From Vreelandella neptunia (lineage in GTDB: Bacteria; Pseudomonadota; Gammaproteobacteria; Pseudomonadales; Halomonadaceae): a stretch of 64,000 nucleotides of DNA. Both the position numbers and the translations under genes were made by a program. Where the stretch lies: NCBI RefSeq assembly GCF_034479615.1, contig NZ_CP140255.1, positions 2,418,001-2,482,000 of the forward strand, read 5' to 3'. The notes under the pieces were generated by a model. The model was given only the letters and a program-made list of their open reading frames with translations. It searched no databases and was not told the origin of the DNA. Below are positions 1 through 64,000 of this stretch, in pieces; the first letter of the stretch is position 1, and every line of letters begins with the position of its first letter.

Positions 1-557
1 GTCAGGCGCGCTAACACCTTGAGGCCATCCTCGAATGCCTGCGTCTGTTCATTAATGATCAGGGCAGGATCAGGGCTAAGTGGATGGGTATCCACGGCGG
101 TTACAAAAATATCGGCCGGGGTGCTATCAATGGCCGGAGTACGCGAGAAGGGACGGGTGCGCAAAGCAGTCCAAAGCCCCGACTCTACCAGTTGGTCGAC
201 AACGGCCTGACGCTCAAGCTGCGCCAAGGCTTTACGATCATGAGCAGCGAATTCGACCGCTTCCTCAGTTTCATCGACTTTGATCACGACAGACAGTAAA
301 CGACGTTTTTCGCCACGGTTTATTGCAAGCACTTCACCGGCAGCAGGCGCTGTATAGCGCACACCATCAATTTTCTTATCGGTGAAAAGCAATTGGCCCA
401 GTTTGACCTTATCCCCTTCCTGGACTTCCATCGTCGGCTTCATGCCAACGTAGTCGGTACCCAGGATTGCCACGTGGCGCACAGGCCGCGCATCTTCAAT
501 ACGCTGCTCGGGCGCTCCCGTGATGGGGAGATCCAGGCCTTTTTTGACTTCGATCAT
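1..557 (-). CDS. nqrA: Na+-translocating NADH:quinone reductase subunit A (partial)
   Basis: N-terminal ~185 codons of NqrA; the 3' part lies beyond the left edge. The complement reads [18 protein letters not shown] from an ATG at 557, followed by the family stretches [19 protein letters not shown] and [16 protein letters not shown] and, near the edge, an [10 protein letters not shown] segment. These match my recollection of Vibrio NqrA. The subunit belongs to the membrane complex that oxidises NADH, reduces ubiquinone and pumps Na+, fitting a halophilic or marine organism. It is normally the first gene of nqrABCDEF, so the rest of the operon should lie to the left. A GGGCGAG-like ribosome site precedes the start. 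Confidence 0.95.
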
Positions 558-699
558 AGTCTCGCCCAGTTGTTGGATCGGATATACGAAGGTAAGGGGT
601 TCGAATGCTTCTTTTCTGCTCAGTGAATTGTTATTTTCTGCTCAGATTGTTACCAGTCAGGCCCAAGCAACACTTGAACCACCCCGAAAAATCCATCGT

Positions 700-705
700 A
701 TTATA
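700..705 (-). promoter_or_regulatory. Candidate -10 box of the nqr promoter
   Basis: On the minus strand this is an exact TATAAT, about 140 nt upstream of the nqrA start and directed towards it. A TGGTCA lies 17 nt upstream and is only a weak -35. The long untranslated leader is an inference. Confidence 0.4.
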
Positions 706-784
706 AAGATAAGCGCGTCCAATGACCACATCCCTGATGACCACCAAAAGTGCTATATACATTGGCAAAAGAGGTTATTAAGAC

Positions 785-811
785 CAAAAAAACGCCACCC
801 GAAGGTGGCGT
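785..811 (-). terminator. Intrinsic terminator of gap
   Basis: An 8-bp stem ACGCCACC/GGTGGCGT closes a four-base loop (792-811) and is followed on the minus strand by seven T. It lies about 50 nt after the gap stop codon. Confidence 0.9.
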
Positions 812-863
812 CAACTCATTTGATTAGCTCTAACACCCGGCATCAGGGCATTGCTAAGCTTAA

Positions 864-2318
864 CTAGCGAGGCAGCTTTAAAAACCGCACGTTAGACATT
901 TGCTGCAAAATACGCACAACCTGGCAGCTATAACCAAATTCGTTATCGTACCAAACATAAATGACCGCGTGATGACCGTTGGCAATGGTAGCTTTAGCAT
1001 CCACGATACCGGCATGGCGGTTGCCCACAAAATCTGACGACACCACTTCTGCTGAATCAACGAAGTCAATTTGCTTTTGATAAGCAGACTCAATCGACAT
1101 GCGACGCAAGTAATCATTTAGCGCCACGGAGTCAGTCGTTTTATCCAGAGTCAGGTTAAGAATAGCCATGGAGACGTTAGGAATCGGCACTCGAATGGCG
1201 TTGCCGGTTAGCTTACCCTCAAGCTCAGGTAGCGCTTTTGATACGGCCTTGGCGGCCCCTGTCTCGGTCAAGACCATATTCAGCGCCGCGCTGCGGCCAC
1301 GACGGTCACCTTTATGGTAGTTGTCGATCAAGTTCTGGTCGTTGGTGTAGGCATGCACGGTTTCCACATGTCCATTTACCACACCGTACTCATCGTTGAG
1401 CACCTTCAATACCGGAACGATCGCATTGGTGGTACAAGAGGCAGCAGAGACGATGAGATCACCGTCGCCAATGGATTCGTGGTTAATACCGTAAACAATG
1501 TTTTTAATATCGCCTTTACCTGGCGCCGTTAGCAGCGCTTTGGCAGCGCCCTTACACTTCAGGTGCTGACCTAAGCCCTCTTCATCGCGCCAGATACCGG
1601 TATTATCAACAATTACCGCGTTATCGATAGCATACTGGGTATAGTCAATTTCACTGGGTGAATCAGCGTAAATCACCTGAATAACATTGCCGTTGACCGT
1701 CAGGGTGCGGGCCTCTGCATCGACCATGATGGTGCCGTCAAAGGGCCCATGCACTGAGTCACGACGCAGCAAGCTGGCGCGCTTTTCAAGATCTTTAGCC
1801 ACATCCCCACGGCCACGCACCACAATAGCGCGCAAACGCAGGAGGTTACCGCCCCCGGCCTTCTCTACCATCACTCGCGCCAGTAAACGACCAATGCGGC
1901 CAAAACCGTAGAGCACCACATCTTGCGGCTCCCCGGTGCTAGCGCCCGGCTGGTAGCCATCAATAATTTCCTGCAGCTCTTTACGCAGGAAGGCTTCGAC
2001 GTCACCACCGCACTGGTTCTTGAACATCACCGCCAGTTTACCTACATCCACATGGGCGGGGCCAAGGTTCAAAGCGACCATACCCTTCACGATAGGATAG
2101 GTATCCTCAACGGAGAGTTCAGTCCCTTCTATTTTACGCACGAAGCGATGGTCTTTAAGAATGCGGATGACTGACCGTTTAATAAGCGAACGTCCGAACA
2201 TGGTGGCAACGACGTTATTCTGACGATAGAGCTGCCCTACTAATGGGATCATCTGCTCCGCCAAGGCTTCGTTGCCTTGCCATTCTTGAAAAACGTTTTC
2301 GAGCGCTTGCTGACTCAC
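864..2318 (-). CDS. gap: Glyceraldehyde-3-phosphate dehydrogenase, long form
   Basis: Interconverts glyceraldehyde-3-phosphate and 1,3-bisphosphoglycerate with NAD(P). From the chosen start (484 aa) there is an extra N-terminal helical region of ~130 residues, then the Rossmann motif GFGRIGR (~138-144), the catalytic SAASCTTN with Cys ~295, and the C-terminal WYDNEFGYS. This long type is the one found beside mfd and the nqr genes in Pseudomonas. The open frame reaches 2381, and an in-frame ATG sits at 2330. I prefer GTG at 2318 because TGAGG lies 6 nt upstream of it, whereas the ATG lacks a ribosome site. Transcription ends at the terminator at 785-811. The gene is divergent from mfd. Confidence 0.9.
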   Translation of the reverse strand: MSQQALENVFQEWQGNEALAEQMIPLVGQLYRQNNVVATMFGRSLIKRSVIRILKDHRFVRKIEGTELSVEDTYPIVKGMVALNLGPAHVDVGKLAVMFKNQCGGDVEAFLRKELQEIIDGYQPGASTGEPQDVVLYGFGRIGRLLARVMVEKAGGGNLLRLRAIVVRGRGDVAKDLEKRASLLRRDSVHGPFDGTIMVDAEARTLTVNGNVIQVIYADSPSEIDYTQYAIDNAVIVDNTGIWRDEEGLGQHLKCKGAAKALLTAPGKGDIKNIVYGINHESIGDGDLIVSAASCTTNAIVPVLKVLNDEYGVVNGHVETVHAYTNDQNLIDNYHKGDRRGRSAALNMVLTETGAAKAVSKALPELEGKLTGNAIRVPIPNVSMAILNLTLDKTTDSVALNDYLRRMSIESAYQKQIDFVDSAEVVSSDFVGNRHAGIVDAKATIANGHHAVIYVWYDNEFGYSCQVVRILQQMSNVRFLKLPR

Positions 2319-2549
2319 GTGCGGCCTCATCAGGTAGTAGGAACGGAAATACATTATCCGGGGCAAGCACAACGGTCGCAATGAATGGATAGTCGCACAA
2401 CATGTAGGGGTATTACAGAAATGCCAATCTCACTACAAAACGGATTCAAAGAATCGATTTAGCCGCTACCATAAGTCGCGGCACTCTAACTGAAACGGGT
2501 GATCGTGTATGATCTTCCTTCCGTTTCAGTGCAAAACGATATCTTGCTT

Positions 2550-5500
2550 ATGCCAACATTCTCTCTGCTCGAACCGCCCCAGCCTCAAGGGACTCGCGAT
2601 ACGCTTTACTGGACATCGCCGCCGGGCAGCGCGACTGCGCTGGCACTCTCCCGCGTTGCCACCAAAGCCCCGCTATTGGTAATTACCCCCAATACGGCCA
2701 GCGCGCAGCGCCTTGAACAAGATCTCTATTTTTATAGCGACGTACCGGTTCTGCCTTTCCCTGACTGGGAAACGCTGCCTTACGACAGCTTTTCACCCCA
2801 TCAGGACATTGTCTCAGCCCGGCTGCGCACACTGCGCCAACTGCAAGACGGCGTGCGCGGCATTGTGCTGGTGCCAATCAATACACTGATGCAGCGCTTG
2901 CCCCCGGTCGAGTACATTGCCGGGCGGGTAATGACGCTTAAAAGCGGTGAACGACTGAATCGAGAGGCGTTCCGTGAATCGCTCTCCCGAGCAGGCTATC
3001 GCGCCGTCGAAACAGTCTATGAGCCCGGCGAGTACGCCATGCGCGGCGCACTAATTGACCTATTTGCGATGGGTATGGATGAGCCGATCCGTATTGATCT
3101 GTTTGATGATGAGATCGATTCGCTGCGCCACTTTGACCCCGGCAGCCAGCGCTCGACTGATAAGCTTGACTCGCTAGAATTGCTCCCCGCCCACGAATAC
3201 TCGCTAAGCCGCAGTGCGATTGCCTGTTTCCGTGAGCAGTTTGAAACCCTGTTTGACGTCGATCCGCGGCAATGCCCACTTTATAACGATGCATTGAAAG
3301 GTATTCCTTCGCCGGGGCTTGAGCACTACCTGCCACTGTTTTTTGAGCACACCGCATCGCTGTTTGACCACTTAACCGACGACACCCGGGTAGCAATGCT
3401 GCCAGGGGTTTTTGAGGCGGCCGAGCAGCACTGGCAGTCAATCGATGCCCGCTACGTGAATTTGGGCGTTGATCCAACCCGTCCGCTACTCCCTCCCCAT
3501 CGGGCTTTTTTTCCGGTCAACGACGTATTTTCGGCGATCAAAGCCCGCCCGCGCATAGAGCTCACCGAGGATAGCGCGCAACGCCATGCGCAGCAGCCTG
3601 AAGCTGCTCCGCTCCCGACGCTCTCTATCAATGCTCGCGCCAAGCAGCCATTGGCGGAAATATCAGCCTTCTTACACTCCCACGCCCAAACCCGCGTGTT
3701 GTTCGTGGCGGAGTCGCGGGGTCGCCGGGAAGCGCTGGAAGAGATCCTATCACCACTTAAGCTCACCCTTCCGCACACCGACAGCTTCCACGACTTTTTG
3801 GCTAGCGATCATCGCTATGCGATTACCGAAGGCCTGGTCGACAGCGGCTTATGGCTAAATAATCCAAGCATTGCGGTGATTAGTGAAACCGAGCTGTTTG
3901 GTGATGTGGTGCGTCAGAGCCGTCGACGCGAAAAAGCCACCGATGACAACGAGCTTGCCGTACGCCACTTGTCGGAGCTGCGCGAGGGCGCACCAGTGGT
4001 GCACCAGGCCCACGGCGTGGGCCGCTATTTAGGCCTGGAAACGCTGGAGGCAGGTGGTCAAGCGAATGAATTCCTGGCGCTCGCCTACGCCGATGGCGCC
4101 AAGCTTTATGTGCCTGTCGACAGCCTGCATATGATCTCCCGTTACAGCGGGGCCGGTGACGAACTGGCCCCGCTGCATAAGCTCGGTTCGGATCAGTGGG
4201 AAAAAGCCCGTCGTAAAGCTGCGGAGAAAATTCGCGATACCGCCGCAGAACTGCTGGATGTCTACGCTCGCCGGGAAGCCCAGCAAGGCGTGGTCTATGA
4301 AGCGCCAGGCGAGGAGTATCTGCGTTTTGCAGGCAACTTCCCATTTGAAGAGACCGCCGACCAGCACGCGGCAATTGAAGCGGTCATCAGCGACATGACC
4401 TCCCCACAGCCCATGGATCGCGTGGTCTGTGGTGACGTTGGTTTCGGCAAAACCGAAGTGGCCATGCGCGCGGCGTTTCTAGCCGTACAGTCTGGCCGTC
4501 AGGTGGTGGTTCTGGTACCGACTACCCTGCTGGCGCGCCAACACTTCGAGAACTTCCGCGACCGCTTTGCCGATACCGCGGTCAATATTGGCCTCATCTC
4601 GCGCTTTACCAGCGGCAAAGAGGTCACCCAGACGCTCGAGAGCATTAAGAGCGGCCAAACGGATATCGTCATCGGTACCCACAAACTGCTCGCCAAAAGC
4701 GTTGAGTTGCCCAAAATGGGTCTACTGATCATCGATGAAGAGCACCGCTTCGGGGTAGCACAAAAAGAGAAGCTCAAAACGCTGCGTGCCGAAGTCGATA
4801 TTTTGACGCTGACCGCGACCCCTATTCCGCGCACGCTCAATATGGCCATGAGCGGCATCCGTGATCTGTCGATTATCGCCACGCCGCCCGCCCGCCGTCT
4901 GTCGGTCAAAACCTTTGTCCAGCAGCACGACACCAGCATCATCAAAGAAGCCCTGCTGCGCGAGATACTGCGCGGCGGGCAGGTCTATGTACTACATAAC
5001 GAAGTCAAAACCATTGAGAACAGCGCCGAAAAAATCCGCGAACTGATCCCCGAAGCCCGAGTGGGGGTTGCCCACGGCCAACTCCCCGAGCGCAGCCTAG
5101 AACGCATCATGTCGGACTTCTACCACCGGCGCTTTAACGTACTGGTATGTTCGACCATTATTGAAACCGGTATTGATGTACCCAGCGCCAATACCATTAT
5201 TATCGAACGCGCCGATAAATTTGGCTTGGCCCAACTGCACCAGCTGCGGGGCCGGGTTGGCCGTAGCCACCATCAGGCGTATGCCTACCTATTAACGCCA
5301 CCGCCCAAAGCCATGACCCGCGATGCCATCAAGCGCTTGGAAGCGATTAGCGCTTCGGATGATCTAGGCGCAGGCTTTACCCTAGCCAGCCACGATATGG
5401 AAATCCGTGGCGCGGGTGAACTACTGGGGGACGAACAGAGCGGCCAGATGGAAACCATCGGCTACACGCTGTATATGGAGATGCTGGATCGAGCGGTGAA

Positions 5501-5999
5501 GGCCATTCGCGCGGGCAAAACGCCCAATATCGATGCACCCTTCAATACCGGCGTGGAGATTAACCTTAACCTACCCGCGCTGATTCCGAGTGATTATATT
5601 CACGATGTTCAGCAGCGCCTGGTCATGTATAAACGGATTGCCAACACTCAGAGCGACAGCGAGCTAAAAGAGCTGCAAGTGGAGCTAATCGACCGGTTTG
5701 GTTTACTGCCCAACCCATTGAAAAACCTGATTCGCCAAACCAAGCTGCGCCACCGTGCCGAGCAGTTGGGGATCAGCAAAATCGAGGCTGGCGAGAGCCG
5801 CGGCAGAGTGCTGTTTGATAGCAGCACCCAGGTGGATCCCTTAACGCTGGTAACCCTCATTCAGACATCACCAAAGCACTACCGACTAGACGGTTCTGAC
5901 ACCTTACGATTTGAATTACCAATGGAAAGTGTCGACAAGCGCTTCCAGCAGCTTGAAAATCTGCTTAGCACCCTTAATCAAAAAGTAGCGGCGGCGTGA
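2550..5999 (+). CDS. mfd: Transcription-repair coupling factor Mfd
   Basis: Superfamily 2 DNA translocase that removes RNA polymerase stalled at lesions and recruits UvrA. About 1149 aa from ATG 2550, the usual length. The N-terminal UvrB-like region includes ETLPYDSFSPHQD. The RNA-polymerase-interaction domain follows, then the helicase core with Walker A GDVGFGKTE (~628-636), DEEHR (~729-733), TATPIPRTL and RGRVGRSHHQAYAY, and a C-terminal TRCF domain. The frame extends upstream to 2499, but those 17 residues do not resemble the family start MPxxxxL, so 2550 is chosen. No clear ribosome site precedes either start. Divergent from gap, as in Pseudomonas. Confidence 0.96.
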   Translation: MPTFSLLEPPQPQGTRDTLYWTSPPGSATALALSRVATKAPLLVITPNTASAQRLEQDLYFYSDVPVLPFPDWETLPYDSFSPHQDIVSARLRTLRQLQDGVRGIVLVPINTLMQRLPPVEYIAGRVMTLKSGERLNREAFRESLSRAGYRAVETVYEPGEYAMRGALIDLFAMGMDEPIRIDLFDDEIDSLRHFDPGSQRSTDKLDSLELLPAHEYSLSRSAIACFREQFETLFDVDPRQCPLYNDALKGIPSPGLEHYLPLFFEHTASLFDHLTDDTRVAMLPGVFEAAEQHWQSIDARYVNLGVDPTRPLLPPHRAFFPVNDVFSAIKARPRIELTEDSAQRHAQQPEAAPLPTLSINARAKQPLAEISAFLHSHAQTRVLFVAESRGRREALEEILSPLKLTLPHTDSFHDFLASDHRYAITEGLVDSGLWLNNPSIAVISETELFGDVVRQSRRREKATDDNELAVRHLSELREGAPVVHQAHGVGRYLGLETLEAGGQANEFLALAYADGAKLYVPVDSLHMISRYSGAGDELAPLHKLGSDQWEKARRKAAEKIRDTAAELLDVYARREAQQGVVYEAPGEEYLRFAGNFPFEETADQHAAIEAVISDMTSPQPMDRVVCGDVGFGKTEVAMRAAFLAVQSGRQVVVLVPTTLLARQHFENFRDRFADTAVNIGLISRFTSGKEVTQTLESIKSGQTDIVIGTHKLLAKSVELPKMGLLIIDEEHRFGVAQKEKLKTLRAEVDILTLTATPIPRTLNMAMSGIRDLSIIATPPARRLSVKTFVQQHDTSIIKEALLREILRGGQVYVLHNEVKTIENSAEKIRELIPEARVGVAHGQLPERSLERIMSDFYHRRFNVLVCSTIIETGIDVPSANTIIIERADKFGLAQLHQLRGRVGRSHHQAYAYLLTPPPKAMTRDAIKRLEAISASDDLGAGFTLASHDMEIRGAGELLGDEQSGQMETIGYTLYMEMLDRAVKAIRAGKTPNIDAPFNTGVEINLNLPALIPSDYIHDVQQRLVMYKRIANTQSDSELKELQVELIDRFGLLPNPLKNLIRQTKLRHRAEQLGISKIEAGESRGRVLFDSSTQVDPLTLVTLIQTSPKHYRLDGSDTLRFELPMESVDKRFQQLENLLSTLNQKVAAA

Positions 6000-6110
6000 A
6001 GCTTGGGGCAAACTTGCCAGTAGCCATGGCCGATTTGGTCAACAGCCGTTAATTGATCTCAATGGCCCAGCAACGCGCATCAGCAGTGAATTAACACATT
6101 AGGAACGACC

Positions 6111-7286
6111 ATGAACATTCGCGACACCTTTACCCTTTGGGGCCCTACCAGCCTGGCCGTGCTACTCGCCGCTAGCTTGATGAGCCCCGCTTTTGCGCAA
6201 TCAGCTGATGAGCAAGCCGATAGCGCTAACAAAGAGCCGGTGCAAGAACAGCAGGCTCAAGAAAACTCAGAAGAATCGCCACAGGCGCAAGCACAGGAAA
6301 TCAGCATCGACGCCGCCGACAGCGCCGCCCAGGTTGCTGATCAGGATGAACTACCCCGTGGTCACTTCCGCCTCCCCGATGAAGGCGATGTGATTGGTGA
6401 GCGCTACACCGTCGTTGTCGAAGACCCCAAGCAGACGCTGATCGACATCGCCCGACGCCACAACATTGGCTACGAAGAGATTCGCATGGCCAACCCGGAT
6501 GTCAGCCTCTGGGTACCTGGAGTAGGTACCGAAGTGGTGATCCCCGCCCAATACATCCTTCCGCCTGCGCCGCGGGAAGGTGTCGTCGTTAACCTTTCTG
6601 AGCTGCGTCTCTATTACTACCCCGCCGATAAACCCGGCATTGTCGAAACCTACCCGGTCAGCGTTGGCCGTGAAGAGTTTGCCACTCCCGTAGGTATCAC
6701 GCGCACCACGGTTAAGGTGAAAGATCCCGCCTGGGCTCCACCGGCATCCATGCGTCGCGAAGCAGCCGCGCGTGGCGAGCCAGCGCCCTCCGTGGTGCCG
6801 CCAGGCCCTGACAACCCCTTGGGCGAACACGCGATCCTGCTGGCTATGCCGAGCTATCTCATTCATGGTACCAATCGTCCTGACGGCGTAGGCATGCGCG
6901 TTAGCCGCGGCTGTATCCGCATGTACCCAGAAGACATCAAATCGCTCTACGAACGCTTACCCAGCGGCACCCAGGTCAACCTGATGGATGCACCGTTCAA
7001 AGCGGGCTTTGCAGCCGACGGCACACTGTTTGTCCAGTCTTTCCCACAGCTGGAAGAGAACGTAGAAGGCTTTGAACCGTTGCTCAACGCCTTAGAGCGC
7101 GTTACAGAGCTGACTGGCAATGACGCTGAAATAGACGCCGAACAGATTCAGCGAGCAGTAGAAGCCCCTGACGGTCAATTTGTCGCCCTCTATGGCCCTC
7201 AAGCACCTGAACCAGAGCCCGAGCCTGTTGAGCTAATAGACGAGCTTAAGCTCAGCGAAGCCACTGACGCCGATAAAGACGCCTAA
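6111..7286 (+). CDS. Periplasmic L,D-transpeptidase (ErfK/YbiS type) with LysM
   Basis: Signal peptide to about residue 29 (ASLMSPAFAQ), a Glu/Gln/Ala-rich linker (30-80), a LysM-like segment (~99-143), then a YkuD domain (~158-295) with the catalytic pair in IHGTNRP (His252) and SRGCIRM (Cys268). In enterobacteria, enzymes with this LysM-YkuD layout attach the Lpp lipoprotein to diaminopimelate or make 3-3 crosslinks. The C-terminus (~330-391) is acidic and Pro/Glu-rich with no known domain. The gene stands alone, ends at a strong terminator, and faces an Lpp-like gene with a C-terminal lysine (7464-7727), which is a plausible substrate. The substrate assignment is inference. Confidence 0.92.
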   Translation: MNIRDTFTLWGPTSLAVLLAASLMSPAFAQSADEQADSANKEPVQEQQAQENSEESPQAQAQEISIDAADSAAQVADQDELPRGHFRLPDEGDVIGERYTVVVEDPKQTLIDIARRHNIGYEEIRMANPDVSLWVPGVGTEVVIPAQYILPPAPREGVVVNLSELRLYYYPADKPGIVETYPVSVGREEFATPVGITRTTVKVKDPAWAPPASMRREAAARGEPAPSVVPPGPDNPLGEHAILLAMPSYLIHGTNRPDGVGMRVSRGCIRMYPEDIKSLYERLPSGTQVNLMDAPFKAGFAADGTLFVQSFPQLEENVEGFEPLLNALERVTELTGNDAEIDAEQIQRAVEAPDGQFVALYGPQAPEPEPEPVELIDELKLSEATDADKDA

Positions 7287-7302
7287 GCGAATATCTAACA
7301 AC

Positions 7303-7330
7303 AAAAAACCCCGCCAAGGCGGGGTTTTTT
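7303..7330. terminator. Bidirectional intrinsic terminator
   Basis: A-run, CCCCGCC stem, AA loop, GGCGGGG, T-run, just after the L,D-transpeptidase stop. The symmetry would let it also stop minus-strand transcripts from lpp. Confidence 0.93.
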
Positions 7331-7419
7331 GCGTAGCTAGTATCAAAACCTGCTGTTCTAACGCCTTAGATTACGACGTCTTACTTTCGGTGTATTAACT
7401 AACCACAGCTCTTCCAGCA

Positions 7420-7453
7420 GCTGCTGAGAGAGTCAGACGACTCCCTCAGCAGC
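7420..7453 (-). other. Long stem-loop at the 3' end of lpp
   Basis: GCTGCTGAG/CTCAGCAGC and GAGTC/GACTC arms with a single mismatch enclose an AGAC loop, starting 11 nt after the lpp stop on the minus strand. No T-run follows, so it looks like a 3' mRNA-protecting hairpin rather than a classic terminator; the symmetric terminator at 7303-7330 lies beyond it. Confidence 0.6.
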
Positions 7454-7463
7454 CCAAGCAGAA

Positions 7464-7727
7464 TTACTTCTGCATGGAGCGCTGGAACATACGGTTCATT
7501 TCTTCACGGTTCTGCTCAGACATCTGCAGAGCAGCCTGCGCGTCGCGCTGGGCTTGGTTTGCAGTGTTCATAGCTTGTGAAGCCATGCTGCGTGCTTCTG
7601 CAGCGTCAGCCTGTGCAGATTCTGCAGTCATGCGAACTTCTTCCAGCGCGCTGGTAGAAGCACAGCCAGCAAGAATTGCCAGAGAAGCGGCAGCAGCAGT
7701 CATCTTCAGAGTAGTTTTCAGAGTCAT
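7464..7727 (-). CDS. lpp: Lpp/OprI-like outer-membrane lipoprotein
   Basis: 87-aa lipoprotein precursor: lipobox ILAGC with the lipidated Cys at 22, then an Ala-rich heptad helix (alanine zipper, ~27-80) and a terminal QRSMQK. In Lpp and related proteins the C-terminal lysine is what L,D-transpeptidases join to peptidoglycan; its presence here suggests covalent anchoring of the outer membrane. A strong ribosome site (AAGGAG, 6 nt spacing) fits an abundant protein. Two L,D-transpeptidase genes flank it. The 223-bp upstream region (7728-7950) is AT-rich and must hold the promoter, but I could not single out a convincing -35/-10 pair. Confidence 0.9.
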   Translation of the reverse strand: MTLKTTLKMTAAAASLAILAGCASTSALEEVRMTAESAQADAAEARSMASQAMNTANQAQRDAQAALQMSEQNREEMNRMFQRSMQK

Positions 7728-7950
7728 AATGTTCTCCTTGAGTCGTCCTTGGGTACTACGTTAAGGGTATGACAAAAATAAGGTCACGCACTTAAGTAAC
7801 ATGCTTAGCTTAAATTTGTCTACCTGCGGTGCAGGTTCTTTTCAGTGACTTGTTGCGATGCTCGCAAGTCAAACGCTGTTTTATAATAGACCACAGCGGT
7901 TGTCTATAGCCACTTGTTTAAAACCTCGAACTTCCATCAACGGCGTTAGC

Positions 7951-8580
7951 TTAACGGATCACTACACGAGTGCCAACACCCACTAGCGATGCCAAGCGAT
8001 CGATTTGCTCGTTGGTAACGGCGACACACCCTTGCGTCCAGTGGTAGCGCCCATGAATATCAGGGTCTGCGCTACCCAGGCCGTGTATTCCAATCGCCCC
8101 ACCCAGTGCGGTGTTTTGCGGCGGGTGGCCATAACGTCGATAGTAGTCGAAGTAATCATCATAGTCTGTTTGGGAATAGATCCCTTTTTCCAGCGCCATT
8201 CTAGCGTGTGCGGGCGTCGGGTAGTCAATGCCAATGAAGGTACGCCACTGACTTTCGTAATTAAAACGATTGACACGAAACTCGCCCATAGGTGTCACGT
8301 TATCACCGCGAACCCGCTGGGTTTTAGCCCCGGCGCGGCCGAGCGATATGGGCACAAAGCGCTCCACAAGTGCATTGCCACGAAACACACTGAGGGTTGC
8401 TTCTTTGTCATCAATCAGCACCCATAGCTCGTCGCTATGGCGCGGCACATGGGCACGGCTAAGCATTGTTTCTACAAGATCAGTGGGGCCAGTCTGACTA
8501 GGCGCAGTAACAGCAGCGCTGGCCAGGGCTGGCAAGCTCAGTGCCATGGCTAAAAAACGACGGCGATTAACTAAAAACAT
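7951..8580 (-). CDS. L,D-transpeptidase family protein (YkuD), short form
   Basis: 209 aa. The start MFLVNRRRFLAMALSLPALASA looks like a signal sequence with an RR motif, so export by Tat is possible. The YkuD domain (~51-209) has the family pattern GIHGLG (His166) and HWTQGCVAV (Cys185). There is no LysM. The product should act on peptidoglycan stem peptides in the periplasm: 3-3 crosslinking, Lpp attachment, or detachment, since some short YkuD proteins such as DpaA/LdtF hydrolyse the Lpp link. Which of these applies cannot be told from sequence. It lies just upstream of lpp on the same strand, separated by 223 bp. Confidence 0.88.
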   Translation of the reverse strand: MFLVNRRRFLAMALSLPALASAAVTAPSQTGPTDLVETMLSRAHVPRHSDELWVLIDDKEATLSVFRGNALVERFVPISLGRAGAKTQRVRGDNVTPMGEFRVNRFNYESQWRTFIGIDYPTPAHARMALEKGIYSQTDYDDYFDYYRRYGHPPQNTALGGAIGIHGLGSADPDIHGRYHWTQGCVAVTNEQIDRLASLVGVGTRVVIR

Positions 8581-8734
8581 GGTAGCTCTCGAAACAAGTT
8601 AGCCCGTGGTTGACCGACTAGGCACATCTGGTGGCTGTTATACCTCATTCCCACATCCGCCGTTAGTAATTTCGTCATATAGGCAGCTAACGCACTTCGA
8701 AAGTAATGACCTATAAACCACTGAAAGAGACCCA

Positions 8735-9199
8735 TTAAACGCCCTGCAACTCTTCCATACTGGCCATTATATGACGTATTTCCGAATTATGCCCTTGAGC
8801 CAGAGCACTGAAAAACTCCTCTTCAGGCTCAATTTTCGCACGCGAAGCACGATGTTCGTAGAGCGATTGAAGACGTTGATGCGCCGATGTGGCAGTTCTC
8901 ATCGCATCCTCTATCGAACCTGTGATTGTTTGTTCAGCCAAGCGATCCAACTCAGGCGGCTGGGGGAAATCGCTGGAATCATCAAACCATAACTCCAGCA
9001 CCTCTGAATGGTCAGAGCCATCGCGGAAGAGATCTTCAAGACCAGTTTTCATTTTCAGCTCGCGGCTGGCCAAGTAATTAAACGCCATCTGTAGGCGCTC
9101 ATTCTCTGCTTTTTCAGCGGCTTCGCTGTACTGACGCGCCATCCGCGCATGAAAGCCCGCTGCCCATTCGACTAAATCTTTCACTTGGTTATAGCGCAT
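8735..9199 (-). CDS. Small helical protein of unknown function, ferritin-like
   Basis: 154 aa, soluble, almost entirely helical and rich in Glu/Ala/Arg, with a four-helix pattern (FHARMARQYSEAAEKAENERLQ, then NYLASRELKM, then DAMRTATSAHQRLQSLYEHRA, then EEEFFSALAQGHNSEIRHIM). ASREL and HNSEIRH sit where metal ligands lie in rubrerythrin-like proteins, but a complete ExxH pair set is not evident, so metal binding is uncertain. The open frame reaches 9277. AGGAG at -6 from the second of two adjacent ATGs (9199; the first is 9202) fixes the start. It is followed by an intergenic region before the L,D-transpeptidase gene. Function unknown. Confidence 0.75.
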   Translation of the reverse strand: MRYNQVKDLVEWAAGFHARMARQYSEAAEKAENERLQMAFNYLASRELKMKTGLEDLFRDGSDHSEVLELWFDDSSDFPQPPELDRLAEQTITGSIEDAMRTATSAHQRLQSLYEHRASRAKIEPEEEFFSALAQGHNSEIRHIMASMEELQGV

Positions 9200-9245
9200 C
9201 ATGATCTCCTTTCTGGACGACTTGGGCCATACACAACAATAAACA

Positions 9246-9707
9246 CTACCACTCCAGGCTGGTTTCACGCAGAGCACCTATTTCACGCTTAGCGGCCTGA
9301 AGATTCTCCAGTAACTGTTGGCGCAAACCGATTTGATTGCCCACCGCAATCATAGCGGGGTTGTGAATAGCGCGGCGCGCGGCACCTTCGTCACTATGCA
9401 GGCGCTCAAGTTGCTCGCCCAGCCAATTTAGCCAGCTTTCCGGCTGGGCTTTCAAGTCGCGCAGACGTTGAAGCTCGGCCAGAGCAGGACCATCTTGGGC
9501 CAGCAACACAGTCCAACGATGCTCCGACAGGCGGGCATGTTCGGTAACTTCGCGCAGCAACGACTCAAGCGCCAGCTCAAAGAGCGCCAAAGCGCTCTCC
9601 TCCAACGCCATCTGCCGTGCGGGGGCATGTTCATCGTCTCCCGCAGGCAAAGCAGCTACCAGCTCTGCTTGGTAGAGCAACTGGTTGGTTCTCGACCGTG
9701 CGTTCAC
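9246..9707 (-). CDS. DUF6586-type conserved protein downstream of topA
   Basis: About 153 aa, helical, Leu/Ala/Glu-rich, no signal or membrane segment. It resembles the small protein encoded next to topA in pseudomonads (DUF6586), of unknown role. GTG at 9707 is chosen because it overlaps the topA stop in a GTGA and has GGAGG upstream; translation is therefore probably coupled to topA. An upstream ATG at 9731 is in frame but lies inside topA without a better ribosome site. Confidence 0.75.
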
Positions 9708-12331
9708 TTGCGCTTGTCCTCCACATGCCATTTACCGGCATCAAACATGGCCTTCCAGCCTGTAGCCTTGCCCTCTTCGTCGGTCATCACGTACTGCTCT
9801 TTACTCTTACGCGAGTAGCGTATTTGTGCAGGGCGACCATCCGGGTCTTCACTTGGCGCTTTAAGAATGAAGTGATACTTTTCGGGCAGCTCATCAGCGT
9901 GCGCTTTCAGCTCTTTCACCAGTGGCGGTCGTGTTTCACGATTTTTAGGGAACTTGCTGGCAGCCAAAAACAACCCGCTTGCTCCATCACGCAGCACGTA
10001 ATGGTCGTCAACTTTTTGGCAAGCCAGCTCCGGCATCGGTATCGGATCCATTTTTGGCGGCGCCACTTCTCCGCTTTTCAATAGCTTACGGGTATTTTTA
10101 CACTCGCTATTGGTACAGCCAAAATACTTGCCAAAGCGCCCTGACTTCAACTGCATCTCAGAGCCACACTTGTCGCACTCGATGATTGGGCCGTCGTACC
10201 CCTTGATCTTGAATTTGCCGCTTTCAACTTCGTAGCCGTCACAATCAGGGCTGTTACCACAGATGTGCAGCTTACGCGTTTCATCGATCAGATAGTTGTC
10301 CATCGCGGTACCACACTTGGGGCAGCGACGCTTGGCACGCAGGGCATTGGTTTCCGCCTCTTCGCCCGCGTCTTCAGCCACAGCCTCTTCACCAGGAATC
10401 AGGTCAATAGTGGTTTTGCAGCGCTCTTTGGGCGGTAAATTGTAGCCACTGCACCCCAGGAAAACCCCGGTGGAAGCGGTGCGAATCTGCATATGGCGGC
10501 CACAGCTCGGGCAGTCGATATCCGTTGGCACAGGCTGATTGGGGCGCATGCCATCTTCGCTCTCCGCCTTGGCCAGCTCTTCACGGAATTCTTCGTAGAA
10601 GGCGTCCAGCAGCGCCTGCCAGTTACGTTCGCCTTCGGCGACCTCATCCAGGCTATCTTCCATACGGGCGGTGAACGAGAAGTCCATCAAGTCAGGGAAG
10701 GACTCTTTCAACCGCTCGGTAACGATATCGCCTAGTTTTTCGGCATAGAAACGGCGGTTTTCCAACTTCACATAGCCGCGATCCTGGATCGTTGAGATGA
10801 TTGAAGCGTAGGTCGACGGTCGGCCAATGCCCTGCTTCTCAAGCTCTTTGACCAGACTCGCTTCGGTGTAGCGTGGTGCCGGTTTGGTAAAGTGCTGCTG
10901 AGGATCGAGCGCTTCCAGCGCCATGGGCGTGCCCTTTGGCAAGTCCGGTAAACTCTGATCTTCATTTTTACCGCTGGGCTTCATCACGCGGGTATAACCA
11001 TCAAACTTCAGCACGCGACCTTTGGCACGTAGCTCGTAGCCATCGACTTCGACGCTTAGCGTACTCGACAGATACTCTGCGGGGGTCATTTGACAGGCCA
11101 CAAACTGGCGCCAGATCAGTTCGTAGAGACGCTCGGCATCCCGCTCCATTCCGGCCAAATCAGAAGCCTTACGCTCGACGCTAGAAGGGCGTATCGCCTC
11201 GTGGGCCTCTTGGGCACTCTCTTTGCTGCTGTAGCGATTAGGGGCTTCTGGCAGGTAGCGCTCACCGAACTCTTCACCTATATAGCTGCGCGCGCTCTCA
11301 ACCGCATCTTTCGACAGATTGGTGGAGTCGGTACGCATATAGGTGATGTAACCCGCCTCATAGAGGCGCTGAGCCATGGTCATGGTTTTCTTTACAGAAA
11401 AACCTAACCGGCCACTCGCCGCTTGCTGCAGCGTCGAGGTAATAAAGGGTGCCGTGGGTTTTGAACTGGTGGGCTTATCTTCCCGTGAGGTAATCGCCAG
11501 CTTGGCTTTTCTAAGCTGTTCAATACGCGCAAGGGTGTCTTTTTCGGAGGTGGGCTTAAAGGCCTTGCCATCCTGGCGAACCAGGGCAAAACGCACCAGC
11601 TCACCTTCCGGTGAGGCCAAATCTGCGTGCACATCCCAAAACTCTTCAGGAATAAAAGCGCGAATTTCTCGCTCACGCTCAACAATTAGACGTACCGCAA
11701 CTGACTGTACACGGCCTGCTGACAGCCCCCTGGCCACTTTCGCCCAAAGCAGAGGCGAAAGCATAAAGCCCACCACACGATCCAGGAAGCGTCTTGCTTG
11801 CTGCGCTTCTACGCGCGGTATATTAAGTGCGCCAGGCGCCTTGAACGCGTCCTGAATCGCGTTTTTGGTGATTTCGTTGAACACCACGCGCTTATAGCGG
11901 CTGTCATCGCCCCCAATCGTCTCGCGCAAGTGCCAAGCAATGGCTTCCCCTTCGCGATCCAAATCCGTTGCGAGATAGACAGCGTCAGCTTTCTCAGCCA
12001 GCTTTTTAAGTTCGGCAACGACTTTCTCTTTTCCGGGCAGCACCTCATAGCGGGCTTCCCAGCCGTTGTTGGGGTCAATCCCCATGCGGCGAATTAGTTG
12101 GTCTTGGCTTTTACGCTTTTTATACTCCACCTTCTCTTCCGCCGACATCTTGCGTGTCGCTGCGGCCTGGCGCGCGCGCTCCTTGGGGTCGGAGGCTGCC
12201 TTACCTGAGCCGCTGGTCGGCAGGTCACGAATGTGACCCACGCTCGACTTCACGATGAAATCGTTGCCGAGGTATTTGTTAATCGTCTTCGCTTTAGCCG
12301 GCGACTCGACGATGACCAGTGACTTGCCCAT
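9704..12331 (-). CDS. topA: DNA topoisomerase I
   Basis: 875 aa, type IA enzyme that relaxes negative supercoils through a 5'-phosphotyrosine. The TOPRIM domain starts at [16 protein letters not shown] and includes [13 protein letters not shown]. The catalytic tyrosine is Y331 in ITYMRTDST. Three C-terminal zinc ribbons follow: CPSCG (with a further Cys pair), CPKCG...CGNSPDC and CDKCG...CTNSEC. A basic C-terminal tail completes it. An insertion rich in Lys/Arg (~44-75) near the N-terminus is typical of Pseudomonas/Halomonas TopA. The stop overlaps the next gene by GTGA. Confidence 0.97.
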
Positions 12332-12597
12332 AGTGCTCCACTTTCCTAATGCACGGACTGTCTAGCGCGTGCTCTGAATTCGGTGCCGTATCGCCGGGAC
12401 GAAACCGCCCGTTAAAAGATACGGATGAAAAAATGCGCCTACCCTACCCCAGCCCTTAGCTAAGCGCCAGTAGCAACCAACGCGCAGAGAAAATCCGTAG
12501 ATTTCAGGCAACCAAGGTTAGATTTCAGATAAAGAGTAGCTAGACACTAGACTGCCACCAGCATTACAGCAACCCAAAAGACCATTAGACAAATAAA
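12332..12597. other. topA upstream region
   Basis: Non-coding stretch between topA and the terminator of the DUF3141 gene. It must hold the minus-strand topA promoter. The only structure I see is a pair of direct repeats at 12498-12528, listed separately. Confidence 0.6.
12498..12528. repeat. Direct repeat TAGATTTCAG x2, 21-bp period
   Basis: TAGATTTCAG occurs at 12498-12507 and again at 12519-12528. The 21-bp spacing puts both copies on the same DNA face, about 170-200 bp upstream of topA, as expected for a tandem regulator site. No regulator is known from the sequence. Confidence 0.4.
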
Positions 12598-12624
12598 ACG
12601 CCCCCACCAAATAGGCGGGGGCGT
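12591..12624 (-). terminator. Intrinsic terminator of the DUF3141 gene
   Basis: An 8-bp stem ACGCCCCC/GGGGGCGT is extended by two pairs across one mismatch, with a five-base loop and TTTTATTT on the minus strand after it. Confidence 0.9.
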
Positions 12625-12643
12625 GCTGAGCTAACATACTGTT

Positions 12644-15190
12644 TTAGCGTTTAGGCGGCGTCTTTTTACGCCCGGTAGCGCTAGTCGGTTTAGCCGCTGC
12701 CTCATTGGCCGATTCGTTAGTCGTAGCCGATTTTGACGATACCTCTTTGGCCGAGGGTTGCTCATCAACCACGGACTGCTCCTTGGCCGCTGCTGCAGGC
12801 GTAACCGCCTGCGTTTCGCGCGGCTTAGCGGCGACAGCCTTGGGTTTAGCGGCAGACTTGGCCGTTGCAGCCGAGTTACTAGCCGCCGCTGACTTGCTAG
12901 CTACCGGCTTATTCTCCATCGGTTTACGGGGCCTTGCCCTATCAAACAGCGCTTTAATCTGAACAAAGCGCTCGGCAGCATGCTCCGAAAGATCGCCACT
13001 GGCCGCAAACACGTGCTCAAGGTGGCTGATATAACCATCGATATCGTCGTTGCTGCTACCTGCTAACAAAGTAGGCAGCGAATTCAACGCCTGCTCACGA
13101 TCCAGTTTTAAGATAAAGAACCGTTCGCGCACCAAGCTTTTAAAATCACTTAGCTTGATACCGGGCTCAAGTTCCGCGCGCGAGGCACGCAGCCGCTTAA
13201 AGTTACGTTCATCAGTGGCTGGGGCGCCGCCGAGTACGTAGATAAGCGAACGCATGACTGCCTCATGTGCACTGCCCTGGGCAATTTTCTCGCGCAGCTC
13301 TGCTTGGCGTTGCTCTATGAAGCGACGATGCTCAGGCTCGGCCCCGGGGCGGCGGCGATGCACATGGGCATCCCCATACAGGCCAACGGCGGCTTGCAGC
13401 AGCGGCTGGCCGTAGACATCCATGAACATTTTCTCGGTGCTGCTATCCCGCAAATCGCGCATCGCGTTAAGGCTGGCGACCAGTTGGCCAGAGCCCATGG
13501 TTTCAAGCGCTTTAAACAGGTTGTCTTGCGACACCGGGTGGCGATTTTTGCGCACGGCTTCTGCCATTACCGGCAGCGGCACCGAAAGCGGATTGCGGTC
13601 AGAAAGCAGCTTATAGCCTAAACGAATCGGGTGCATACGACGAATAAAGCGAGCAGCTTCCGGTGTCATGACAGCTTTTATCCAGGGCTGCATAAAGAGC
13701 CGGTACAACCCCAAATTAATTTCTGAGATCCGTGCCACGGTAGCAAAACGACGATCATCTTCAGGTTTGTGCATGACCGCACGATCCAGCTCGGCAAAAT
13801 CTCGGGGCATAAACTCGAGCAGATAGTCGCGCTCGAATAGCTCGGCATCTTCACCCTTCTCTGCTGGAGATATGGAAGTCTCATACAGCCCTGGCGGCAG
13901 TACGTCGATATAATCCATATTGGCGGTGAACTCAGTATGCTCTTTGCGTGACACGCTGCCCGAAACAAAAATACCTAGGTGGCCGGTGGTATCGTGCTGG
14001 CAATAAACGATGGTTTGCTCATGAGCAATGATATCGTCTTCGTTTTCATATAAATCACGAATCCAGCCCAACGCTTGAGGCGGCGGGGTAATGTCATCGC
14101 CACGGGAGCAGAACACAACGACCGGCGAGCGCACATTACGGAGATCGATTCGACGCCCATCATGGGTCACCAGCTGCGCGGTAGAGAGTCGATTACCAAC
14201 AAACAGGTTATCGACGATATATTGAATCTCTTCACCGCCCAATACGACGTGACCACCCCACCAGCGTTCAAAATCGAGGTATCGGCCCGCTTCAGTATCG
14301 ACGTTATCGTAAAGGTGGTACTGCTTTTTCCAGTAGGTATTAGCCGGGTTGAGGCGCTCAAAGTTCTGCACCAACCACGCCCCGTCAAACAGGCCATCGC
14401 CAATATCGCTAGTAAGTGCCGTAATCCAGCTTCCCCCCGCCATACCACCGGTATAACGCATCGGGGCTTTGCCGTGTTCACCCGCCCAGTAGGAGAGCGG
14501 CGCACCGGCAATCAGAATAGGCCCAAAAACCTCTGGTTCTAAGGCAGCCGCCATCATTATCTGCCAGCCCGCCTGGCAATTGCCCACCACCATCGGTTTT
14601 TCGGTGGTTTCGGGATGCAGCTCAATCACATGGCGTAAAAATGCGACTTCTGATTCGACCACATCCTCAACCGTTTGGCCTGGCTCAGGAAACGGCAGAA
14701 AGCCAATAAAGTAGCAGGGGTGACCCGCTTTAAGCGCCACACCTAATTCACTGTCAGGCTTAAACCCACCAATTCCTGGCCCATGCCCTGCGCGCGGATC
14801 CACCACTACAAAAGGACGTTTTTGCAGATCGATTTCCGTCCCTTCGTGGGGCAGCACGCGCAGCAACTCATAATTGGTTGGCCGCGGCAGCGTCCGACCA
14901 TCGATTAGCACTTCGGTATCAAACCCCAATACGCTAGGCTTGGTTTGTTCCATGTGCTCAAGATACTGATTACCGCGTTCACGCATCACGTCCAGATAGA
15001 GAACGCTGCGTTCCATGCTATCGCGCCAATAGCCAAAAGCTGCGCGACCAAACCCAAAAGGATCGAATAATGAAGCGATCGCCTCACCTCCAGGTATGGT
15101 TGTGGAATCATTTTGCTGCTGCAACCATGCGCTGGTGAAAGCGCTAGCAGGCAACATAGCATTAGCGAGTGGGTTGGCAAGTAAGTTCAT
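12644..15190 (-). CDS. DUF3141 protein, PHA-synthase-like alpha/beta hydrolase
   Basis: 848 aa. The core (~100-420) is an alpha/beta hydrolase whose nucleophile elbow is VVGNCQAGW (Cys205), with Asp365 in CSRGDDITPP and His404 in TTGHLGIF. This Cys-Asp-His order and the GH(I/L) motif are those of class I polyhydroxyalkanoate synthases. A helical middle region (~450-750) is typical of DUF3141. The last ~95 residues are a low-complexity Ala/Lys/Ser tail (repeats of AAAKSAAKPKA type) like those of PhaF/PhaM or histone-H1-like proteins, so DNA or granule binding is possible. Whether it polymerises hydroxyacyl-CoA is unknown. It is transcribed alone, with its own terminator, divergent from a LysR gene. 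Confidence 0.85.
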   Translation of the reverse strand: MNLLANPLANAMLPASAFTSAWLQQQNDSTTIPGGEAIASLFDPFGFGRAAFGYWRDSMERSVLYLDVMRERGNQYLEHMEQTKPSVLGFDTEVLIDGRTLPRPTNYELLRVLPHEGTEIDLQKRPFVVVDPRAGHGPGIGGFKPDSELGVALKAGHPCYFIGFLPFPEPGQTVEDVVESEVAFLRHVIELHPETTEKPMVVGNCQAGWQIMMAAALEPEVFGPILIAGAPLSYWAGEHGKAPMRYTGGMAGGSWITALTSDIGDGLFDGAWLVQNFERLNPANTYWKKQYHLYDNVDTEAGRYLDFERWWGGHVVLGGEEIQYIVDNLFVGNRLSTAQLVTHDGRRIDLRNVRSPVVVFCSRGDDITPPPQALGWIRDLYENEDDIIAHEQTIVYCQHDTTGHLGIFVSGSVSRKEHTEFTANMDYIDVLPPGLYETSISPAEKGEDAELFERDYLLEFMPRDFAELDRAVMHKPEDDRRFATVARISEINLGLYRLFMQPWIKAVMTPEAARFIRRMHPIRLGYKLLSDRNPLSVPLPVMAEAVRKNRHPVSQDNLFKALETMGSGQLVASLNAMRDLRDSSTEKMFMDVYGQPLLQAAVGLYGDAHVHRRRPGAEPEHRRFIEQRQAELREKIAQGSAHEAVMRSLIYVLGGAPATDERNFKRLRASRAELEPGIKLSDFKSLVRERFFILKLDREQALNSLPTLLAGSSNDDIDGYISHLEHVFAASGDLSEHAAERFVQIKALFDRARPRKPMENKPVASKSAAASNSAATAKSAAKPKAVAAKPRETQAVTPAAAAKEQSVVDEQPSAKEVSSKSATTNESANEAAAKPTSATGRKKTPPKR

Positions 15191-15424
15191 AGGGTCTCCC
15201 GTTGGGTTGATGCACAGGCATCAGACCCGAAAGCAATGATGCTGCAATGCAATATAGTCTAGGCCACTACGCGCGCGGCGTCGATCTTTAACCCTGGTAA
15301 TTACGTCTGATGCGACTAATTAAGTCCTGCTTAGGCAGTTAAAAGATTCAGTGGTAGCATGCTTCGTTCTGGCGATGAAGCCTGATTTTGATATTAATTA
15401 AAGGGTGCTCACTACGAGGTTTTC

Positions 15425-16405
15425 ATGTCATCCCTCAATCTGCTTAATCGCCTAACATTTCGGCAACTCCAGGTCTTCCAGGCGGTGCATCGGCAGCGCT
15501 CCTACTCCCGTGCCGCTGAACAACTGGGACTGACCCAGCCAGCAGTCAGCGCGCAAATACGCCAGCTTGAGTTGGCACTGGGTCAGCCACTGTTTAATTA
15601 CGCGGGTAAGACGCTGCACTCGCTTCCCTCTGCCGACACCCTTGCCCACTCGACGCGCGAAATTTTTGGCCAGCTTTCCCGGCTGGAAATGAATCTATCG
15701 GATATTAACGGCAAAATTAGCGGAAAACTTAATATCGCAGCAGTTTCCTCCGCCCAATACGTTGTACCTTATTTACTTGCCCGATTCCGTGCTCACTACC
15801 CTGAGGTACACGTCCGCTTAAAGGTGTGCAACCGCCGTCAAGCACTCGAGCGACTCACGGAGCAACAGGACGATATCGTCATTATGGCTATGGTTCCTGA
15901 AGATGATCGCTTGGTCGTGATGCCGATTATTGATAATGAACTGATCGCGGTTGTCTGGCCCGAACATCCTCTGCTTTCGATGCCGCAACCCTCGCTAGCA
16001 GACTTCGCTCGCCACTATGTACTGATGCGAGAGCCCGGCTCCGGCGTGCGTAATGCCTTTGAACAGATGGCGGCCAATCAACAGGTTGCCCTCCCCCACT
16101 GCATTGAATTAGGCACCAACGAGGCAATTAAAGGTGGGGTAATGGCCCATTTGGGAGTTGCTGTACTTCCGCGTTTGGCGGTACAGCTGGAGCTTGAGCA
16201 GGGGTTACTTTTTGAGCTGGGGCTGCCCGACTTCCCCATCCACCGCTCTTGGTGCACGGTCTATACGCGGGAGCGCTTACCCACCCCGGTCGCCGAGCTA
16301 TTTTTGAGCTTCATTCGTGAGCACTTACCCGATTACCGCCGCCACTTCCAGGCTCCCTCCAGCCCTTTGCCTAGCCACGGTGTAGCCTGTTTACCGATAC
16401 TATGA
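15425..16405 (+). CDS. LysR-family transcriptional regulator (CbbR-like)
   Basis: 326 aa: N-terminal winged helix (FRQLQVFQAVHRQRSYSRAAEQLGLTQPAVSAQI, ~12-45), then the LysR effector domain (~100-305) beginning GKLNIAAVSSAQYVVPYLLARF. That opening and the PGSGVRNAFE stretch are close to the CbbR/CysB-like branch, but the effector is not predictable. It is divergent from the DUF3141 gene across a 234-bp region, so it may regulate that gene and itself. AGG at -6 supports the start. The downstream neighbour lipA has its own leader. Confidence 0.88.
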   Translation: MSSLNLLNRLTFRQLQVFQAVHRQRSYSRAAEQLGLTQPAVSAQIRQLELALGQPLFNYAGKTLHSLPSADTLAHSTREIFGQLSRLEMNLSDINGKISGKLNIAAVSSAQYVVPYLLARFRAHYPEVHVRLKVCNRRQALERLTEQQDDIVIMAMVPEDDRLVVMPIIDNELIAVVWPEHPLLSMPQPSLADFARHYVLMREPGSGVRNAFEQMAANQQVALPHCIELGTNEAIKGGVMAHLGVAVLPRLAVQLELEQGLLFELGLPDFPIHRSWCTVYTRERLPTPVAELFLSFIREHLPDYRRHFQAPSSPLPSHGVACLPIL

Positions 16406-16588
16406 GCCTGAAGGCGAGTAACGGTTTACGGTGTCTTGTTAACAGCGAGATATGTTACATTAGTAGTCATTAGCGCGATAAAATATCGAGCGTACTTCGT
16501 ATTAATTAGGTTTCAACTGGCAGGCTTTGGAAGGGTCAACACCCGGCAATGCCTCCGGCCTACCGCACAGAAGAGAGGCTCTGTCCCT

Positions 16589-17653
16589 ATGAGCAATAAC
16601 CCCTCGCAGCGCGTGTCCAGCGGTGAAAAATACCGTAACGAACATGGCATGTCGGTGATCAAGGATGGCATGAAGCAGCGCAAAGCGCAGGCAGAGGCCC
16701 CTTCTGTTGAGCTAGAGCGAAAACCCAAGTGGCTAAGGGCACAGATCCCAGGGGGCGAGCGCTTTGAGGCGGTCAAGAAAAACGTCGCCACCCATCGGTT
16801 AAGTACCGTTTGTGCCGAATCCCACTGCCCCAATATGGGTGAATGCTGGAGCAACGGCACTGCCACTATCATGCTGATGGGCTCGGTATGTACCCGCGCC
16901 TGTCGATTCTGCGCGGTCGATACCGGCAACCCTCAAGGCTGGCTAGACCACGAAGAGCCCGAAAACACAGCCAAGTCCGTAGAGCTCATGGGGCTGCGTT
17001 ATATCGTGCTGACGTCAGTCGATCGTGATGACCTCGACGATGGTGGTGCAACCCACTACGCCAACTGCATTCGCGCGATCAAAGCTCGCACGCCAGAAGT
17101 GGTCGTGGAAGCCTTGACGCCCGACTTTGACGGAGAACTTGCCGCTATCGAACGGGTCGTCGATTCTGGTTTGCAGGTATTTGCCCAGAATGTCGAAACA
17201 GTGGAACGGCTGACAAGCCGGGTGCGTGATCGCCGGGCAGGTTACCGCAAAACCCTCGATGTGCTCGCCCATGCCAAGCGCTACCGGCCTGACATCATCA
17301 CCAAAACCAGCCTGATGCTGGGCTTGGGTGAAACCGACGAAGAGATTTTACAGACGTTTGATGATTTACGTGAGATCGGCGTCGATATCGTCACGCTTGG
17401 CCAATATTTGCGTCCAACCAAAAACCACCTGTCAGTGGAGCGCTGGGTAACACCTGAAGAGTTTGAACGCTACCGGGTAATTGGCCTGGAAAAAGGCTTT
17501 ATGGAAGTGCCTTCTGGCCCGCTAGTGCGTTCTAGTTACCGCGCTGATCGCGTGTTTGAAAAAAACAATCTGGGGCTCGCCTCCCCTGCTGCAGTCCCCG
17601 GTCAGGAACAAGAAGCAAACCCAGATATCATTCCAGCTCTCAACGTTGGATAG
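16589..17653 (+). CDS. lipA: Lipoyl synthase
   Basis: 354-aa radical-SAM enzyme that inserts two sulfurs into octanoyl-protein. The auxiliary cluster ligands are in [12 protein letters not shown] (Cys75, 80, 86) and the radical-SAM cluster in CTRACRFC (Cys101, 105, 108). The C-terminal RSSYRA serine motif is present. The open frame reaches 16436, but the 51 extra residues are unlike LipA; ATG 16589, with AGAGAGG upstream, gives the normal length. It is convergent with lipB rather than downstream of it as in E. coli and Pseudomonas, a local rearrangement of that cluster. Confidence 0.95.
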
Positions 17654-17671
17654 GCCTTAACCTAGGGCGAT

Positions 17672-17712
17672 ATGGGGCTTAATGCTATTGAGCTGGTTGT
17701 AAGCCCCATTTT
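17672..17712 (+). terminator. Probable terminator of lipA
   Basis: ATGGGGCTTA pairs with TAAGCCCCAT across an 18-nt loop and is followed by TTTT, between convergent lipA and lipB. Confidence 0.65.
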
Positions 17713-17742
17713 GAAACGTTTTAAAAAAACGCTGGCGAATTT

Positions 17743-18411
17743 TTACAGTGGTGATCGATCAACACTGACCAATTCGCGATTTAACCGTGTAGCCAACGCC
17801 TCAGCCAGTTGCTCACCTACTCGATGATCGCTTGGCAACGCTACCAAGTCAGCCAGCTTCAACATGGGCATGCCCGCATAGCCGCAGGGATTAATACGCA
17901 AAAAAGGCGATAAGTCACCGTCTACATTTAACGCCACGCCGTGAAAGCTTGCTCCTCGCCGAATACGCAGACCCAGTGAGGCAATCTTAGCCTCACCCGC
18001 TTCAGTCATCACATAAACTCCGGGGGCATCAGGCCTTGCTCGGGCGCTCACACCATAGCTGCCCAAAACGTCAATCACGGCGTTTTCCAACGCCGTGACT
18101 AAATCGCGCACGCCAATTTTACTTCGCCGCACATCCAAAAGTGGATACAGCACCACCTGCCCCGGACCGTGATAAGTGACCTGCCCCCCTCTATCAACGT
18201 GCACCACCGGAATGTCGCCAGGCAGCAGCAGATGTTCAGGTTTGCCGGCCTGACCTTGGGTAAACACGGGATCATGCTCGACCAACCAAAACTGATCTGG
18301 GGTTTGCGCATCCCGGGTATCGGTCAGCGTACGCATAGCCTCCCAAACGGGCAGGTAGGCTTGGTGCCCCAAGTCGTGCAACTCAATTGGCACGGCGTTA
18401 TCCACGGTCAC
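17743..18411 (-). CDS. lipB: Octanoyl-[ACP]:protein octanoyltransferase
   Basis: 222 aa. Transfers octanoate from ACP to lipoyl domains, giving the substrate for LipA. Family motifs: [12 protein letters not shown], the lysine in [18 protein letters not shown] and NPCGYAGM, which carries the conserved Cys. Translation starts at GTG 18411, which overlaps the ybeD stop as GTGA, so the two are coupled. It is the last gene of the minus-strand cluster running from proA. Confidence 0.95.
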
Positions 18412-18719
18412 ACCACCATATGCACACGGCCAGTGGCCTTGAGATCCTCAAACAGCTCTTTAATATGCTGCTCTCCGGTAGCTCTAATCACCACCCGTAC
18501 CGATTGAAAACGGCCATTGCGACTATCGACCACCTGCATTGCCGTGGCATCGAAGTCAGGGTCATGACGCACGATCACCTGACACACACAGGCAGGAAAA
18601 TCTTCGGCCGCATCGCCGACGACTTTTAGCGAGTAATCACACGGGAAAGTAATTTTAGGTGGCTCTTGAGCCGCCGGTTGGCGTAAATCGCGCAGTCCCT
18701 GTGGAGCACCTTTTTTCAT
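18408..18719 (-). CDS. ybeD: YbeD/DUF493 family protein
   Basis: 103 aa, with a small alpha/beta ACT-like fold ([42 protein letters not shown]). Conserved between dacA and lipB in gammaproteobacteria; a role in lipoate metabolism or regulation has been suggested from context only. Overlaps lipB by 4 nt. Confidence 0.9.
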
Positions 18720-18771
18720 AGCAAACCCATCGTTACAGATACAAAATCAACCGCCTCAACTTACCCAAAGG

Positions 18772-19986
18772 CTAGTCAGTAAAACTACTCAGCAAATTAC
18801 TAAAGAAGCGCTGCACCTGATCAAACAGACGCTTGAAAAGGCCGCCTTCTTCAATGTTTTCCAATGCCACTAGGCGACGTTCACCGACCACTTCGTCACC
18901 CAAATGAACTTCCAGCGTGCCAACCTCATCGCCAATGGCAATCGGCGCCTGTAGGTCTGGGTTGAGGTTGAGACGCGCGCGCAGCTCTTCGTTACGGTTG
19001 CGGGGCAGGGTCATAAAGACCTCTTCATCTACACCAACACGCAGCTCATTGATATCGCCACCCCAAACCCGCGGTGTTGCCAATACAGCACCACGCTCAT
19101 AGAGCTTCATGGTTTCGAAAAAGCGGAAACCGTAGCTAAGCAGCTTTTGAGTTTCCTGAGCCCGCGCCTCGTCAGAGTTAGTACCCATTACCACGGAGAT
19201 CAAGCGCATATCGTCACGCTTAGCTGATGATACCAGGCAAAAGCCAGCTTCTGTTGTCCAGCCGGTTTTCAGCCCATCTACAGACGGATCGCGCCACAAC
19301 AAACGGTTACGATTGGGCTGGTCAATACCGCCATAAGAGAAAGTGCGCTGAGAGTAGATCTCGTAGTGGTCGGGGTAATCGTTAATAATATGTTGGGATA
19401 AACGTGCAAGATCATGGGCCGTTGAGTAATGATTTTCAGCCGGCAGACCAGTAGCGTTCTGGAAATTAGTGTTATCCATGCCCAACCGAGTGGCATGCTG
19501 GTTCATCAGATCCGCAAAGGGCACTTCACCACCGGCTAAATGCTCCGCCATAGCGACACTGGCATCATTACCCGAAACAATAATAATTCCATGAAGCAGG
19601 TTATCCACCGAAACCTGATCACCTACCTCGATAAACATTTTCGATCCGCCGGTACGCCAGGCGTTCTCGCTAATATTAACCATATCAGTGAGGTTAATGG
19701 TGCCACGATTTAGCTCACGCTCAACCAAGTAGGCGGTCATTAGCTTAGTCAAACTCGCCGGAGGCAGACGTTCATCGGAATTATGCTCGGCCAGGATACG
19801 GCCACTGTTAGCATCCATCAGAATCCAAGAACTAGCCGCTAACTGAGGGGCTGAAGGGATAATGGTTTGCGGCTGCGGAATTACCGGTTGAGGAGTTGAC
19901 TGGGCAATGGCAGGCACAGCAACTGTCGCCATGGCAGCAAAGAGGCACAGGCGTGCAGAGCGACCAATGGATGTAAACACGTTCAT
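18772..19986 (-). CDS. dacA: D-alanyl-D-alanine carboxypeptidase (PBP5/6)
   Basis: 404 aa. Removes the terminal D-Ala of peptidoglycan stem peptides in the periplasm. Signal peptide to ~29 (VAVPAIAQS). Catalytic motifs: SLTK (Ser78, Lys81), SGN (138-140) and KTG (240-242). A PBP5 C-terminal beta domain (~295-385) and a terminal amphipathic helix (LFKRLFDQVQRFFSNLL) that tethers the enzyme to the inner membrane complete it. Its leader contains a short tandem duplication of TTACTTGAAAGC (about 20000-20026). Confidence 0.95.
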   Translation of the reverse strand: MNVFTSIGRSARLCLFAAMATVAVPAIAQSTPQPVIPQPQTIIPSAPQLAASSWILMDANSGRILAEHNSDERLPPASLTKLMTAYLVERELNRGTINLTDMVNISENAWRTGGSKMFIEVGDQVSVDNLLHGIIIVSGNDASVAMAEHLAGGEVPFADLMNQHATRLGMDNTNFQNATGLPAENHYSTAHDLARLSQHIINDYPDHYEIYSQRTFSYGGIDQPNRNRLLWRDPSVDGLKTGWTTEAGFCLVSSAKRDDMRLISVVMGTNSDEARAQETQKLLSYGFRFFETMKLYERGAVLATPRVWGGDINELRVGVDEEVFMTLPRNRNEELRARLNLNPDLQAPIAIGDEVGTLEVHLGDEVVGERRLVALENIEEGGLFKRLFDQVQRFFSNLLSSFTD

Positions 19987-20032
19987 AACGTCAGTCTCAC
20001 TTACTTGAAAGCTTACTTGAAAAGCTTATTAT

Positions 20033-20060
20033 AAAAAAACGGCGGCGCGTAAGACGCGCC
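20033..20060 (-). terminator. Terminator after rlpA
   Basis: Minus strand: GGCGCGT, CTT loop, ACGCGCC, then GCCG and seven T. It separates rlpA from dacA; the TATAAT made by the end of the T-run could serve as a dacA -10 box, but no good -35 is seen. Confidence 0.75.
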
Positions 20061-20083
20061 ACAGTAAATAAACAGGAGGTGAA

Positions 20084-21100
20084 TTATCGCACAACAAAGA
20101 CCTGGGGGAACCCTGCTTGGCGCAGTGTTTCTCGCGCTTGAGGTTCTTGGCTCGGAGCGATAGGCCCCACTTGAACACGATAAACGTCAGCGTCGTTCAT
20201 AATCCGCACCGCGTGGGGCTGTTCGCCCTCTAAACGCTGCTGTAACTGCTGGGCGCCTTCCGGATTACCTAACGCCGCTATCTGTAAATACACGGCGTCA
20301 CCTTTTTCCTCTTGGCCTGATGGTGACTGCGCCGCTGGAGCTTGTGACGGGGGTGCAGACGCTGGCGTCGCAGATGCCACTGGCTGAACAGGCGCAGGTG
20401 AAGCGTTTGATTCACCTCGCGGAGCCTCCGCCCCCCTTGCCTGCGTGGGAGCGCTACCACCTCTGCCCCGCTCGGCTAGCCACTGTTCGGGGTTGATCGC
20501 TTCCACTTTCACGGAACCGGTACCATTGTCGAGGAAGCCTAGCCGGGCGGCTGCCGCGTAGGAGAGATCAATCTCACGGTCACTGTGGAAGGGGCCGCGA
20601 TCGTTCACGCGGACAATGACTGATCGCCCGTTATCCAGGCTTGTAACGCGCGCAAAGGTGGGTAGAGGCAACGACCGATGCGCCGCCGACATTTTATACA
20701 TGTCATAGATTTCACCGTTTGAGGTCGCGTAGCCATGGAATTTTTCACCGTACCAGGAGGCAGTACCGCGCTTCTCATAACCCGTTGCCTCAGGCAGCAC
20801 GTGATAGGTTTTCCCCCACACTTCATAGGTAGAGCGGTTGCCTGCTCTGGAAGGCTGCTCGATGCGGGGCTCTGCATCAGGCACCTTGGTAACATCCGGC
20901 GGCTCGAGTGGATAGGCATCACCACTCATGGCATAGCGGCCATCACTAGTGCTGGCCGACGTTGAAGCAGGAGCCGCCGATTGATTCGCAGAGCCGGAGG
21001 CATCTACCCGCTGGGTGCCATTGCTGGCACAGCCGCTGACCAGCGCCAATAAGACAATCGCGCCAACCGCCCGCTGGCTAGTCCTCAATTTGCTCTTCAT
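20084..21100 (-). CDS. rlpA: RlpA-type septal-ring lytic transglycosylase
   Basis: 338-aa lipoprotein (LVSGC, Cys24). A double-psi beta-barrel domain (~111-202: GTASWYGEKFHGYATSNGE, VRVNDRGPF, DLSYAAAARLG) cleaves naked glycan strands in Pseudomonas RlpA. A Pro/Ala-rich linker follows, then a C-terminal SPOR domain (~268-338, VYLQIAALG...YRVQVGPI) that binds denuded peptidoglycan at the septum. It overlaps mltB by 4 nt (ATGA). Confidence 0.95.
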   Translation of the reverse strand: MKSKLRTSQRAVGAIVLLALVSGCASNGTQRVDASGSANQSAAPASTSASTSDGRYAMSGDAYPLEPPDVTKVPDAEPRIEQPSRAGNRSTYEVWGKTYHVLPEATGYEKRGTASWYGEKFHGYATSNGEIYDMYKMSAAHRSLPLPTFARVTSLDNGRSVIVRVNDRGPFHSDREIDLSYAAAARLGFLDNGTGSVKVEAINPEQWLAERGRGGSAPTQARGAEAPRGESNASPAPVQPVASATPASAPPSQAPAAQSPSGQEEKGDAVYLQIAALGNPEGAQQLQQRLEGEQPHAVRIMNDADVYRVQVGPIAPSQEPQARETLRQAGFPQVFVVR

Positions 21101-22158
21101 CCCTTATCCTCGTGTAGCTCAGCAATCGCTTCTGCCAACTCGGCTACGGCCATGGCATAGAGGTGACTATGGTTGTAGCGGGTAATCACGTAAAAATTAT
21201 ACTCGCCAAACCGGTAGCGGGTCTCTCCATCGGCGAACTCAAGCGCTAACGGCACCACTGGCAAATTATCATCAAGTGGCTCGCTGGGCTCAAGCCCATG
21301 AGCGGCCAATTGAGCAATGCTCACCTCGGGAGGTGAGGTTTGATTAAATGAGAGCTCCTGGAGTAACTCTACCGGCATTACGTCTGGCCCACTGGCGTGG
21401 TGGTAGATATCGGCGTCCGGCTTCCAGTTATGCTCGGCAAAGTAATTAGCGACGCTGCCAATCGCATCAACCGGGTTCTCCCAAAGATCACGCCGCCCAT
21501 CGCCATCAAAATCCACGGCATAGGCTTGATAACTGGTGGGAATAAATTGCGGGTAGCCCATGGCGCCCGCGTAAGAGCCGCGTAGTTCGGTAGGGTCAAC
21601 CTTCTGCTCGTAGGCGATCCTTAAAAAGGCCGCTAGCTCACCGCGAAAAAAAGCCCCTCTTGCTGGATGATGAAACGCCAACGTAGCTAGCGAGTCCAGC
21701 ACGCGATGCTGTCCTTTATGGCGACCATAATAGGTTTCAACGCCAATAATAGCGGTAATGATTTCAGCAGGCACACCATAGGTGCTTTCCGCTCGCGCCA
21801 AGGCGTCGGCATGAGCATCGATAAACTCCACGCCCTCTTCAATGCGCTGCTGGGTCAGAAAAATAGCACGATATTCGTACCACTTCAGGCGCCGCTCAGC
21901 AGCACCCTCCATGGCATCTAATACGTTTTGGGTAAAGCTCGCCTGCCCCAGCGCTTCTTCCAGCCATTCTTGCGGCAACCCTTGCTCCACCAACTCTTCC
22001 ATCAGCGCTTGGCTGTCAGCATTTTGCTGGGGAGCAAAGTGGCCAGGAGCCTCAAACTGAGACTGCTGAGAAGGCTGGTCAGCAAACGCTGCGGAGGCCA
22101 CCCAGCACATCAGCGCGGCCAATACATAGCTGCTCGTCTTCCCTTGAACCTTGTTCAT
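21097..22158 (-). CDS. mltB: Membrane-bound lytic murein transglycosylase B
   Basis: 353 aa. Signal peptide to ~26 (SAAFADQ), with no lipobox, so a soluble Slt-type member of the family (like SltB1). Catalytic glutamate E141 in IIGVETYYGRHKG. Further family motifs include SYAGAMGYPQFIPTSY, DGDGRRDLW and a C-terminal TRYNHSHLYAMAV. Cleaves MurNAc-GlcNAc with anhydro-ring formation. Same position between rodA and rlpA as in Pseudomonas. Confidence 0.95.
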   Translation of the reverse strand: MNKVQGKTSSYVLAALMCWVASAAFADQPSQQSQFEAPGHFAPQQNADSQALMEELVEQGLPQEWLEEALGQASFTQNVLDAMEGAAERRLKWYEYRAIFLTQQRIEEGVEFIDAHADALARAESTYGVPAEIITAIIGVETYYGRHKGQHRVLDSLATLAFHHPARGAFFRGELAAFLRIAYEQKVDPTELRGSYAGAMGYPQFIPTSYQAYAVDFDGDGRRDLWENPVDAIGSVANYFAEHNWKPDADIYHHASGPDVMPVELLQELSFNQTSPPEVSIAQLAAHGLEPSEPLDDNLPVVPLALEFADGETRYRFGEYNFYVITRYNHSHLYAMAVAELAEAIAELHEDKG

Positions 22159-22251
22159 TGGCTCTCCACTCTTGAGCTATTCATTCCAGAATCATCCATG
22201 CCTGAGCTTTCCATTACTGAGCAACAATAGCGTTTGAAGCAGGCAGCGTCG

Positions 22252-23412
22252 CTAGCGCGACAGCAACCGACGATGCGCATGTATCGACATGAGAATACCG
22301 AAACCCGCTAACAAGGTCACGCTTGAGGTACCGCCAAAACTGACCAACGGCAGCGGAACCCCCACCACGGGCAAAATGCCGCTCACCATGCCCATATTGA
22401 CAAATACGTAGATAAAAAACGTTAAGATGATGCTGCCCGCTACCAAGCGTCCAAAGGTATCTTGCGCGGAGCTTGCCATCCACAAACCCCGGCTGACAAT
22501 CAATAGATACAGGAACAACAGTACCAGCATACCCACCAAGCCAAACTCTTCTCCCAGAACGGCGATAATAAAATCGGTATGCCGCTCAGGTAAAAACTCT
22601 AGCTGGGACTGGGTACCCTGCAGCCATCCTTTGCCCCATAACCCACCACTCCCGATGGCGGTGGTCGACTGAATAATATTCCAGCCTGACCCCAGGGGAT
22701 CGCTTTCAGGGTTTAGAAACGTCAATACCCGCTGACGCTGGTAATTATGCATATTCATCCAGAGTAGCGGCACACCCGCAGCCCCCAGGGCGGCAATAAA
22801 GCCGATTAAACGCCATGACAAGCCCGCCAGCAGCACTACAATCAGGGCTGCACTAGAGACCAATAACGAAGTCCCTAAATCAGGTTGAATCGCGGTTAGC
22901 ACCACAGGTACGCCAATAATGACCCCGCACACGACAATATCGCGCAGGCGTGGCGGTAGTTCACAGCGATTCAGATAGGCAGCAACCATTAGCGGGGCTG
23001 CTAACTTCATCATTTCCGATGGCTGAAAACGTATCACGCCAGGAATCACTAGCCAGCGTTTGGCCCCCATGCCCACATCGCCCACCACATCGACGGCAAT
23101 CAGCATGGCAACGCCAATGCCATAGGCCAAGGGCGCAAAGCGCAAAAAGGTCGATGGCGAAAACTGGGCAATAATCACCATTCCTACCAGGGCGATAAGA
23201 AAGCGCACGCTCTGGGCAATCACTGCATCAATGGATTGCCCAGAGGCACTGTAAAGAACGATCAAACCACTCCCCATGAGCAGCAATAGCAAACCCAGCA
23301 GCCATGGATCGAGATGGATTCGCTCCCAAATACTTTTACGGCGGGCGATACCACTCTCAGGCGGTCGCACAGGATGGCCACGCATCGAACGGGCTATATA
23401 ATGCCAAGGCAT
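22252..23412 (-). CDS. rodA: Rod-shape SEDS glycosyltransferase RodA
   Basis: 386 aa with about ten membrane segments. SEDS-family peptidoglycan polymerase of the elongasome, working with PBP2 encoded just upstream (3-nt gap). Conserved FLPERHTDFIIAVLGEEFG and the C-terminal GVPLPLVSFGGTSSV. GGAGGGG 9 nt before the ATG supports the start. Confidence 0.96.
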   Translation of the reverse strand: MPWHYIARSMRGHPVRPPESGIARRKSIWERIHLDPWLLGLLLLLMGSGLIVLYSASGQSIDAVIAQSVRFLIALVGMVIIAQFSPSTFLRFAPLAYGIGVAMLIAVDVVGDVGMGAKRWLVIPGVIRFQPSEMMKLAAPLMVAAYLNRCELPPRLRDIVVCGVIIGVPVVLTAIQPDLGTSLLVSSAALIVVLLAGLSWRLIGFIAALGAAGVPLLWMNMHNYQRQRVLTFLNPESDPLGSGWNIIQSTTAIGSGGLWGKGWLQGTQSQLEFLPERHTDFIIAVLGEEFGLVGMLVLLFLYLLIVSRGLWMASSAQDTFGRLVAGSIILTFFIYVFVNMGMVSGILPVVGVPLPLVSFGGTSSVTLLAGFGILMSIHAHRRLLSR

Positions 23413-23415
23413 GGC

Positions 23416-25323
23416 TTAGTTCCCCTCCACATTGGCATCATCTTCTTCCAACACTTCACGCACTTCTTCTACGTCGGGGGCCTCATCCTCAAGTAACCAG
23501 GCATCGGTCATTGCACGGGCCAAGTGGGCGGCGTGAGTACTGCCACCACCGGCATTTTCAACAATAACCGAAACGGCGATCTGGGGGTCGTCCAGTGGCG
23601 CAAAGGCCATAAACAGCGCATGGTCACGCAGTCGCTCAGCCAGCTCATCGGCGTTGTAACGCTGATCCTGCCCCAGCGAGAATACTTGTGCGGTGCCAGA
23701 TTTACCGCCCATCCGGTACTCAAGGCCAACCCCGGTTCGCCGGGCAGTGCCTTCTGTGCCACTAATCACCTTTTCCATGCCACTGAATACGCGATCCCAC
23801 CAGCTATCATTGGCGAGCTCAATGTCATCTAACGTATCCGGTAGATCGCGTGGCACCGGAGTATCGCCAATCTGGCGGGCCAGCCTTGGTTTCACCCAGT
23901 GGCCCCGATTGGCCAGCGTTGCCGTAGCGCTGGCAAGCTGGAGAGGCGTTACCTGCCAATAGCCTTGCCCAATCCCCACCGAGAGGGTTTCACCGGGATA
24001 CCAGGGTTGATTGAAGCGGCCACGCTTCCAATCTCGCGAAGGCATCAAAGCGCCACTCTCTCCCTGAACGTCATGGGCTACGCGCTGGCCAAAACCAAAA
24101 TTACTCATTTGCTCATGCAAATTATCGATGCCTAAATCATGTGCCAAGGTGTAGTAGTAAGTGTTATTGGAAACGGCCAGCGAGCGCTCCATATCGACAC
24201 GCCCATGCCCCCACCGTAACCAGTTGCGATAGCGACGGGAATCATTAGGCAACTGGTAGTAACCGGGGTCATTGATGGTGCTGTCTGGCGTGATTACCCC
24301 TTCCACCAAACCCGCGAGCGCCAGAAACGGCTTAATCGTAGAGCCGGGAGGATAGTGGCCGCGAGTTGCACGGTTAAACAGGGGCAGGTCAAGGTCTTGC
24401 TGCAAATCGCGATAAGAAGCAACGTCAATACCGGTGACAAACTGGTTACTGTCAAAACCCGGTGTCGATACCATGGCGAGGATCTCACCGGTGCCCGGCA
24501 CGATAGCCACAATGGAGCCGCGACGGCCATCCAGCAATTCGTAGGCCAGTGTTTGCAGCGACTTATCCAGGGTTAGGGTTAGGTTCTTACCAGGCACTGG
24601 ATCGGTTCGTCCAAGCTCTCGCAAGACTCGACCGCGAGCGTTTGTTTCAACTTTGCGCAAGCCTGCCTGACCGTGCAGTTCCTCTTCATAAAAACGCTCA
24701 ACCCCCGTCTTACCGATAAAATGAGTTCCCGCGTAGCGACCCGCATCCAGCGTTTCCATCTCTTCGGCGTTAATACGCCCGACGTAGCCCAGTGTGTGGG
24801 CCATGATTTCGGCATCGGGGTAGTAGCGCAGCGGCTGAGCCTCTATTTCAACTCCAGGCAGACGATGACGATTAACCGCCAAACGGGCAATTTGCGCTTC
24901 GCTTAAGTCACTGGTAAGGAGGGCTGGCTGGAAAGGACGCTGGCGTTGGCGTGAACGCACATTGAACGCTTCGATCTCCTCTTCAGGCAGTTCAAGCAGG
25001 TCGACCAATAGCGCCAGGGTTTCATCTAGATTATCGACACGCTCGCGAACCAGCGTGAGATTGTAGGTGGGACGGTTTTCAGCCAGTAGTACGCCGTTGC
25101 GGTCATAGATCAAACCGCGGTTCGGCGGCAGCGGCTCGACGCGAACCCGGTTATTTTCGGAGCGCGTGCTATACATATCATGCTGGACGATCTGTAAATA
25201 AACCAAGCGACTCGTTAGCAAGCCCGCAAGCGTAAAAACCACTAACACCGCGAGAAGCGCTCTAACACGAAAAATACGCAGTTCTTGCTCGGAGTTTTTT
25301 AGCGTGTTGGGGCGCTTGAGCAT
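23416..25323 (-). CDS. mrdA: Penicillin-binding protein 2
   Basis: 635 aa from ATG 25323. The frame extends to a TTG at 25350, but that adds nine atypical residues. Single N-terminal membrane anchor (~22-45), pedestal domain, then transpeptidase with STIK (Ser328, Lys331), SNN (385-387) and KSG (541-543). Elongation-specific crosslinking partner of RodA. Confidence 0.95.
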   Translation of the reverse strand: MLKRPNTLKNSEQELRIFRVRALLAVLVVFTLAGLLTSRLVYLQIVQHDMYSTRSENNRVRVEPLPPNRGLIYDRNGVLLAENRPTYNLTLVRERVDNLDETLALLVDLLELPEEEIEAFNVRSRQRQRPFQPALLTSDLSEAQIARLAVNRHRLPGVEIEAQPLRYYPDAEIMAHTLGYVGRINAEEMETLDAGRYAGTHFIGKTGVERFYEEELHGQAGLRKVETNARGRVLRELGRTDPVPGKNLTLTLDKSLQTLAYELLDGRRGSIVAIVPGTGEILAMVSTPGFDSNQFVTGIDVASYRDLQQDLDLPLFNRATRGHYPPGSTIKPFLALAGLVEGVITPDSTINDPGYYQLPNDSRRYRNWLRWGHGRVDMERSLAVSNNTYYYTLAHDLGIDNLHEQMSNFGFGQRVAHDVQGESGALMPSRDWKRGRFNQPWYPGETLSVGIGQGYWQVTPLQLASATATLANRGHWVKPRLARQIGDTPVPRDLPDTLDDIELANDSWWDRVFSGMEKVISGTEGTARRTGVGLEYRMGGKSGTAQVFSLGQDQRYNADELAERLRDHALFMAFAPLDDPQIAVSVIVENAGGGSTHAAHLARAMTDAWLLEDEAPDVEEVREVLEEDDANVEGN

Positions 25324-25412
25324 GGCAACGATGACTCTCAAATCAGGCAATCAAATCAAACAAAAAGACGCAGCAGGCGATAACAGTGATCGCTCACCAT
25401 CTCAGTTAGCCT

Positions 25413-25880
25413 TCAGCGGTGATAAGGGTGACCTACCAATAGTGTCCAGGCACGGTAGAGCTGCTCGGCCAGCATAATCCGTACCAGGGGGTGAGGCAGC
25501 GTCAACGGGGAGATCGACCACTTTTTATCAGCCATCGCAGACAGCGAGGGCTCGAGGCCATCCGGCCCACCAACAAGCAAGACAATATCGCGCCCTGCCA
25601 TGCGCCATGCGTCAGCCTCTTGTGCCAGCTGTTCGGTGGTCCAAGCTTTACCTTTAACTTCAAGGGCTACCACGTATTCGTCGCCACGCAGCTTATCGCG
25701 AATACGCTGGGCTTCCTGAGCGCGCGCTTTCGCGATATCTGCATTTTTGCCACGCTGGCCGAGGGCAATTTCTTCTATCTCGAGATTAAAATCTCTCGGT
25801 AGCCGCTTGCGGTAAGTGTCGACGCCCTCTTCTACCCACCCAGGCATTTTGCTTCCCACCGCTAACAGCCGGATCCTCAT
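25413..25880 (-). CDS. rlmH: 23S rRNA pseudouridine-1915 N3-methyltransferase
   Basis: 155 aa SPOUT-class enzyme that methylates pseudouridine 1915 of 23S rRNA. SAM-binding knot LLVGGPDGL and the C-terminal HPLVRIMLAEQLYRAW...HPYHR. Starts inside the rsfS stop (4-nt overlap). Confidence 0.97.
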   Translation of the reverse strand: MRIRLLAVGSKMPGWVEEGVDTYRKRLPRDFNLEIEEIALGQRGKNADIAKARAQEAQRIRDKLRGDEYVVALEVKGKAWTTEQLAQEADAWRMAGRDIVLLVGGPDGLEPSLSAMADKKWSISPLTLPHPLVRIMLAEQLYRAWTLLVGHPYHR

Positions 25881-26263
25881 GACATGCCAGCTCGCTCTTG
25901 AAAGCGCTCAAGGGACTCGCCAATAGCGCCCGAATCACTCGGCAGATCGGCCCACAGTCGCTCTAAGTCATACAGGGTACGTGCCTCAGGCATCATCACG
26001 TGGACAACAACATCGCCCAGGTCGACCAGCACCCAGTCTGCGTTATCGCCACCTTCAACTCCCAGCGGCCCAAGCCCTGCGGCCTTGGCTTTTTCCACGA
26101 CGTTTTGCGCCAGCGCAGCAACATGGCGGGTCGAAGTGCCGCTGGCAATGAGCATGAGGTCGGTAACCTCGGTTAATTTGGCAACATCCAACTGCGTAAT
26201 GTCACGTGCTTTCAGTTCTTCTAGCGCGTCAACTGCTAGATTTTTCAATGTATCGATGTGCAT
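25877..26263 (-). CDS. rsfS: Ribosomal silencing factor RsfS
   Basis: 128 aa. Binds uL14 and blocks subunit joining under nutrient limitation. Typical start MHIDTLKNLAVDALEELKA, core ASGTSTRHVAALAQNVVEKAK and DWVLVDLGDVVVHVM. ATG 26263 is chosen over 26278 because the family starts there; AGGAG is only 2 nt away, so the spacing is tight. Confidence 0.95.
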   Translation of the reverse strand: MHIDTLKNLAVDALEELKARDITQLDVAKLTEVTDLMLIASGTSTRHVAALAQNVVEKAKAAGLGPLGVEGGDNADWVLVDLGDVVVHVMMPEARTLYDLERLWADLPSDSGAIGESLERFQERAGMS

Positions 26264-26341
26264 GACTCCTAAAGACAACCTTATTGGTTAATCGGTCAAT
26301 AAAGCCGGCCATTGTAACGGCTTCTTTGATGACTGCCAGCG

Positions 26342-27001
26342 CTATTCGCGCTGTCGATAAAGACTGTCCTGCTCAATGGCTCGCTCAACGGGGTCTGGCA
26401 GCAAATAACGCACGCTTTTCCCCGCTTCTAAACACTCACGAACGTACGTTGCTGAGATCGCCATTAGCGATGGCAATGCCAGCGAAAGATAGCCCCCAAA
26501 GGGCCGCTGCATCAATGTCTCTACGCTATCGACTCTACGATGCTCTACCAGTTCCATTAATGATGACGGCAGCGGATCGTTATAGCCCGGCCTTGCAATC
26601 ACCACTAAATGGGCAAGCTCGAACAAGCGCTCGGGCTGATGCCATTGGGTGAGCCGAAGAAACGCATCAAAACCAATTGCCATCACCAGACGCGCCTGGT
26701 CGCCGACCTCGGCACGCAGCTCCGCCAGCGTGTCGGCGCTGTAAGAGGGGCCTTCACGGCGCAGCTCGCGGGCATCAGCAACCAGCCCGGGGGTATCACC
26801 AATCCCCGCAGCTAACAGTTCAAAACGCTGCTGCGCAGAAACCTGGGGCCGACCACGTAACGGTGGCTGTTGGGCGGGTATCATATGCAGCCGATCAAGC
26901 GACAGCGCCTCATGCAGCTCCACCGCGCTGCGCAAATGGCCCAGATGAACAGGGTCAAAGGTACCGCCTAGCATGCCGATGCGTTGTTCCGCTTGACTCA
27001 T
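26342..27001 (-). CDS. nadD: Nicotinate-nucleotide adenylyltransferase
   Basis: 219 aa. Makes deamido-NAD from NaMN and ATP. GTFDPVHLGHLR contains the HxGH motif; ISATYVRE is the C-terminal ISxTxxR motif. Nine bases after proA, so co-transcribed. Confidence 0.96.
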   Translation of the reverse strand: MSQAEQRIGMLGGTFDPVHLGHLRSAVELHEALSLDRLHMIPAQQPPLRGRPQVSAQQRFELLAAGIGDTPGLVADARELRREGPSYSADTLAELRAEVGDQARLVMAIGFDAFLRLTQWHQPERLFELAHLVVIARPGYNDPLPSSLMELVEHRRVDSVETLMQRPFGGYLSLALPSLMAISATYVRECLEAGKSVRYLLPDPVERAIEQDSLYRQRE

Positions 27002-27010
27002 CTCACCACC

Positions 27011-28318
27011 CTATTCACGCACCTGACCGTCACCGAATACTACATATTTCTGCGTGGTTAGGCCTTCTAGCCCCACCGGCCCACGGGCGTGAAGCTTGTC
27101 AGTGGAAATACCAATCTCAGCGCCCAGCCCGTACTCAAATCCATCGGCAAAGCGGGTCGAGGCATTGACAATCACCGAGCTGGAGTCGACCTCCGCCATA
27201 AAGCGACGAGCAAGTGAATAATCCTGGGTCACTATCGCATCAGTATGGTGAGAGCCGTACTGCTCGATGTGGGTAATCGCTTCATCGATACCATCGACCA
27301 CTTTGATTGCCAGCACGGGGGCCAAATACTCGGCATACCAATCTGCTTCGTCTGCTGCTCCGGCCTGGGGCAACAGCGCCTGTGTGCGCTGGCAGCCACG
27401 CAGTTCGACCTCATGTTCGGCATAAGCGCGGGCTAACTCTGGCAGTAGCAAATCAGCAATCGGCGCATCAATCAGCAGCGTTTCCATGGTATTGCAGGTG
27501 CCGTAGCGATGGGTCTTTGCATTGACAGCAATGGCTAGTGCTTTGGCGGGATCGGCGGTGGTATCGATATACACATGACAGACACCGTCGAGATGCTTGA
27601 TAACCGGTACGCGGGCCTCGCGACTGATACGCTCAATCAGCGACTTTCCACCGCGCGGAATAATCACATCGACATATTCCGGCATGCTGATCAGCTCTCC
27701 CACCGCCGAGCGATCGGTGGTAGCCACTACCTGCACGCTACCGGCAGGCAGCCCTACATCAGCTAAACCGGCTTGGATACAGGCGCTAATCGCGGCATTT
27801 GACTGACTCGCTTCCGACCCGCCACGCAAAATACAGGCGTTGCCCGATTTTAAACATAGACTTGCGGCTTCCAGGGTTACATTCGGGCGCGACTCGTAAA
27901 TAATCCCAATAACCCCCAGTGGCACGCGCATTTTGCCCACTTGGATACCGCTAGGCCGATAGCGCATATCGCCAATTTCACCCACCGGATCGGGCAGGCC
28001 CGCTACCTGCTGCAGTCCTTCAATCATGGCGTCGATACGCGCATCATTTAGGGCTAAGCGGTCTAGCAGGGCACTCTCCAAACCGTTCTGGCGGCCGCGC
28101 TGCAGATCATCAGCGTTGGCATCTAGTATTTGGCCTCGCGCTTCGGTCAGGCGATGAGCCATCGCCATCAACGCACGGTTTTTCAACCCTGTATCCGCCC
28201 GCCGCAGCTCGCTGGCTGCACGCCGCGCCGCCTGCCCCAAGGCCTGCATATAGGCGGGCACATTCCCGTCAGATAAGTGCTGTTGGGCCTCGTCTTGGAA
28301 CGGTGTAGAAGCGCTCAT
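27011..28318 (-). CDS. proA: Gamma-glutamyl phosphate reductase
   Basis: 435 aa, second step of proline synthesis, NADPH-dependent. Catalytic Cys275 in [13 protein letters not shown]; conserved [11 protein letters not shown] and [11 protein letters not shown]. First gene of the minus-strand cluster. The 199-bp region upstream (28319-28517) is shared with a divergent gene and contains TATACT-like elements. Confidence 0.96.
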
Positions 28319-28517
28319 AGTGTCTCCGTGCGGAAGGGTGCTTTAACTTTTCAATTTGCCGAGTGTAGCCGTTTTATACGTTTTGCTTATATTACGTCAT
28401 TTCGCCGTTATACTGAGGACGATTAAGGCACTAATGTGTGTCGTGTACATTTATTATCCTACAATTACTTTACTTGATGAGATACATCTGGTTATTCAGG
28501 ACGAATAGTAAGTCACC

Positions 28518-29372
28518 ATGCAAAGCAAGTACAAAATCCGCCTGCTACGTGCCAATCTTCTAGCCGCTGCCGTAGCCCTGGCATTATGGACACCTGCCAC
28601 CCCCCCCGCTGCGGCCCTAGTGCTGTGGCTCTCAATCGGCTGGTTATTTATCACCGCGCTAATGCTTGATTTTAGCCACCGCCATTCACGCGGATTACCG
28701 TGGCAAATCGTGCCTGGCGCACTGCTACTGGGTTTAATTGCCGCGGCCCCAGAACGGCACGGCATTTTAATCTGGGCTTGGGCTGCCATGCTGATGCTGC
28801 CACAAAATAATTGGGTAGCTGCTTTCAATCTCAGCGCTGGGCTGATTAGTGCTGTAATGGTAGCGCCTCTGCTGGACGGGCCAGCATTTCTCCTGCTGAT
28901 GTGTTCTCTACTAGTACTCGGCCTGCTTGCGTTATCCAGAGCACAGCAGCTTATCGATATGAACGGCTCCATTCGCCAACGCCTGCGGTTAATTCCAGGC
29001 CTTAACCTGTGGCCCGGCGAGCAACTGCTGCGTGATATAAGCCGAGAACAAACGCGCTGTGAGCGCGAAGGCGTACATGCAGAGCTGTTTATTCTGCATG
29101 TAAAACGCCACCAGCTGTGGCCAATGGCTCAAAAACTGTGCGAGCTTACCTATGATTTTGAAAACGTTTACCGCTTAAGCAGCACAACGCTGGTGACGTT
29201 GATTCTCGCCCGCTCTCCCAAAGAGGCCTCGCAACGACGCAGCCGACTACTCGCCAATTTACCCGACAATATTACTAGCGAACACCTTGAACTAATTGAT
29301 ATCGAACCGGCAACGCTTTCGGTGTGTGAGATTAGTAAGCTACCGGCGGAGCGAGTGCGGGAGACAATATGA
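28518..29372 (+). CDS. Membrane protein with degenerate GGDEF-like domain (first of pair)
   Basis: 284 aa. Residues ~10-140 form about five to six hydrophobic segments; then a cytoplasmic domain (~150-284) has the outline of a GGDEF domain (GLNLWPGEQLLRDISREQTRCEREG, LFILHVKRHQLW). The signature is lost: the GGDEF position reads SSTTL (221-225, in VYRLSSTTLVTLIL). No active diguanylate cyclase is expected, and a nucleotide-binding or structural role is possible. Domain assignment is by eye. Its stop overlaps the next gene, which has the same layout. Divergent from proA. Confidence 0.65.
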   Translation: MQSKYKIRLLRANLLAAAVALALWTPATPPAAALVLWLSIGWLFITALMLDFSHRHSRGLPWQIVPGALLLGLIAAAPERHGILIWAWAAMLMLPQNNWVAAFNLSAGLISAVMVAPLLDGPAFLLLMCSLLVLGLLALSRAQQLIDMNGSIRQRLRLIPGLNLWPGEQLLRDISREQTRCEREGVHAELFILHVKRHQLWPMAQKLCELTYDFENVYRLSSTTLVTLILARSPKEASQRRSRLLANLPDNITSEHLELIDIEPATLSVCEISKLPAERVRETI

Positions 29373-30301
29373 CCGAGCATCACATTCCCAAGCGGTTGAT
29401 GACGCTCGCTTATACCGCCAGCATCCCACTGATGGCAGGCTACGCGCTATGGCTGTATGCCATGGGAAATTACCGCGACCTACTGATCCCCACCTTTATG
29501 ACCCTGCTGCTTATGTCGGCCCTGTTAATGCATATCGGGCAAGGGGTGAAAAGCTACTTACCACGCATTATTCTACTTTGCGCTACCTACTCGGTAGTGC
29601 TGGGCGCTTTCTACTACCAGCCTCAGGTATCGCCTATTTGGCTAGGGCTGCCGATTACCGCTGCTTTTTTACTGCTACCGCTATGGGCCGCGTTACTGAT
29701 CAATATCGCCGTTGGGCCACTGTGGTGGATACTTCCCTCGGTCGCCTCTGCGCCACCGGCCATAATCGTTGGCTATGCTGTCTTGACGCTGCTGCTCGCT
29801 CTCCCCCGCTGGGAGCACGCCCGTCGCAGGGCGCTCCTGCGTGCAACGGACCCCAATGACAGCGACTGCAATGCCTACCACATTGATACGCTAAAAGAGC
29901 GCTTACACAGCGAGTTCCAGCGCGCCGCCATGCTCAATCAGCAACTCGCGGTTCTGGTACTGCATTTGCCGCAGTTGGATATGGCGGAAGAGCAGTTTGG
30001 CCATCGTGCGCAATCAGCACTGCTGGGGGCGCTTTGCGGCGAAGTAAATAGCCGTTGTCGCGATCATGACGTGCTTGGGCGCGCAGACAGCGCCACTTTT
30101 TGGCTTGTTCTACCTGACACTAGTGAAAGCGGAGCCCTACTAGTACGCGAGCGCTTGCAACGAGCGCTCTCACAGCGTGTATTAGTAGAAACCGGCCAAT
30201 TGGAAGCACGCATAGCGGCCTGCTTACCCAGCCGCACAGAGTACTTCGAGCACTATGTAAAGCGCCTGGAAGCACGCGGCGCGGCTCTCGCCAACGTCTA
30301 G
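29369..30301 (+). CDS. Membrane protein with degenerate GGDEF-like domain (second of pair)
   Basis: 310 aa. About five to six hydrophobic segments to ~147, then a basic stretch and a GGDEF-like domain (~168-305). YHIDTLKERLHSEFQRAAML and LVLHLPQLDMAEEQFGHRAQSALLGALCGEVNSRCRDHDVLGR follow the family outline (the usual ...FKxINDxxGHxxGDxLL...DxxGR). The signature reads ADSATF (239-244), so the catalytic Asp/Glu are gone although WLVLPDT is kept. ATGA overlap with the preceding paralogue-like gene implies coupled synthesis and perhaps a heterodimer. Function unknown. Confidence 0.68.
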   Translation: MTEHHIPKRLMTLAYTASIPLMAGYALWLYAMGNYRDLLIPTFMTLLLMSALLMHIGQGVKSYLPRIILLCATYSVVLGAFYYQPQVSPIWLGLPITAAFLLLPLWAALLINIAVGPLWWILPSVASAPPAIIVGYAVLTLLLALPRWEHARRRALLRATDPNDSDCNAYHIDTLKERLHSEFQRAAMLNQQLAVLVLHLPQLDMAEEQFGHRAQSALLGALCGEVNSRCRDHDVLGRADSATFWLVLPDTSESGALLVRERLQRALSQRVLVETGQLEARIAACLPSRTEYFEHYVKRLEARGAALANV

Positions 30302-30343
30302 CATAACTTTTTTAATTTCTCCTTTCTGACGCTGGAGTACACT

Positions 30344-31741
30344 GTGCCACTAGCCGATATGCTTCAATCTTTAACGCCATCACCGCCGCTTATCATCTGC
30401 ATGGTGCTGGTGATTTCATTAGTCGAATCACTCGCCCTGGTAGGATTGCTGGTGCCAGGAGTGGTGTTAATCACGACTGCTGCGTCTCTTGCAGGGCACC
30501 AGGATATCGGCCTGGCGTGGCTAGTCGGCGCTGGGTTTATAGGCGCTGTTTTAGGCGACGGGATCAGTTTTTCGTTAGGCTTTAGGCATCGTGAACAGGT
30601 CACGCAGCGATGGCCGTTGTCGCAGCATCCCGAATGGTTAGGCCGTGGGGCGCGGTTCTTTGAGCGCTATGGTATATGGTCGGTGTTTATCGGCCGCTTT
30701 GTCGGCCCGGTGCGGCCGATTATTCCGCTGGTAGCAGGCATGATGCATATGCCACCACGGACGTTTGTTTGGGCCAACCTGACCTCTGCGGCGCTATGGG
30801 CACCGGCCTATGTACTGCCCGGCTACTTGCTGGGGCGAACTTGGCAACACCATTTAAATCTACCGCCGGGTTTAGAGACTGCATTACTCATACTTGCGGC
30901 GATTGTTGTCGTGCTCGCCGTGATTTTCTCATGGGGCCGGCACCAGGCGACGAGACATGGCCGACTTTACCGGGCGATTGCTGGGAGCATTCGCCGTGTA
31001 CCGCTGCTTCGGAGGCCATGGCTCGCCATGAGCCAAACCGGCGATGTCCCCTTGGCTTCACTGCTGCTACTGGTCATAGCGCTAGGCAGCCTGTCGGGTT
31101 GGACACTACTGGTCATCGCCCAACATGAACCGCTTGAGATGGATCTGTTCGTACAGCAACTTTTCACCTGGCTGCAAAGTGATGTTTTATACCTAGCGGG
31201 TAATATTTTTGCACGCATTGGCGACACCCTGGGCATTATCGCTTTAACGCTGCCTTGGGCAGCATGGATGCTGGTGAGGAAGAGATGGGAGGCTTTGCTG
31301 CACTGGTGTGGCGCTTTTGCCAGCGTCGCCCTGCTGAACATAGCAGGCAAAGGGCTGTTTGGTCGTGCTCGCCCAGAGACGCCGGACTATTTGATGGGCT
31401 CGTTCTCCTACCCCAGTGCCCACACCTCAACCGCGGTGGTGCTCGTGGGCCTTACAGCAGCGTTCGTCGCGGCCGAGATGCCCCGGCAAAAACGCTTTTG
31501 GGTGTACTGGATTGCGCTAGCGCTTGCGCTACCCATGGCGCTATCAAGACTGGTGGTGGGCGTGCACTGGTTCAGTGACCTGGTGGGAGGGGCGCTACTC
31601 GGCTTGGTCGTTTGCGCGCTCACGCTACTTCATTGGCAACAGCAGTCTCGCCCGCCGATGCGCCCTTGCCCGTGGCTTCTGCTCAGCGTGGCATCGCTAG
31701 CGCTTATCAGCGCTCGCGTCGGTTTCTTGCCACCGGTTTAG
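30344..31741 (+). CDS. DedA-PAP2 fusion membrane phosphatase
   Basis: 465 aa. N-terminal DedA domain (~20-195: GLLVPGVVL, FIGRFVGPVRPIIPLVAG) fused to a C-terminal PAP2 phosphatase (~235-440) with its three motifs: KGLFGRARP (Lys336, Arg343), PSAH (357-360) and SRLVVGVHWFSD (Arg402, His408). DedA proteins include undecaprenyl-phosphate and phospholipid flippases, and PAP2 enzymes include undecaprenyl-pyrophosphate phosphatases. The fusion could therefore couple lipid-carrier dephosphorylation to recycling (inference). Starts at GTG with TGGAG 6 nt upstream. About 42 bp after the GGDEF-like pair. Confidence 0.9.
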   Translation: MPLADMLQSLTPSPPLIICMVLVISLVESLALVGLLVPGVVLITTAASLAGHQDIGLAWLVGAGFIGAVLGDGISFSLGFRHREQVTQRWPLSQHPEWLGRGARFFERYGIWSVFIGRFVGPVRPIIPLVAGMMHMPPRTFVWANLTSAALWAPAYVLPGYLLGRTWQHHLNLPPGLETALLILAAIVVVLAVIFSWGRHQATRHGRLYRAIAGSIRRVPLLRRPWLAMSQTGDVPLASLLLLVIALGSLSGWTLLVIAQHEPLEMDLFVQQLFTWLQSDVLYLAGNIFARIGDTLGIIALTLPWAAWMLVRKRWEALLHWCGAFASVALLNIAGKGLFGRARPETPDYLMGSFSYPSAHTSTAVVLVGLTAAFVAAEMPRQKRFWVYWIALALALPMALSRLVVGVHWFSDLVGGALLGLVVCALTLLHWQQQSRPPMRPCPWLLLSVASLALISARVGFLPPV

Positions 31742-31758
31742 TTTAAAATCAAAACCCT

Positions 31759-32382
31759 TTACCCAAAGGCAAGCCATAGGCCTACCCCGATCATCAATGT
31801 TCCGGCAATGCGATTCAGTAGCCGCACATTGCCGCTTTTACCGAGCACATTGCGTAGCGTTTTACCGCCGGTGGCGTAGACCAGCATGCTAGCGAACTCA
31901 ATAGTCAAAATGACCGCGATCAGCAGACTGAGCTGCCCCGGTAACGGGCGGCTACTATCCAAAAACGGCGGCAGCAGCACCATAAAAAAGGCCCACCCTT
32001 TTGGGTTTGCCACCGCGGTAACAAACCCTTGCATGGCCAACTGCAGAGGGCTTGCGGGTGGGCCCGCATCCAGCTCGCTGGGAATTGCCATGCGCCCACG
32101 GGAGCGCCACATCATAATGCCTAAATAACCCAGGTAAGCGCCGCCCACCCACTTAAACAGCACAAACAGCTCTGGCTGACGCAGCATCAATGCTGCCACC
32201 CCAGCCCCAGCGGCGGCAGCCACTAAGCCAACACCCAGCAGCTCGCCCACCATCATCCACAGCGTGCGCTTAACGCCTTGGGTCATCCCCAGCACCATGG
32301 CAAGGGTCATGCACATACCAGGCGTCAGCGAAACAAACAGAAACGTCGGCACAAAAACCGACAGCGTGGCCCACGACATCAT
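31759..32382 (-). CDS. LysE/RhtB family exporter
   Basis: 207 aa, about six membrane segments, with the family start FVPTFLFVSLTPGMCMTLAMVLGMTQG and GGAYLGYLGIMMWRS. Likely exports amino acids or derivatives; the substrate cannot be read from sequence. Three bases after ubiX on the same strand and convergent with the DedA-PAP2 gene. Confidence 0.9.
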   Translation of the reverse strand: MMSWATLSVFVPTFLFVSLTPGMCMTLAMVLGMTQGVKRTLWMMVGELLGVGLVAAAAGAGVAALMLRQPELFVLFKWVGGAYLGYLGIMMWRSRGRMAIPSELDAGPPASPLQLAMQGFVTAVANPKGWAFFMVLLPPFLDSSRPLPGQLSLLIAVILTIEFASMLVYATGGKTLRNVLGKSGNVRLLNRIAGTLMIGVGLWLAFG

Positions 32383-32385
32383 AGA

Positions 32386-33030
32386 TCACTCATCCTTATC
32401 TTCGACCTCTCCCCAGCGAGGCACTAGCGAATGCTCGATGCCCAACTGGTTGAGGATGCGTGCCACAATAAAATCAATCAGATCATCAATACTTTGCGGG
32501 CAGTGATAAAACCCTGGGGCTGCCGGTAAGATAACCACGCCCAAGCGGCTCAATGTCAGCATGTGCTCCAAGTGGATCGGTGAAAACGGGCTTTCTCGCG
32601 GCACCAGCACTAGCGTTCGTCGCTCTTTAATCGCCACATCTGCCGCCCGTTCAATCAGGTTGTTGCTGGCGCCCGTGGCAACGGCCGAAAGCGTCCCCGT
32701 TGAACACGGGCAAACCACCATTGCAGACGGTGCTCCAGAGCCTGAAGCCACCGGCGCCATCCAGTCTTCGCGGCCAAAGCAGCGAATCTGACCGGGCTGC
32801 GCCCCACTGCGCTCACTCAGCGCCTCGACTAAGCGCTGGGGCTGTGCGGGCAGCTCAATATCGGTTTCCGTGGCGATTACCATGTGCGCGGCTTTCGAAA
32901 TCATGACCCACACTTCATGACCTGCGGCGACTAATACATCGATCAGGCGTAACCCGTATTGAGCCCCGGATGCGCCGGTGAGGGCCACGGTAATCGGCTT
33001 TTTGAACGATGGGTCGGTTCTATCTGTCAC
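32386..33030 (-). CDS. ubiX: Flavin prenyltransferase
   Basis: 214 aa. Makes the prenylated FMN cofactor of UbiD in ubiquinone synthesis. [40 protein letters not shown] and [18 protein letters not shown] are family motifs. GTG start overlaps the mpl stop (GTGA). Confidence 0.95.
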
Positions 33031-34463
33031 GTCTCCCCCTCCTTGGCGGCGGCTAATGCGGCGAGCAAGCGTTCATGCACGCCCTCAAAGCCACCGTTGG
33101 ACATCACCACAATGCGATCCAACGGTGACGCTTGAGTGACCACTGCTGCCACGAGCGTATCAATATCGCTAAACAGCTGGGCATGCGCCCCTTGCGTGGC
33201 AACCAGCTCGTCCATCGACCAGTCAAGCCCGGCAGGCTGAAACCAAAACACGCCATCAGCGTCAGCCACGCTCTCAAGTAACCGCTCGCGCAGCGCGCCT
33301 AAGCGCATGGTGTTTGAGCGCGGCTCAATGACCGCCAGCAGGCGCCCTTTAGTGGTTGCTGCGCGTAGCCCTTTGAGCGTCGCGGCAATCGCTGTGGGAT
33401 GGTGGGCGAAATCATCGATTACCTGAATGCCATTAATCTCGCCACGCACTTCCTGGCGTCTCCTGGGGGTTTCAAAACGCGCCAGCGCAGCACAGCCACG
33501 GGCTAGATCAACCCCACACAAATGCGCCGCCGCCAGCGCTGCCAGGGCATTGCGCGCGTTGTGCTCGCCAGTTAGCGGCCACTCAACGACGCCATCTTCT
33601 TCCTGGCCCTTGTTATTCTGAGAATGGCTATCCTGACCAGGCTCGCCACCGCTATAAATTACCTGGAAGCGGCTGGCGTCAGCGCGCTCTAGTACAAGCT
33701 GCCATTCGCTCCCGGCCTGGTCGCCAAAATGCGCCACCGGCGTCCAGGCACCCTGATTCAGCACGCGCTCAAGGGCGGGCTGCTCATCAGCAACTAATAA
33801 GTGCCCATGGCCAGGCACGGTGCGCACCAGATGATGGAACTGGCGCTCAATGGCTGCCAAGTCGGGGAAGATATCGGCGTGGTCAAATTCAAGGTTGTTG
33901 AGGATGGCGATATGCGGACGGTAGTGCACGAACTTGGAACGTTTATCGAAGAACGCCGTGTCATACTCATCAGCTTCCACGACAAACGGCGCCTGTGGAT
34001 CACCTAAACGCGCCGACACGCCAAAATTACGTGGCACGCCGCCAATCAAAAAACCCGGTGCTAAACCGGCACTCTCTAAGAGCCAGGCTAATACGCTGGC
34101 GGTGGTGGTTTTACCGTGGGTACCCGCCACGGCAATAACGCGTCGGCCGGGCAGCACGTGCTCTGCCAACCACTGCGCTCCCGAGGTATACGGCAGGCCG
34201 CTATTGAGTAACGCTTCAACTTCTTCATTGCCCCGTGACAAGGCATTGCCCACCACGACAAGATCCGGCACAGGCCCCGATACAGACGACAGATGCTCGG
34301 CGTGGTAGCCCTCCATCAAGGCGATTCCCGCATCAACCAACTGGGTGCTCATAGGTGGGTAAACATTCTGGTCGGAGCCGCTCACCTGGTGCCCCATCTC
34401 ACGCGCCAGCAGTGCCAGGCTACCCATAAAGGTGCCGCAGATACCCATAATATGCAGATGCAT
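33027..34463 (-). CDS. mpl: Murein peptide ligase
   Basis: 478 aa. Joins recycled L-Ala-gamma-D-Glu-mDap to UDP-MurNAc. [22 protein letters not shown] at the N-terminus, ATP loop GTHGKTT (114-120), [17 protein letters not shown] and [10 protein letters not shown]. Couples translationally to ubiX, the same pairing as in Pseudomonas. The 254-bp upstream region (34464-34717) has an ACTCAAG/CTTGAGT inverted repeat at 34596-34619 and nothing else I can name. Confidence 0.96.
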
Positions 34464-34717
34464 GGCTCTCGCCCCGTTAATCGCCCGTAATCCAATTCAC
34501 TAAAAGCCAAAAAATGGCGTAAAAATAGCCAAATAGCCTAGCATGTTGAGGCAATTTGCTCATCTATTCATCGCCATAAACGCTGACAAAGCACCACTCA
34601 AGTGACAAATCCCTTGAGTTGTTGCAGGATGCGGCCACTGTTTATCAATGATGACTCTCTCTTTCTTCCCACTCGTCACGCTGATGTAAGCCAACATCTC
34701 AGCATAGGAGCCTTTCG

Positions 34718-35104
34718 ATGCGCATTCTGATTCGCTATTTCTTTCGTGGTCTACGCGTGGTGCTCGCCCCGGTCATGCTGATTTCCGAGAAACTCTCTAC
34801 ACCTAAGTCAGTAGAGCGAACGCCTGAAGAGCAAGCCAAGGTGGATCAGGCGTGCCAGAACCTTGCGCTGTACCAATTTCGCACCTGCCCTTTCTGCATC
34901 AAGGTGCGCAAAGAGATAGCGCGACTGGGTTTAAACATTGAGGTACGTGATGCTCAACTTGATCCTGCGCATAAGCAGGCGCTATTGGAAGGGGGCGGCA
35001 AAGTCAAAGTGCCCTGCTTGAAAATCATCCACGACGATGGGCGTGAAGAGTGGATGTACGAATCTGATACAATTAATGCCTGGCTGCATCAGCAGTTCGG
35101 TTAA
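34718..35104 (+). CDS. Membrane-anchored glutaredoxin-like protein
   Basis: 128 aa. An N-terminal hydrophobic/basic segment (~1-25) probably anchors it in the membrane, then a glutaredoxin fold with CPFC (57-60) in YQFRTCPFCIKVRKEI and the cis-proline loop KVPCL, where the residue after proline is Cys. YESDTINAWL is the C-terminal glutathione-binding region. Likely a thiol-disulfide reductase facing the cytoplasm; its partner is unknown. AGGAG at -8. Confidence 0.88.
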   Translation: MRILIRYFFRGLRVVLAPVMLISEKLSTPKSVERTPEEQAKVDQACQNLALYQFRTCPFCIKVRKEIARLGLNIEVRDAQLDPAHKQALLEGGGKVKVPCLKIIHDDGREEWMYESDTINAWLHQQFG

Positions 35105-35172
35105 GCGCTTTTGCTGGGGGTAGACAGCCACTGAGGTCTTTTCACCAGGTCGGCAAACGTCGACCTGGATGC

Positions 35173-35721
35173 CTAGAACTCTACTTTTTGCGCCTCTACA
35201 TCGAACGCTACGTCGATCTCAATGCCCTCTTCCTGGCTTGGCGGTTCACCTAGCTCGACTTGTAGTAGCAGTACCCCCTCTATTTTCCCTGCCACGTGAA
35301 CCGTTTGGCTGGAACGCTCATATTGAGTTAGCGTTACTGCCACGTCTCCGCCTTCAGAGGTGAATAACGGCGGAGAAATAGCACTTCCTATTGAGTAAAT
35401 AACCACTGCATTGATCAACTGCCCTTCGTTCACGGTCAGGCTAATAGAGAGCGCCTCCTCGCCTTCCCACGTTTCGTTGTCAACAGAACCAGTGATATCA
35501 ATATTGATATCGTCGCCTAGCTCTACGAAGGAGGCACTTGAGTCATTACCATGACTTAAAATAAACCACTCCCGCAGCTCATCATCCAAAGACCCTGCTA
35601 TTTCAGGCGCTACACGCTCAGAGCCACCTTGATCAAGGGTACTTTGCCCCATAGGCTCAGTGGCAAAACCATTGATAGGTAGCCAAAACCCCATTAATGC
35701 TATCCCAATTTTTTCCCACAT
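35173..35721 (-). CDS. Predicted secreted protein of unknown function
   Basis: 182 aa. Probable signal peptide (KIGIALMGFWLPINGFA), then an acidic, beta-rich protein (INIDITGSVDNETWEGEEALSISLTV, VAVTLTQYERSSQTVHVAGKIEGVLLLQVEL) with no Cys after the signal. The acidity suits a periplasm at high salt. No family recognised. Weak ribosome site. An imperfect hairpin (CCAGGTCG/CGACCTGG, 35146-35169) lies between it and the glutaredoxin gene. Confidence 0.65.
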   Translation of the reverse strand: MWEKIGIALMGFWLPINGFATEPMGQSTLDQGGSERVAPEIAGSLDDELREWFILSHGNDSSASFVELGDDINIDITGSVDNETWEGEEALSISLTVNEGQLINAVVIYSIGSAISPPLFTSEGGDVAVTLTQYERSSQTVHVAGKIEGVLLLQVELGEPPSQEEGIEIDVAFDVEAQKVEF

Positions 35722-36018
35722 AAGATTTTCCGTCCGATTATGTGTTGCTTTTGGCTTACTACTTTCGTCTTAAGAGGAGCCTTGAGCATACCGCTATTAG
35801 CCACATCATTCAGTAGACGAATGATGCCTGTCATTATTTCGATTGTATGACGCGATAGGCACTCTCTATGTTGTAAGCCTAGGTTGTACGCTTGTGTTGT
35901 AAATAGGCTTACCAACTGACCGTGTCTGTTTTACTGACGCTTTCCTGGCGGGAAGGCTGCTTCTAGCCAAGAAAGCGGCGGTAAAACGAACAATAAACAA
36001 TGACCTAAGGGAACGATA

Positions 36019-37599
36019 ATGACGCTCAAAAAAACCTTACTGGCTTCCGTTATTGGTGCAGTGTTTGCGGGTACAACGTTACTGCCGATGGCCGCAAGCG
36101 CTGAAACGCTACGCATTGGCTACGCTGCCGACCCTGAAACCCTCGATATCCATGAGCAGCTTTCTGGCGGCATGCTGCGCTTCTCTCACCTAGCGTTTGA
36201 CCCGCTGGTACGCTGGACAAAAGATTTTGAGTTTGAACCGCGCTTAGCCACCGAGTGGGAACAGGTCGACGAAACCACCATGCGCATGACCTTGCGCGAA
36301 GGCGTTACCTTCCACTCCGGCAACGAATTCACCGCCGAAGATGTGGTTTGGACCATTGAGCGTCTGAAAGAGAGCCCTGACTATCGCGCTATTTTTGAGC
36401 CAGTGGCCAGCGCCGAAGCCGTTGACGACTACACCGTTGAGATCGTCACCAGCGAACCTTACCCGCTGCTACTCAACCTAGCTACCTACATCTTCCCGAT
36501 GGATAGCAAATTCTATAGCGGCGAAACCGACGAAGGCAGCGACAAAGCTGAAATCGTCAAAGCTGGCAACTCCTATGCTTCGCGCAATGTTTCCGGTACT
36601 GGCCCGTTTATCGTCACCGACCGCCGCCAAGGCGTACGCGTTGACTTCAAACGCTTTGAAGATTACTGGGATACTGAAAGCGAAGGCAACGTTACCGACA
36701 TCGTGCTGACGCCCATCGCTGAAAACGCTTCACGAGTAGCTGCTCTGCTCTCCGGCGGCGTCGATTTTATTGATGCCGTACCACCCAATGACTTGGATCG
36801 CGTAAGTGAAGCAGATGGCGTTAATCTCATAGAGATTGACGGCACGCGTATCATTGGCTTCCAGATGAACGAAGATCGCGTTGAAGCCTTCCAGGATGCC
36901 CGCGTTCGCCAAGCGGTTGATTTAGCGATTAATCAGGAAGCCATTGCCGACCGTTTAATGCGTGGATTTGCTAACCCAGCGGGGCAATTCTCACCTGAGG
37001 GTTACTCAGGCCATAACCCGGACTTAACGCCGCGCTACGACATTGAGCGCGCCAAAGAGCTAATGGCCGAGGCGGGCTACGAAGACGGCTTCAGTGTTGA
37101 AATGATTGCCCCTAATAACCGTTACGTTAACGATGCCCAGATCGCCCAAGCGGTCGCCAACATGCTGGCGCAAATCAATATTGACGTTGACCTGCGTACC
37201 ATGCCCCTGGCGCAGTACTGGCCGGAATACGATACCCGCCAGTCCGATATGGCGATGATCGGCTGGCACGCGGATACCGAAGATACCGCTAACTTCTTCC
37301 AGTATCTAACCTTCTGCTTTGATGAAGAGACGGGTGCTGGCCAGTACAACTACGGTGGCTACTGCAACGAAGAGATCGACGCACTGGTAACCGAAGCGGA
37401 TAGCGAAACCGACCTAGAAAAGCGCAATGAAATGCTGCGTGAAGCCGAAGCGATGCTCTATGAAGACACTGGTTTTATCATGTTGCATTGGCAGAACCTG
37501 GCTTATGCCGCGGCAGACGGCGTTGAAGCAGAGCCAATAGTCAACGCTATTGACTTCCCCTACCTGGGTGACTTAGTGATTAATCGCAGCGATGACTAA
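36019..37599 (+). CDS. Peptide ABC transporter, substrate-binding protein (SBP_bac_5)
   Basis: 526 aa. Signal peptide to ~28 (LPMAASA), then the DppA/OppA-type fold: LRIGYAADPETLDIHEQLSGG, FEPRLATEWEQVDETTMRMTLREGVTFHSGNEFTAEDVVWTIERL, and the family block GTGPFIV. Delivers peptides (or related solutes) to the permeases encoded downstream. AGGGA at -7. The 297-bp region upstream (35722-36018) must contain the operon promoter; I see no clear box. A hairpin separates this gene from the permeases. The context with an Xaa-Pro dipeptidase suggests proline-containing peptides as substrate (inference). Confidence 0.92.
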   Translation: MTLKKTLLASVIGAVFAGTTLLPMAASAETLRIGYAADPETLDIHEQLSGGMLRFSHLAFDPLVRWTKDFEFEPRLATEWEQVDETTMRMTLREGVTFHSGNEFTAEDVVWTIERLKESPDYRAIFEPVASAEAVDDYTVEIVTSEPYPLLLNLATYIFPMDSKFYSGETDEGSDKAEIVKAGNSYASRNVSGTGPFIVTDRRQGVRVDFKRFEDYWDTESEGNVTDIVLTPIAENASRVAALLSGGVDFIDAVPPNDLDRVSEADGVNLIEIDGTRIIGFQMNEDRVEAFQDARVRQAVDLAINQEAIADRLMRGFANPAGQFSPEGYSGHNPDLTPRYDIERAKELMAEAGYEDGFSVEMIAPNNRYVNDAQIAQAVANMLAQINIDVDLRTMPLAQYWPEYDTRQSDMAMIGWHADTEDTANFFQYLTFCFDEETGAGQYNYGGYCNEEIDALVTEADSETDLEKRNEMLREAEAMLYEDTGFIMLHWQNLAYAAADGVEAEPIVNAIDFPYLGDLVINRSDD

Positions 37600-37668
37600 G
37601 CATTAACACCGCTGATTAAGTGCCTTGCATTAAATCAAAAGAGTCACTTATGCATTAACCGCAAGGAT

Positions 37669-37707
37669 GCTTCGCTCCCTAAGCGTTTAGGGGGCGAAGC
37701 CTTTTGT
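37669..37707 (+). terminator. Stem-loop after the binding-protein gene (partial terminator)
   Basis: GCTTCGCTCCCTAA pairs with TTTAGGGGGCGAAGC (one G-T pair) over a 3-nt loop, followed by CTTTTGT. In importer operons such hairpins protect the binding-protein mRNA and reduce permease expression. Confidence 0.7.
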
Positions 37708-37788
37708 ATGGCGGTTCTAGGCTGAGAGAACTCTGCATAACATGCCCCCACTTCCTTTGATGAACCCTTCACATAGGTGGCGTACGCC

Positions 37789-38838
37789 ATGATTGCCTTT
37801 TTAATCAAGCGGCTGATGCACGCAATTTTGGTGATGTTTGTCATCAGCGTGCTGGCCTTCGCCATTCAGGATAACCTGGGTGACCCCGTACAGCAGATGG
37901 TTGGCCAGTCAGTGCCGGAAAGCGAGCGTGAAGCAATTCGCGAGCGTTTAGGCCTCAATGACCCCTTCCTGGTGCAGTACGTTCGTTTTGCTAAAAACGC
38001 CGTTCAAGGCGATTTCGGCTACTCCTACTTTTATCGCGAACCGGCGTTAGAAGTAATTGCTCGCCATTTACCCGCCACCCTGGAGCTGGTATTTGCCGCG
38101 ACGCTGATTATTGTGCTGTTTTCAGTCCCCATTGGGGTCTATAGCGCCATCAAACCGCGCTCACCGATTTCACGCCTTTTTATGGGTGTGTCGATTGTCG
38201 GCATTTCGATTCCGGTGTTCTTGACCGCGATCGTACTGATTCAAATCTTCGCCATCGGCGTCACCGTCACGCTGTTCCCAGAAAGTACCGGCTGGGGCGC
38301 ATGGCTAAACGACTTCTTCTCCACCGAAGGCAATATGCCTTCCTTCGGCCGTGGCTATGACCTCGTTAACGTGGTGGGTCACTGGGATACCAACCTGGCG
38401 ACTTGGAACGGTTTACAGCATCTCGTATTACCGGCGGTCTCATTGGCCTCGATTATGCTACCGCTGTTTATCCGCCTGATTCGTGCCGAAATGATGGAAG
38501 TCATGCAATCGGAGTACGTGAAGTATGCCCGCGCGAAAGGGATCTCTATGCGCCGGGTTTATTTCGTTCACGCGCTCAAAAACACCATGCTGCCCGTTAT
38601 TACCGTGGGGGGCGTGCAGATCGGCACCATGGTGGCCTACACCATTTTGACCGAGACCGTTTTCCAATGGCCTGGCATGGGCTTGATGTTTTTGGATGCT
38701 ATAAACCGCGCCGATATTCCGCTGATTGTGACCTACCTGATGATTGTCGGCGTTATTTTTGTGGTCACCAATACGATTGTGGATCTGATCTACGGTCTGG
38801 TGAACCCCACCGTTAAACTGACTGGGAAGCCCGCATGA
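37789..38838 (+). CDS. Peptide ABC transporter permease, DppB type
   Basis: 349 aa, six membrane segments, BPD_transp_1 domain. N-terminal FLIKRLMHAILVMFVISVLAF, GLNDPFLVQYVRFAKNAVQGDFG, and the coupling loop EYVKYARAKGISMRRVYFVHALKNTMLPV. ATG 37789 with AGGTGG upstream is preferred over an in-frame GTG at 37777. ATGA overlap with the next permease. Confidence 0.94.
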   Translation: MIAFLIKRLMHAILVMFVISVLAFAIQDNLGDPVQQMVGQSVPESEREAIRERLGLNDPFLVQYVRFAKNAVQGDFGYSYFYREPALEVIARHLPATLELVFAATLIIVLFSVPIGVYSAIKPRSPISRLFMGVSIVGISIPVFLTAIVLIQIFAIGVTVTLFPESTGWGAWLNDFFSTEGNMPSFGRGYDLVNVVGHWDTNLATWNGLQHLVLPAVSLASIMLPLFIRLIRAEMMEVMQSEYVKYARAKGISMRRVYFVHALKNTMLPVITVGGVQIGTMVAYTILTETVFQWPGMGLMFLDAINRADIPLIVTYLMIVGVIFVVTNTIVDLIYGLVNPTVKLTGKPA

Positions 38839-39791
38839 GCACCACCAACAATTCCACCCAAGCGAGCGCTTCACCCAGCCGCTGGGAACGTCTGCGCGAC
38901 TCCTACATGTGGTACAGCTTCAAACGCGATTATACCGCCCAGCTCTGCTTGGCCGTGTTTATTTGCATGGTCATCGCTGCCTTTGCCTCACCGCTGCTGG
39001 CGCCCACGAACCCTTACGACCTCTCTCAAATCGACATTATGTCATCTGAACTGCCGCCCTTCTGGATTGATGGCGCCGATGACCGTTTCGCCTTGGGCAC
39101 CGACGCCCAGGGGCGCGATTTGTGGTCAGTTGTGCTATATGGCACCCGTGTCTCGCTGCTGATTGGTTTCGGTGCGGTTATTTTACAGGCGCTGATAGGG
39201 GTCACCTTTGGCCTAATGGCGGGCTACCTGGGCGGTCGTGTCGATACGATATTGATGCGCCTGGCAGACATTCAGCTCTCCTTCTCGACACTAATGGTCG
39301 CTATCGTGGTGGGCGCTTTGGTCAAAGCGACCATGGGCAGCGCTTTCTATAGCCAGTACGCGGTAATGATGCTGATCCTGATTATCGGCCTGGCCGAATG
39401 GCCCCAGTATGCCCGTACCGTGCGCGCCTCAGTGCTGGCAGAAAAAAACAAAGAGTACGTTGACGCCGCCCGCGTGATGGGCCTACGCAGCAAACGGATT
39501 ATGTTCCGCCACGTGCTGCCTAACACCATGTCTCCAATCTTCGTTATCTCTACCGTGCAGATTGCCAACGCGATTATCTCTGAAGCGGCGCTGTCGTTTC
39601 TGGGCCTGGGGATGCCAGAGACCCACCCCTCGCTTGGCTCACTGATCAAATCGGGCTTTGACTACATCCAGTCCGGCTCCTGGTGGATCACCTTGATCCC
39701 GGGCGCAGTTCTGGTGGTGCTGGTGCTGTCGATCAATCTACTCGGCGATTGGCTGCGTGATGTCATGAACCCACGACTCTATAAAGGCTGA
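38835..39791 (+). CDS. Peptide ABC transporter permease, DppC type
   Basis: 318 aa, six membrane segments with the longer N-terminal cytoplasmic part of DppC/OppC proteins; LGTDAQGRDLWSVVLYGTRVSLLIG and the EAA loop EYVDAARVMGLRSKRIMFRHVLPNT. Partner of the preceding permease. Confidence 0.94.
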   Translation: MSTTNNSTQASASPSRWERLRDSYMWYSFKRDYTAQLCLAVFICMVIAAFASPLLAPTNPYDLSQIDIMSSELPPFWIDGADDRFALGTDAQGRDLWSVVLYGTRVSLLIGFGAVILQALIGVTFGLMAGYLGGRVDTILMRLADIQLSFSTLMVAIVVGALVKATMGSAFYSQYAVMMLILIIGLAEWPQYARTVRASVLAEKNKEYVDAARVMGLRSKRIMFRHVLPNTMSPIFVISTVQIANAIISEAALSFLGLGMPETHPSLGSLIKSGFDYIQSGSWWITLIPGAVLVVLVLSINLLGDWLRDVMNPRLYKG

Positions 39792-39798
39792 GGACACC

Positions 39799-40815
39799 AT
39801 GGCACTACTTGAAGTCAACAACCTCGATGTACGCTTTGCGCTGCGCCAGGGCGAAGTACACGCCCTGCGCGATATCTGTTTCAGCCTTGAGCGCGGTGAG
39901 CGCCTGGGTATTGTCGGTGAGTCCGGCGCAGGCAAATCGGTTGCCGCGTTTTCGCTGCTCAACTTGATTGCCAAACCGGGCTTTATCGCCGGCGGCACGG
40001 TGACGTTTGACGGTCAGGTGCTTAACCGCATGTCTGAGCGCGGCCTGCGTAAGGTACGTGGCAACCGCGTCTCGATGATCTTCCAAGACCCAATGATGAC
40101 GCTGAACCCGGTGCTCTCCATTGGCGAGCAGATGGTCGAGTGCTTAAAAGCGCACCGGCGTATCTCCTCCAAAGAGGCTCGTGCGATCGCCCTGGACAAA
40201 CTCCAGCAGGTGCAAATCCCTTCACCTGAAACGCGTCTGGATCAGTACCCTCACGAGCTTTCAGGCGGTATGCGCCAGCGGATTATTATCGCCATTGCGC
40301 TGCTCCTCGACCCGGATATTATCATTGCCGATGAGCCCACTACGGCGCTTGATGTGACCATTCAGGCCGAGATCATGGCGCTGCTGCTTGACCTCTGCGA
40401 GCAGCACAATGTGGGGCTTATTCTGATCACCCACGACCTGGGCGTGGTCAGCCAGGTCACCCAGCGCATGCTGGTCATGTACGCTGGCCGAGTCATTGAG
40501 CAAGGGCCAACGCGGGAGATTATCAACGACCCGCAGCATCCTTACACCCAGGGGTTGATCAACGCCCTGCCGCAGATGGCAACGCCGGGTGAAAAGCTCA
40601 ATCAGATTCGCGGCAGCATGCCGTCACTCTCTAACCTGCCCAGCGGCTGCGCGTTTCATCCGCGCTGCGATTTTATCAATCGTGCCGATGGCCAGCCCCG
40701 CCCGGCCTGTACGCAGCAGGTGCCTGAATTTGTCGAATCCGGCAACTGCCGTGTGGCGTGTCATATGGTGGCTGAAATGCTCGAAGATCGCCGTTTGAAG
40801 GAGGAAACCTCATGA
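39799..40815 (+). CDS. Peptide ABC transporter ATPase, DppD type
   Basis: 338 aa. Walker [10 protein letters not shown]-loop [12 protein letters not shown], signature LSGGMRQR, Walker [12 protein letters not shown], and the C-terminal oligopeptide-importer extension with a four-Cys pattern (CAFHPRC...CTQQ...NCRVAC), which in DppD holds an iron-sulfur cluster. TGAGGA before the ATG. Overlaps the next ATPase gene. Confidence 0.94.
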
Positions 40816-41885
40816 GTGCGCACGCTGAGGCCATAACGGAAAGCCATAATTCTACTCCCCGTCAGAACGAAGAGAGCGCTGATTCGCTGCTGCAGATTCG
40901 CGACTTGAAAAAACGCTTCTCGCTCTCTGGAGATTTCCTCGATCAGCTGCGCTTCAAGGGCGGCAAGCTGGTTCGCCACCAAGAGCACGTGCATGCCATT
41001 AATGGTGTGAATCTGGATATCAAGCGCGGCGAAGCCCTGTGCGTGGTTGGCGAGTCCGGCTGCGGTAAGTCCACAGTGGCGCGTACCGTCATGGGGCTAC
41101 TGACCCCAACAGAGGGTGAAATTCGCTACGACGGCAAGCGCATCGATAACTTAAGCTCGCGCCAACTGCTGCCGTATCGCAAGCGGATGCAGATGATTTT
41201 CCAGAACCCTTATGCGTCGCTCAACCCACGCATGACCATTCAGCAAACACTTGAAGAGCCGCTACGCCTGCACCACCCTGACTGGAAACGGCCGCAGATT
41301 CTCCAAAAAGTTGAAGAGGTAATGCGTTCGGTGGGCATCGACCCCGACTGGGGCAAGCGCTTTGGTCACGAATTCTCAGGCGGTCAGCGTCAGCGTATCG
41401 CCATTGCCCGCGCTTTGGCCGTCGACCCTGAGTTTATCGTTGCCGATGAGCCTATTTCTGCGCTGGATGTCTCGATTCAAGCCCAGGTACTCAACCTGCT
41501 GATGGAAGCACAGCAAGAGCGCAATCTGACCTACCTGTTCATTACCCACGACCTAGCCGTCGTGGAGCATTTTGGCACCCGTGTAGCGGTGATGTACTTA
41601 GGCACGGTGTGTGAAGTTGCCACCACCGCGACACTGTTCGAGAAGCCCCGCCACCCCTATACCCAGGCGCTGCTCTCGGCGATTCCACGCTTGAAGGATG
41701 ACCGGCCCCAGCATATCCGTCTCACCGGCGAAGTACCGACCCCGGTTAACCTGCCTAGCGGCTGCGTGTTTCATGGCCGCTGCCCGCATGCCAATGCGCG
41801 CTGTAAGCAAGAAATTCCCGTGCTGCAAACACAGGATGACGGAACCCGTGTGGCGTGCCACGCTGTTGAGGAGGGGCGCCTATGA
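40812..41885 (+). CDS. Peptide ABC transporter ATPase, DppF type
   Basis: 357 aa. Walker A GESGCGKST, QNPYASLNPRMT, signature FSGGQRQR, Walker B VADEPISALD, and a similar Cys-containing C-terminal extension (CVFHGRCPHANARC). A very strong ribosome site (AAGGAGG) lies in the end of the preceding gene. Confidence 0.94.
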   Translation: MSAHAEAITESHNSTPRQNEESADSLLQIRDLKKRFSLSGDFLDQLRFKGGKLVRHQEHVHAINGVNLDIKRGEALCVVGESGCGKSTVARTVMGLLTPTEGEIRYDGKRIDNLSSRQLLPYRKRMQMIFQNPYASLNPRMTIQQTLEEPLRLHHPDWKRPQILQKVEEVMRSVGIDPDWGKRFGHEFSGGQRQRIAIARALAVDPEFIVADEPISALDVSIQAQVLNLLMEAQQERNLTYLFITHDLAVVEHFGTRVAVMYLGTVCEVATTATLFEKPRHPYTQALLSAIPRLKDDRPQHIRLTGEVPTPVNLPSGCVFHGRCPHANARCKQEIPVLQTQDDGTRVACHAVEEGRL

Positions 41886-41934
41886 AGCGGGTGTCATATT
41901 CGACACAGCGACCCCAGGTGCTGAGAGGTAGAGC

Positions 41935-42846
41935 ATGGAAATTCGCTGGCTAGAAGACTTTATCGCCCTGGCCAGAACGCGGCACTTCTCACGCGCAGCA
42001 GATGATCAAAACGTTACCCAGCCCACCTTCTCCCGGCGGATAAAACTGCTCGAGGAGGAGATGGGCGTAACGCTGATTAATCGCCAAACGCTGCCACTTT
42101 CGCTCACCCCGGCCGGGGAGGAGTTTCTGACCCTGTGCGAACAGGTAACCGACCGGGTGCGGCTGACCCGTGACCGGGTGCGCGAAATTAACGCTGGCCA
42201 GCAGCGGCGCATCATGGTCGCAGCACCGCAAAGCCTGTTGCCGCACTTCTTTCCGGAGTGGCTATCGGCGACAGGGTGGCAAGATCGCGTACAGCCCTAT
42301 TTGCGGGCGACCGGCTGGGTGGCCAATGACTACTTTCAAGCCTTGGCGCGTGCCGAGTGCGACCTGGCTATCTGTTACTGGCCGATTGGGCGCTGCGATC
42401 TGGAGATCGACACCAGCGCCTGTAATTATCGTGTGATTGGTCATGAAAGGCTGATTCCAGTGACTGGGTTAACCCCAGAGGGAGAACCACGCGCCCTGCT
42501 GCCTGGGTCACGCCATCAACCACTGCCGTGGCTTGCCTACCCCAAGCGTGGGTTGTTGGGGTCTGCGGTGAAAGCACACCTAGCCAGGCTCCCCCAAACC
42601 ACCTATTTAACCGCGCAGAGTGAAAATCTCTACGCGGCGGGTATTAAAGAGCTGGTGCTACTTGGCTACGGCATGAGCTGGCTGCCAGAGCGCAACGTCG
42701 CAGCAGAGCTTGCTCAAGGCACGCTGGTAAGAGCGGGCGATAGTCGCTGGGATGTGCCTATGGAGCTACGGCTATACCGTCATCAAAATCATCGCCACGC
42801 GGAGCTGGATAGCCTCTGGAGCGAACTTGCGCCGCCCCGTGTATGA
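41935..42846 (+). CDS. LysR-family regulator of the peptide-use cluster
   Basis: 303 aa. N-terminal winged helix MEIRWLEDFIALARTRHFSRAADDQNVTQPTFSRRIKLLEEEMG, then a periplasmic-binding-like effector domain. It sits in the same direction between the importer and the dipeptidase gene and probably regulates both; the effector is unknown. TGAGAGG upstream of the ATG. Confidence 0.88.
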   Translation: MEIRWLEDFIALARTRHFSRAADDQNVTQPTFSRRIKLLEEEMGVTLINRQTLPLSLTPAGEEFLTLCEQVTDRVRLTRDRVREINAGQQRRIMVAAPQSLLPHFFPEWLSATGWQDRVQPYLRATGWVANDYFQALARAECDLAICYWPIGRCDLEIDTSACNYRVIGHERLIPVTGLTPEGEPRALLPGSRHQPLPWLAYPKRGLLGSAVKAHLARLPQTTYLTAQSENLYAAGIKELVLLGYGMSWLPERNVAAELAQGTLVRAGDSRWDVPMELRLYRHQNHRHAELDSLWSELAPPRV

Positions 42847-42891
42847 ACCCGCATTTGAGAAATGCTTACTTAAGAGAGGGCACAGTTTTGT

Positions 42892-44190
42892 ATGTCAACC
42901 ACCCTATTTAACCTGCAACGCGAGCATATAGCGCACCTGCAGCATGCTTATTCGGATATTTTGACCGACCACGGGTTTGATAGTCTGGCGATTTACAGTG
43001 GTCATACCAGCGTACACTTTGCTGATGACCACGCGCCCCCTTTTCAAACTTACGGGCATTTTATGCACTGGGTGGGTTTAGCTGATGTGCAGCATAGCTG
43101 GTTGATTATTCAGCCAGAAAAGCGCCCGCAGCTGTACTTGTATGCGCCCGCCGATTTTTGGCACTTGCCTACTCACCTTCCCGAAGAGCCCTGGGTAGAC
43201 GCGTTTGATATCCACTTATGCAGCGAGAAAACCACCCCACCGCTTTCGGGGAATGCCGCCGTCATTGGCGATATTGAGCGTCTTGCCAGCAACATCCAGC
43301 AGGCGCTAAAAGCAGAGCATCACCCTGAGCAAATAGTCCATGCCCTTGATGAATTACGGCTGTTTAAAACACCCTATGAGATCGCCTGTATCCGTGAAGC
43401 CAATCGCTTAGCGATAGCGGGCCATCAGGCGTCCCAGGCCGCCTTTATTGGCGCATCCGGTGAGTTGGATATTCAGTTGGCGTACTTAGCAGCGAGTCGC
43501 CAGCGCGAGTCCAATGTGCCTTACCAAAATATTATTGGTTTAAATGAGCATGCTGGCGTGCTGCATTATCAACACTACGACCTGAACGCACCTAAACAGC
43601 GCTATAGCCTGCTAGTCGATGCGGGTCGCCGCTTTCGCGGTTACTGCGCTGATATTACCCGCACCTACTCTGGCCCTGATGCACCCGTCGCGTTTAGCGA
43701 ACTGGTCACCGCCATGCATGGGCTGAAAGATGAGTTAGTCAAAGGCGTAGCCCCAGGCGTTAACTTTTTAGCACTCCACGAACAGATGCATCACCACCTG
43801 GGTGAAATATTGGTGGCTAATGATCTGTTTAAAGGCACCGCAGAACAAGCGGTTGTCGAGGGTGTAACCCGGGCATTTTGCCCTCATGGACTGGGCCACT
43901 CGCTGGGCCTTCAAGTGCATGATGTGGCCGGGTTACGCCACCCGAATGGCACACCCGCCCCCGCGCCAGAGCAGCACCCAGCGCTACGGCTGACGCGCAC
44001 GCTGCGCCCTGGTATGGTCGTTACCATTGAGCCTGGGCTCTATTTTATCGCCATGCTGCTCGAACCGCTGCGCAGCACCTCACTGCCCATTAACTGGCGG
44101 TTGGTCGACCAACTCGCCCCCTGTGGCGGTATTCGTATCGAAGATAACGTCGCAGTGACAGAAAGCGGCTTTGATAACTTAACGCCGTAA
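42892..44190 (+). CDS. pepQ: Xaa-Pro dipeptidase
   Basis: 432 aa, M24B metallopeptidase that splits Xaa-Pro dipeptides. Creatinase-like N-terminal domain, then the pita-bread fold with two-metal ligands in LVDAGRRFRGYCADITRTYSG (both Asp), HGLGHSLGLQVHD (His), TIEPGLYF (Glu) and GGIRIEDN (Glu). The gene ends at a strong terminator. With the peptide importer upstream this forms an uptake-and-cleavage unit delivering proline, which also serves as an osmolyte. Confidence 0.93.
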   Translation: MSTTLFNLQREHIAHLQHAYSDILTDHGFDSLAIYSGHTSVHFADDHAPPFQTYGHFMHWVGLADVQHSWLIIQPEKRPQLYLYAPADFWHLPTHLPEEPWVDAFDIHLCSEKTTPPLSGNAAVIGDIERLASNIQQALKAEHHPEQIVHALDELRLFKTPYEIACIREANRLAIAGHQASQAAFIGASGELDIQLAYLAASRQRESNVPYQNIIGLNEHAGVLHYQHYDLNAPKQRYSLLVDAGRRFRGYCADITRTYSGPDAPVAFSELVTAMHGLKDELVKGVAPGVNFLALHEQMHHHLGEILVANDLFKGTAEQAVVEGVTRAFCPHGLGHSLGLQVHDVAGLRHPNGTPAPAPEQHPALRLTRTLRPGMVVTIEPGLYFIAMLLEPLRSTSLPINWRLVDQLAPCGGIRIEDNVAVTESGFDNLTP

Positions 44191-44227
44191 ACCCGCTATA
44201 ACGTCTTGCTAACCGCCTCTCTACAAC

Positions 44228-44260
44228 GCACTACGCCCGGCTCAAGGCCGGGCGTAGTGC
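44228..44260. terminator. Bidirectional stem-loop terminator
   Basis: GCACTACGCCCGGC pairs with GCCGGGCGTAGTGC over a short loop, between convergent pepQ and the outer-membrane protein gene. T-tract is poor. Confidence 0.75.
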
Positions 44261-44299
44261 TATTTCAGACGTCTTAACAAAGCTAAAGGGTAGCAATGC

Positions 44300-44893
44300 T
44301 TAGAAGCGATAAGTAACTCCACCGCCAATGGTGACGGGTTCGATGTCAACTTCACCACCGACGTTGATATCTGCGTTCACGTCAGCGTAGCTTGCGTAAC
44401 CATTGAGCATAACGTTATCAGTAACGGCCAGATCCACGCCTACTTGGCCGATAGCGCCATAGCTTTCATCGACGCTCAGACCACTGGGCTCGCTGGAAAA
44501 GTGCGTGTAGTTAAGGCCAGCACCCACGTAAGGCTGTACACGTGAATCTAAACCGCCTAACGGGTAGTAGTTGACCAGCAGATTGATCGGTAAGCGATCA
44601 ATGCTACCCGCGTCGACACCGCTGACGCTCAAGTCGTGCTCAAATTCTTCGGAGCTATTGAGCTCAATGCCCACTTTGTCAGTAAACAGATAGCCCACGC
44701 CGTAGGTTAATCCACGAGCTTCATCAACGCTTAGTGAGTCACCTGCTACGTTACCGTTACCTGAACCCGTATCCGTTTGGGCAACGCCGCCACGGACGAA
44801 TGCGTCACCAGCGTTGTAAGCGAGAGCCGCTGAACTGGCCAGTGCGAAACTAGCAGTGATTACAGCGGCAGAAATCAGTTTCATATTACTCAT
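44300..44893 (-). CDS. OmpW-family outer-membrane beta-barrel protein
   Basis: 197 aa. Signal peptide ending SAALA, then an eight-stranded barrel pattern: DAFVRGGVAQTDT, TYGVGYLFTDKVGIELNSS, LPINLLVNYYPLGG, VQPYVGAGLNYTHF and a C-terminal Phe in VTIGGGVTYRF, the BAM recognition end. Small hydrophobic-channel porins of this type respond to salt or stress in other bacteria. GAGGA 8 nt before ATG 44893 supports that start over 44884. Confidence 0.9.
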   Translation of the reverse strand: MSNMKLISAAVITASFALASSAALAYNAGDAFVRGGVAQTDTGSGNGNVAGDSLSVDEARGLTYGVGYLFTDKVGIELNSSEEFEHDLSVSGVDAGSIDRLPINLLVNYYPLGGLDSRVQPYVGAGLNYTHFSSEPSGLSVDESYGAIGQVGVDLAVTDNVMLNGYASYADVNADINVGGEVDIEPVTIGGGVTYRF

Positions 44894-45092
44894 CAGGGTC
44901 GTCCTCTATGCAACGCGCAGTTCCTTGCGCTTGGGGATTGCGGTACTTGCTATCCAACTTTCCTGTACAGAGTATAGTATACGAACACTGTTTCCAAATT
45001 TCTTGTAAAATATTGTTATAAGAAACTGCACCCTGATAGTTTTTCCTATGCTTAAAGCTCTGGCATAAAACTCAGGCATAAAATCCGGGCAT

Positions 45093-45115
45093 AAAAAAAG
45101 TCCCCCGAAGGGGAC
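45093..45115 (-). terminator. Intrinsic terminator with UUCG loop
   Basis: Minus strand GTCCCC-TTCG-GGGGAC followed by seven T. It is ~300 nt beyond the bdhA stop and upstream of the ompW-like promoter region, so it best fits a separate short transcript. Confidence 0.88.
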
Positions 45116-45228
45116 CAGGTGGAGCACGCCAGCTCACTCGGTTTGTTGCTACCAGCCGGTAGCAACGTGGATGAAGAAGGAAAAGAAGCCAGATGGTTAA
45201 TTGCGCCTCTCTATTCACTCATCCTTTG
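45093..45228 (-). ncRNA. Candidate sigma-54-dependent small RNA
   Basis: Between bdhA and ompW-like there are 526 bp with no gene. On the minus strand a -24/-12 element (45239-45254) predicts transcription from about 45228, and a strong terminator ends at 45093, giving ~136 nt. The transcript contains no ribosome site with a usable frame (only M-S-E-stop). It folds locally: GGAUGA near the 5' end can pair with UCAUCC about 50 nt later; GUUGCUACC/GGUAGCAAC forms a perfect 9-bp hairpin (45146-45167); then GAGC/GCUC; then the terminator. Between stems lies a pyrimidine-rich single strand that could pair with ribosome sites. Not recognised as a known RNA family. It could instead be an attenuated bdhA 3' trailer. 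Confidence 0.5.
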
Positions 45229-45238
45229 CCATATATAT

Positions 45239-45254
45239 AGCGATCTGTGTGCCA
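45239..45254 (-). promoter_or_regulatory. Candidate sigma-54 promoter (-24/-12)
   Basis: Minus strand TGGCACACAGATCGCT against consensus TGGCACGRNNNTTGCW: GG and GC are exactly 10 bp apart and the full TGGCAC is kept. An IHF consensus lies 20-50 bp upstream in AT-rich DNA. Confidence 0.55.
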
Positions 45255-45274
45255 CTTTTTTAAATATCATTAAA

Positions 45275-45287
45275 AATCAAATATTTA
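45275..45287 (+). promoter_or_regulatory. IHF-binding consensus
   Basis: AATCAAATATTTA fits WATCAANNNNTTR without mismatch. It lies in an AT-rich tract at about -47 to -59 from the predicted start at 45228, a usual place for IHF at sigma-54 promoters. Confidence 0.5.
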
Positions 45288-45419
45288 ATTAAAAAACACC
45301 TCTCTAGAATCAACCTCCGACGCACTGCAGCAAACAAAATGCACCAGCATTGCGCACTTTGCGGTCTTTTTGCATCACAAAGCACCATATACGTTTGTTT
45401 ACGCTTTGGAATCCTCAGA

Positions 45420-46490
45420 TTAGTGGTGGGGTGTCACGATGATTTTCACTTGGGCTTTGTCGTTTAGCAGCGCCTCAAAGCCCTCCTCCACGATATCCGC
45501 CAATGGAATACGCTGAGTGACCATGTCCTCGGCGCGGAAGTAGCCTCGTTGCATCAGCGCCATTACCGCGGGGTAAACATGTCGATAGGCAATAATGCCC
45601 TTCATGGTGCGCTCTTTGATGACTAAATCGTTAGGCTGAAAGCTGGCCTCTCCTTCCCAAATACTCACCACCACCACTTCGCCCCCTTCGTGAGTGCTGT
45701 GCAGCGCCTGATTCAGCACGGTAGGAATGCCGGTCACTTCAAACGCCACGTCCACTCCACCACCGCTCAAGGCTTGTAATTTCGCCACAACATCCTCTTG
45801 CTGCGGATCAACCACAGTGGCACCTAGCGCTTTAGCTTTGGCTTTCCGTGAAGGCGCGACCTCAACAGCATATATTTGAGCAGCGCCTGCGGCTTTTAGC
45901 GCTTCAATGGTCATCAAGCCAATCGGCCCAGCACCAAACACGGCCGCACTATCCCCTGCTTTCAGGCAGCTTTGACGCACCGCATGTAGCGCTACCGCCG
46001 CGGGCTCGACCAGTGCGCCCTGCTCGAAGCTGAGATCATCCGGCAGCTTGTGCACCATATGCTCACCCATCACGGTGAACTCGGAAAAGCCACCGCCACC
46101 GCCGGATAGACCATGAAAGCCAAGCAAGGGCGTCAGGTTATAGCGCTCCATCTGGTAAGCGCCATCTTTGTTGGGCGAGAGAATCGGCTCAATCGCCACG
46201 CGGTCGCCCACTTTCACTCGCGTCACCTTATCGCCGACCTCGACCACTTCACCAGCGAACTCATGGCCCATAATGATCGGCGCCTGCTCGCCACTGATCG
46301 GGTGCGGCTTACCTACCGGAATAAAAATGGGCCCGGCGGCATACTCGTGCAGATCACTGCCGCAAATACCACAGGCAGCCACTTTCACCTTCACTTCATG
46401 GGGGTCGCTGATAGTGGGAACCGGCACTTGCTCAACGCGTAAATCTTTTGCTGCATACCATACCGCTGCCTGCATGCTTGACTGACTCAT
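45420..46490 (-). CDS. bdhA: (R,R)-2,3-butanediol dehydrogenase type alcohol dehydrogenase
   Basis: 356 aa, zinc medium-chain dehydrogenase converting butanediol and acetoin. Catalytic zinc ligands in ACGICGSDLHEY (Cys40 or Cys43 region) and MGHEFAG (His76, Glu77). Cofactor motif VFGAGPIGLM. The Cys-rich structural-zinc lobe is absent, as I recall for Bacillus BdhA, whose GFLGLAGGGGGFSEY and NDIVIKERT...GIIxYR stretches are closely matched here. It lies 17 bp after the monooxygenase gene, with AGGAAGG upstream, and is thus in one operon under the AcoR-like activator. No acetoin dehydrogenase genes are next to it. Confidence 0.88.
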   Translation of the reverse strand: MSQSSMQAAVWYAAKDLRVEQVPVPTISDPHEVKVKVAACGICGSDLHEYAAGPIFIPVGKPHPISGEQAPIIMGHEFAGEVVEVGDKVTRVKVGDRVAIEPILSPNKDGAYQMERYNLTPLLGFHGLSGGGGGFSEFTVMGEHMVHKLPDDLSFEQGALVEPAAVALHAVRQSCLKAGDSAAVFGAGPIGLMTIEALKAAGAAQIYAVEVAPSRKAKAKALGATVVDPQQEDVVAKLQALSGGGVDVAFEVTGIPTVLNQALHSTHEGGEVVVVSIWEGEASFQPNDLVIKERTMKGIIAYRHVYPAVMALMQRGYFRAEDMVTQRIPLADIVEEGFEALLNDKAQVKIIVTPHH

Positions 46491-46507
46491 GGGTTACCCT
46501 TCCTGTT

Positions 46508-48322
46508 TTAAGACGTATGGTGAACCGGCTGCAGACCGTAGACAGGCGTTTCCAGCCCTTCCATCCGTGCCTTTAACTGCAGCGCCAAGTAGTGTGAGTA
46601 GTGCCGCGACTGGTGCAGGTTGCCGCCATGGAACCACAGCGCCTCTTGCTGGGTGGGTTTCCACATATTGCGCAGCTCGCCCTCCCAGGGGCCAGGGTCT
46701 TTGGTGGTGTCAGAGCCCAGGCCCCAGCACTTGCCGACTTTATCCGCCACTTCCTGAGAGATAAGCCGCGCCGCCCAGCCATTCATGGAGCCATAGCCAG
46801 TCGCATAAACGATCAAATCTGCCGCTAGCTCGCTGCCATCGGTGAGGGTGATGGAGTGGGAATTGATGCGCTCAATGCCTACGCCGCTGCGCAGTTTGAT
46901 ATCGCCGTTGGCGACCAGATCACAGGCGCCCACATCGATGTAATAACCCGAGCCACGACGCAGGTACTTCAAGAACAGACCCGAGTCGTCGTCACCAAAA
47001 TCGAGCATAAAACCCGCGTCTTCCAGCTTCTGATAGAACTCGGCGTCGCGCTGTTTGATTGCCTCAAACGCCGGGCGCTGAAAGTCCGGCAGCACCTTGT
47101 AGGGAATCGAGGCAAAAATCAGATCAGCCTTGTCGTGGGTTAAGCCACTTGCCACCGCCTCTTCGGAGTAGAGTGGCCCCAGCACTTCCTCCATCAGCGA
47201 ATCCGACTTAACGATATGGGTGGATGAGCGTTGCAGCATGGTGACATCGGCGTCGTGCTCCCAAAGTGCCGCGGCAATATCGTGAGCAGAGTTATTCGAG
47301 CCTACAATCACGCACTTCTTGCCCGCGTAAGCATCCGGCCCTGGGTGCTGGCTGGAATGCTGTTGCTCGCCTGCGAAGCTCTCTGCACCAGGAAATGACG
47401 GCACATTGGGCATACCCGACATCCCGGTGGCCATTACCAGCTGTTTCGGGCGTAGCGTGATCGCTTCGCCGTTGCGCTTGACGTTAACCACCCACTCGCC
47501 TGCGGCGTCGTCATAGCGCGCATTCTGACACTCAGTGGAGCTCCAATAATTGAGCTCCATCACCTTTGTGTACATTTCCAGCCAATCGCCCACCTTGTCT
47601 TTAGGCGCAAACACCGGCCAGTTTTCTGGGAAAGGAATATAGGGAAGGTGGTCGTACCACACCGGGTCGTGCAAGCAGAGGGATTTGTAACGCTTGCGCC
47701 AGGAGTCCCCGGCGCGCTCGTTGCGCTCGATAATAATGGTTGGCACACCCATCTGCTTCAGCCGCGCCCCAAGGCCAATCCCACCTTGGCCTCCGCCGAT
47801 GATCACGCAGTAAGGCTGTTGGGTATAGCCAAGCTCTGCTTCTTCGCGCTCCCGTAACTCTAACCAGGTTTCACGCTGTTTGTTGGCCCCATGCTCGGCA
47901 CCTTTTGGGCGGTTGTGATTACGCGGCTCGGGGAAGTCGTGCAATGCCTGCATGGTGGTTAACAGCGTCCAGCATTTGCCGTCTTTAAGGCGCAGGTAGC
48001 CTTTGCCGCAGGCGACCGCTGTCTCAAAGGTAAACCACGCCTCACTGGTATCGCCGTTCTGGGTAGCTTCGCCTTCTAGCTGCCAGTTCGTAGGACGCAC
48101 GTTCTCCAGGGTGGCATTGAGCATGGCCTGAATAGCATCTTTTCCCTCACAGGTTTTTAAATTCCAGGTAAAGGTTACAAAGTCGCGCCAGTAGCACTCC
48201 TCATTAAATAGCGACAAGACACGCTGAATATCTTGGGTTTGCAGCGCGTTATCAAAATCACTCAGCCACCCTTGAACAGTGGCCGTGGCGGTTTTCTGGG
48301 TTTGTGCCGATATCTCGGACAT
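46508..48322 (-). CDS. Flavin-dependent monooxygenase with NTF2-like N-terminal domain
   Basis: 604 aa from ATG 48322 (GGAG 8 nt upstream; the frame reaches 48394). Residues ~15-140 form an NTF2/SnoaL-like domain. Then comes an FMO/YUCCA-like oxygenase: FAD motif IIGGGQGGIGLGARL (~175-189), fingerprint FAGEQQHSSQH (316-326) of the FxGxxxHxxx type with His in the last place instead of Phe/Tyr/Trp, NADPH motif VIVGSNNSAHD (~339) and VYATGYG. The substrate is unknown; with butanediol dehydrogenase in the operon, a small ketone or acyloin is a guess. Controlled by the divergent sigma-54 activator (inference). Confidence 0.88.
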   Translation of the reverse strand: MSEISAQTQKTATATVQGWLSDFDNALQTQDIQRVLSLFNEECYWRDFVTFTWNLKTCEGKDAIQAMLNATLENVRPTNWQLEGEATQNGDTSEAWFTFETAVACGKGYLRLKDGKCWTLLTTMQALHDFPEPRNHNRPKGAEHGANKQRETWLELREREEAELGYTQQPYCVIIGGGQGGIGLGARLKQMGVPTIIIERNERAGDSWRKRYKSLCLHDPVWYDHLPYIPFPENWPVFAPKDKVGDWLEMYTKVMELNYWSSTECQNARYDDAAGEWVVNVKRNGEAITLRPKQLVMATGMSGMPNVPSFPGAESFAGEQQHSSQHPGPDAYAGKKCVIVGSNNSAHDIAAALWEHDADVTMLQRSSTHIVKSDSLMEEVLGPLYSEEAVASGLTHDKADLIFASIPYKVLPDFQRPAFEAIKQRDAEFYQKLEDAGFMLDFGDDDSGLFLKYLRRGSGYYIDVGACDLVANGDIKLRSGVGIERINSHSITLTDGSELAADLIVYATGYGSMNGWAARLISQEVADKVGKCWGLGSDTTKDPGPWEGELRNMWKPTQQEALWFHGGNLHQSRHYSHYLALQLKARMEGLETPVYGLQPVHHTS

Positions 48323-48377
48323 AGCGAGAACTCCATGGTTTGTTATTGTAGAATTGCTTGTGAGACACCCAACCCTA

Positions 48378-48394
48378 AGCACCCGTCGTGCCAA
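48378..48394 (-). promoter_or_regulatory. Sigma-54 promoter of the monooxygenase-bdhA operon
   Basis: Minus strand TTGGCACGACGGGTGCT matches YTGGCACGRNNNTTGCW with one mismatch. Predicted start near 48367, leaving a ~45-nt leader with GGAG before the gene. Inverted repeats at about -114 to -150 would be the activator sites. Confidence 0.8.
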
Positions 48395-48480
48395 AACGCA
48401 TACAACTTAAATAACTAACTGAAAAATAATATTATTTAATAAAGCGAAGCGGCGATAATACGTAGTAAGAGGACGTACAC

Positions 48481-48518
48481 CTGTCACACTGTTTACAGCC
48501 AGGTGTTACAGGTGTAAC
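48481..48518. promoter_or_regulatory. Inverted repeats, likely activator-binding sites
   Basis: Two adjacent dyads: CTGTTTACAG at 48489-48498 (within CTGT-N10-ACAG, 48481-48498) and GTTAC-AGGT-GTAAC at 48505-48518. They lie 80-118 bp upstream of the activator gene and more than 110 bp upstream of the sigma-54 start on the other strand, as enhancer sites do. Confidence 0.6.
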
Positions 48519-48598
48519 GCACGACTAACGGCGTAATAGCGCTGCGTTGACACCCACGCCAGAGCGCATAGGCTGGAAGGACAATAACAATCCCTACG

Positions 48599-50593
48599 GT
48601 GAACCACGCCATGCCTACTCAATCGCCTCTGCCTGCACGGCTGCAATCCGTCCAGCGCCAGCATATTGAGCATATTTTCCAGCTCGGCGAAGGCCTGGAA
48701 GTTCCGCAGCTACCGGCCCAGCCGACCATTCGGCGCTCCTGGCTGCGTTGCCTCAACGAGTATCAGCTCGATCCCACCCAGCCACGCCCAGCGCGGGTGG
48801 TGCCCCAGCAAATCCTGATTGAGCACCGGGAATCTGTGGATGAACTACTGCACGTGGCAAGAGCCGGGGTTGACCAGCTCTATCAGCAAATCGCCCAGCT
48901 AGGCTATGTGCTGCTACTCACCGACCACCGCGGGATAACCGTCGAGTTTCGTGGCGATCCCAATCAAGACCAGCAACTGCGCAAAGCAGGCCTTTATCTC
49001 GGCGCTGACTGGGACGAACGCTTTGCAGGCACCTGTGCAGTAGGCACCTGCCTGCATGACCGACAAGCAATCATTTGCCACCGCCAGGAGCACTTCGACG
49101 CCTCGCATATTTCGCTTACTTGCACCGCGGCACCCATCGCCGACCCACAAGGCAACGTCATGGCCGTGCTGGACATCTCCGCACTGCAATCACCTACCCA
49201 GCATGAGAGCCAAAACTTTAGCCTCTCGCTGGTAACGCTCTACGCGCGCATGATTGAGGACGCCTATTTTCTCCAGCGCTACCGTGACTGCCTGATGGTG
49301 CGGCTGGATACCTCGCGTGAGTTTGTGCATGTAAACGGGCGCGGACTCATCGCCATTGAAGAGAACGGGCAAATGATTGCCGCCAACGCAGTGGGTCGTG
49401 ATCTGATAAGTGAACACCAGCGCCGTTGGCCACCCTGGTCAGACCATCACACCCCAATGCTGGGGGAGCTATTCGAGTGCGAGATCGCCGATGTGCTCAG
49501 CATTAACAGTGCCACCGACGATCAATTGCGTGCTTTTCGTGCCAGGGTCGACAACACGATTTACTTTATTAGCCTGCTGGAGCCCCGCCGCCCGCGCCCT
49601 GCTCAGCAAGCACAACCGCTCGCCTCCAGCCTGCCGGAACCACTGGTACGCCTCGGTGCCGACGACCCCGCCATGCGCAAAGTGCAGAAACTGGCTGAAC
49701 GACTGCGCAATGAAGCCAGCGTTAATGTGCTGATTAGCGGAGAAACCGGCACCGGCAAAGAGGTGGTTGCCCGTGCCTTGCATGACAGCGGCAACCGATC
49801 TAAGGGCCCCTTTATCGCGGTAAACTGTGCCGCCATTCCCGAAGCGCTGATCGAAAGCGAGCTGTTTGGCTATGAAGCCGGCGCCTTTACCGGTGGCCGC
49901 GCCAAAGGCATGCGCGGGCTGATTCCCCAAGCCCATGGCGGCACGCTGTTTTTAGATGAAATCGGCGATATGCCGCTAGCCCTGCAAACCCGCCTGCTGC
50001 GCGTACTGGCCGAGCGAGAAGTGATGCCATTGGGTGCCAATAAGCCTGAAAAGGTTGATATCCGGGTGATTACCGCCACTCATCGCAATATCGATGCGAT
50101 GATCCAGCAGGGCGAGTTCCGCGAAGATCTCTATTACCGCCTAAACGGGGCCCAACTTCGCCTGCCCGCGCTACGCGACCGCGCCGATAAGCTCTACGTT
50201 ATCCGCCGCGTATTTGACGACATCATTAAAGAGCGCGCCTCCAGCCAATCTCCCCGACTGCGGGCCGACGCCATCAGCGCCCTGCTCGCCTATGCTTGGC
50301 CCGGTAATATCCGCCAGCTAAAGAATGCGCTGGCCTTTGCACTGGCCACCTCGGAAAGCGATGAAATCACCGTTCATGACCTACCCGAGCAGTGCCTTAG
50401 CCAACGCATTACCCAGCAGAGCCCCCACAAGCCTGCGGACGCTCATGGCAACACCGATCACACATTGCTGGAAATGCTTAAGTCACAGCACTGGAACATA
50501 AGTGCCGTGGCACGCGCGCTGGGGGTTTCTCGACCCACGATCTACCGGCAAATGCAGCGTCAGGGCATAATGCCGCCGAATTGGCAGGGGTAA
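48599..50593 (+). CDS. AcoR-like sigma-54-dependent activator
   Basis: 664 aa from GTG (ATG at 48611 is the alternative; neither has an ideal ribosome site). N-terminal GAF-type sensor region (~80-230), a second linker domain, an AAA+ domain with Walker A GETGTGKE (381-388), and LFLDEIGDMPL for Walker B. The sigma-54 contact loop reads GAFTGG (428-433) where GAFTGA is usual. C-terminal Fis-type HTH NISAVARALGVSRPTIYRQMQ. Architecture is that of acetoin regulator AcoR and relatives. Divergent from the monooxygenase-bdhA operon, its likely target. Confidence 0.92.
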   Translation: MNHAMPTQSPLPARLQSVQRQHIEHIFQLGEGLEVPQLPAQPTIRRSWLRCLNEYQLDPTQPRPARVVPQQILIEHRESVDELLHVARAGVDQLYQQIAQLGYVLLLTDHRGITVEFRGDPNQDQQLRKAGLYLGADWDERFAGTCAVGTCLHDRQAIICHRQEHFDASHISLTCTAAPIADPQGNVMAVLDISALQSPTQHESQNFSLSLVTLYARMIEDAYFLQRYRDCLMVRLDTSREFVHVNGRGLIAIEENGQMIAANAVGRDLISEHQRRWPPWSDHHTPMLGELFECEIADVLSINSATDDQLRAFRARVDNTIYFISLLEPRRPRPAQQAQPLASSLPEPLVRLGADDPAMRKVQKLAERLRNEASVNVLISGETGTGKEVVARALHDSGNRSKGPFIAVNCAAIPEALIESELFGYEAGAFTGGRAKGMRGLIPQAHGGTLFLDEIGDMPLALQTRLLRVLAEREVMPLGANKPEKVDIRVITATHRNIDAMIQQGEFREDLYYRLNGAQLRLPALRDRADKLYVIRRVFDDIIKERASSQSPRLRADAISALLAYAWPGNIRQLKNALAFALATSESDEITVHDLPEQCLSQRITQQSPHKPADAHGNTDHTLLEMLKSQHWNISAVARALGVSRPTIYRQMQRQGIMPPNWQG

Positions 50594-50622
50594 CAGAGAG
50601 TGCTAGAGAGGAGTTGAGCCAT

Positions 50623-51003
50623 TTAATCTGGACGAAAGATATCTAACGCCAAACCATCGATATGCCGGTAATGTCGATCATTGGCGGTTAGCAAGGGCAC
50701 GCCCAGCTCCATAGCCTTCGCGGCAATGAGCGCATCCGCCATTTGCATGTTATGGCTAAGCGCATAACTTTCGACCAGGAAGGTGGCACGCGACGAGGTG
50801 CCTTCGTCCAAATGGACTATTTTTGCTTGCCAATAATGCAGCGCTTGACGCAGTTGATTGAGTTCCTGCTTGTTGCGCATGCCCTGCACCAACTCCATAT
50901 AACTCACTGCGGATAGCGAAAAGCCCGGTAGATCATCCAGGCGTTCCGCCGCCGCAGTATTACCGCGCAAATTCCAGATCAGTACGTCGGTGTCTACTAG
51001 CAT
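50623..51003 (-). CDS. vapC: PIN-domain toxin (VapC family)
   Basis: 126 aa, a predicted Mg-dependent ribonuclease. Acidic residues at the expected places: Asp4 (LVDTDVLIW), Glu37 (SYMELVQG), Asp90 (MADALIAA) and Asp109 (TANDRHY). Its ATG overlaps the antitoxin stop by one base (TAATG), the usual coupled arrangement. Confidence 0.9.
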   Translation of the reverse strand: MLVDTDVLIWNLRGNTAAAERLDDLPGFSLSAVSYMELVQGMRNKQELNQLRQALHYWQAKIVHLDEGTSSRATFLVESYALSHNMQMADALIAAKAMELGVPLLTANDRHYRHIDGLALDIFRPD

Positions 51004-51263
51004 TATTCACCCACCTCGAACGTACGCGGCGCTCGTAGTCGCCGCATCTGTGACTCAACATCATTGCCGTCCGAGGAGTCCTGATCAGCCCATAACCCGA
51101 AGGCAGGGTTACGGGCTGGACGTGTTTCCAGACCGCTCTCATCGAGACCCACCAGCCGAGCACAAGGCTTGCCGCGATAAGTGATGTCGACGGTTTCTCC
51201 ACGCTGTGTCGCCGCTAAGAGCGCCTTGGTTTGTAAACGCAGTTGCTTTACGTTGGCATGCAT
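51003..51263 (-). CDS. vapB: Phd/YefM-type antitoxin
   Basis: 86 aa. N-terminal MHANVKQLRLQTKALLAATQRGETVDITYRGKPCARLVGL is the Phd-fold DNA-binding region, followed by an acidic, poorly structured C-terminus that should wrap the toxin. AGAGG 8 nt upstream. The pair probably represses its own promoter. Confidence 0.85.
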   Translation of the reverse strand: MHANVKQLRLQTKALLAATQRGETVDITYRGKPCARLVGLDESGLETRPARNPAFGLWADQDSSDGNDVESQMRRLRAPRTFEVGE

Positions 51264-51463
51264 GGCGTAACCTCTCGTTATACGCTGTCATTATCCCTAT
51301 TATGGCAACTATGACAGTTGCCGACTCACTAAGTTACTCAAGCAAGTGTAACTTTACCAATAACGCTAGACCACCCATTGGCCTTGAAGGCGACCCTCAC
51401 GTACACTTGTTTGAATCCGTTTATCCTTTTATAAACCCGCTTCCGACAAGCCGAGGCCCTCCC

Positions 51464-52318
51464 ATGGCGTTTGATTCCACTTCTTCCTATATCGCAACCG
51501 ATGCGCTTAAGCAGGCGGTGAATGCTGCCGTGGTGCTCGAGCGGCCGCTGTTGATCAAAGGCGAGCCGGGCACCGGCAAAACCCTGCTGGCTGAAGAACT
51601 GGCCGAGTCTCTCGATACCCAGTTGATTACCTGGCATATCAAATCCAGCACCAAGGCGGCCCAGGGTCTGTACGAGTACGATGCCGTCAGCCGCCTGCGC
51701 GATTCACAGCTGGGTGTCGAAGGGGTCGAGAACGTCGCCAACTACATCAAGCCCGGCAAGCTGTGGGAAGCCTTTACCGCCAACAAGCGCGTGGTGTTAT
51801 TGATCGACGAGATCGACAAGGCCGATATCGAATTTCCCAACGACCTGCTTCAAGAGCTGGATCGTATGGAGTTTCACGTTTACGAAACCGGCGAAACCAT
51901 CCGCGCCGAACAGCGCCCGATTATCATCATCACCTCAAACAACGAAAAAGAGCTGCCGGATGCGTTCCTACGCCGCTGCTTTTTCCACTACATCGAGTTC
52001 CCCGACCGCGAGACCATGCAGGCGATTGTTGATGTGCATTTCCCGGATATCGCGCCCAAGCTGGTCAGCGAAGCCCTAGAGGTGTTTTTCGAGCTACGTA
52101 AAGCACCAGGCCTGAAGAAAAAACCGTCTACGTCTGAACTAGTCGACTGGCTCAAGCTACTGATGGCTGACAATATTGCTCAAGAGGCGCTCTACAACCG
52201 CGACCCGGCCAAAGCGCTCCCGCCCCTGGCCGGCGCCTTGGTCAAAAACGAGCAGGACACTCAACTGCTGGAACGTCTGGCGTTTATGATCCGTCGCCAG
52301 AAAGGCACAGGCCGCTAA
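51464..52318 (+). CDS. MoxR-type AAA+ ATPase
   Basis: 284 aa from ATG 51464; the 86 upstream codons overlap the antitoxin gene and are unlike the family. Walker A KGEPGTGKT (~32-40), Walker B VVLLIDEIDKAD, sensor IIITSNNEKELPDAFLRRCFF. MoxR ATPases act with VWA proteins as chaperones for enzyme maturation; the VWA partner follows after 3 bp. Confidence 0.92.
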   Translation: MAFDSTSSYIATDALKQAVNAAVVLERPLLIKGEPGTGKTLLAEELAESLDTQLITWHIKSSTKAAQGLYEYDAVSRLRDSQLGVEGVENVANYIKPGKLWEAFTANKRVVLLIDEIDKADIEFPNDLLQELDRMEFHVYETGETIRAEQRPIIIITSNNEKELPDAFLRRCFFHYIEFPDRETMQAIVDVHFPDIAPKLVSEALEVFFELRKAPGLKKKPSTSELVDWLKLLMADNIAQEALYNRDPAKALPPLAGALVKNEQDTQLLERLAFMIRRQKGTGR

Positions 52319-52321
52319 GCC

Positions 52322-53503
52322 ATGTTTATTGGCCTGTTTGAGACGTTAAAGCGCGCGGGCGTCCCGGTATCGCTACGCGAGCTGCTGGATCTCCACGCCG
52401 TGGTGGAGCGCGGCGTGGTGTTCGCCGATATGGAAGCCTTCTATCAGGTGGCCCGCACGGTGATGGTCAAAGACGAACGCCACTTCGACCGTTTTGATCG
52501 CGCCTTTGCCGCCTGGTTTAAAGGCCTTGAGGATATGGACGCTGCCATTGAGGCGCTAATCCCTGACGACTGGCTACGCCGGGAGTTTGAGAAGCAGCTA
52601 ACGGATGAAGAGAAAGCCAAAATCGAATCACTGGGCGGCCTCGAAGAGCTTATCGAGACGTTCAAAAAACGCCTGGAGGAGCAAAAAGAGCGCCACGCGG
52701 GCGGCAATAAGTGGATCGGCACCGGCGGCACCAGCCCCTTTGGCGCCTACGGCTACAACCCGGAGGGCATTCGCATTGGCCAGGATGGCTCGCGCCACCG
52801 CCGCGCCACCAAGGTCTGGGACGAGCGTCGCTTCCGCGATTACGATGATTCTCTGGAATTGGGCACCCGAAACATCAAAATGGCGCTGCGTCGCCTGCGC
52901 AAGTTTGCCCGCCAAGGGGCGTTAGATGAGTTTGACGTGGATAGCACCATCCGCGAAACCGCCAAGGACGCCGGGCTACTCAACGTGCAGATGCGCCCAG
53001 AGCGCCATAACGCCGTAAAGGTGCTGCTGTTTTTGGATGTGGGCGGCTCGATGGATGACCATATTCGCGTCTGCGAAGAGCTGTTCTCTGCCGCCCGCTC
53101 AGAGTTCAAGCATCTGGAGCACTACTACTTCCATAACTGCCTTTACGAGGGGGTTTGGCGAAACAATATGCGTCGGGGTAACGAGCGGATTCCGACCATG
53201 GATGTTTTGCACACCTACGGCGCGGATTACCAGGTAGTAATTGTCGGTGACGCGGCCATGTCGCCTTATGAGGTCACCCACCCCGGCGGCAGCGTAGAGC
53301 ACTTTAACGACGAAGCGGGCGGCGTGTGGCTTAAGCGTTTATGCGAAAAGTTTCCTCGCCTGGCGTGGCTTAACCCTATGCCGCCCCGTGCCTGGGAGTA
53401 CACTTACTCGACCCAACTGATCCGCGAGATCATCGATGACCGCATGTACCCCATGACCATGGAGGGCTTGGAAACCGCCATGCGCGAGCTAGCAAAGAAG
53501 TAG
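52322..53503 (+). CDS. CoxE-like VWA-domain protein
   Basis: 393 aa. N-terminal helical region, a charged Lys/Glu coiled stretch (~92-125), a Gly-rich segment (~127-160), then a VWA domain starting at ~232. The metal-site motif reads DVGGSM (239-244) instead of DxSxS, so one serine ligand is replaced. Works with the MoxR ATPase just upstream in metalloenzyme or complex assembly; target not evident, as no oxidoreductase lies beside it. Confidence 0.88.
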   Translation: MFIGLFETLKRAGVPVSLRELLDLHAVVERGVVFADMEAFYQVARTVMVKDERHFDRFDRAFAAWFKGLEDMDAAIEALIPDDWLRREFEKQLTDEEKAKIESLGGLEELIETFKKRLEEQKERHAGGNKWIGTGGTSPFGAYGYNPEGIRIGQDGSRHRRATKVWDERRFRDYDDSLELGTRNIKMALRRLRKFARQGALDEFDVDSTIRETAKDAGLLNVQMRPERHNAVKVLLFLDVGGSMDDHIRVCEELFSAARSEFKHLEHYYFHNCLYEGVWRNNMRRGNERIPTMDVLHTYGADYQVVIVGDAAMSPYEVTHPGGSVEHFNDEAGGVWLKRLCEKFPRLAWLNPMPPRAWEYTYSTQLIREIIDDRMYPMTMEGLETAMRELAKK

Positions 53504-53519
53504 TCTAATTATCCGGCTA

Positions 53520-54053
53520 TTATCTAGCCATGCGCGTCAGCACGTCGTGGTGAGTCAGCTTGCGATGCAAAATGGCCATCACGATGTGCCCTACTATCAG
53601 CGCTAGCAGTGTCCAGCCCAGCTCACCATGGAGCAAACCGCCGAGATCCGTCATCCAGGTGATCTCCTCGCCCTCAAAACCTGACATCAGATTAATTCCA
53701 AACACCTCAAGCGAACGGCCCGAACCGTACTGACGAATAAGCGCAATCGTCGGAATTGCGATCATCAAGCCATAGAGTGCAAGATGGCCCAGTTTTGCCA
53801 TAACGCTCACCGATGGCGGGCGACGCGACGCATTGGCTAACGCCCATATCGTTCTCAGTACGACTAAGGTCAGTAGCAATACACCCACTGGGTAATGGGT
53901 TCCCCAGAAGAACTCTTCAAAGGGTGTGTCCGGAAAAAGCCAGTGCGCCGTGGCACTCGTAAACTGCCAAGCAAACAGTAGCGCCATCCCCCAGTGCAAC
54001 AAGCGGCTAATCGCACCGTAACGTTGACTGTTATCCATTATCGGTAATGCCAT
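53520..54053 (-). CDS. Cytochrome b561 family protein
   Basis: 177 aa from ATG 54053 (GGGAG at -8; the frame reaches 54137). Four membrane segments with the paired haem histidines expected in YGAISRLLHWGMALLF, FFWGTHYPVGVL, GGLLHGELGW and LIVGHIVMAILHRK. Transfers electrons in the inner membrane, perhaps from quinol to a periplasmic acceptor. Ends 16 bp from the VWA gene. Confidence 0.9.
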   Translation of the reverse strand: MALPIMDNSQRYGAISRLLHWGMALLFAWQFTSATAHWLFPDTPFEEFFWGTHYPVGVLLLTLVVLRTIWALANASRRPPSVSVMAKLGHLALYGLMIAIPTIALIRQYGSGRSLEVFGINLMSGFEGEEITWMTDLGGLLHGELGWTLLALIVGHIVMAILHRKLTHHDVLTRMAR

Positions 54054-54178
54054 GCAGCTTCTCCCTTCTTTTAATAAGCTAGTCGTGATGCTTATTTTAT
54101 CGGGGCAACACGTAAATAACATGGCAACAACGTGCAACTTGGTTGCACAAACTGGAACGCAGCGTTTCCTAAGGGCTA

Positions 54179-54742
54179 TTAAAGCGACTGCGGGAAATCG
54201 TTTAAACCCTTCAAAAAGGCCTGCTTGGCAGCCTCAAACGCCTTAGGGTCATGTTTAAAGCGACGCAGGATAAGCGCTTCATCCAATACCAGGGTAGGCG
54301 CTAAATCGCGAATACTCTTGGCAGGGTGGCGAGCGCCCAAGCCAATACGCTTTCCATCCACCCCGCCAAACCAGCGCTTAATGCCACTTTTTTGATAGAA
54401 CGCTTCTTGTTCGGCGTTATCCACTTCGACACGTAGCGGCGCTTTCAGAGTAAGTTCGCTGATTAACCGCTGCTGAGCATCTGCCTGGTCAAGCGCGCAG
54501 GCGTGGGTCACCGTCATGCCCTCGCCTTCCTCGTCCAGCACTAGCAGTGCCAGCGCTTGAGGTTTACCCTGCCCATCAACGGCAGCAAACAGCCGCGCTG
54601 CTTCTTGGGGGAAAAAAACACTGCAGGTGCCGGTAAACACGACCAGCGGCGTCAGACCGGCGTCTTGCCCGTAGACCTCAGCGCATAATCGCGCCAAACA
54701 GGCGTTGCGCTGGGCCTCTGCGTTAACGTGTACGACCTTCAT
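54179..54742 (-). CDS. Unknown protein, GNAT-like
   Basis: 187 aa from ATG 54742, which has GAGG 10 nt upstream (an ATG at 54751 sits directly on that site). Mixed alpha/beta. The stretch QALALLVLDEEGEGMTVTHACAL and the ending EQEAFYQKSGIKRWF resemble the central strand and C-terminal part of GNAT acetyltransferases, but the acetyl-CoA loop is not clear. No confident family. Confidence 0.6.
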   Translation of the reverse strand: MKVVHVNAEAQRNACLARLCAEVYGQDAGLTPLVVFTGTCSVFFPQEAARLFAAVDGQGKPQALALLVLDEEGEGMTVTHACALDQADAQQRLISELTLKAPLRVEVDNAEQEAFYQKSGIKRWFGGVDGKRIGLGARHPAKSIRDLAPTLVLDEALILRRFKHDPKAFEAAKQAFLKGLNDFPQSL

Positions 54743-54913
54743 TTGAATCATCCTCAGCGACTAAAAAACCGCAAGCCTAGAGCAAACATCACCGTTTTGA
54801 CAGCGCGACATGTTTCACCGCGAGATCCATTCATTTTTACTGATACTGAACACTACTGTTAACGATCTGTCGAAGAGAACTGTAAGCGTGAACATCACTT
54901 AGAAGGAGCTAGT

Positions 54914-55312
54914 ATGCCCACCTTTATGAATGACCCTACTCTGCCCACACCAAGCTTCCCTGGTAGCCACATGGTAGTCGATGATCACTATGTGTTTATT
55001 TCAGGACTAACCGTTGGCGATCTATCTAACGGCCACGCAGCCCGGGGCGACGTTAAAGAGGAGACTCGCCTTGTGATGCGCGCACTCTCGCGCATGCTTG
55101 AAATGGAAGGCGGCAGCTTAGCGGATATAGTGCGGGTAGATATCCACCTCACGGATCTACACGCTATCCAAGACATGGACACTGTTTACGCGGAGTACTT
55201 TGAACCTGGCCGCTACCCTGCCCGCACCTGCACCGAATCCCCTAACCTCTACGGCGGAAGCAGTATTGAAATCACGGTGATGGCGAAGCGCCAGCTTCAA
55301 TCAGAGCAATAA
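54914..55312 (+). CDS. RidA/YjgF family protein
   Basis: 132 aa. RidA proteins hydrolyse reactive enamine/imine intermediates of PLP enzymes. [12 protein letters not shown], the long helix with [29 protein letters not shown], and PARTC (the Arg that binds substrate carboxylate). AGAAGGAG at -7. Its last 41 bases overlap the end of convergent cobQ. Confidence 0.92.
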
Positions 55313-56738
55313 CCGCGTCAATATCGATGTGGGCTTCCAGCATATCGGCTAAACGGTCAAGCTCACGCTCTCGGTGGGCTTGGTAATCACTTTGCTCCCC
55401 ATTCACGAGGCCCAGCTGTTTTAACAGCGCTTGGCAGGCTTCGGGGTGGTCAAACAACCCATGCAGGTAGGTGCCGATAATTTGGCCATCTTTGCTAACG
55501 GCGCCTTCTGGACGTCCGTCTATTTCAAATAGCGGCGAACTAAGCGCAGCTCCATCGCTTACGCCGTTATGGATCTCATAGCCGGTAACGGTAGCACCCT
55601 CCGCCACCGTTAAACCACTCACATTGCGCAGTTGCTTACCCGCCACCATGCGCGTGGTCAGGGGAAGCAGTCCTAACCCCGCTACCTTTTCAGGTTTTCC
55701 CTCCAAGCCCTCCGGGTCATCTACCCACTCGCCCAGCATTTGGAAGCCACCGCAAATACCCAGCACCTTGCCGCCATAGCGCAGATGACGCTGAATGGCG
55801 ATATCCCAGCCCTGGCGTTTCAGCCATTCAAGGTCGCTTGCGGTACTTTTACTGCCGGGCAACATAATCACATCGGCGGCAGGAATCGGCTGGTCGGCCC
55901 CGATAAACGACAACGAGACCTGGGGATGTAACCGCAGGGGGTCAAAATCGGTGTGGTTACTAATACGCGGTAGCGCGGGCACGATCACCTTGAGCGTCTG
56001 GCTGGCTTTGTCGGCGTGAGTTAAACCAATGCTGTCTTCTGCATCGAGTACCAGCCCCTTCAGATAAGGCAGCGTGCCGAATACCGGTTTTCCAGTACGT
56101 TCTTCCAACCACTCAAGACCTGGCTCCAACAGCGCTATATCACCCCGAAAGCGATTGATAATAAAGCCCTTAGTGCGCGCCTGTTCGCTCTCGCTCAACA
56201 GCGCCAGCGTACCCACCAATTGGGCGAAGACCCCACCGCGATCAATATCACCGACGAGTAATACTGGGCAGTCAGCCGCTTCGGCAAAGCCCATATTGGC
56301 GATATCGCCTTTACGCAAATTGATTTCAGCCGGGCTGCCCGCGCCTTCGGCAATAATCACATCAAAGCGGCTTTCTAACGCATGCCACGCGGCCATTACG
56401 CTCTCTTGAGCGGTACGTTTAAAGGCATGGTAATCCAGCGCGTCCATATGGCCGTATACCTTGCCGCGCAGAATCACCTGGGCACCGCGGTCGGTTTCCG
56501 GCTTTAGCAGTACCGGATTCATATCGCTGTGGGGTGCCAAATTGCAGGCTTGGGCCTGTAACGCAGTGGAACGGCCAATCTCGCCGCCGTCCTCAGTCAC
56601 GGCGCTATTCAGCGCCATGTTCTGGGGTTTAAACGGCGCCACTGATATCCCACGCCTTGCCAGCGCGCGGCAAAGGGCTGCCACCACGGTGCTTTTACCC
56701 GCATCCGAGGTGGTGCCTTGAATCATCAGTGTGGCCAT
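55272..56738 (-). CDS. cobQ: Cobyric acid synthase
   Basis: 488 aa, glutamine-dependent amidation of the corrin ring in B12 synthesis or salvage. ATP loop [26 protein letters not shown]; class I glutaminase part with Cys in [11 protein letters not shown] and His in [17 protein letters not shown]. No other cob gene is in view, so it is separated from the rest of the pathway here. Confidence 0.94.
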
Positions 56739-56901
56739 AAAGTGGTCTCGCCCAGGTGAACAAGAGCAAGACTTTAGCGGGCGGCGCTAAGTGGCGCAAT
56801 GTGTTCAGTCTCCGCTCAAGCACCCTAATTCCTTTAATAATCAAAAATACTTTTTATCGCCATCAATTCGTCATATGCCGTCTTTAGGCTGATACCTGAT
56901 A

Positions 56902-56919
56902 AATGAGATCGATCTCATT
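56902..56919. promoter_or_regulatory. Perfect 18-bp palindrome, probable LacI-type operator
   Basis: AATGAGATCGATCTCATT, 22 bp before the regulator start and just upstream of a TATTAA -10-like box. Central CG flanked by a dyad is the usual LacI-family operator form. Confidence 0.75.
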
Positions 56920-56940
56920 GTATTAATAACAGGTATTCCC

Positions 56941-57963
56941 ATGGCAGATTTACTCAGTGTGGCCAAACTCGCCGGGGTTTCCCGGGCAACCGCAGCACGG
57001 GCTTTTTCAAGCCCCGATTTGGTACGCCCAGCGACGCGTGAAAAAGTTTTTAACGCTGCCCAGCAGCTGGCGTTTAGGCCTAATAAAGTCGCACAGCAGC
57101 TGCGCTCGCAAGCCACCCAGATGATTGGCGTGATGGTGCCCAGTCTCGATAACCCGGTGTTTGCCGAGCAGCTACAAGCTATGGAAGTAGCAGCCAGAGC
57201 GGCTGGTTACTCTCTCATCGTTACCACCAGTGACTACTCGCCCAGCCGCGAGGGTGACATTGTTGAGGAGATGCTGCGCCAGCGCGTGGACGGCTTGGTG
57301 CTTACCGTGGCTGAAGCGGATAACAGCGCCGTGCTGGAGAAGCTGCGTTTGGAAAAGACGCCTTGCTTACTGGTCTACAACCCGCCCGGCAATAGTGGTT
57401 TCCCCTCCATCGGCGTGGATAACCGCGCCGCCAGCGCTGATGCCACCCGCCATTTAATCAACCTGGGCCATAAGCGAATTGGCATGGTTGCTGGCCCGCT
57501 GCTGCAGTCAGACCGCGCCCAGCAGCGCTTTGACGGTTACTGCCACGCTATGGGCGAGGCAGGCCTGATCGCACGCCCGTTGGTTGAGATAACCCGCCAT
57601 ACCCAAGCTGACCTGAAAAGCCTAACACCTGCTCTGCAAGGGCCAGAGGCTCTCAGCGCGGTGATCTGTACCAATGATCTGCTCGCCATCAGCCTGATGG
57701 GCGAACTGCAACGCGCAGGTTTTAACGTGCCTGGCGACCTCTCTGTAATGGGTTTTGACGGCATTGCTTTAGGCAAACACCTCTACCCATCTCTATGCAC
57801 CATTGAGCAGCCTCGCGCCGACATTGGGCGCGCAGCTGTTCACACCTTGCTAGCCATGATTCGGGGAGAAAAATGCATGCCCGCTCCCCTGCCCCACGCG
57901 TTGCGTAAGGGCGAAAGTGTCGGAATCCCGACATCCCGTAAGTCCACGTTAAGCACTTCCTAG
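56941..57963 (+). CDS. LacI-family transcriptional regulator
   Basis: 340 aa. HTH and hinge: LLSVAKLAGVSRATAARAFSSPDLV...RPNKVAQQLRSQATQMIGVMVP. Periplasmic-binding-like effector domain (~60-330) with TRHLINLGHKRIGMVAG and FDGIALGKHLYPSLCTIEQP. First gene of an apparent operon with the importer (11-bp gap to the next gene), under the palindrome at 56902-56919, so autoregulated. The effector is probably the transported solute or a product. Confidence 0.92.
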   Translation: MADLLSVAKLAGVSRATAARAFSSPDLVRPATREKVFNAAQQLAFRPNKVAQQLRSQATQMIGVMVPSLDNPVFAEQLQAMEVAARAAGYSLIVTTSDYSPSREGDIVEEMLRQRVDGLVLTVAEADNSAVLEKLRLEKTPCLLVYNPPGNSGFPSIGVDNRAASADATRHLINLGHKRIGMVAGPLLQSDRAQQRFDGYCHAMGEAGLIARPLVEITRHTQADLKSLTPALQGPEALSAVICTNDLLAISLMGELQRAGFNVPGDLSVMGFDGIALGKHLYPSLCTIEQPRADIGRAAVHTLLAMIRGEKCMPAPLPHALRKGESVGIPTSRKSTLSTS

Positions 57964-57974
57964 AGGAACACGGT

Positions 57975-59006
57975 ATGAGTCTTAAACGCATGAACCTTAA
58001 GCGTCTTTATCAAGCGTTACTGGCCACGGCGGTTATCAGTGCGTCAGGGGCTGCTACTGCCCAGTCAAGCGACAACGCAATCTGCTACAACTGCCCACCA
58101 GAGTGGGCGGACTGGGGCACTCAGCTGCGTTTGATCGAACAGGAGACCGGCATTCGGGTGCCGCAAGACAACAAAAACTCCGGCCAATCCTTAGCCCAAT
58201 TGGTTGCCGAAGCCAGTAGCCCGGTGGCCGATGTCGTTTACTACGGGGTGACCTTCGGCATTCAAGCCATGGAAGAGGATGTGGTGACGCCCTACCAGCC
58301 TGCTCATTGGGACGAGATACCCGAAGGCCTAAAAGACCCCGAAGGTAACTGGTTTGCCATTCACTCTGGCACCCTTGGTTTTATGGTCAACGTCGACGCC
58401 TTGGATGGCGCCCCGGTGCCCACGTCCTGGGAAGACCTGCTCAAGCCTGAGTATCGCGGCATGGTGGGTTACCTTGACCCGGCCAGCGCCTTTGTTGGCT
58501 ACGTCGGTGCTGTGGCGGTCAACCTAGCCATGGGTGGCGATCTTAATGACTTCACTCCGGCGATCGACTACTTCAATCAGCTCGCCGAAAACGACCCGAT
58601 TGTGCCCAAGCAAACCAGCTACGCTCGAGTACTTTCTGGTGAGATCCCGATTCTTCTCGATTACGACTTCAACGCTTACCGCGCACGCCATAGCGATGGT
58701 GCCAACGTAGAGTTTGTGATTCCCGCAGAGGGCAGCGTGGTAGTGCCTTATGTTATGAGCCTGGTGAAAGACGGCCCTAACCCCGAAAACGGTCAGCAAG
58801 TGCTTGATTTCGTGCTCTCTGATCAAGGCCAAGCGGTATGGGCTGATGCGTACCTACGCCCTGTGCGCGCCAGCGCCATTTCCCCTGAAGCGCGCGAAGT
58901 CTTTCTACCCGATAGCGAGTATGCCCGCGCCGAAGCACTCGACTACCCCGCTATGGCGGCTGCTCAACGTAGCTTCTCTGAGCGGTATCTGTCGGAGGTT
59001 CGTTAA
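57975..59006 (+). CDS. ABC transporter substrate-binding protein (AfuA/PotD-like)
   Basis: 343 aa. Signal peptide to ~30 (SGAATAQS), then a two-lobed binding protein of the iron/spermidine/2-aminoethylphosphonate group: DVVYYGVTFGIQAMEEDVVTPY, HSGTLGFMVNVDAL, PTSWEDLLKPEYRGMVGYLDPAS. The CYNCPPEW motif near the mature N-terminus could form a disulfide. GAGGA at -7. The ligand is probably a small phosphodiester or phospho-compound, judged from the phosphodiesterase in the operon. Confidence 0.9.
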   Translation: MSLKRMNLKRLYQALLATAVISASGAATAQSSDNAICYNCPPEWADWGTQLRLIEQETGIRVPQDNKNSGQSLAQLVAEASSPVADVVYYGVTFGIQAMEEDVVTPYQPAHWDEIPEGLKDPEGNWFAIHSGTLGFMVNVDALDGAPVPTSWEDLLKPEYRGMVGYLDPASAFVGYVGAVAVNLAMGGDLNDFTPAIDYFNQLAENDPIVPKQTSYARVLSGEIPILLDYDFNAYRARHSDGANVEFVIPAEGSVVVPYVMSLVKDGPNPENGQQVLDFVLSDQGQAVWADAYLRPVRASAISPEAREVFLPDSEYARAEALDYPAMAAAQRSFSERYLSEVR

Positions 59007-59008
59007 TC

Positions 59009-59905
59009 ATGACAGCGGCATCCAAGCAGCCCTCCGGGGCTGCTTCTTACCTAAGTCGACCATCGACGATGGTAGGCCCAGCCCGGCGTAAACGCTTTAT
59101 CGCGCTGTTCGCCTTACTGCCTGCCCTGGTGATTTTCTGCGCCTTTTGGCTACTGCCTTTTTCGCGTCTGATCATGATGGGCGCCGAGGCTGATCCAAGC
59201 AGCGGTATTAGCGCTTACCTGACTATTCTTACCCATCGTCAGTACTTAATCAGCCTGGCGACCACCGTTGGTCTTTCGCTGGTAGTGTCACTGGTAGCGG
59301 TTGCCATTGCGGGCGTTGCCGGATTTTTTCTCGCCCGTCAGCGTTTTTTTGGCAAGTCCATACTCGTGGCGATCCTCACCTTTCCGCTGGCTTTTCCAGG
59401 TGTGGTGGTGGGCTTTTTGGTTATCATGCTGGGAGGGCGTCAAGGTGCCTTGGCGCAGGCCAGCCTGTGGCTGTTTGGCGAGCGCTGGATGTTTGCCTAT
59501 TCACTGGCCGGGCTCTTTCTTGGCTACCTCTACTTCTCGATTCCTCGCGTCATTACCACGGTGATGGCAGCCTGCGACAATCTGGACAGAAGTCTTGAAG
59601 AGGCAGCCCGTTCGTTAGGCGCTAACACCTGGCAGGTCACCAAAGACGTTATCGTACCCGGTATTGCGCCCGCGCTGCTCTCAACCGGTGCCATCTGCTT
59701 TGCCACCAGTATGGGCGCCTTTGGTACGGCGTTTACCCTGGGCACACGCTTAAGCATCCTGCCACTCAATATCTACGGCGAATTCACCAACTACGCTAAC
59801 TTCGCCATGGCAGCCGCGCTATCAGTGGTATTGGGCGTGATCACCTGGATGGCATTAAGCCTTGCCCGCAGGCTGGCAGGCGGCAACCTGGGGGCTTCGG
59901 TATGA
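59009..59905 (+). CDS. ABC transporter permease (first)
   Basis: 298 aa, six membrane segments, with the coupling loop EEAARSLGANTWQVTKDVIVPGIAPALL. Proline-containing short N-terminal tail is cytoplasmic. GGAGG upstream. Overlaps the next permease by ATGA. Confidence 0.92.
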   Translation: MTAASKQPSGAASYLSRPSTMVGPARRKRFIALFALLPALVIFCAFWLLPFSRLIMMGAEADPSSGISAYLTILTHRQYLISLATTVGLSLVVSLVAVAIAGVAGFFLARQRFFGKSILVAILTFPLAFPGVVVGFLVIMLGGRQGALAQASLWLFGERWMFAYSLAGLFLGYLYFSIPRVITTVMAACDNLDRSLEEAARSLGANTWQVTKDVIVPGIAPALLSTGAICFATSMGAFGTAFTLGTRLSILPLNIYGEFTNYANFAMAAALSVVLGVITWMALSLARRLAGGNLGASV

Positions 59906-60690
59906 AATCGCGTCTACGTTTCACGCTCCAACTGAGCTTCACACTGCTGGTGTGCTTATTTATGATCGTGCCCGTCGCGATGTCGGTCATGGCAGGGCTG
60001 ACCGAAAACTACTTTGTCGGCCTTGAGAGCGGTCTGACCCTGCGCTGGGTGAATGAGGTGTGGCAGCTCTACGCCGATACCATCTGGCTGTCGATTAAAC
60101 TGGCGCTCGCCTGTTTACTGATCACTATCCTGATTGGCGTACCCGCCGCCTATGGCCTGCTGCGCAGCCGTCGCCGCTGGGCCAATGCGCTTGAAGAACT
60201 CCTGCTGCTACCGGTTGCCGTACCCGGGCTGGCCACCGCGCTTGCCCTACTGCTCGCCTATGGCAGCTATCGTGAATTTCGCGGCAGTTGGCTATTTATT
60301 CTTGTCGGCCATGTGCTGTTTACCTTGCCCTTTATGGTGCGCGCGGTGCTCTCCGTGATGCAGACCGCCAAGCTTCCCCAACTGGAAGAAGCCGCCGCCA
60401 GCTTAGGCGCCAGCTTTAGGCAACGCTTTTTCGGGGTGGTCATCCCCAACTGTATGAGCGGCATTTTGGCGGGAGCGCTAATGGTGGTCACCTTATCGAT
60501 CGGTGAGTTCAACATTACCTGGATGCTGCATACCCCATTAACCAAAACGCTACCGGTCGGCTTAGCCGACAGCTACGCCTCGATGCGCCTGGAAATAGGC
60601 TCAGCCTACACGCTGATATTTCTGGTAATGGTGGTGCCCTTGCTAGTGGCGATTCAGTGGGCGGGCCGACTCACCGAGCAGCGCCGCTAA
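59902..60690 (+). CDS. ABC transporter permease (second)
   Basis: 262 aa, six membrane segments; coupling loop EEAAASLGASFRQRFFGVVIPNCMSGIL. PotC/ThiP-like. Partner of the preceding gene. Confidence 0.92.
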   Translation: MKSRLRFTLQLSFTLLVCLFMIVPVAMSVMAGLTENYFVGLESGLTLRWVNEVWQLYADTIWLSIKLALACLLITILIGVPAAYGLLRSRRRWANALEELLLLPVAVPGLATALALLLAYGSYREFRGSWLFILVGHVLFTLPFMVRAVLSVMQTAKLPQLEEAAASLGASFRQRFFGVVIPNCMSGILAGALMVVTLSIGEFNITWMLHTPLTKTLPVGLADSYASMRLEIGSAYTLIFLVMVVPLLVAIQWAGRLTEQRR

Positions 60691-60735
60691 GCGGTTTCCC
60701 AGGTACAGCATTCAACACTTAAGTAGAGATCCGTG

Positions 60736-61818
60736 ATGAGTTCATCTGTCAGCATTACGCTCAACCAATGCAGCCGCACCTTTGCTGGCGGCAATACAGC
60801 GCTACAGCCGCTTGATCTGCAGGTTAATGCGGGCGAAACCCTGGTACTGCTGGGCCCTTCCGGCTGCGGCAAAACCACCACCCTGCGCATTATTAGCGGC
60901 CTGGAAAGCCCCGACAAAGGCGGGCAAGTGCTGTTTGGCGAGCGTGATGTCACCGCTCTGCCGATTGAGAAGCGCGACGTGGGAATGGTGTTTCAAAACT
61001 ACGCGCTATTTCCCAACATGAGCGTCGCCGACAATATTGCCTACGGCTTGAAAATACAGCGTTTGCCGCGTGCCGAGATCGCCCATCGGCTTGATGAAGT
61101 CATGCGCATGGTCGACCTACAAGGCTTTGGGGAGCGGCGCATCGATGCCCTTTCGGGTGGGCAAAAGCAGCGCGTCGCTCTCGCCCGTGCGATTGCTGTT
61201 CGCCCCAAGGTGCTGCTGTTTGATGAGCCGTTAGCAGCTCTAGACGCCAAACTGCGCGACCGCTTACGCATCGAGATTGGCCAACTGCTACGTGAATTGG
61301 GCACCACGGCGGTCTACGTCACCCACGATCAAGACGAGGCGATGGCCTTGGGTGACCGCATCGCGGTAATGCAAGCCGGACGCATTGCGCAATTGGGCAC
61401 GCCCCAGGAGATCTATCATCAGCCGGCCAACGCCTTTGTGGCCGATTTTATTGGCGCGGTTAATTGCCTGGACGTGATCAGCACACGCGCCGATGGAGGA
61501 TTGGTCGTCCATGGAGGTGGACTCCGAGCCTCACATTTGCAGGGAGTATCCACTGTCTACTGCCGTCCAGAAGATATTCAGGTGGTTTCCGTAGACCAAG
61601 CCGATGTAAAGGGGAAAGTGGTACAAAGCATTTTCCTGGGCCAGACCCAGCGCCTGATGGTAGACACGGGCGGCGCTTCGCCACTCCAGGTTGAGGCACC
61701 CTCCCGTCAGCGCTGGCCAAACGGCACTGCCATTGGTTTGGCACTTCACTCTAGCGTGCTTTTTCATCCAGATAAGCCCACTCCCCCTGTTAATGCCAAG
61801 GAGATGGCCAATGGCTGA
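60736..61818 (+). CDS. ABC transporter ATP-binding protein
   Basis: 360 aa from ATG 60736 (a GTG precedes it). Walker A GPSGCGKTT, NYALFPNMSV, signature LSGGQKQR, Walker B LLFDEPLAALDAKLR, H-loop VYVTHDQDEAM, and a C-terminal TOBE domain (~245-350). Energises import through the two permeases. Overlaps the phosphodiesterase gene by 8 nt. Confidence 0.93.
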   Translation: MSSSVSITLNQCSRTFAGGNTALQPLDLQVNAGETLVLLGPSGCGKTTTLRIISGLESPDKGGQVLFGERDVTALPIEKRDVGMVFQNYALFPNMSVADNIAYGLKIQRLPRAEIAHRLDEVMRMVDLQGFGERRIDALSGGQKQRVALARAIAVRPKVLLFDEPLAALDAKLRDRLRIEIGQLLRELGTTAVYVTHDQDEAMALGDRIAVMQAGRIAQLGTPQEIYHQPANAFVADFIGAVNCLDVISTRADGGLVVHGGGLRASHLQGVSTVYCRPEDIQVVSVDQADVKGKVVQSIFLGQTQRLMVDTGGASPLQVEAPSRQRWPNGTAIGLALHSSVLFHPDKPTPPVNAKEMANG

Positions 61819-62677
61819 TCAAGGTTTAAACATTCAGAAAGCCCCTCATGCCCAGCAATGTCTTATCGCCCAGATTAGCGATCCGCATATCAAGGCGGGC
61901 GGGAAGCTCTCTTACCGCCAGGTAGATACCGCCAATGCGCTGCGTGAAGCAATCACCACGCTCAATCAGCTAGCGCCGCGGCCCGACCTGGTGCTGATTA
62001 GCGGTGATTTGGTTGATTTTGGCCATCCTGACGAGTACGCCACCTTTAAGCAGATCCTGGCTGAATTAACGCTGCCCGTGTACTTGATCCCTGGCAATCA
62101 TGATGACCGCGAACATCTGCGCGCCGCCTTTCCCGAGCACCGTTATCTGTTTCAGCACCGCGACTATTTACAGTGGGTGTTGGAAGACTACCCGGTACGC
62201 ATTGTAGGGCTCGACTCATCGGTGCCCGGCACCCCCCACGGAGAGTTAAGCGATGAAAGTCTGCAGTGGCTAGACACTACGCTGGCAGAGCAGCCCGAAA
62301 AACCGACTCTCGTCATGGTGCATCACCACCCTTTTGTTAGTGGCATCGACCATATGGATCGCCAGCCGCTGAAGCGACCAGACGCGCTAGCCGACATCAT
62401 TGGCAAACATGCCCAGGTCGAGCGCGTGCTCTGCAGTCATCTGCACCGTTCGATCCAAGCGCGCTTTGCGAACACCCTGGCGATTAGCTGCCCTGGGGTT
62501 TCCCATCAGGTGAGTTTGGATCTCACCCCAGACGGCCCCTCCAGCTTTCAGCTAGAGCCCCCCGGTTACCTGCTACACCAGTGGTCGGCAACTAACGGCA
62601 TGGTGACTCACCAAGGGTTTATCGAGCACTACCCAGGCCCTTTCCCGTTTTATGATGCTAATGGGTTGATTGATTAG
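61811..62677 (+). CDS. GpdQ/CpdA-like metallophosphodiesterase
   Basis: 288 aa from ATG 61811 (GGAG 8 nt upstream, inside the ATPase gene). Calcineurin-like two-metal motifs: ISDPHI (Asp24, His26), SGDLVD (Asp66), PGNHDD (Asn96, His97), VHHHPF and CSHLHRS (His210, His212). The order ...GKLSYRQVD..., YLIPGNHDD and the C-terminal HYPGPFPFYD recall Enterobacter glycerophosphodiesterase GpdQ more than cAMP phosphodiesterase CpdA. Cytoplasmic, no signal. It would split an imported phosphodiester. Confidence 0.88.
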   Translation: MADQGLNIQKAPHAQQCLIAQISDPHIKAGGKLSYRQVDTANALREAITTLNQLAPRPDLVLISGDLVDFGHPDEYATFKQILAELTLPVYLIPGNHDDREHLRAAFPEHRYLFQHRDYLQWVLEDYPVRIVGLDSSVPGTPHGELSDESLQWLDTTLAEQPEKPTLVMVHHHPFVSGIDHMDRQPLKRPDALADIIGKHAQVERVLCSHLHRSIQARFANTLAISCPGVSHQVSLDLTPDGPSSFQLEPPGYLLHQWSATNGMVTHQGFIEHYPGPFPFYDANGLID

Positions 62678-63537
62678 GTCGTTAGACTGGGAGCGAGCGC
62701 TGTTTTGTCTGTGTTAGCCAGCGCCAGCTCCCAGGCTTGTACCATCTGCTTTTTTTCTAATCCCCAGCGGTAACCACCGAGGGCGCCGCTTTGTTGAATT
62801 ACCCGATGGCAGGGGATCCATAGCGCGATGGGATTAGCGCCCACCGCATTGCCCACTGCTCGGGACGATTTAGGTGCCCCCAGCGCCTGGGCAATATGGG
62901 AATAGCTGGCAAATTGCCCCTCGGGAATCGTTAGCAGCGCTCGCCAAACCGCTATTTGGAAGTTGGTGCCGGTTACGTGTAGCGAGACAGCGGTAGCCCC
63001 CTCTTCGGGCTGAATAAACAGCCTCTCCACCGCGTAGCGGGTGGCCTCAGGACTATGTTGAAAGGTGCTGTGCGGCCACTCTTTGGCCAACCTTGCCAGT
63101 AACTCCTCAGAATTAGTCGTATCGACAAACCCCATTCGACAAATACCCCGGGGGGTTACCGCGACGAATAGGCGACCTAAGGGTGTTTCGTGAACACCGT
63201 AAGCGATCTCCACTCCTTCCCCCTGGCGCTTATACTCGCCGGGCGTGACCGCCTCTAACTGAACAAAGTGGTCGTAAAGCCTTGAGCCACCGCTAAGCCC
63301 AAGGGTATGGGCGATATCCAACAAAGAAGTGGACGAATGCATTAACTGCTTGCTGCGCTCTAAGGTGAGCGCCTGTAAAAAGCGTTTGGGGCTAATCCCC
63401 GCATAGCGGCAAAACAGCCGCTGGAAGTGAAAGGCACTCAAATGAACATGAGCAGCCACCGTTTCCAGATTGGGCTGTTCCGCCGCATGAGCCACCATAT
63501 AGGCCATGGCTTTTTCGATACGCTCATAGTCATTCAT
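62674..63537 (-). CDS. AraC-type HTH fused to O6-alkylguanine-DNA alkyltransferase
   Basis: 287 aa. AraC DNA-binding region (~5-105: VHLSAFHFQRLFCRYAGISPKRFLQ) followed by an Ogt-type transferase with the acceptor Cys243 in IPCHRVI and ASYSHIAQALGAPKSSRAVGNA. The zinc-binding methylphosphotriester domain of E. coli Ada is absent, so phosphotriester sensing is not expected. The stop overlaps the phosphodiesterase stop by 4 nt. The 194-bp region to glsA is divergent promoter space. Confidence 0.92.
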   Translation of the reverse strand: MNDYERIEKAMAYMVAHAAEQPNLETVAAHVHLSAFHFQRLFCRYAGISPKRFLQALTLERSKQLMHSSTSLLDIAHTLGLSGGSRLYDHFVQLEAVTPGEYKRQGEGVEIAYGVHETPLGRLFVAVTPRGICRMGFVDTTNSEELLARLAKEWPHSTFQHSPEATRYAVERLFIQPEEGATAVSLHVTGTNFQIAVWRALLTIPEGQFASYSHIAQALGAPKSSRAVGNAVGANPIALWIPCHRVIQQSGALGGYRWGLEKKQMVQAWELALANTDKTALAPSLTT

Positions 63538-63731
63538 TGGGTTATCTCTCTAGCGGGGCTGCTCAGTTCCTTTCAGCCTAAGCCTTCACGGGCGAGTTGC
63601 CGACCCGAATCTTGCGCACTGGCAGGTGATAAGACCGTTTATGTTTAAAAGAGACGTTATGTTTAACAGACATTTCCACCAGTTTTCGCTAGGGTAATGC
63701 CCCGCCTCCATTGACGGTACACGATACGCCC

Positions 63732-64000
63732 ATGCAAGACTTGATCAATGACATTGCAGCCGCCATGGCAAACGCCGAAGAACGCGGTAAGGTCGCAGAC
63801 TATATTCCCGAGCTTGGCCATGTTGACCCACAGCAATTTGCTATTTCGCTCGCCACCGTGGATGGCAACGTTTATTCGGCAGGTTGTGGTACCACGCCCT
63901 TCTCGATTCAGAGTATCTCTAAAGTATTTACGCTGACCATTGCACTAGGGCAAGTGGGTGATTCGCTGTGGTCAAAAGTAGGCCGCGAGCCCTCAGGAGA
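63732..64000 (+). CDS. glsA: Glutaminase (partial, 5' end)
   Basis: First ~89 codons; runs off the right edge. [29 protein letters not shown] and the serine motif [12 protein letters not shown] (S-x-x-K) are those of serine-dependent glutaminase A/B, which converts glutamine to glutamate and ammonia. Confidence 0.95.

Follow-up and report, generated by a model that had tools for sequence, protein, structure and literature searches.

On the minus strand of the window, the 64,000-nucleotide stretch of Vreelandella neptunia DNA that was analysed, two NtrC-like sites and an IHF consensus match precede a sigma-54 promoter, which is followed by a predicted transcript with two stem-loops, an invariant 3' module and an intrinsic terminator (Table 1). 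The transcription start was predicted at 45228 from the position of the -24/-12 promoter, and the resulting RNA corresponds to G000:C1:2463093-2463228 in the 4.95-Mb genome. A preliminary description of this DNA had listed an exact IHF consensus, a sigma-54 element with GG-N10-GC spacing, a perfect 9-bp hairpin and the sequence GTCCCC-TTCG-GGGGAC followed by seven T residues. All of these were verified at their positions by direct reading. The approximately 136 nt had also been described as lacking coding potential; in agreement, no ORF of at least 80 aa was found to overlap the RNA locus, and the longest ORF with start and stop both inside the predicted transcript comprises 3 codons. Folding of positions 45228-45093 yielded -53.3 kcal/mol compared to a mean of -37.8 kcal/mol for shuffled sequences (z -4.35), and none of 200 shuffles folded as well. 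The Rfam search that had been proposed for the locus (window positions 40000-50000, E up to 5) detected no family near its gathering score on the RNA strand; the sole overlapping match was RAGATH-25 on the opposite strand, with 21.5 bits versus a gathering score of 49. No description of the RNA was found among the listings and passages of a non-exhaustive literature search. In the same part of the window, a zinc-dependent dehydrogenase gene (45420-46490) adjoins a flavin monooxygenase-like gene, which lies beside a divergent sigma-54 activator gene (window positions 46508-50593), and none of these three genes passes an NCBIfam cut-off shown.

Table 1. Features of the predicted small RNA gene and its upstream region (window positions).
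Feature	Position	Strand	Remarks
Second, upstream NtrC-like site TGGTGCTTTGTGATGCA	45371..45387	-	Weak match, 9/14 positions of the assumed NtrC consensus
NtrC-like site TGCGCAATGCTGGTGCA	45340..45356	-	12/14 positions of the assumed consensus TGCACYANNNTRGTGCA
IHF consensus match AATCAAATATTTA	45275..45287	+	Between activator sites and core promoter
Sigma-54 -24/-12 promoter TGGCACACAGATCGCT	45239..45254	-	GG-N10-GC spacing; consensus TGGCACGCaG.TCGCa in 51 loci
Predicted small RNA, approximately 136 nt	45093..45228	-	5' end predicted from the promoter; folding z, covariation, covariance model
5' stem-loop (stem I)	45169..45224	-	Helices 1-2 of the covariation analysis
Stem II, perfect 9-bp hairpin GTTGCTACC/GGTAGCAAC	45145..45166	-	Helix 3; 5/5 counted pairs with two-sided changes
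Invariant 3' module GTGAGCTGGCGTGCTCC	45121..45137	-	Predicted hairpin with exposed UGGCGU hexaloop; identical in 51/51 loci
Intrinsic terminator GGTCCCC-TTCG-GGGGACT and T run	45093..45116	-	Helix 5

A 331-base region covering the locus was searched in 97 genomes and matched in 62 of them. Matches were present in 58 of the 61 genomes of the same genus (V. neptunia included), in some only through a second copy of the 3' module, and the matches in four genomes outside the genus were weak (E 0.002-0.007). A total of 69 loci were collected, 66 of which contain the 3' core with at most 5 mismatches, and 51 of those also have a suitably spaced sigma-54 element. The three loci without the core at this threshold were dropped (one of their genomes, G056, later matched the covariance model), as were the 15 of the 66 loci without a sigma-54 match, at least one of which, L039, represents a chance core match. 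Promoter, RNA and terminator are common to the 51 same-genus loci, the window among them. The preliminary description had made its proposal of a new sRNA gene depend on the conservation of the -24/-12 element and the hairpins, and the retention of promoter, stems and terminator in these loci lends support to that proposal.

A covariance model built from the 51 loci matched 227 of the 275 family genomes, in 14 of 24 genera, when strict filters were applied and either copy of the module was counted. The 48 family genomes without a match under these filters count against the best explanation given below. A 23-base pattern was found with at most 2 mismatches in 225 of the 275 genomes. Beyond the family, no match to the covariance model was detected in an even sample of 145 genomes of the order, as all four matching genomes belong to the same family, and with at most 1 mismatch the pattern occurred in 2 of 369 genomes of a class sample, both from the same genus. 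Scanning provided at least 119 loci, all of them from genera of Halomonadaceae according to their titles (Halomonas, Vreelandella, Billgrantia, Modicisalibacter, Litchfieldella, Bisbaumannia and Halovibrio). Seven loci with less than 450 nt of upstream sequence were dropped. The others comprise 32 loci that follow an ammonium-transporter gene, termed amt here, and 80 loci that do not, termed RNA loci, a few of which lack a credible promoter (L162, L183 and L195). For a promoter located immediately upstream, the 32 amt loci provided a natural negative control; the family-wide set overlaps in species with the 51-locus set. Inspection by eye revealed several loci from other genera in which the 5' part is reduced to a single hairpin and the 3' module is kept.

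The 51 RNAs can be aligned from the 5' stem through the terminator, with stem I shortened in three of them (L037, L041 and L045). In this sequence-based alignment, 14 of 28 predicted pairs display two-sided changes. The number of cells with such changes amounts to 118, compared to 39.9 +/- 7.3 in shuffles, and none of 500 shuffles reached this value. Likewise, 97.3% of the cells are paired versus 39.5-53.9% when the partners were slid. The number of additional pair types did not exceed that of the shuffles (239 of 500). The most telling case of covariation is provided by stem I, in which GAUGA/UCAUC in V. neptunia is represented by GCAAA/UUUGC in other species, and in the terminator helix two of eight pairs show two-sided changes, with 99% of the cells paired. 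In the best explanation given below, the 5' stems are structural and fast-changing. Helix 4, located inside the 3' module, is invariant and support for its folding by covariation is consequently absent. One further sequence at the RNA 5' end, CAAAGGAUGA (window positions 45219-45228), is a CsrA-like motif and is present in 8 of the 51 loci only.

Taken singly, neither the IHF nor the sigma-54 motif is remarkable for 64 kb, as judged against shuffled sequences. A degenerate sigma-54 pattern occurs twice in the window versus 1.35 times in shuffles, 40 of 100 of which reach two occurrences, and the IHF consensus occurs five times versus 1.65 +/- 1.22, with 2 of 100 shuffles reaching five. The motifs are convincing because they are conserved and not because they are rare. 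Conservation among the 51 loci is high at positions -40 to -21 (mean 1.11 and 0.96 bits). The sigma-54 consensus is partly built into this set, as its loci had been preselected for carrying the element. The aligned loci also share an A/T-rich IHF-like stretch and, farther upstream, the sequence cgca..g.tGGtGca. For the IHF site of the preliminary description, the exact match in the window holds true and its conservation was weakly tested, with 0, 1, 2 and 3 mismatches in 6, 30, 13 and 2 of the 51 loci (at most 1 in 36) in an A/T-rich stretch and without a control. Among the loci listed in the family-wide set, a sigma-54 score of at least 13 is reached by 61 of the 80 RNA loci, by none of the 32 amt controls and by 3 of 112 shuffles; at a score of at least 12 these values are 72 of 80, 3 of 32 and 14 of 112. 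The remaining 8 of the 80 RNA loci listed score below 12, which counts against the best explanation. Overall, a conserved -24/-12 element is correctly spaced from a predicted transcript that is short, non-coding and terminated, as is generally expected of a sigma-54-dependent sRNA gene.

The RNA lies on the same strand as the dehydrogenase gene bdhA, and at L030, in a single genome, the promoter is missing and the 3' half directly continues bdhA. A mere 3'UTR or processed tail of bdhA, or else a tiny protein gene, is nevertheless hardly credible given that the RNA possesses its own conserved sigma-54 promoter, that bdhA is often not found and that no ORF is common to the 51 loci. ORFs of at least 20 codons that end inside the RNA exist in 18 of the 51 loci and are alike by eye only among close relatives; the window has none, and a small protein was rejected. 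A second reading regards the RNA as a cis-acting leader or attenuator of a downstream ompW gene instead of a trans-acting molecule. An OmpW-family gene (PF03922) does follow 42 of the 51 same-genus loci, but among the RNA loci listed across the family a same-strand ompW gene within 800 nt was found in 30 of 80. Ten loci were too short to tell and 40 had no match at E 1e-8, a threshold that a highly divergent ompW might fail to reach. On the basis of these family-wide neighbour counts, and with the terminator conserved, the ompW leader was rejected as very improbable.

The region upstream of the promoter was scored with an NtrC consensus, which we take to be TGCACYANNNTRGTGCA. At -105 to -99 from the TGG of the -24 element, 45 of the 51 loci score at least 10 and all 51 score at least 9, versus none and one, respectively, at a control offset of -205 to -199. 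A second site at -136 to -130 scores at least 9 in 37 of 51 loci, compared to 1 of 51 at the control offset; the 14 loci that score below 9 count against the best explanation. Among the loci listed in the family-wide set, 59 of 80 RNA loci and none of 32 controls carry a forward TGGTGC half-site at -92 to -95 relative to the TGG of the -24 element. In either orientation between -170 and -50, TGGTGC is found in 70 of the 80 RNA loci listed versus 5 of 32 controls, and its absence in both orientations from the scanned range of 10 of the 80 again counts against this explanation. Two nitrogen promoters of the same genome carry similar sequences. The operon of the PII gene and amt has the sigma-54 element TGGCACAGTATGCGC with TTTTTTGGTGCA upstream at -103, and glnA has TGGCATGCTCTCTGC with TTTTGGTGCG upstream at -137. 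These half-site distances differ from those at the RNA loci, which is a further point against the explanation. NtrC, RpoN and Hfq are each encoded in the genome above curated cut-offs.

As expected for a member of the NtrC regulon, NtrC-type sites thus occur at a fixed upstream position with half-sites resembling those of glnA and the PII-amt operon, as judged by the assumed consensus. The conservation of these sites, the similar half-sites and the presence of NtrC and RpoN make NtrC the likely activator, and not the regulator of the neighbouring operon. Control by another enhancer-binding protein, such as the product of 48599-50593, would give the co-control with the neighbouring sigma-54 operon that had been suggested in the preliminary description. 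A sigma-54 activator gene is indeed located approximately 3.3 kb away, and nine places in the genome reach at least 240 bits with the NtrC model, one alone above its cut-off. This suggestion found no support and is considered unlikely, since the upstream sites resemble NtrC sites and the half-sites of the PII-amt and glnA promoters, and the RNA persists next to other neighbours. Conservation is lacking on the bdhA side: a match to bdhA was obtained in 23 of the 51 same-genus loci, in three of them approximately 0.9-1.4 kb away and with some loci too short, and within 800 nt in 12 of the 80 RNA loci listed family-wide, some of which were also too short. Judged from these sequence features, the minus strand at 45093-45228 very probably encodes, as a gene of its own, a small regulatory RNA which salt-loving Halomonas-type bacteria switch on under nitrogen shortage.

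The 17-nt module of the RNA (GUGAGCUGGCGUGCUCC/GTGAGCTGGCGTGCTCC) has exactly two exact copies in the 4.95-Mb genome. The second copy (G000:C1:4525097-4525113) is located 35 nt after the stop codon of amt and just before another terminator. The amt gene follows the PII gene in a glnK-amtB-like operon, and its product passes the NCBIfam cut-offs for marine-subtype and general-subfamily ammonium transporters and fails that of the E. coli-type AmtB. Both contexts of the module, the RNA gene and the amt 3' end, recur across the family. The two copies adjoin different terminators and yet agree fully in the module, an indication that the module itself is under selection. Its UGGCGU loop was predicted to be unpaired in six of seven sRNAs folded (the exception being L041) and in the amt 3'UTR. 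The occurrence of one module in both the RNA gene and the end of the amt mRNA suggests that two genes feed one RNA-based control. An NtrC/sigma-54-dependent sRNA whose probable seed also occurs in the amt 3'UTR is the best overall explanation of the sequence data, to which a probability of roughly three in four is assigned.

Some Halomonas genomes contain extra module copies, at G544:C1:16434-16656 and at three places in G548; the two copies in G544 start 200 bp apart and one of them has a mismatch. Locus L030 (G060:C150, upstream of 1572) lacks the promoter and the 5' half of the RNA, so that stem II and the 3' module come almost immediately after the stop codon of bdhA. This arrangement is possibly a natural conversion of an sRNA gene into a 3'UTR.

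For the NtrC/sigma-54-dependent sRNA, the following mechanism can be envisaged. Under nitrogen limitation, phosphorylated NtrC would bind the tandem sites approximately 120 and 150 bp upstream of the transcription start, IHF would bend the intervening DNA and sigma-54 RNA polymerase would produce an RNA of approximately 136 nt with its 3' end at the UUCG terminator. The working part would be the invariant 3' module GUGAGCUGGCGUGCUCC beside the U-tail of the terminator, a likely Hfq site. A short RNA may also be released from the mRNA of the PII-ammonium transporter operon, which carries this module close to its end. As sigma-54 and NtrC-like sequences are present in the promoter region of that operon too, two pools of RNA with a single seed would be expected under nitrogen limitation. 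The module would probably pair in trans with the ribosome-binding sites of putative targets via GGCGUGCUCC and repress their translation. We lean, with some reserve, towards a two-source nitrogen-starvation RNA regulon in which the stand-alone sRNA and the amt 3'UTR release RNAs with an identical invariant seed hairpin, and in which the expression of amt and of the dedicated sRNA would be coupled to the same repressed mRNAs in most of the Halomonas family.

Potential targets were searched by complementarity to the module. A full complement that tolerates G-U pairs was found at 27 places in 19 genomes, 17 of which are the exact complement of the module (the RNA and amt copies) and 10 are scattered others. 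In the V. neptunia genome, 19 near-complements with at most 3 mismatches, including the two exact copies, were detected versus 5 for a reversed-pattern control, an unexplained excess, and none of the 17 near-complements other than the exact copies is convincingly located at a start codon. The target pattern GGAGCACGCN{1,12}ATG was then searched in 21 same-genus genomes, and at most 50 of the places listed were examined. Its reversed control was near zero (0 to 3 for each strand of a genome); this is little informative because GGAG ahead of ATG is common as a ribosome-binding site. The sequence GGAGCACGCCTTATG, which would form 10 perfect pairs with the module over the Shine-Dalgarno sequence, is present in seven of the 21 genomes; in six of them the start opens an etfB-like ORF, and the string also occurs in the seventh. 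By a rough estimate, chance would provide about one gene of this kind in each genome, and the etfB-like gene is therefore only a lead as a candidate target. The V. neptunia copy contains the ETF domain and reaches no NCBIfam cut-off. At its ribosome-binding site (L310 about 1002, G000:C1:2118502), GGAGCACGCC presents 10 nt of perfect complementarity to the module, an observation repeated in several same-genus genomes. Candidates that had been named purE-like by eye were dropped, as they appear to be located inside coding sequence.

The lack of a convincing target in this search is consistent with the main rival explanation, in which the RNA gene and its NtrC/sigma-54 control are the same and the UGGCGU hairpin instead binds a protein such as Hfq, a CsrA-type protein or another. 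The RNA would then act as a CrcZ-like decoy and the amt copy would be an mRNA stability or decoy site. The invariance of both stem and loop of helix 4 and the predicted exposure of the hexaloop would also be accounted for. Decoy RNAs of this sort are multi-site, unlike the present RNA with one such site per molecule, and the CrcZ-like motif AACAAYAA is present in none of the 51 RNAs. A protein-binding role is thus possible but considerably less probable than the trans-pairing seed.

Among the known small RNAs, NrsZ and GlnZ are closest in kind to the predicted RNA. Passages of PMC8395346 describe NrsZ of Pseudomonas aeruginosa as a stand-alone sRNA of approximately 226 nt that is encoded between ntrC and PA5126, is transcribed by NtrB/C and RpoN when nitrogen is limiting, and has its function in the first 60 nt. 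The RNA reported here shares with this description the stand-alone gene and, as predictions, nitrogen limitation and NtrC/RpoN control. It differs in its length of approximately 136 nt, in its invariant part at the 3' end and in its genomic place, as ntrC is located at G000:C1:161714-163084 and the RNA is not downstream of it. Homology to NrsZ was addressed indirectly, by model searches: the RNA strand has no Rfam match and, among the 145 genomes of the order sample, the covariance model matches its own family alone. GlnZ of Enterobacteriaceae is an RpoN-dependent sRNA of the NtrC regulon derived from the glnA 3'UTR, as stated in passages of PMC9731577. An origin in the 3'UTR of a nitrogen gene is also proposed for the amt copy, but the host gene is an ammonium transporter gene instead of glnA, a separate sRNA gene carries the module in addition, and the UUGCCGUGGAAA given there as conserved in GlnZ is found in none of the 51 RNAs. 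Because genomic place, conserved sequence and host gene differ from what these sources describe, no membership in either group is claimed.

CrcZ of Pseudomonas, a CbrB-activated RNA of 407 nt with multiple A-rich Hfq motifs, has an RpoN-dependent promoter with IHF involvement, as predicted for the present RNA, as far as passages of PMC8395346 describe it. The preliminary description had remarked on the missing repeated CA motifs of CrcZ, which is borne out by the absence of the A-rich pattern from all 51 RNAs, and identity with CrcZ was excluded. The ncRNAs NfiS (RpoN-dependent) and NfiR (bound and controlled by NtrC) of Pseudomonas stutzeri are linked to nitrogenase gene expression in passages of PMC6606865; by description, their RpoN/NtrC control resembles that predicted for the present RNA, and the nitrogenase link sets them apart.

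A few groups are known to have small RNAs that belong to the NtrC regulon. A seed common to a stand-alone sRNA and the amt 3'UTR would provide a testable case of two transcripts that feed one post-transcriptional control, for which the invariant 17-mer offers an immediate mutational handle. The same case also bears on how a 3'UTR-derived sRNA may give rise to an sRNA gene, or the reverse.
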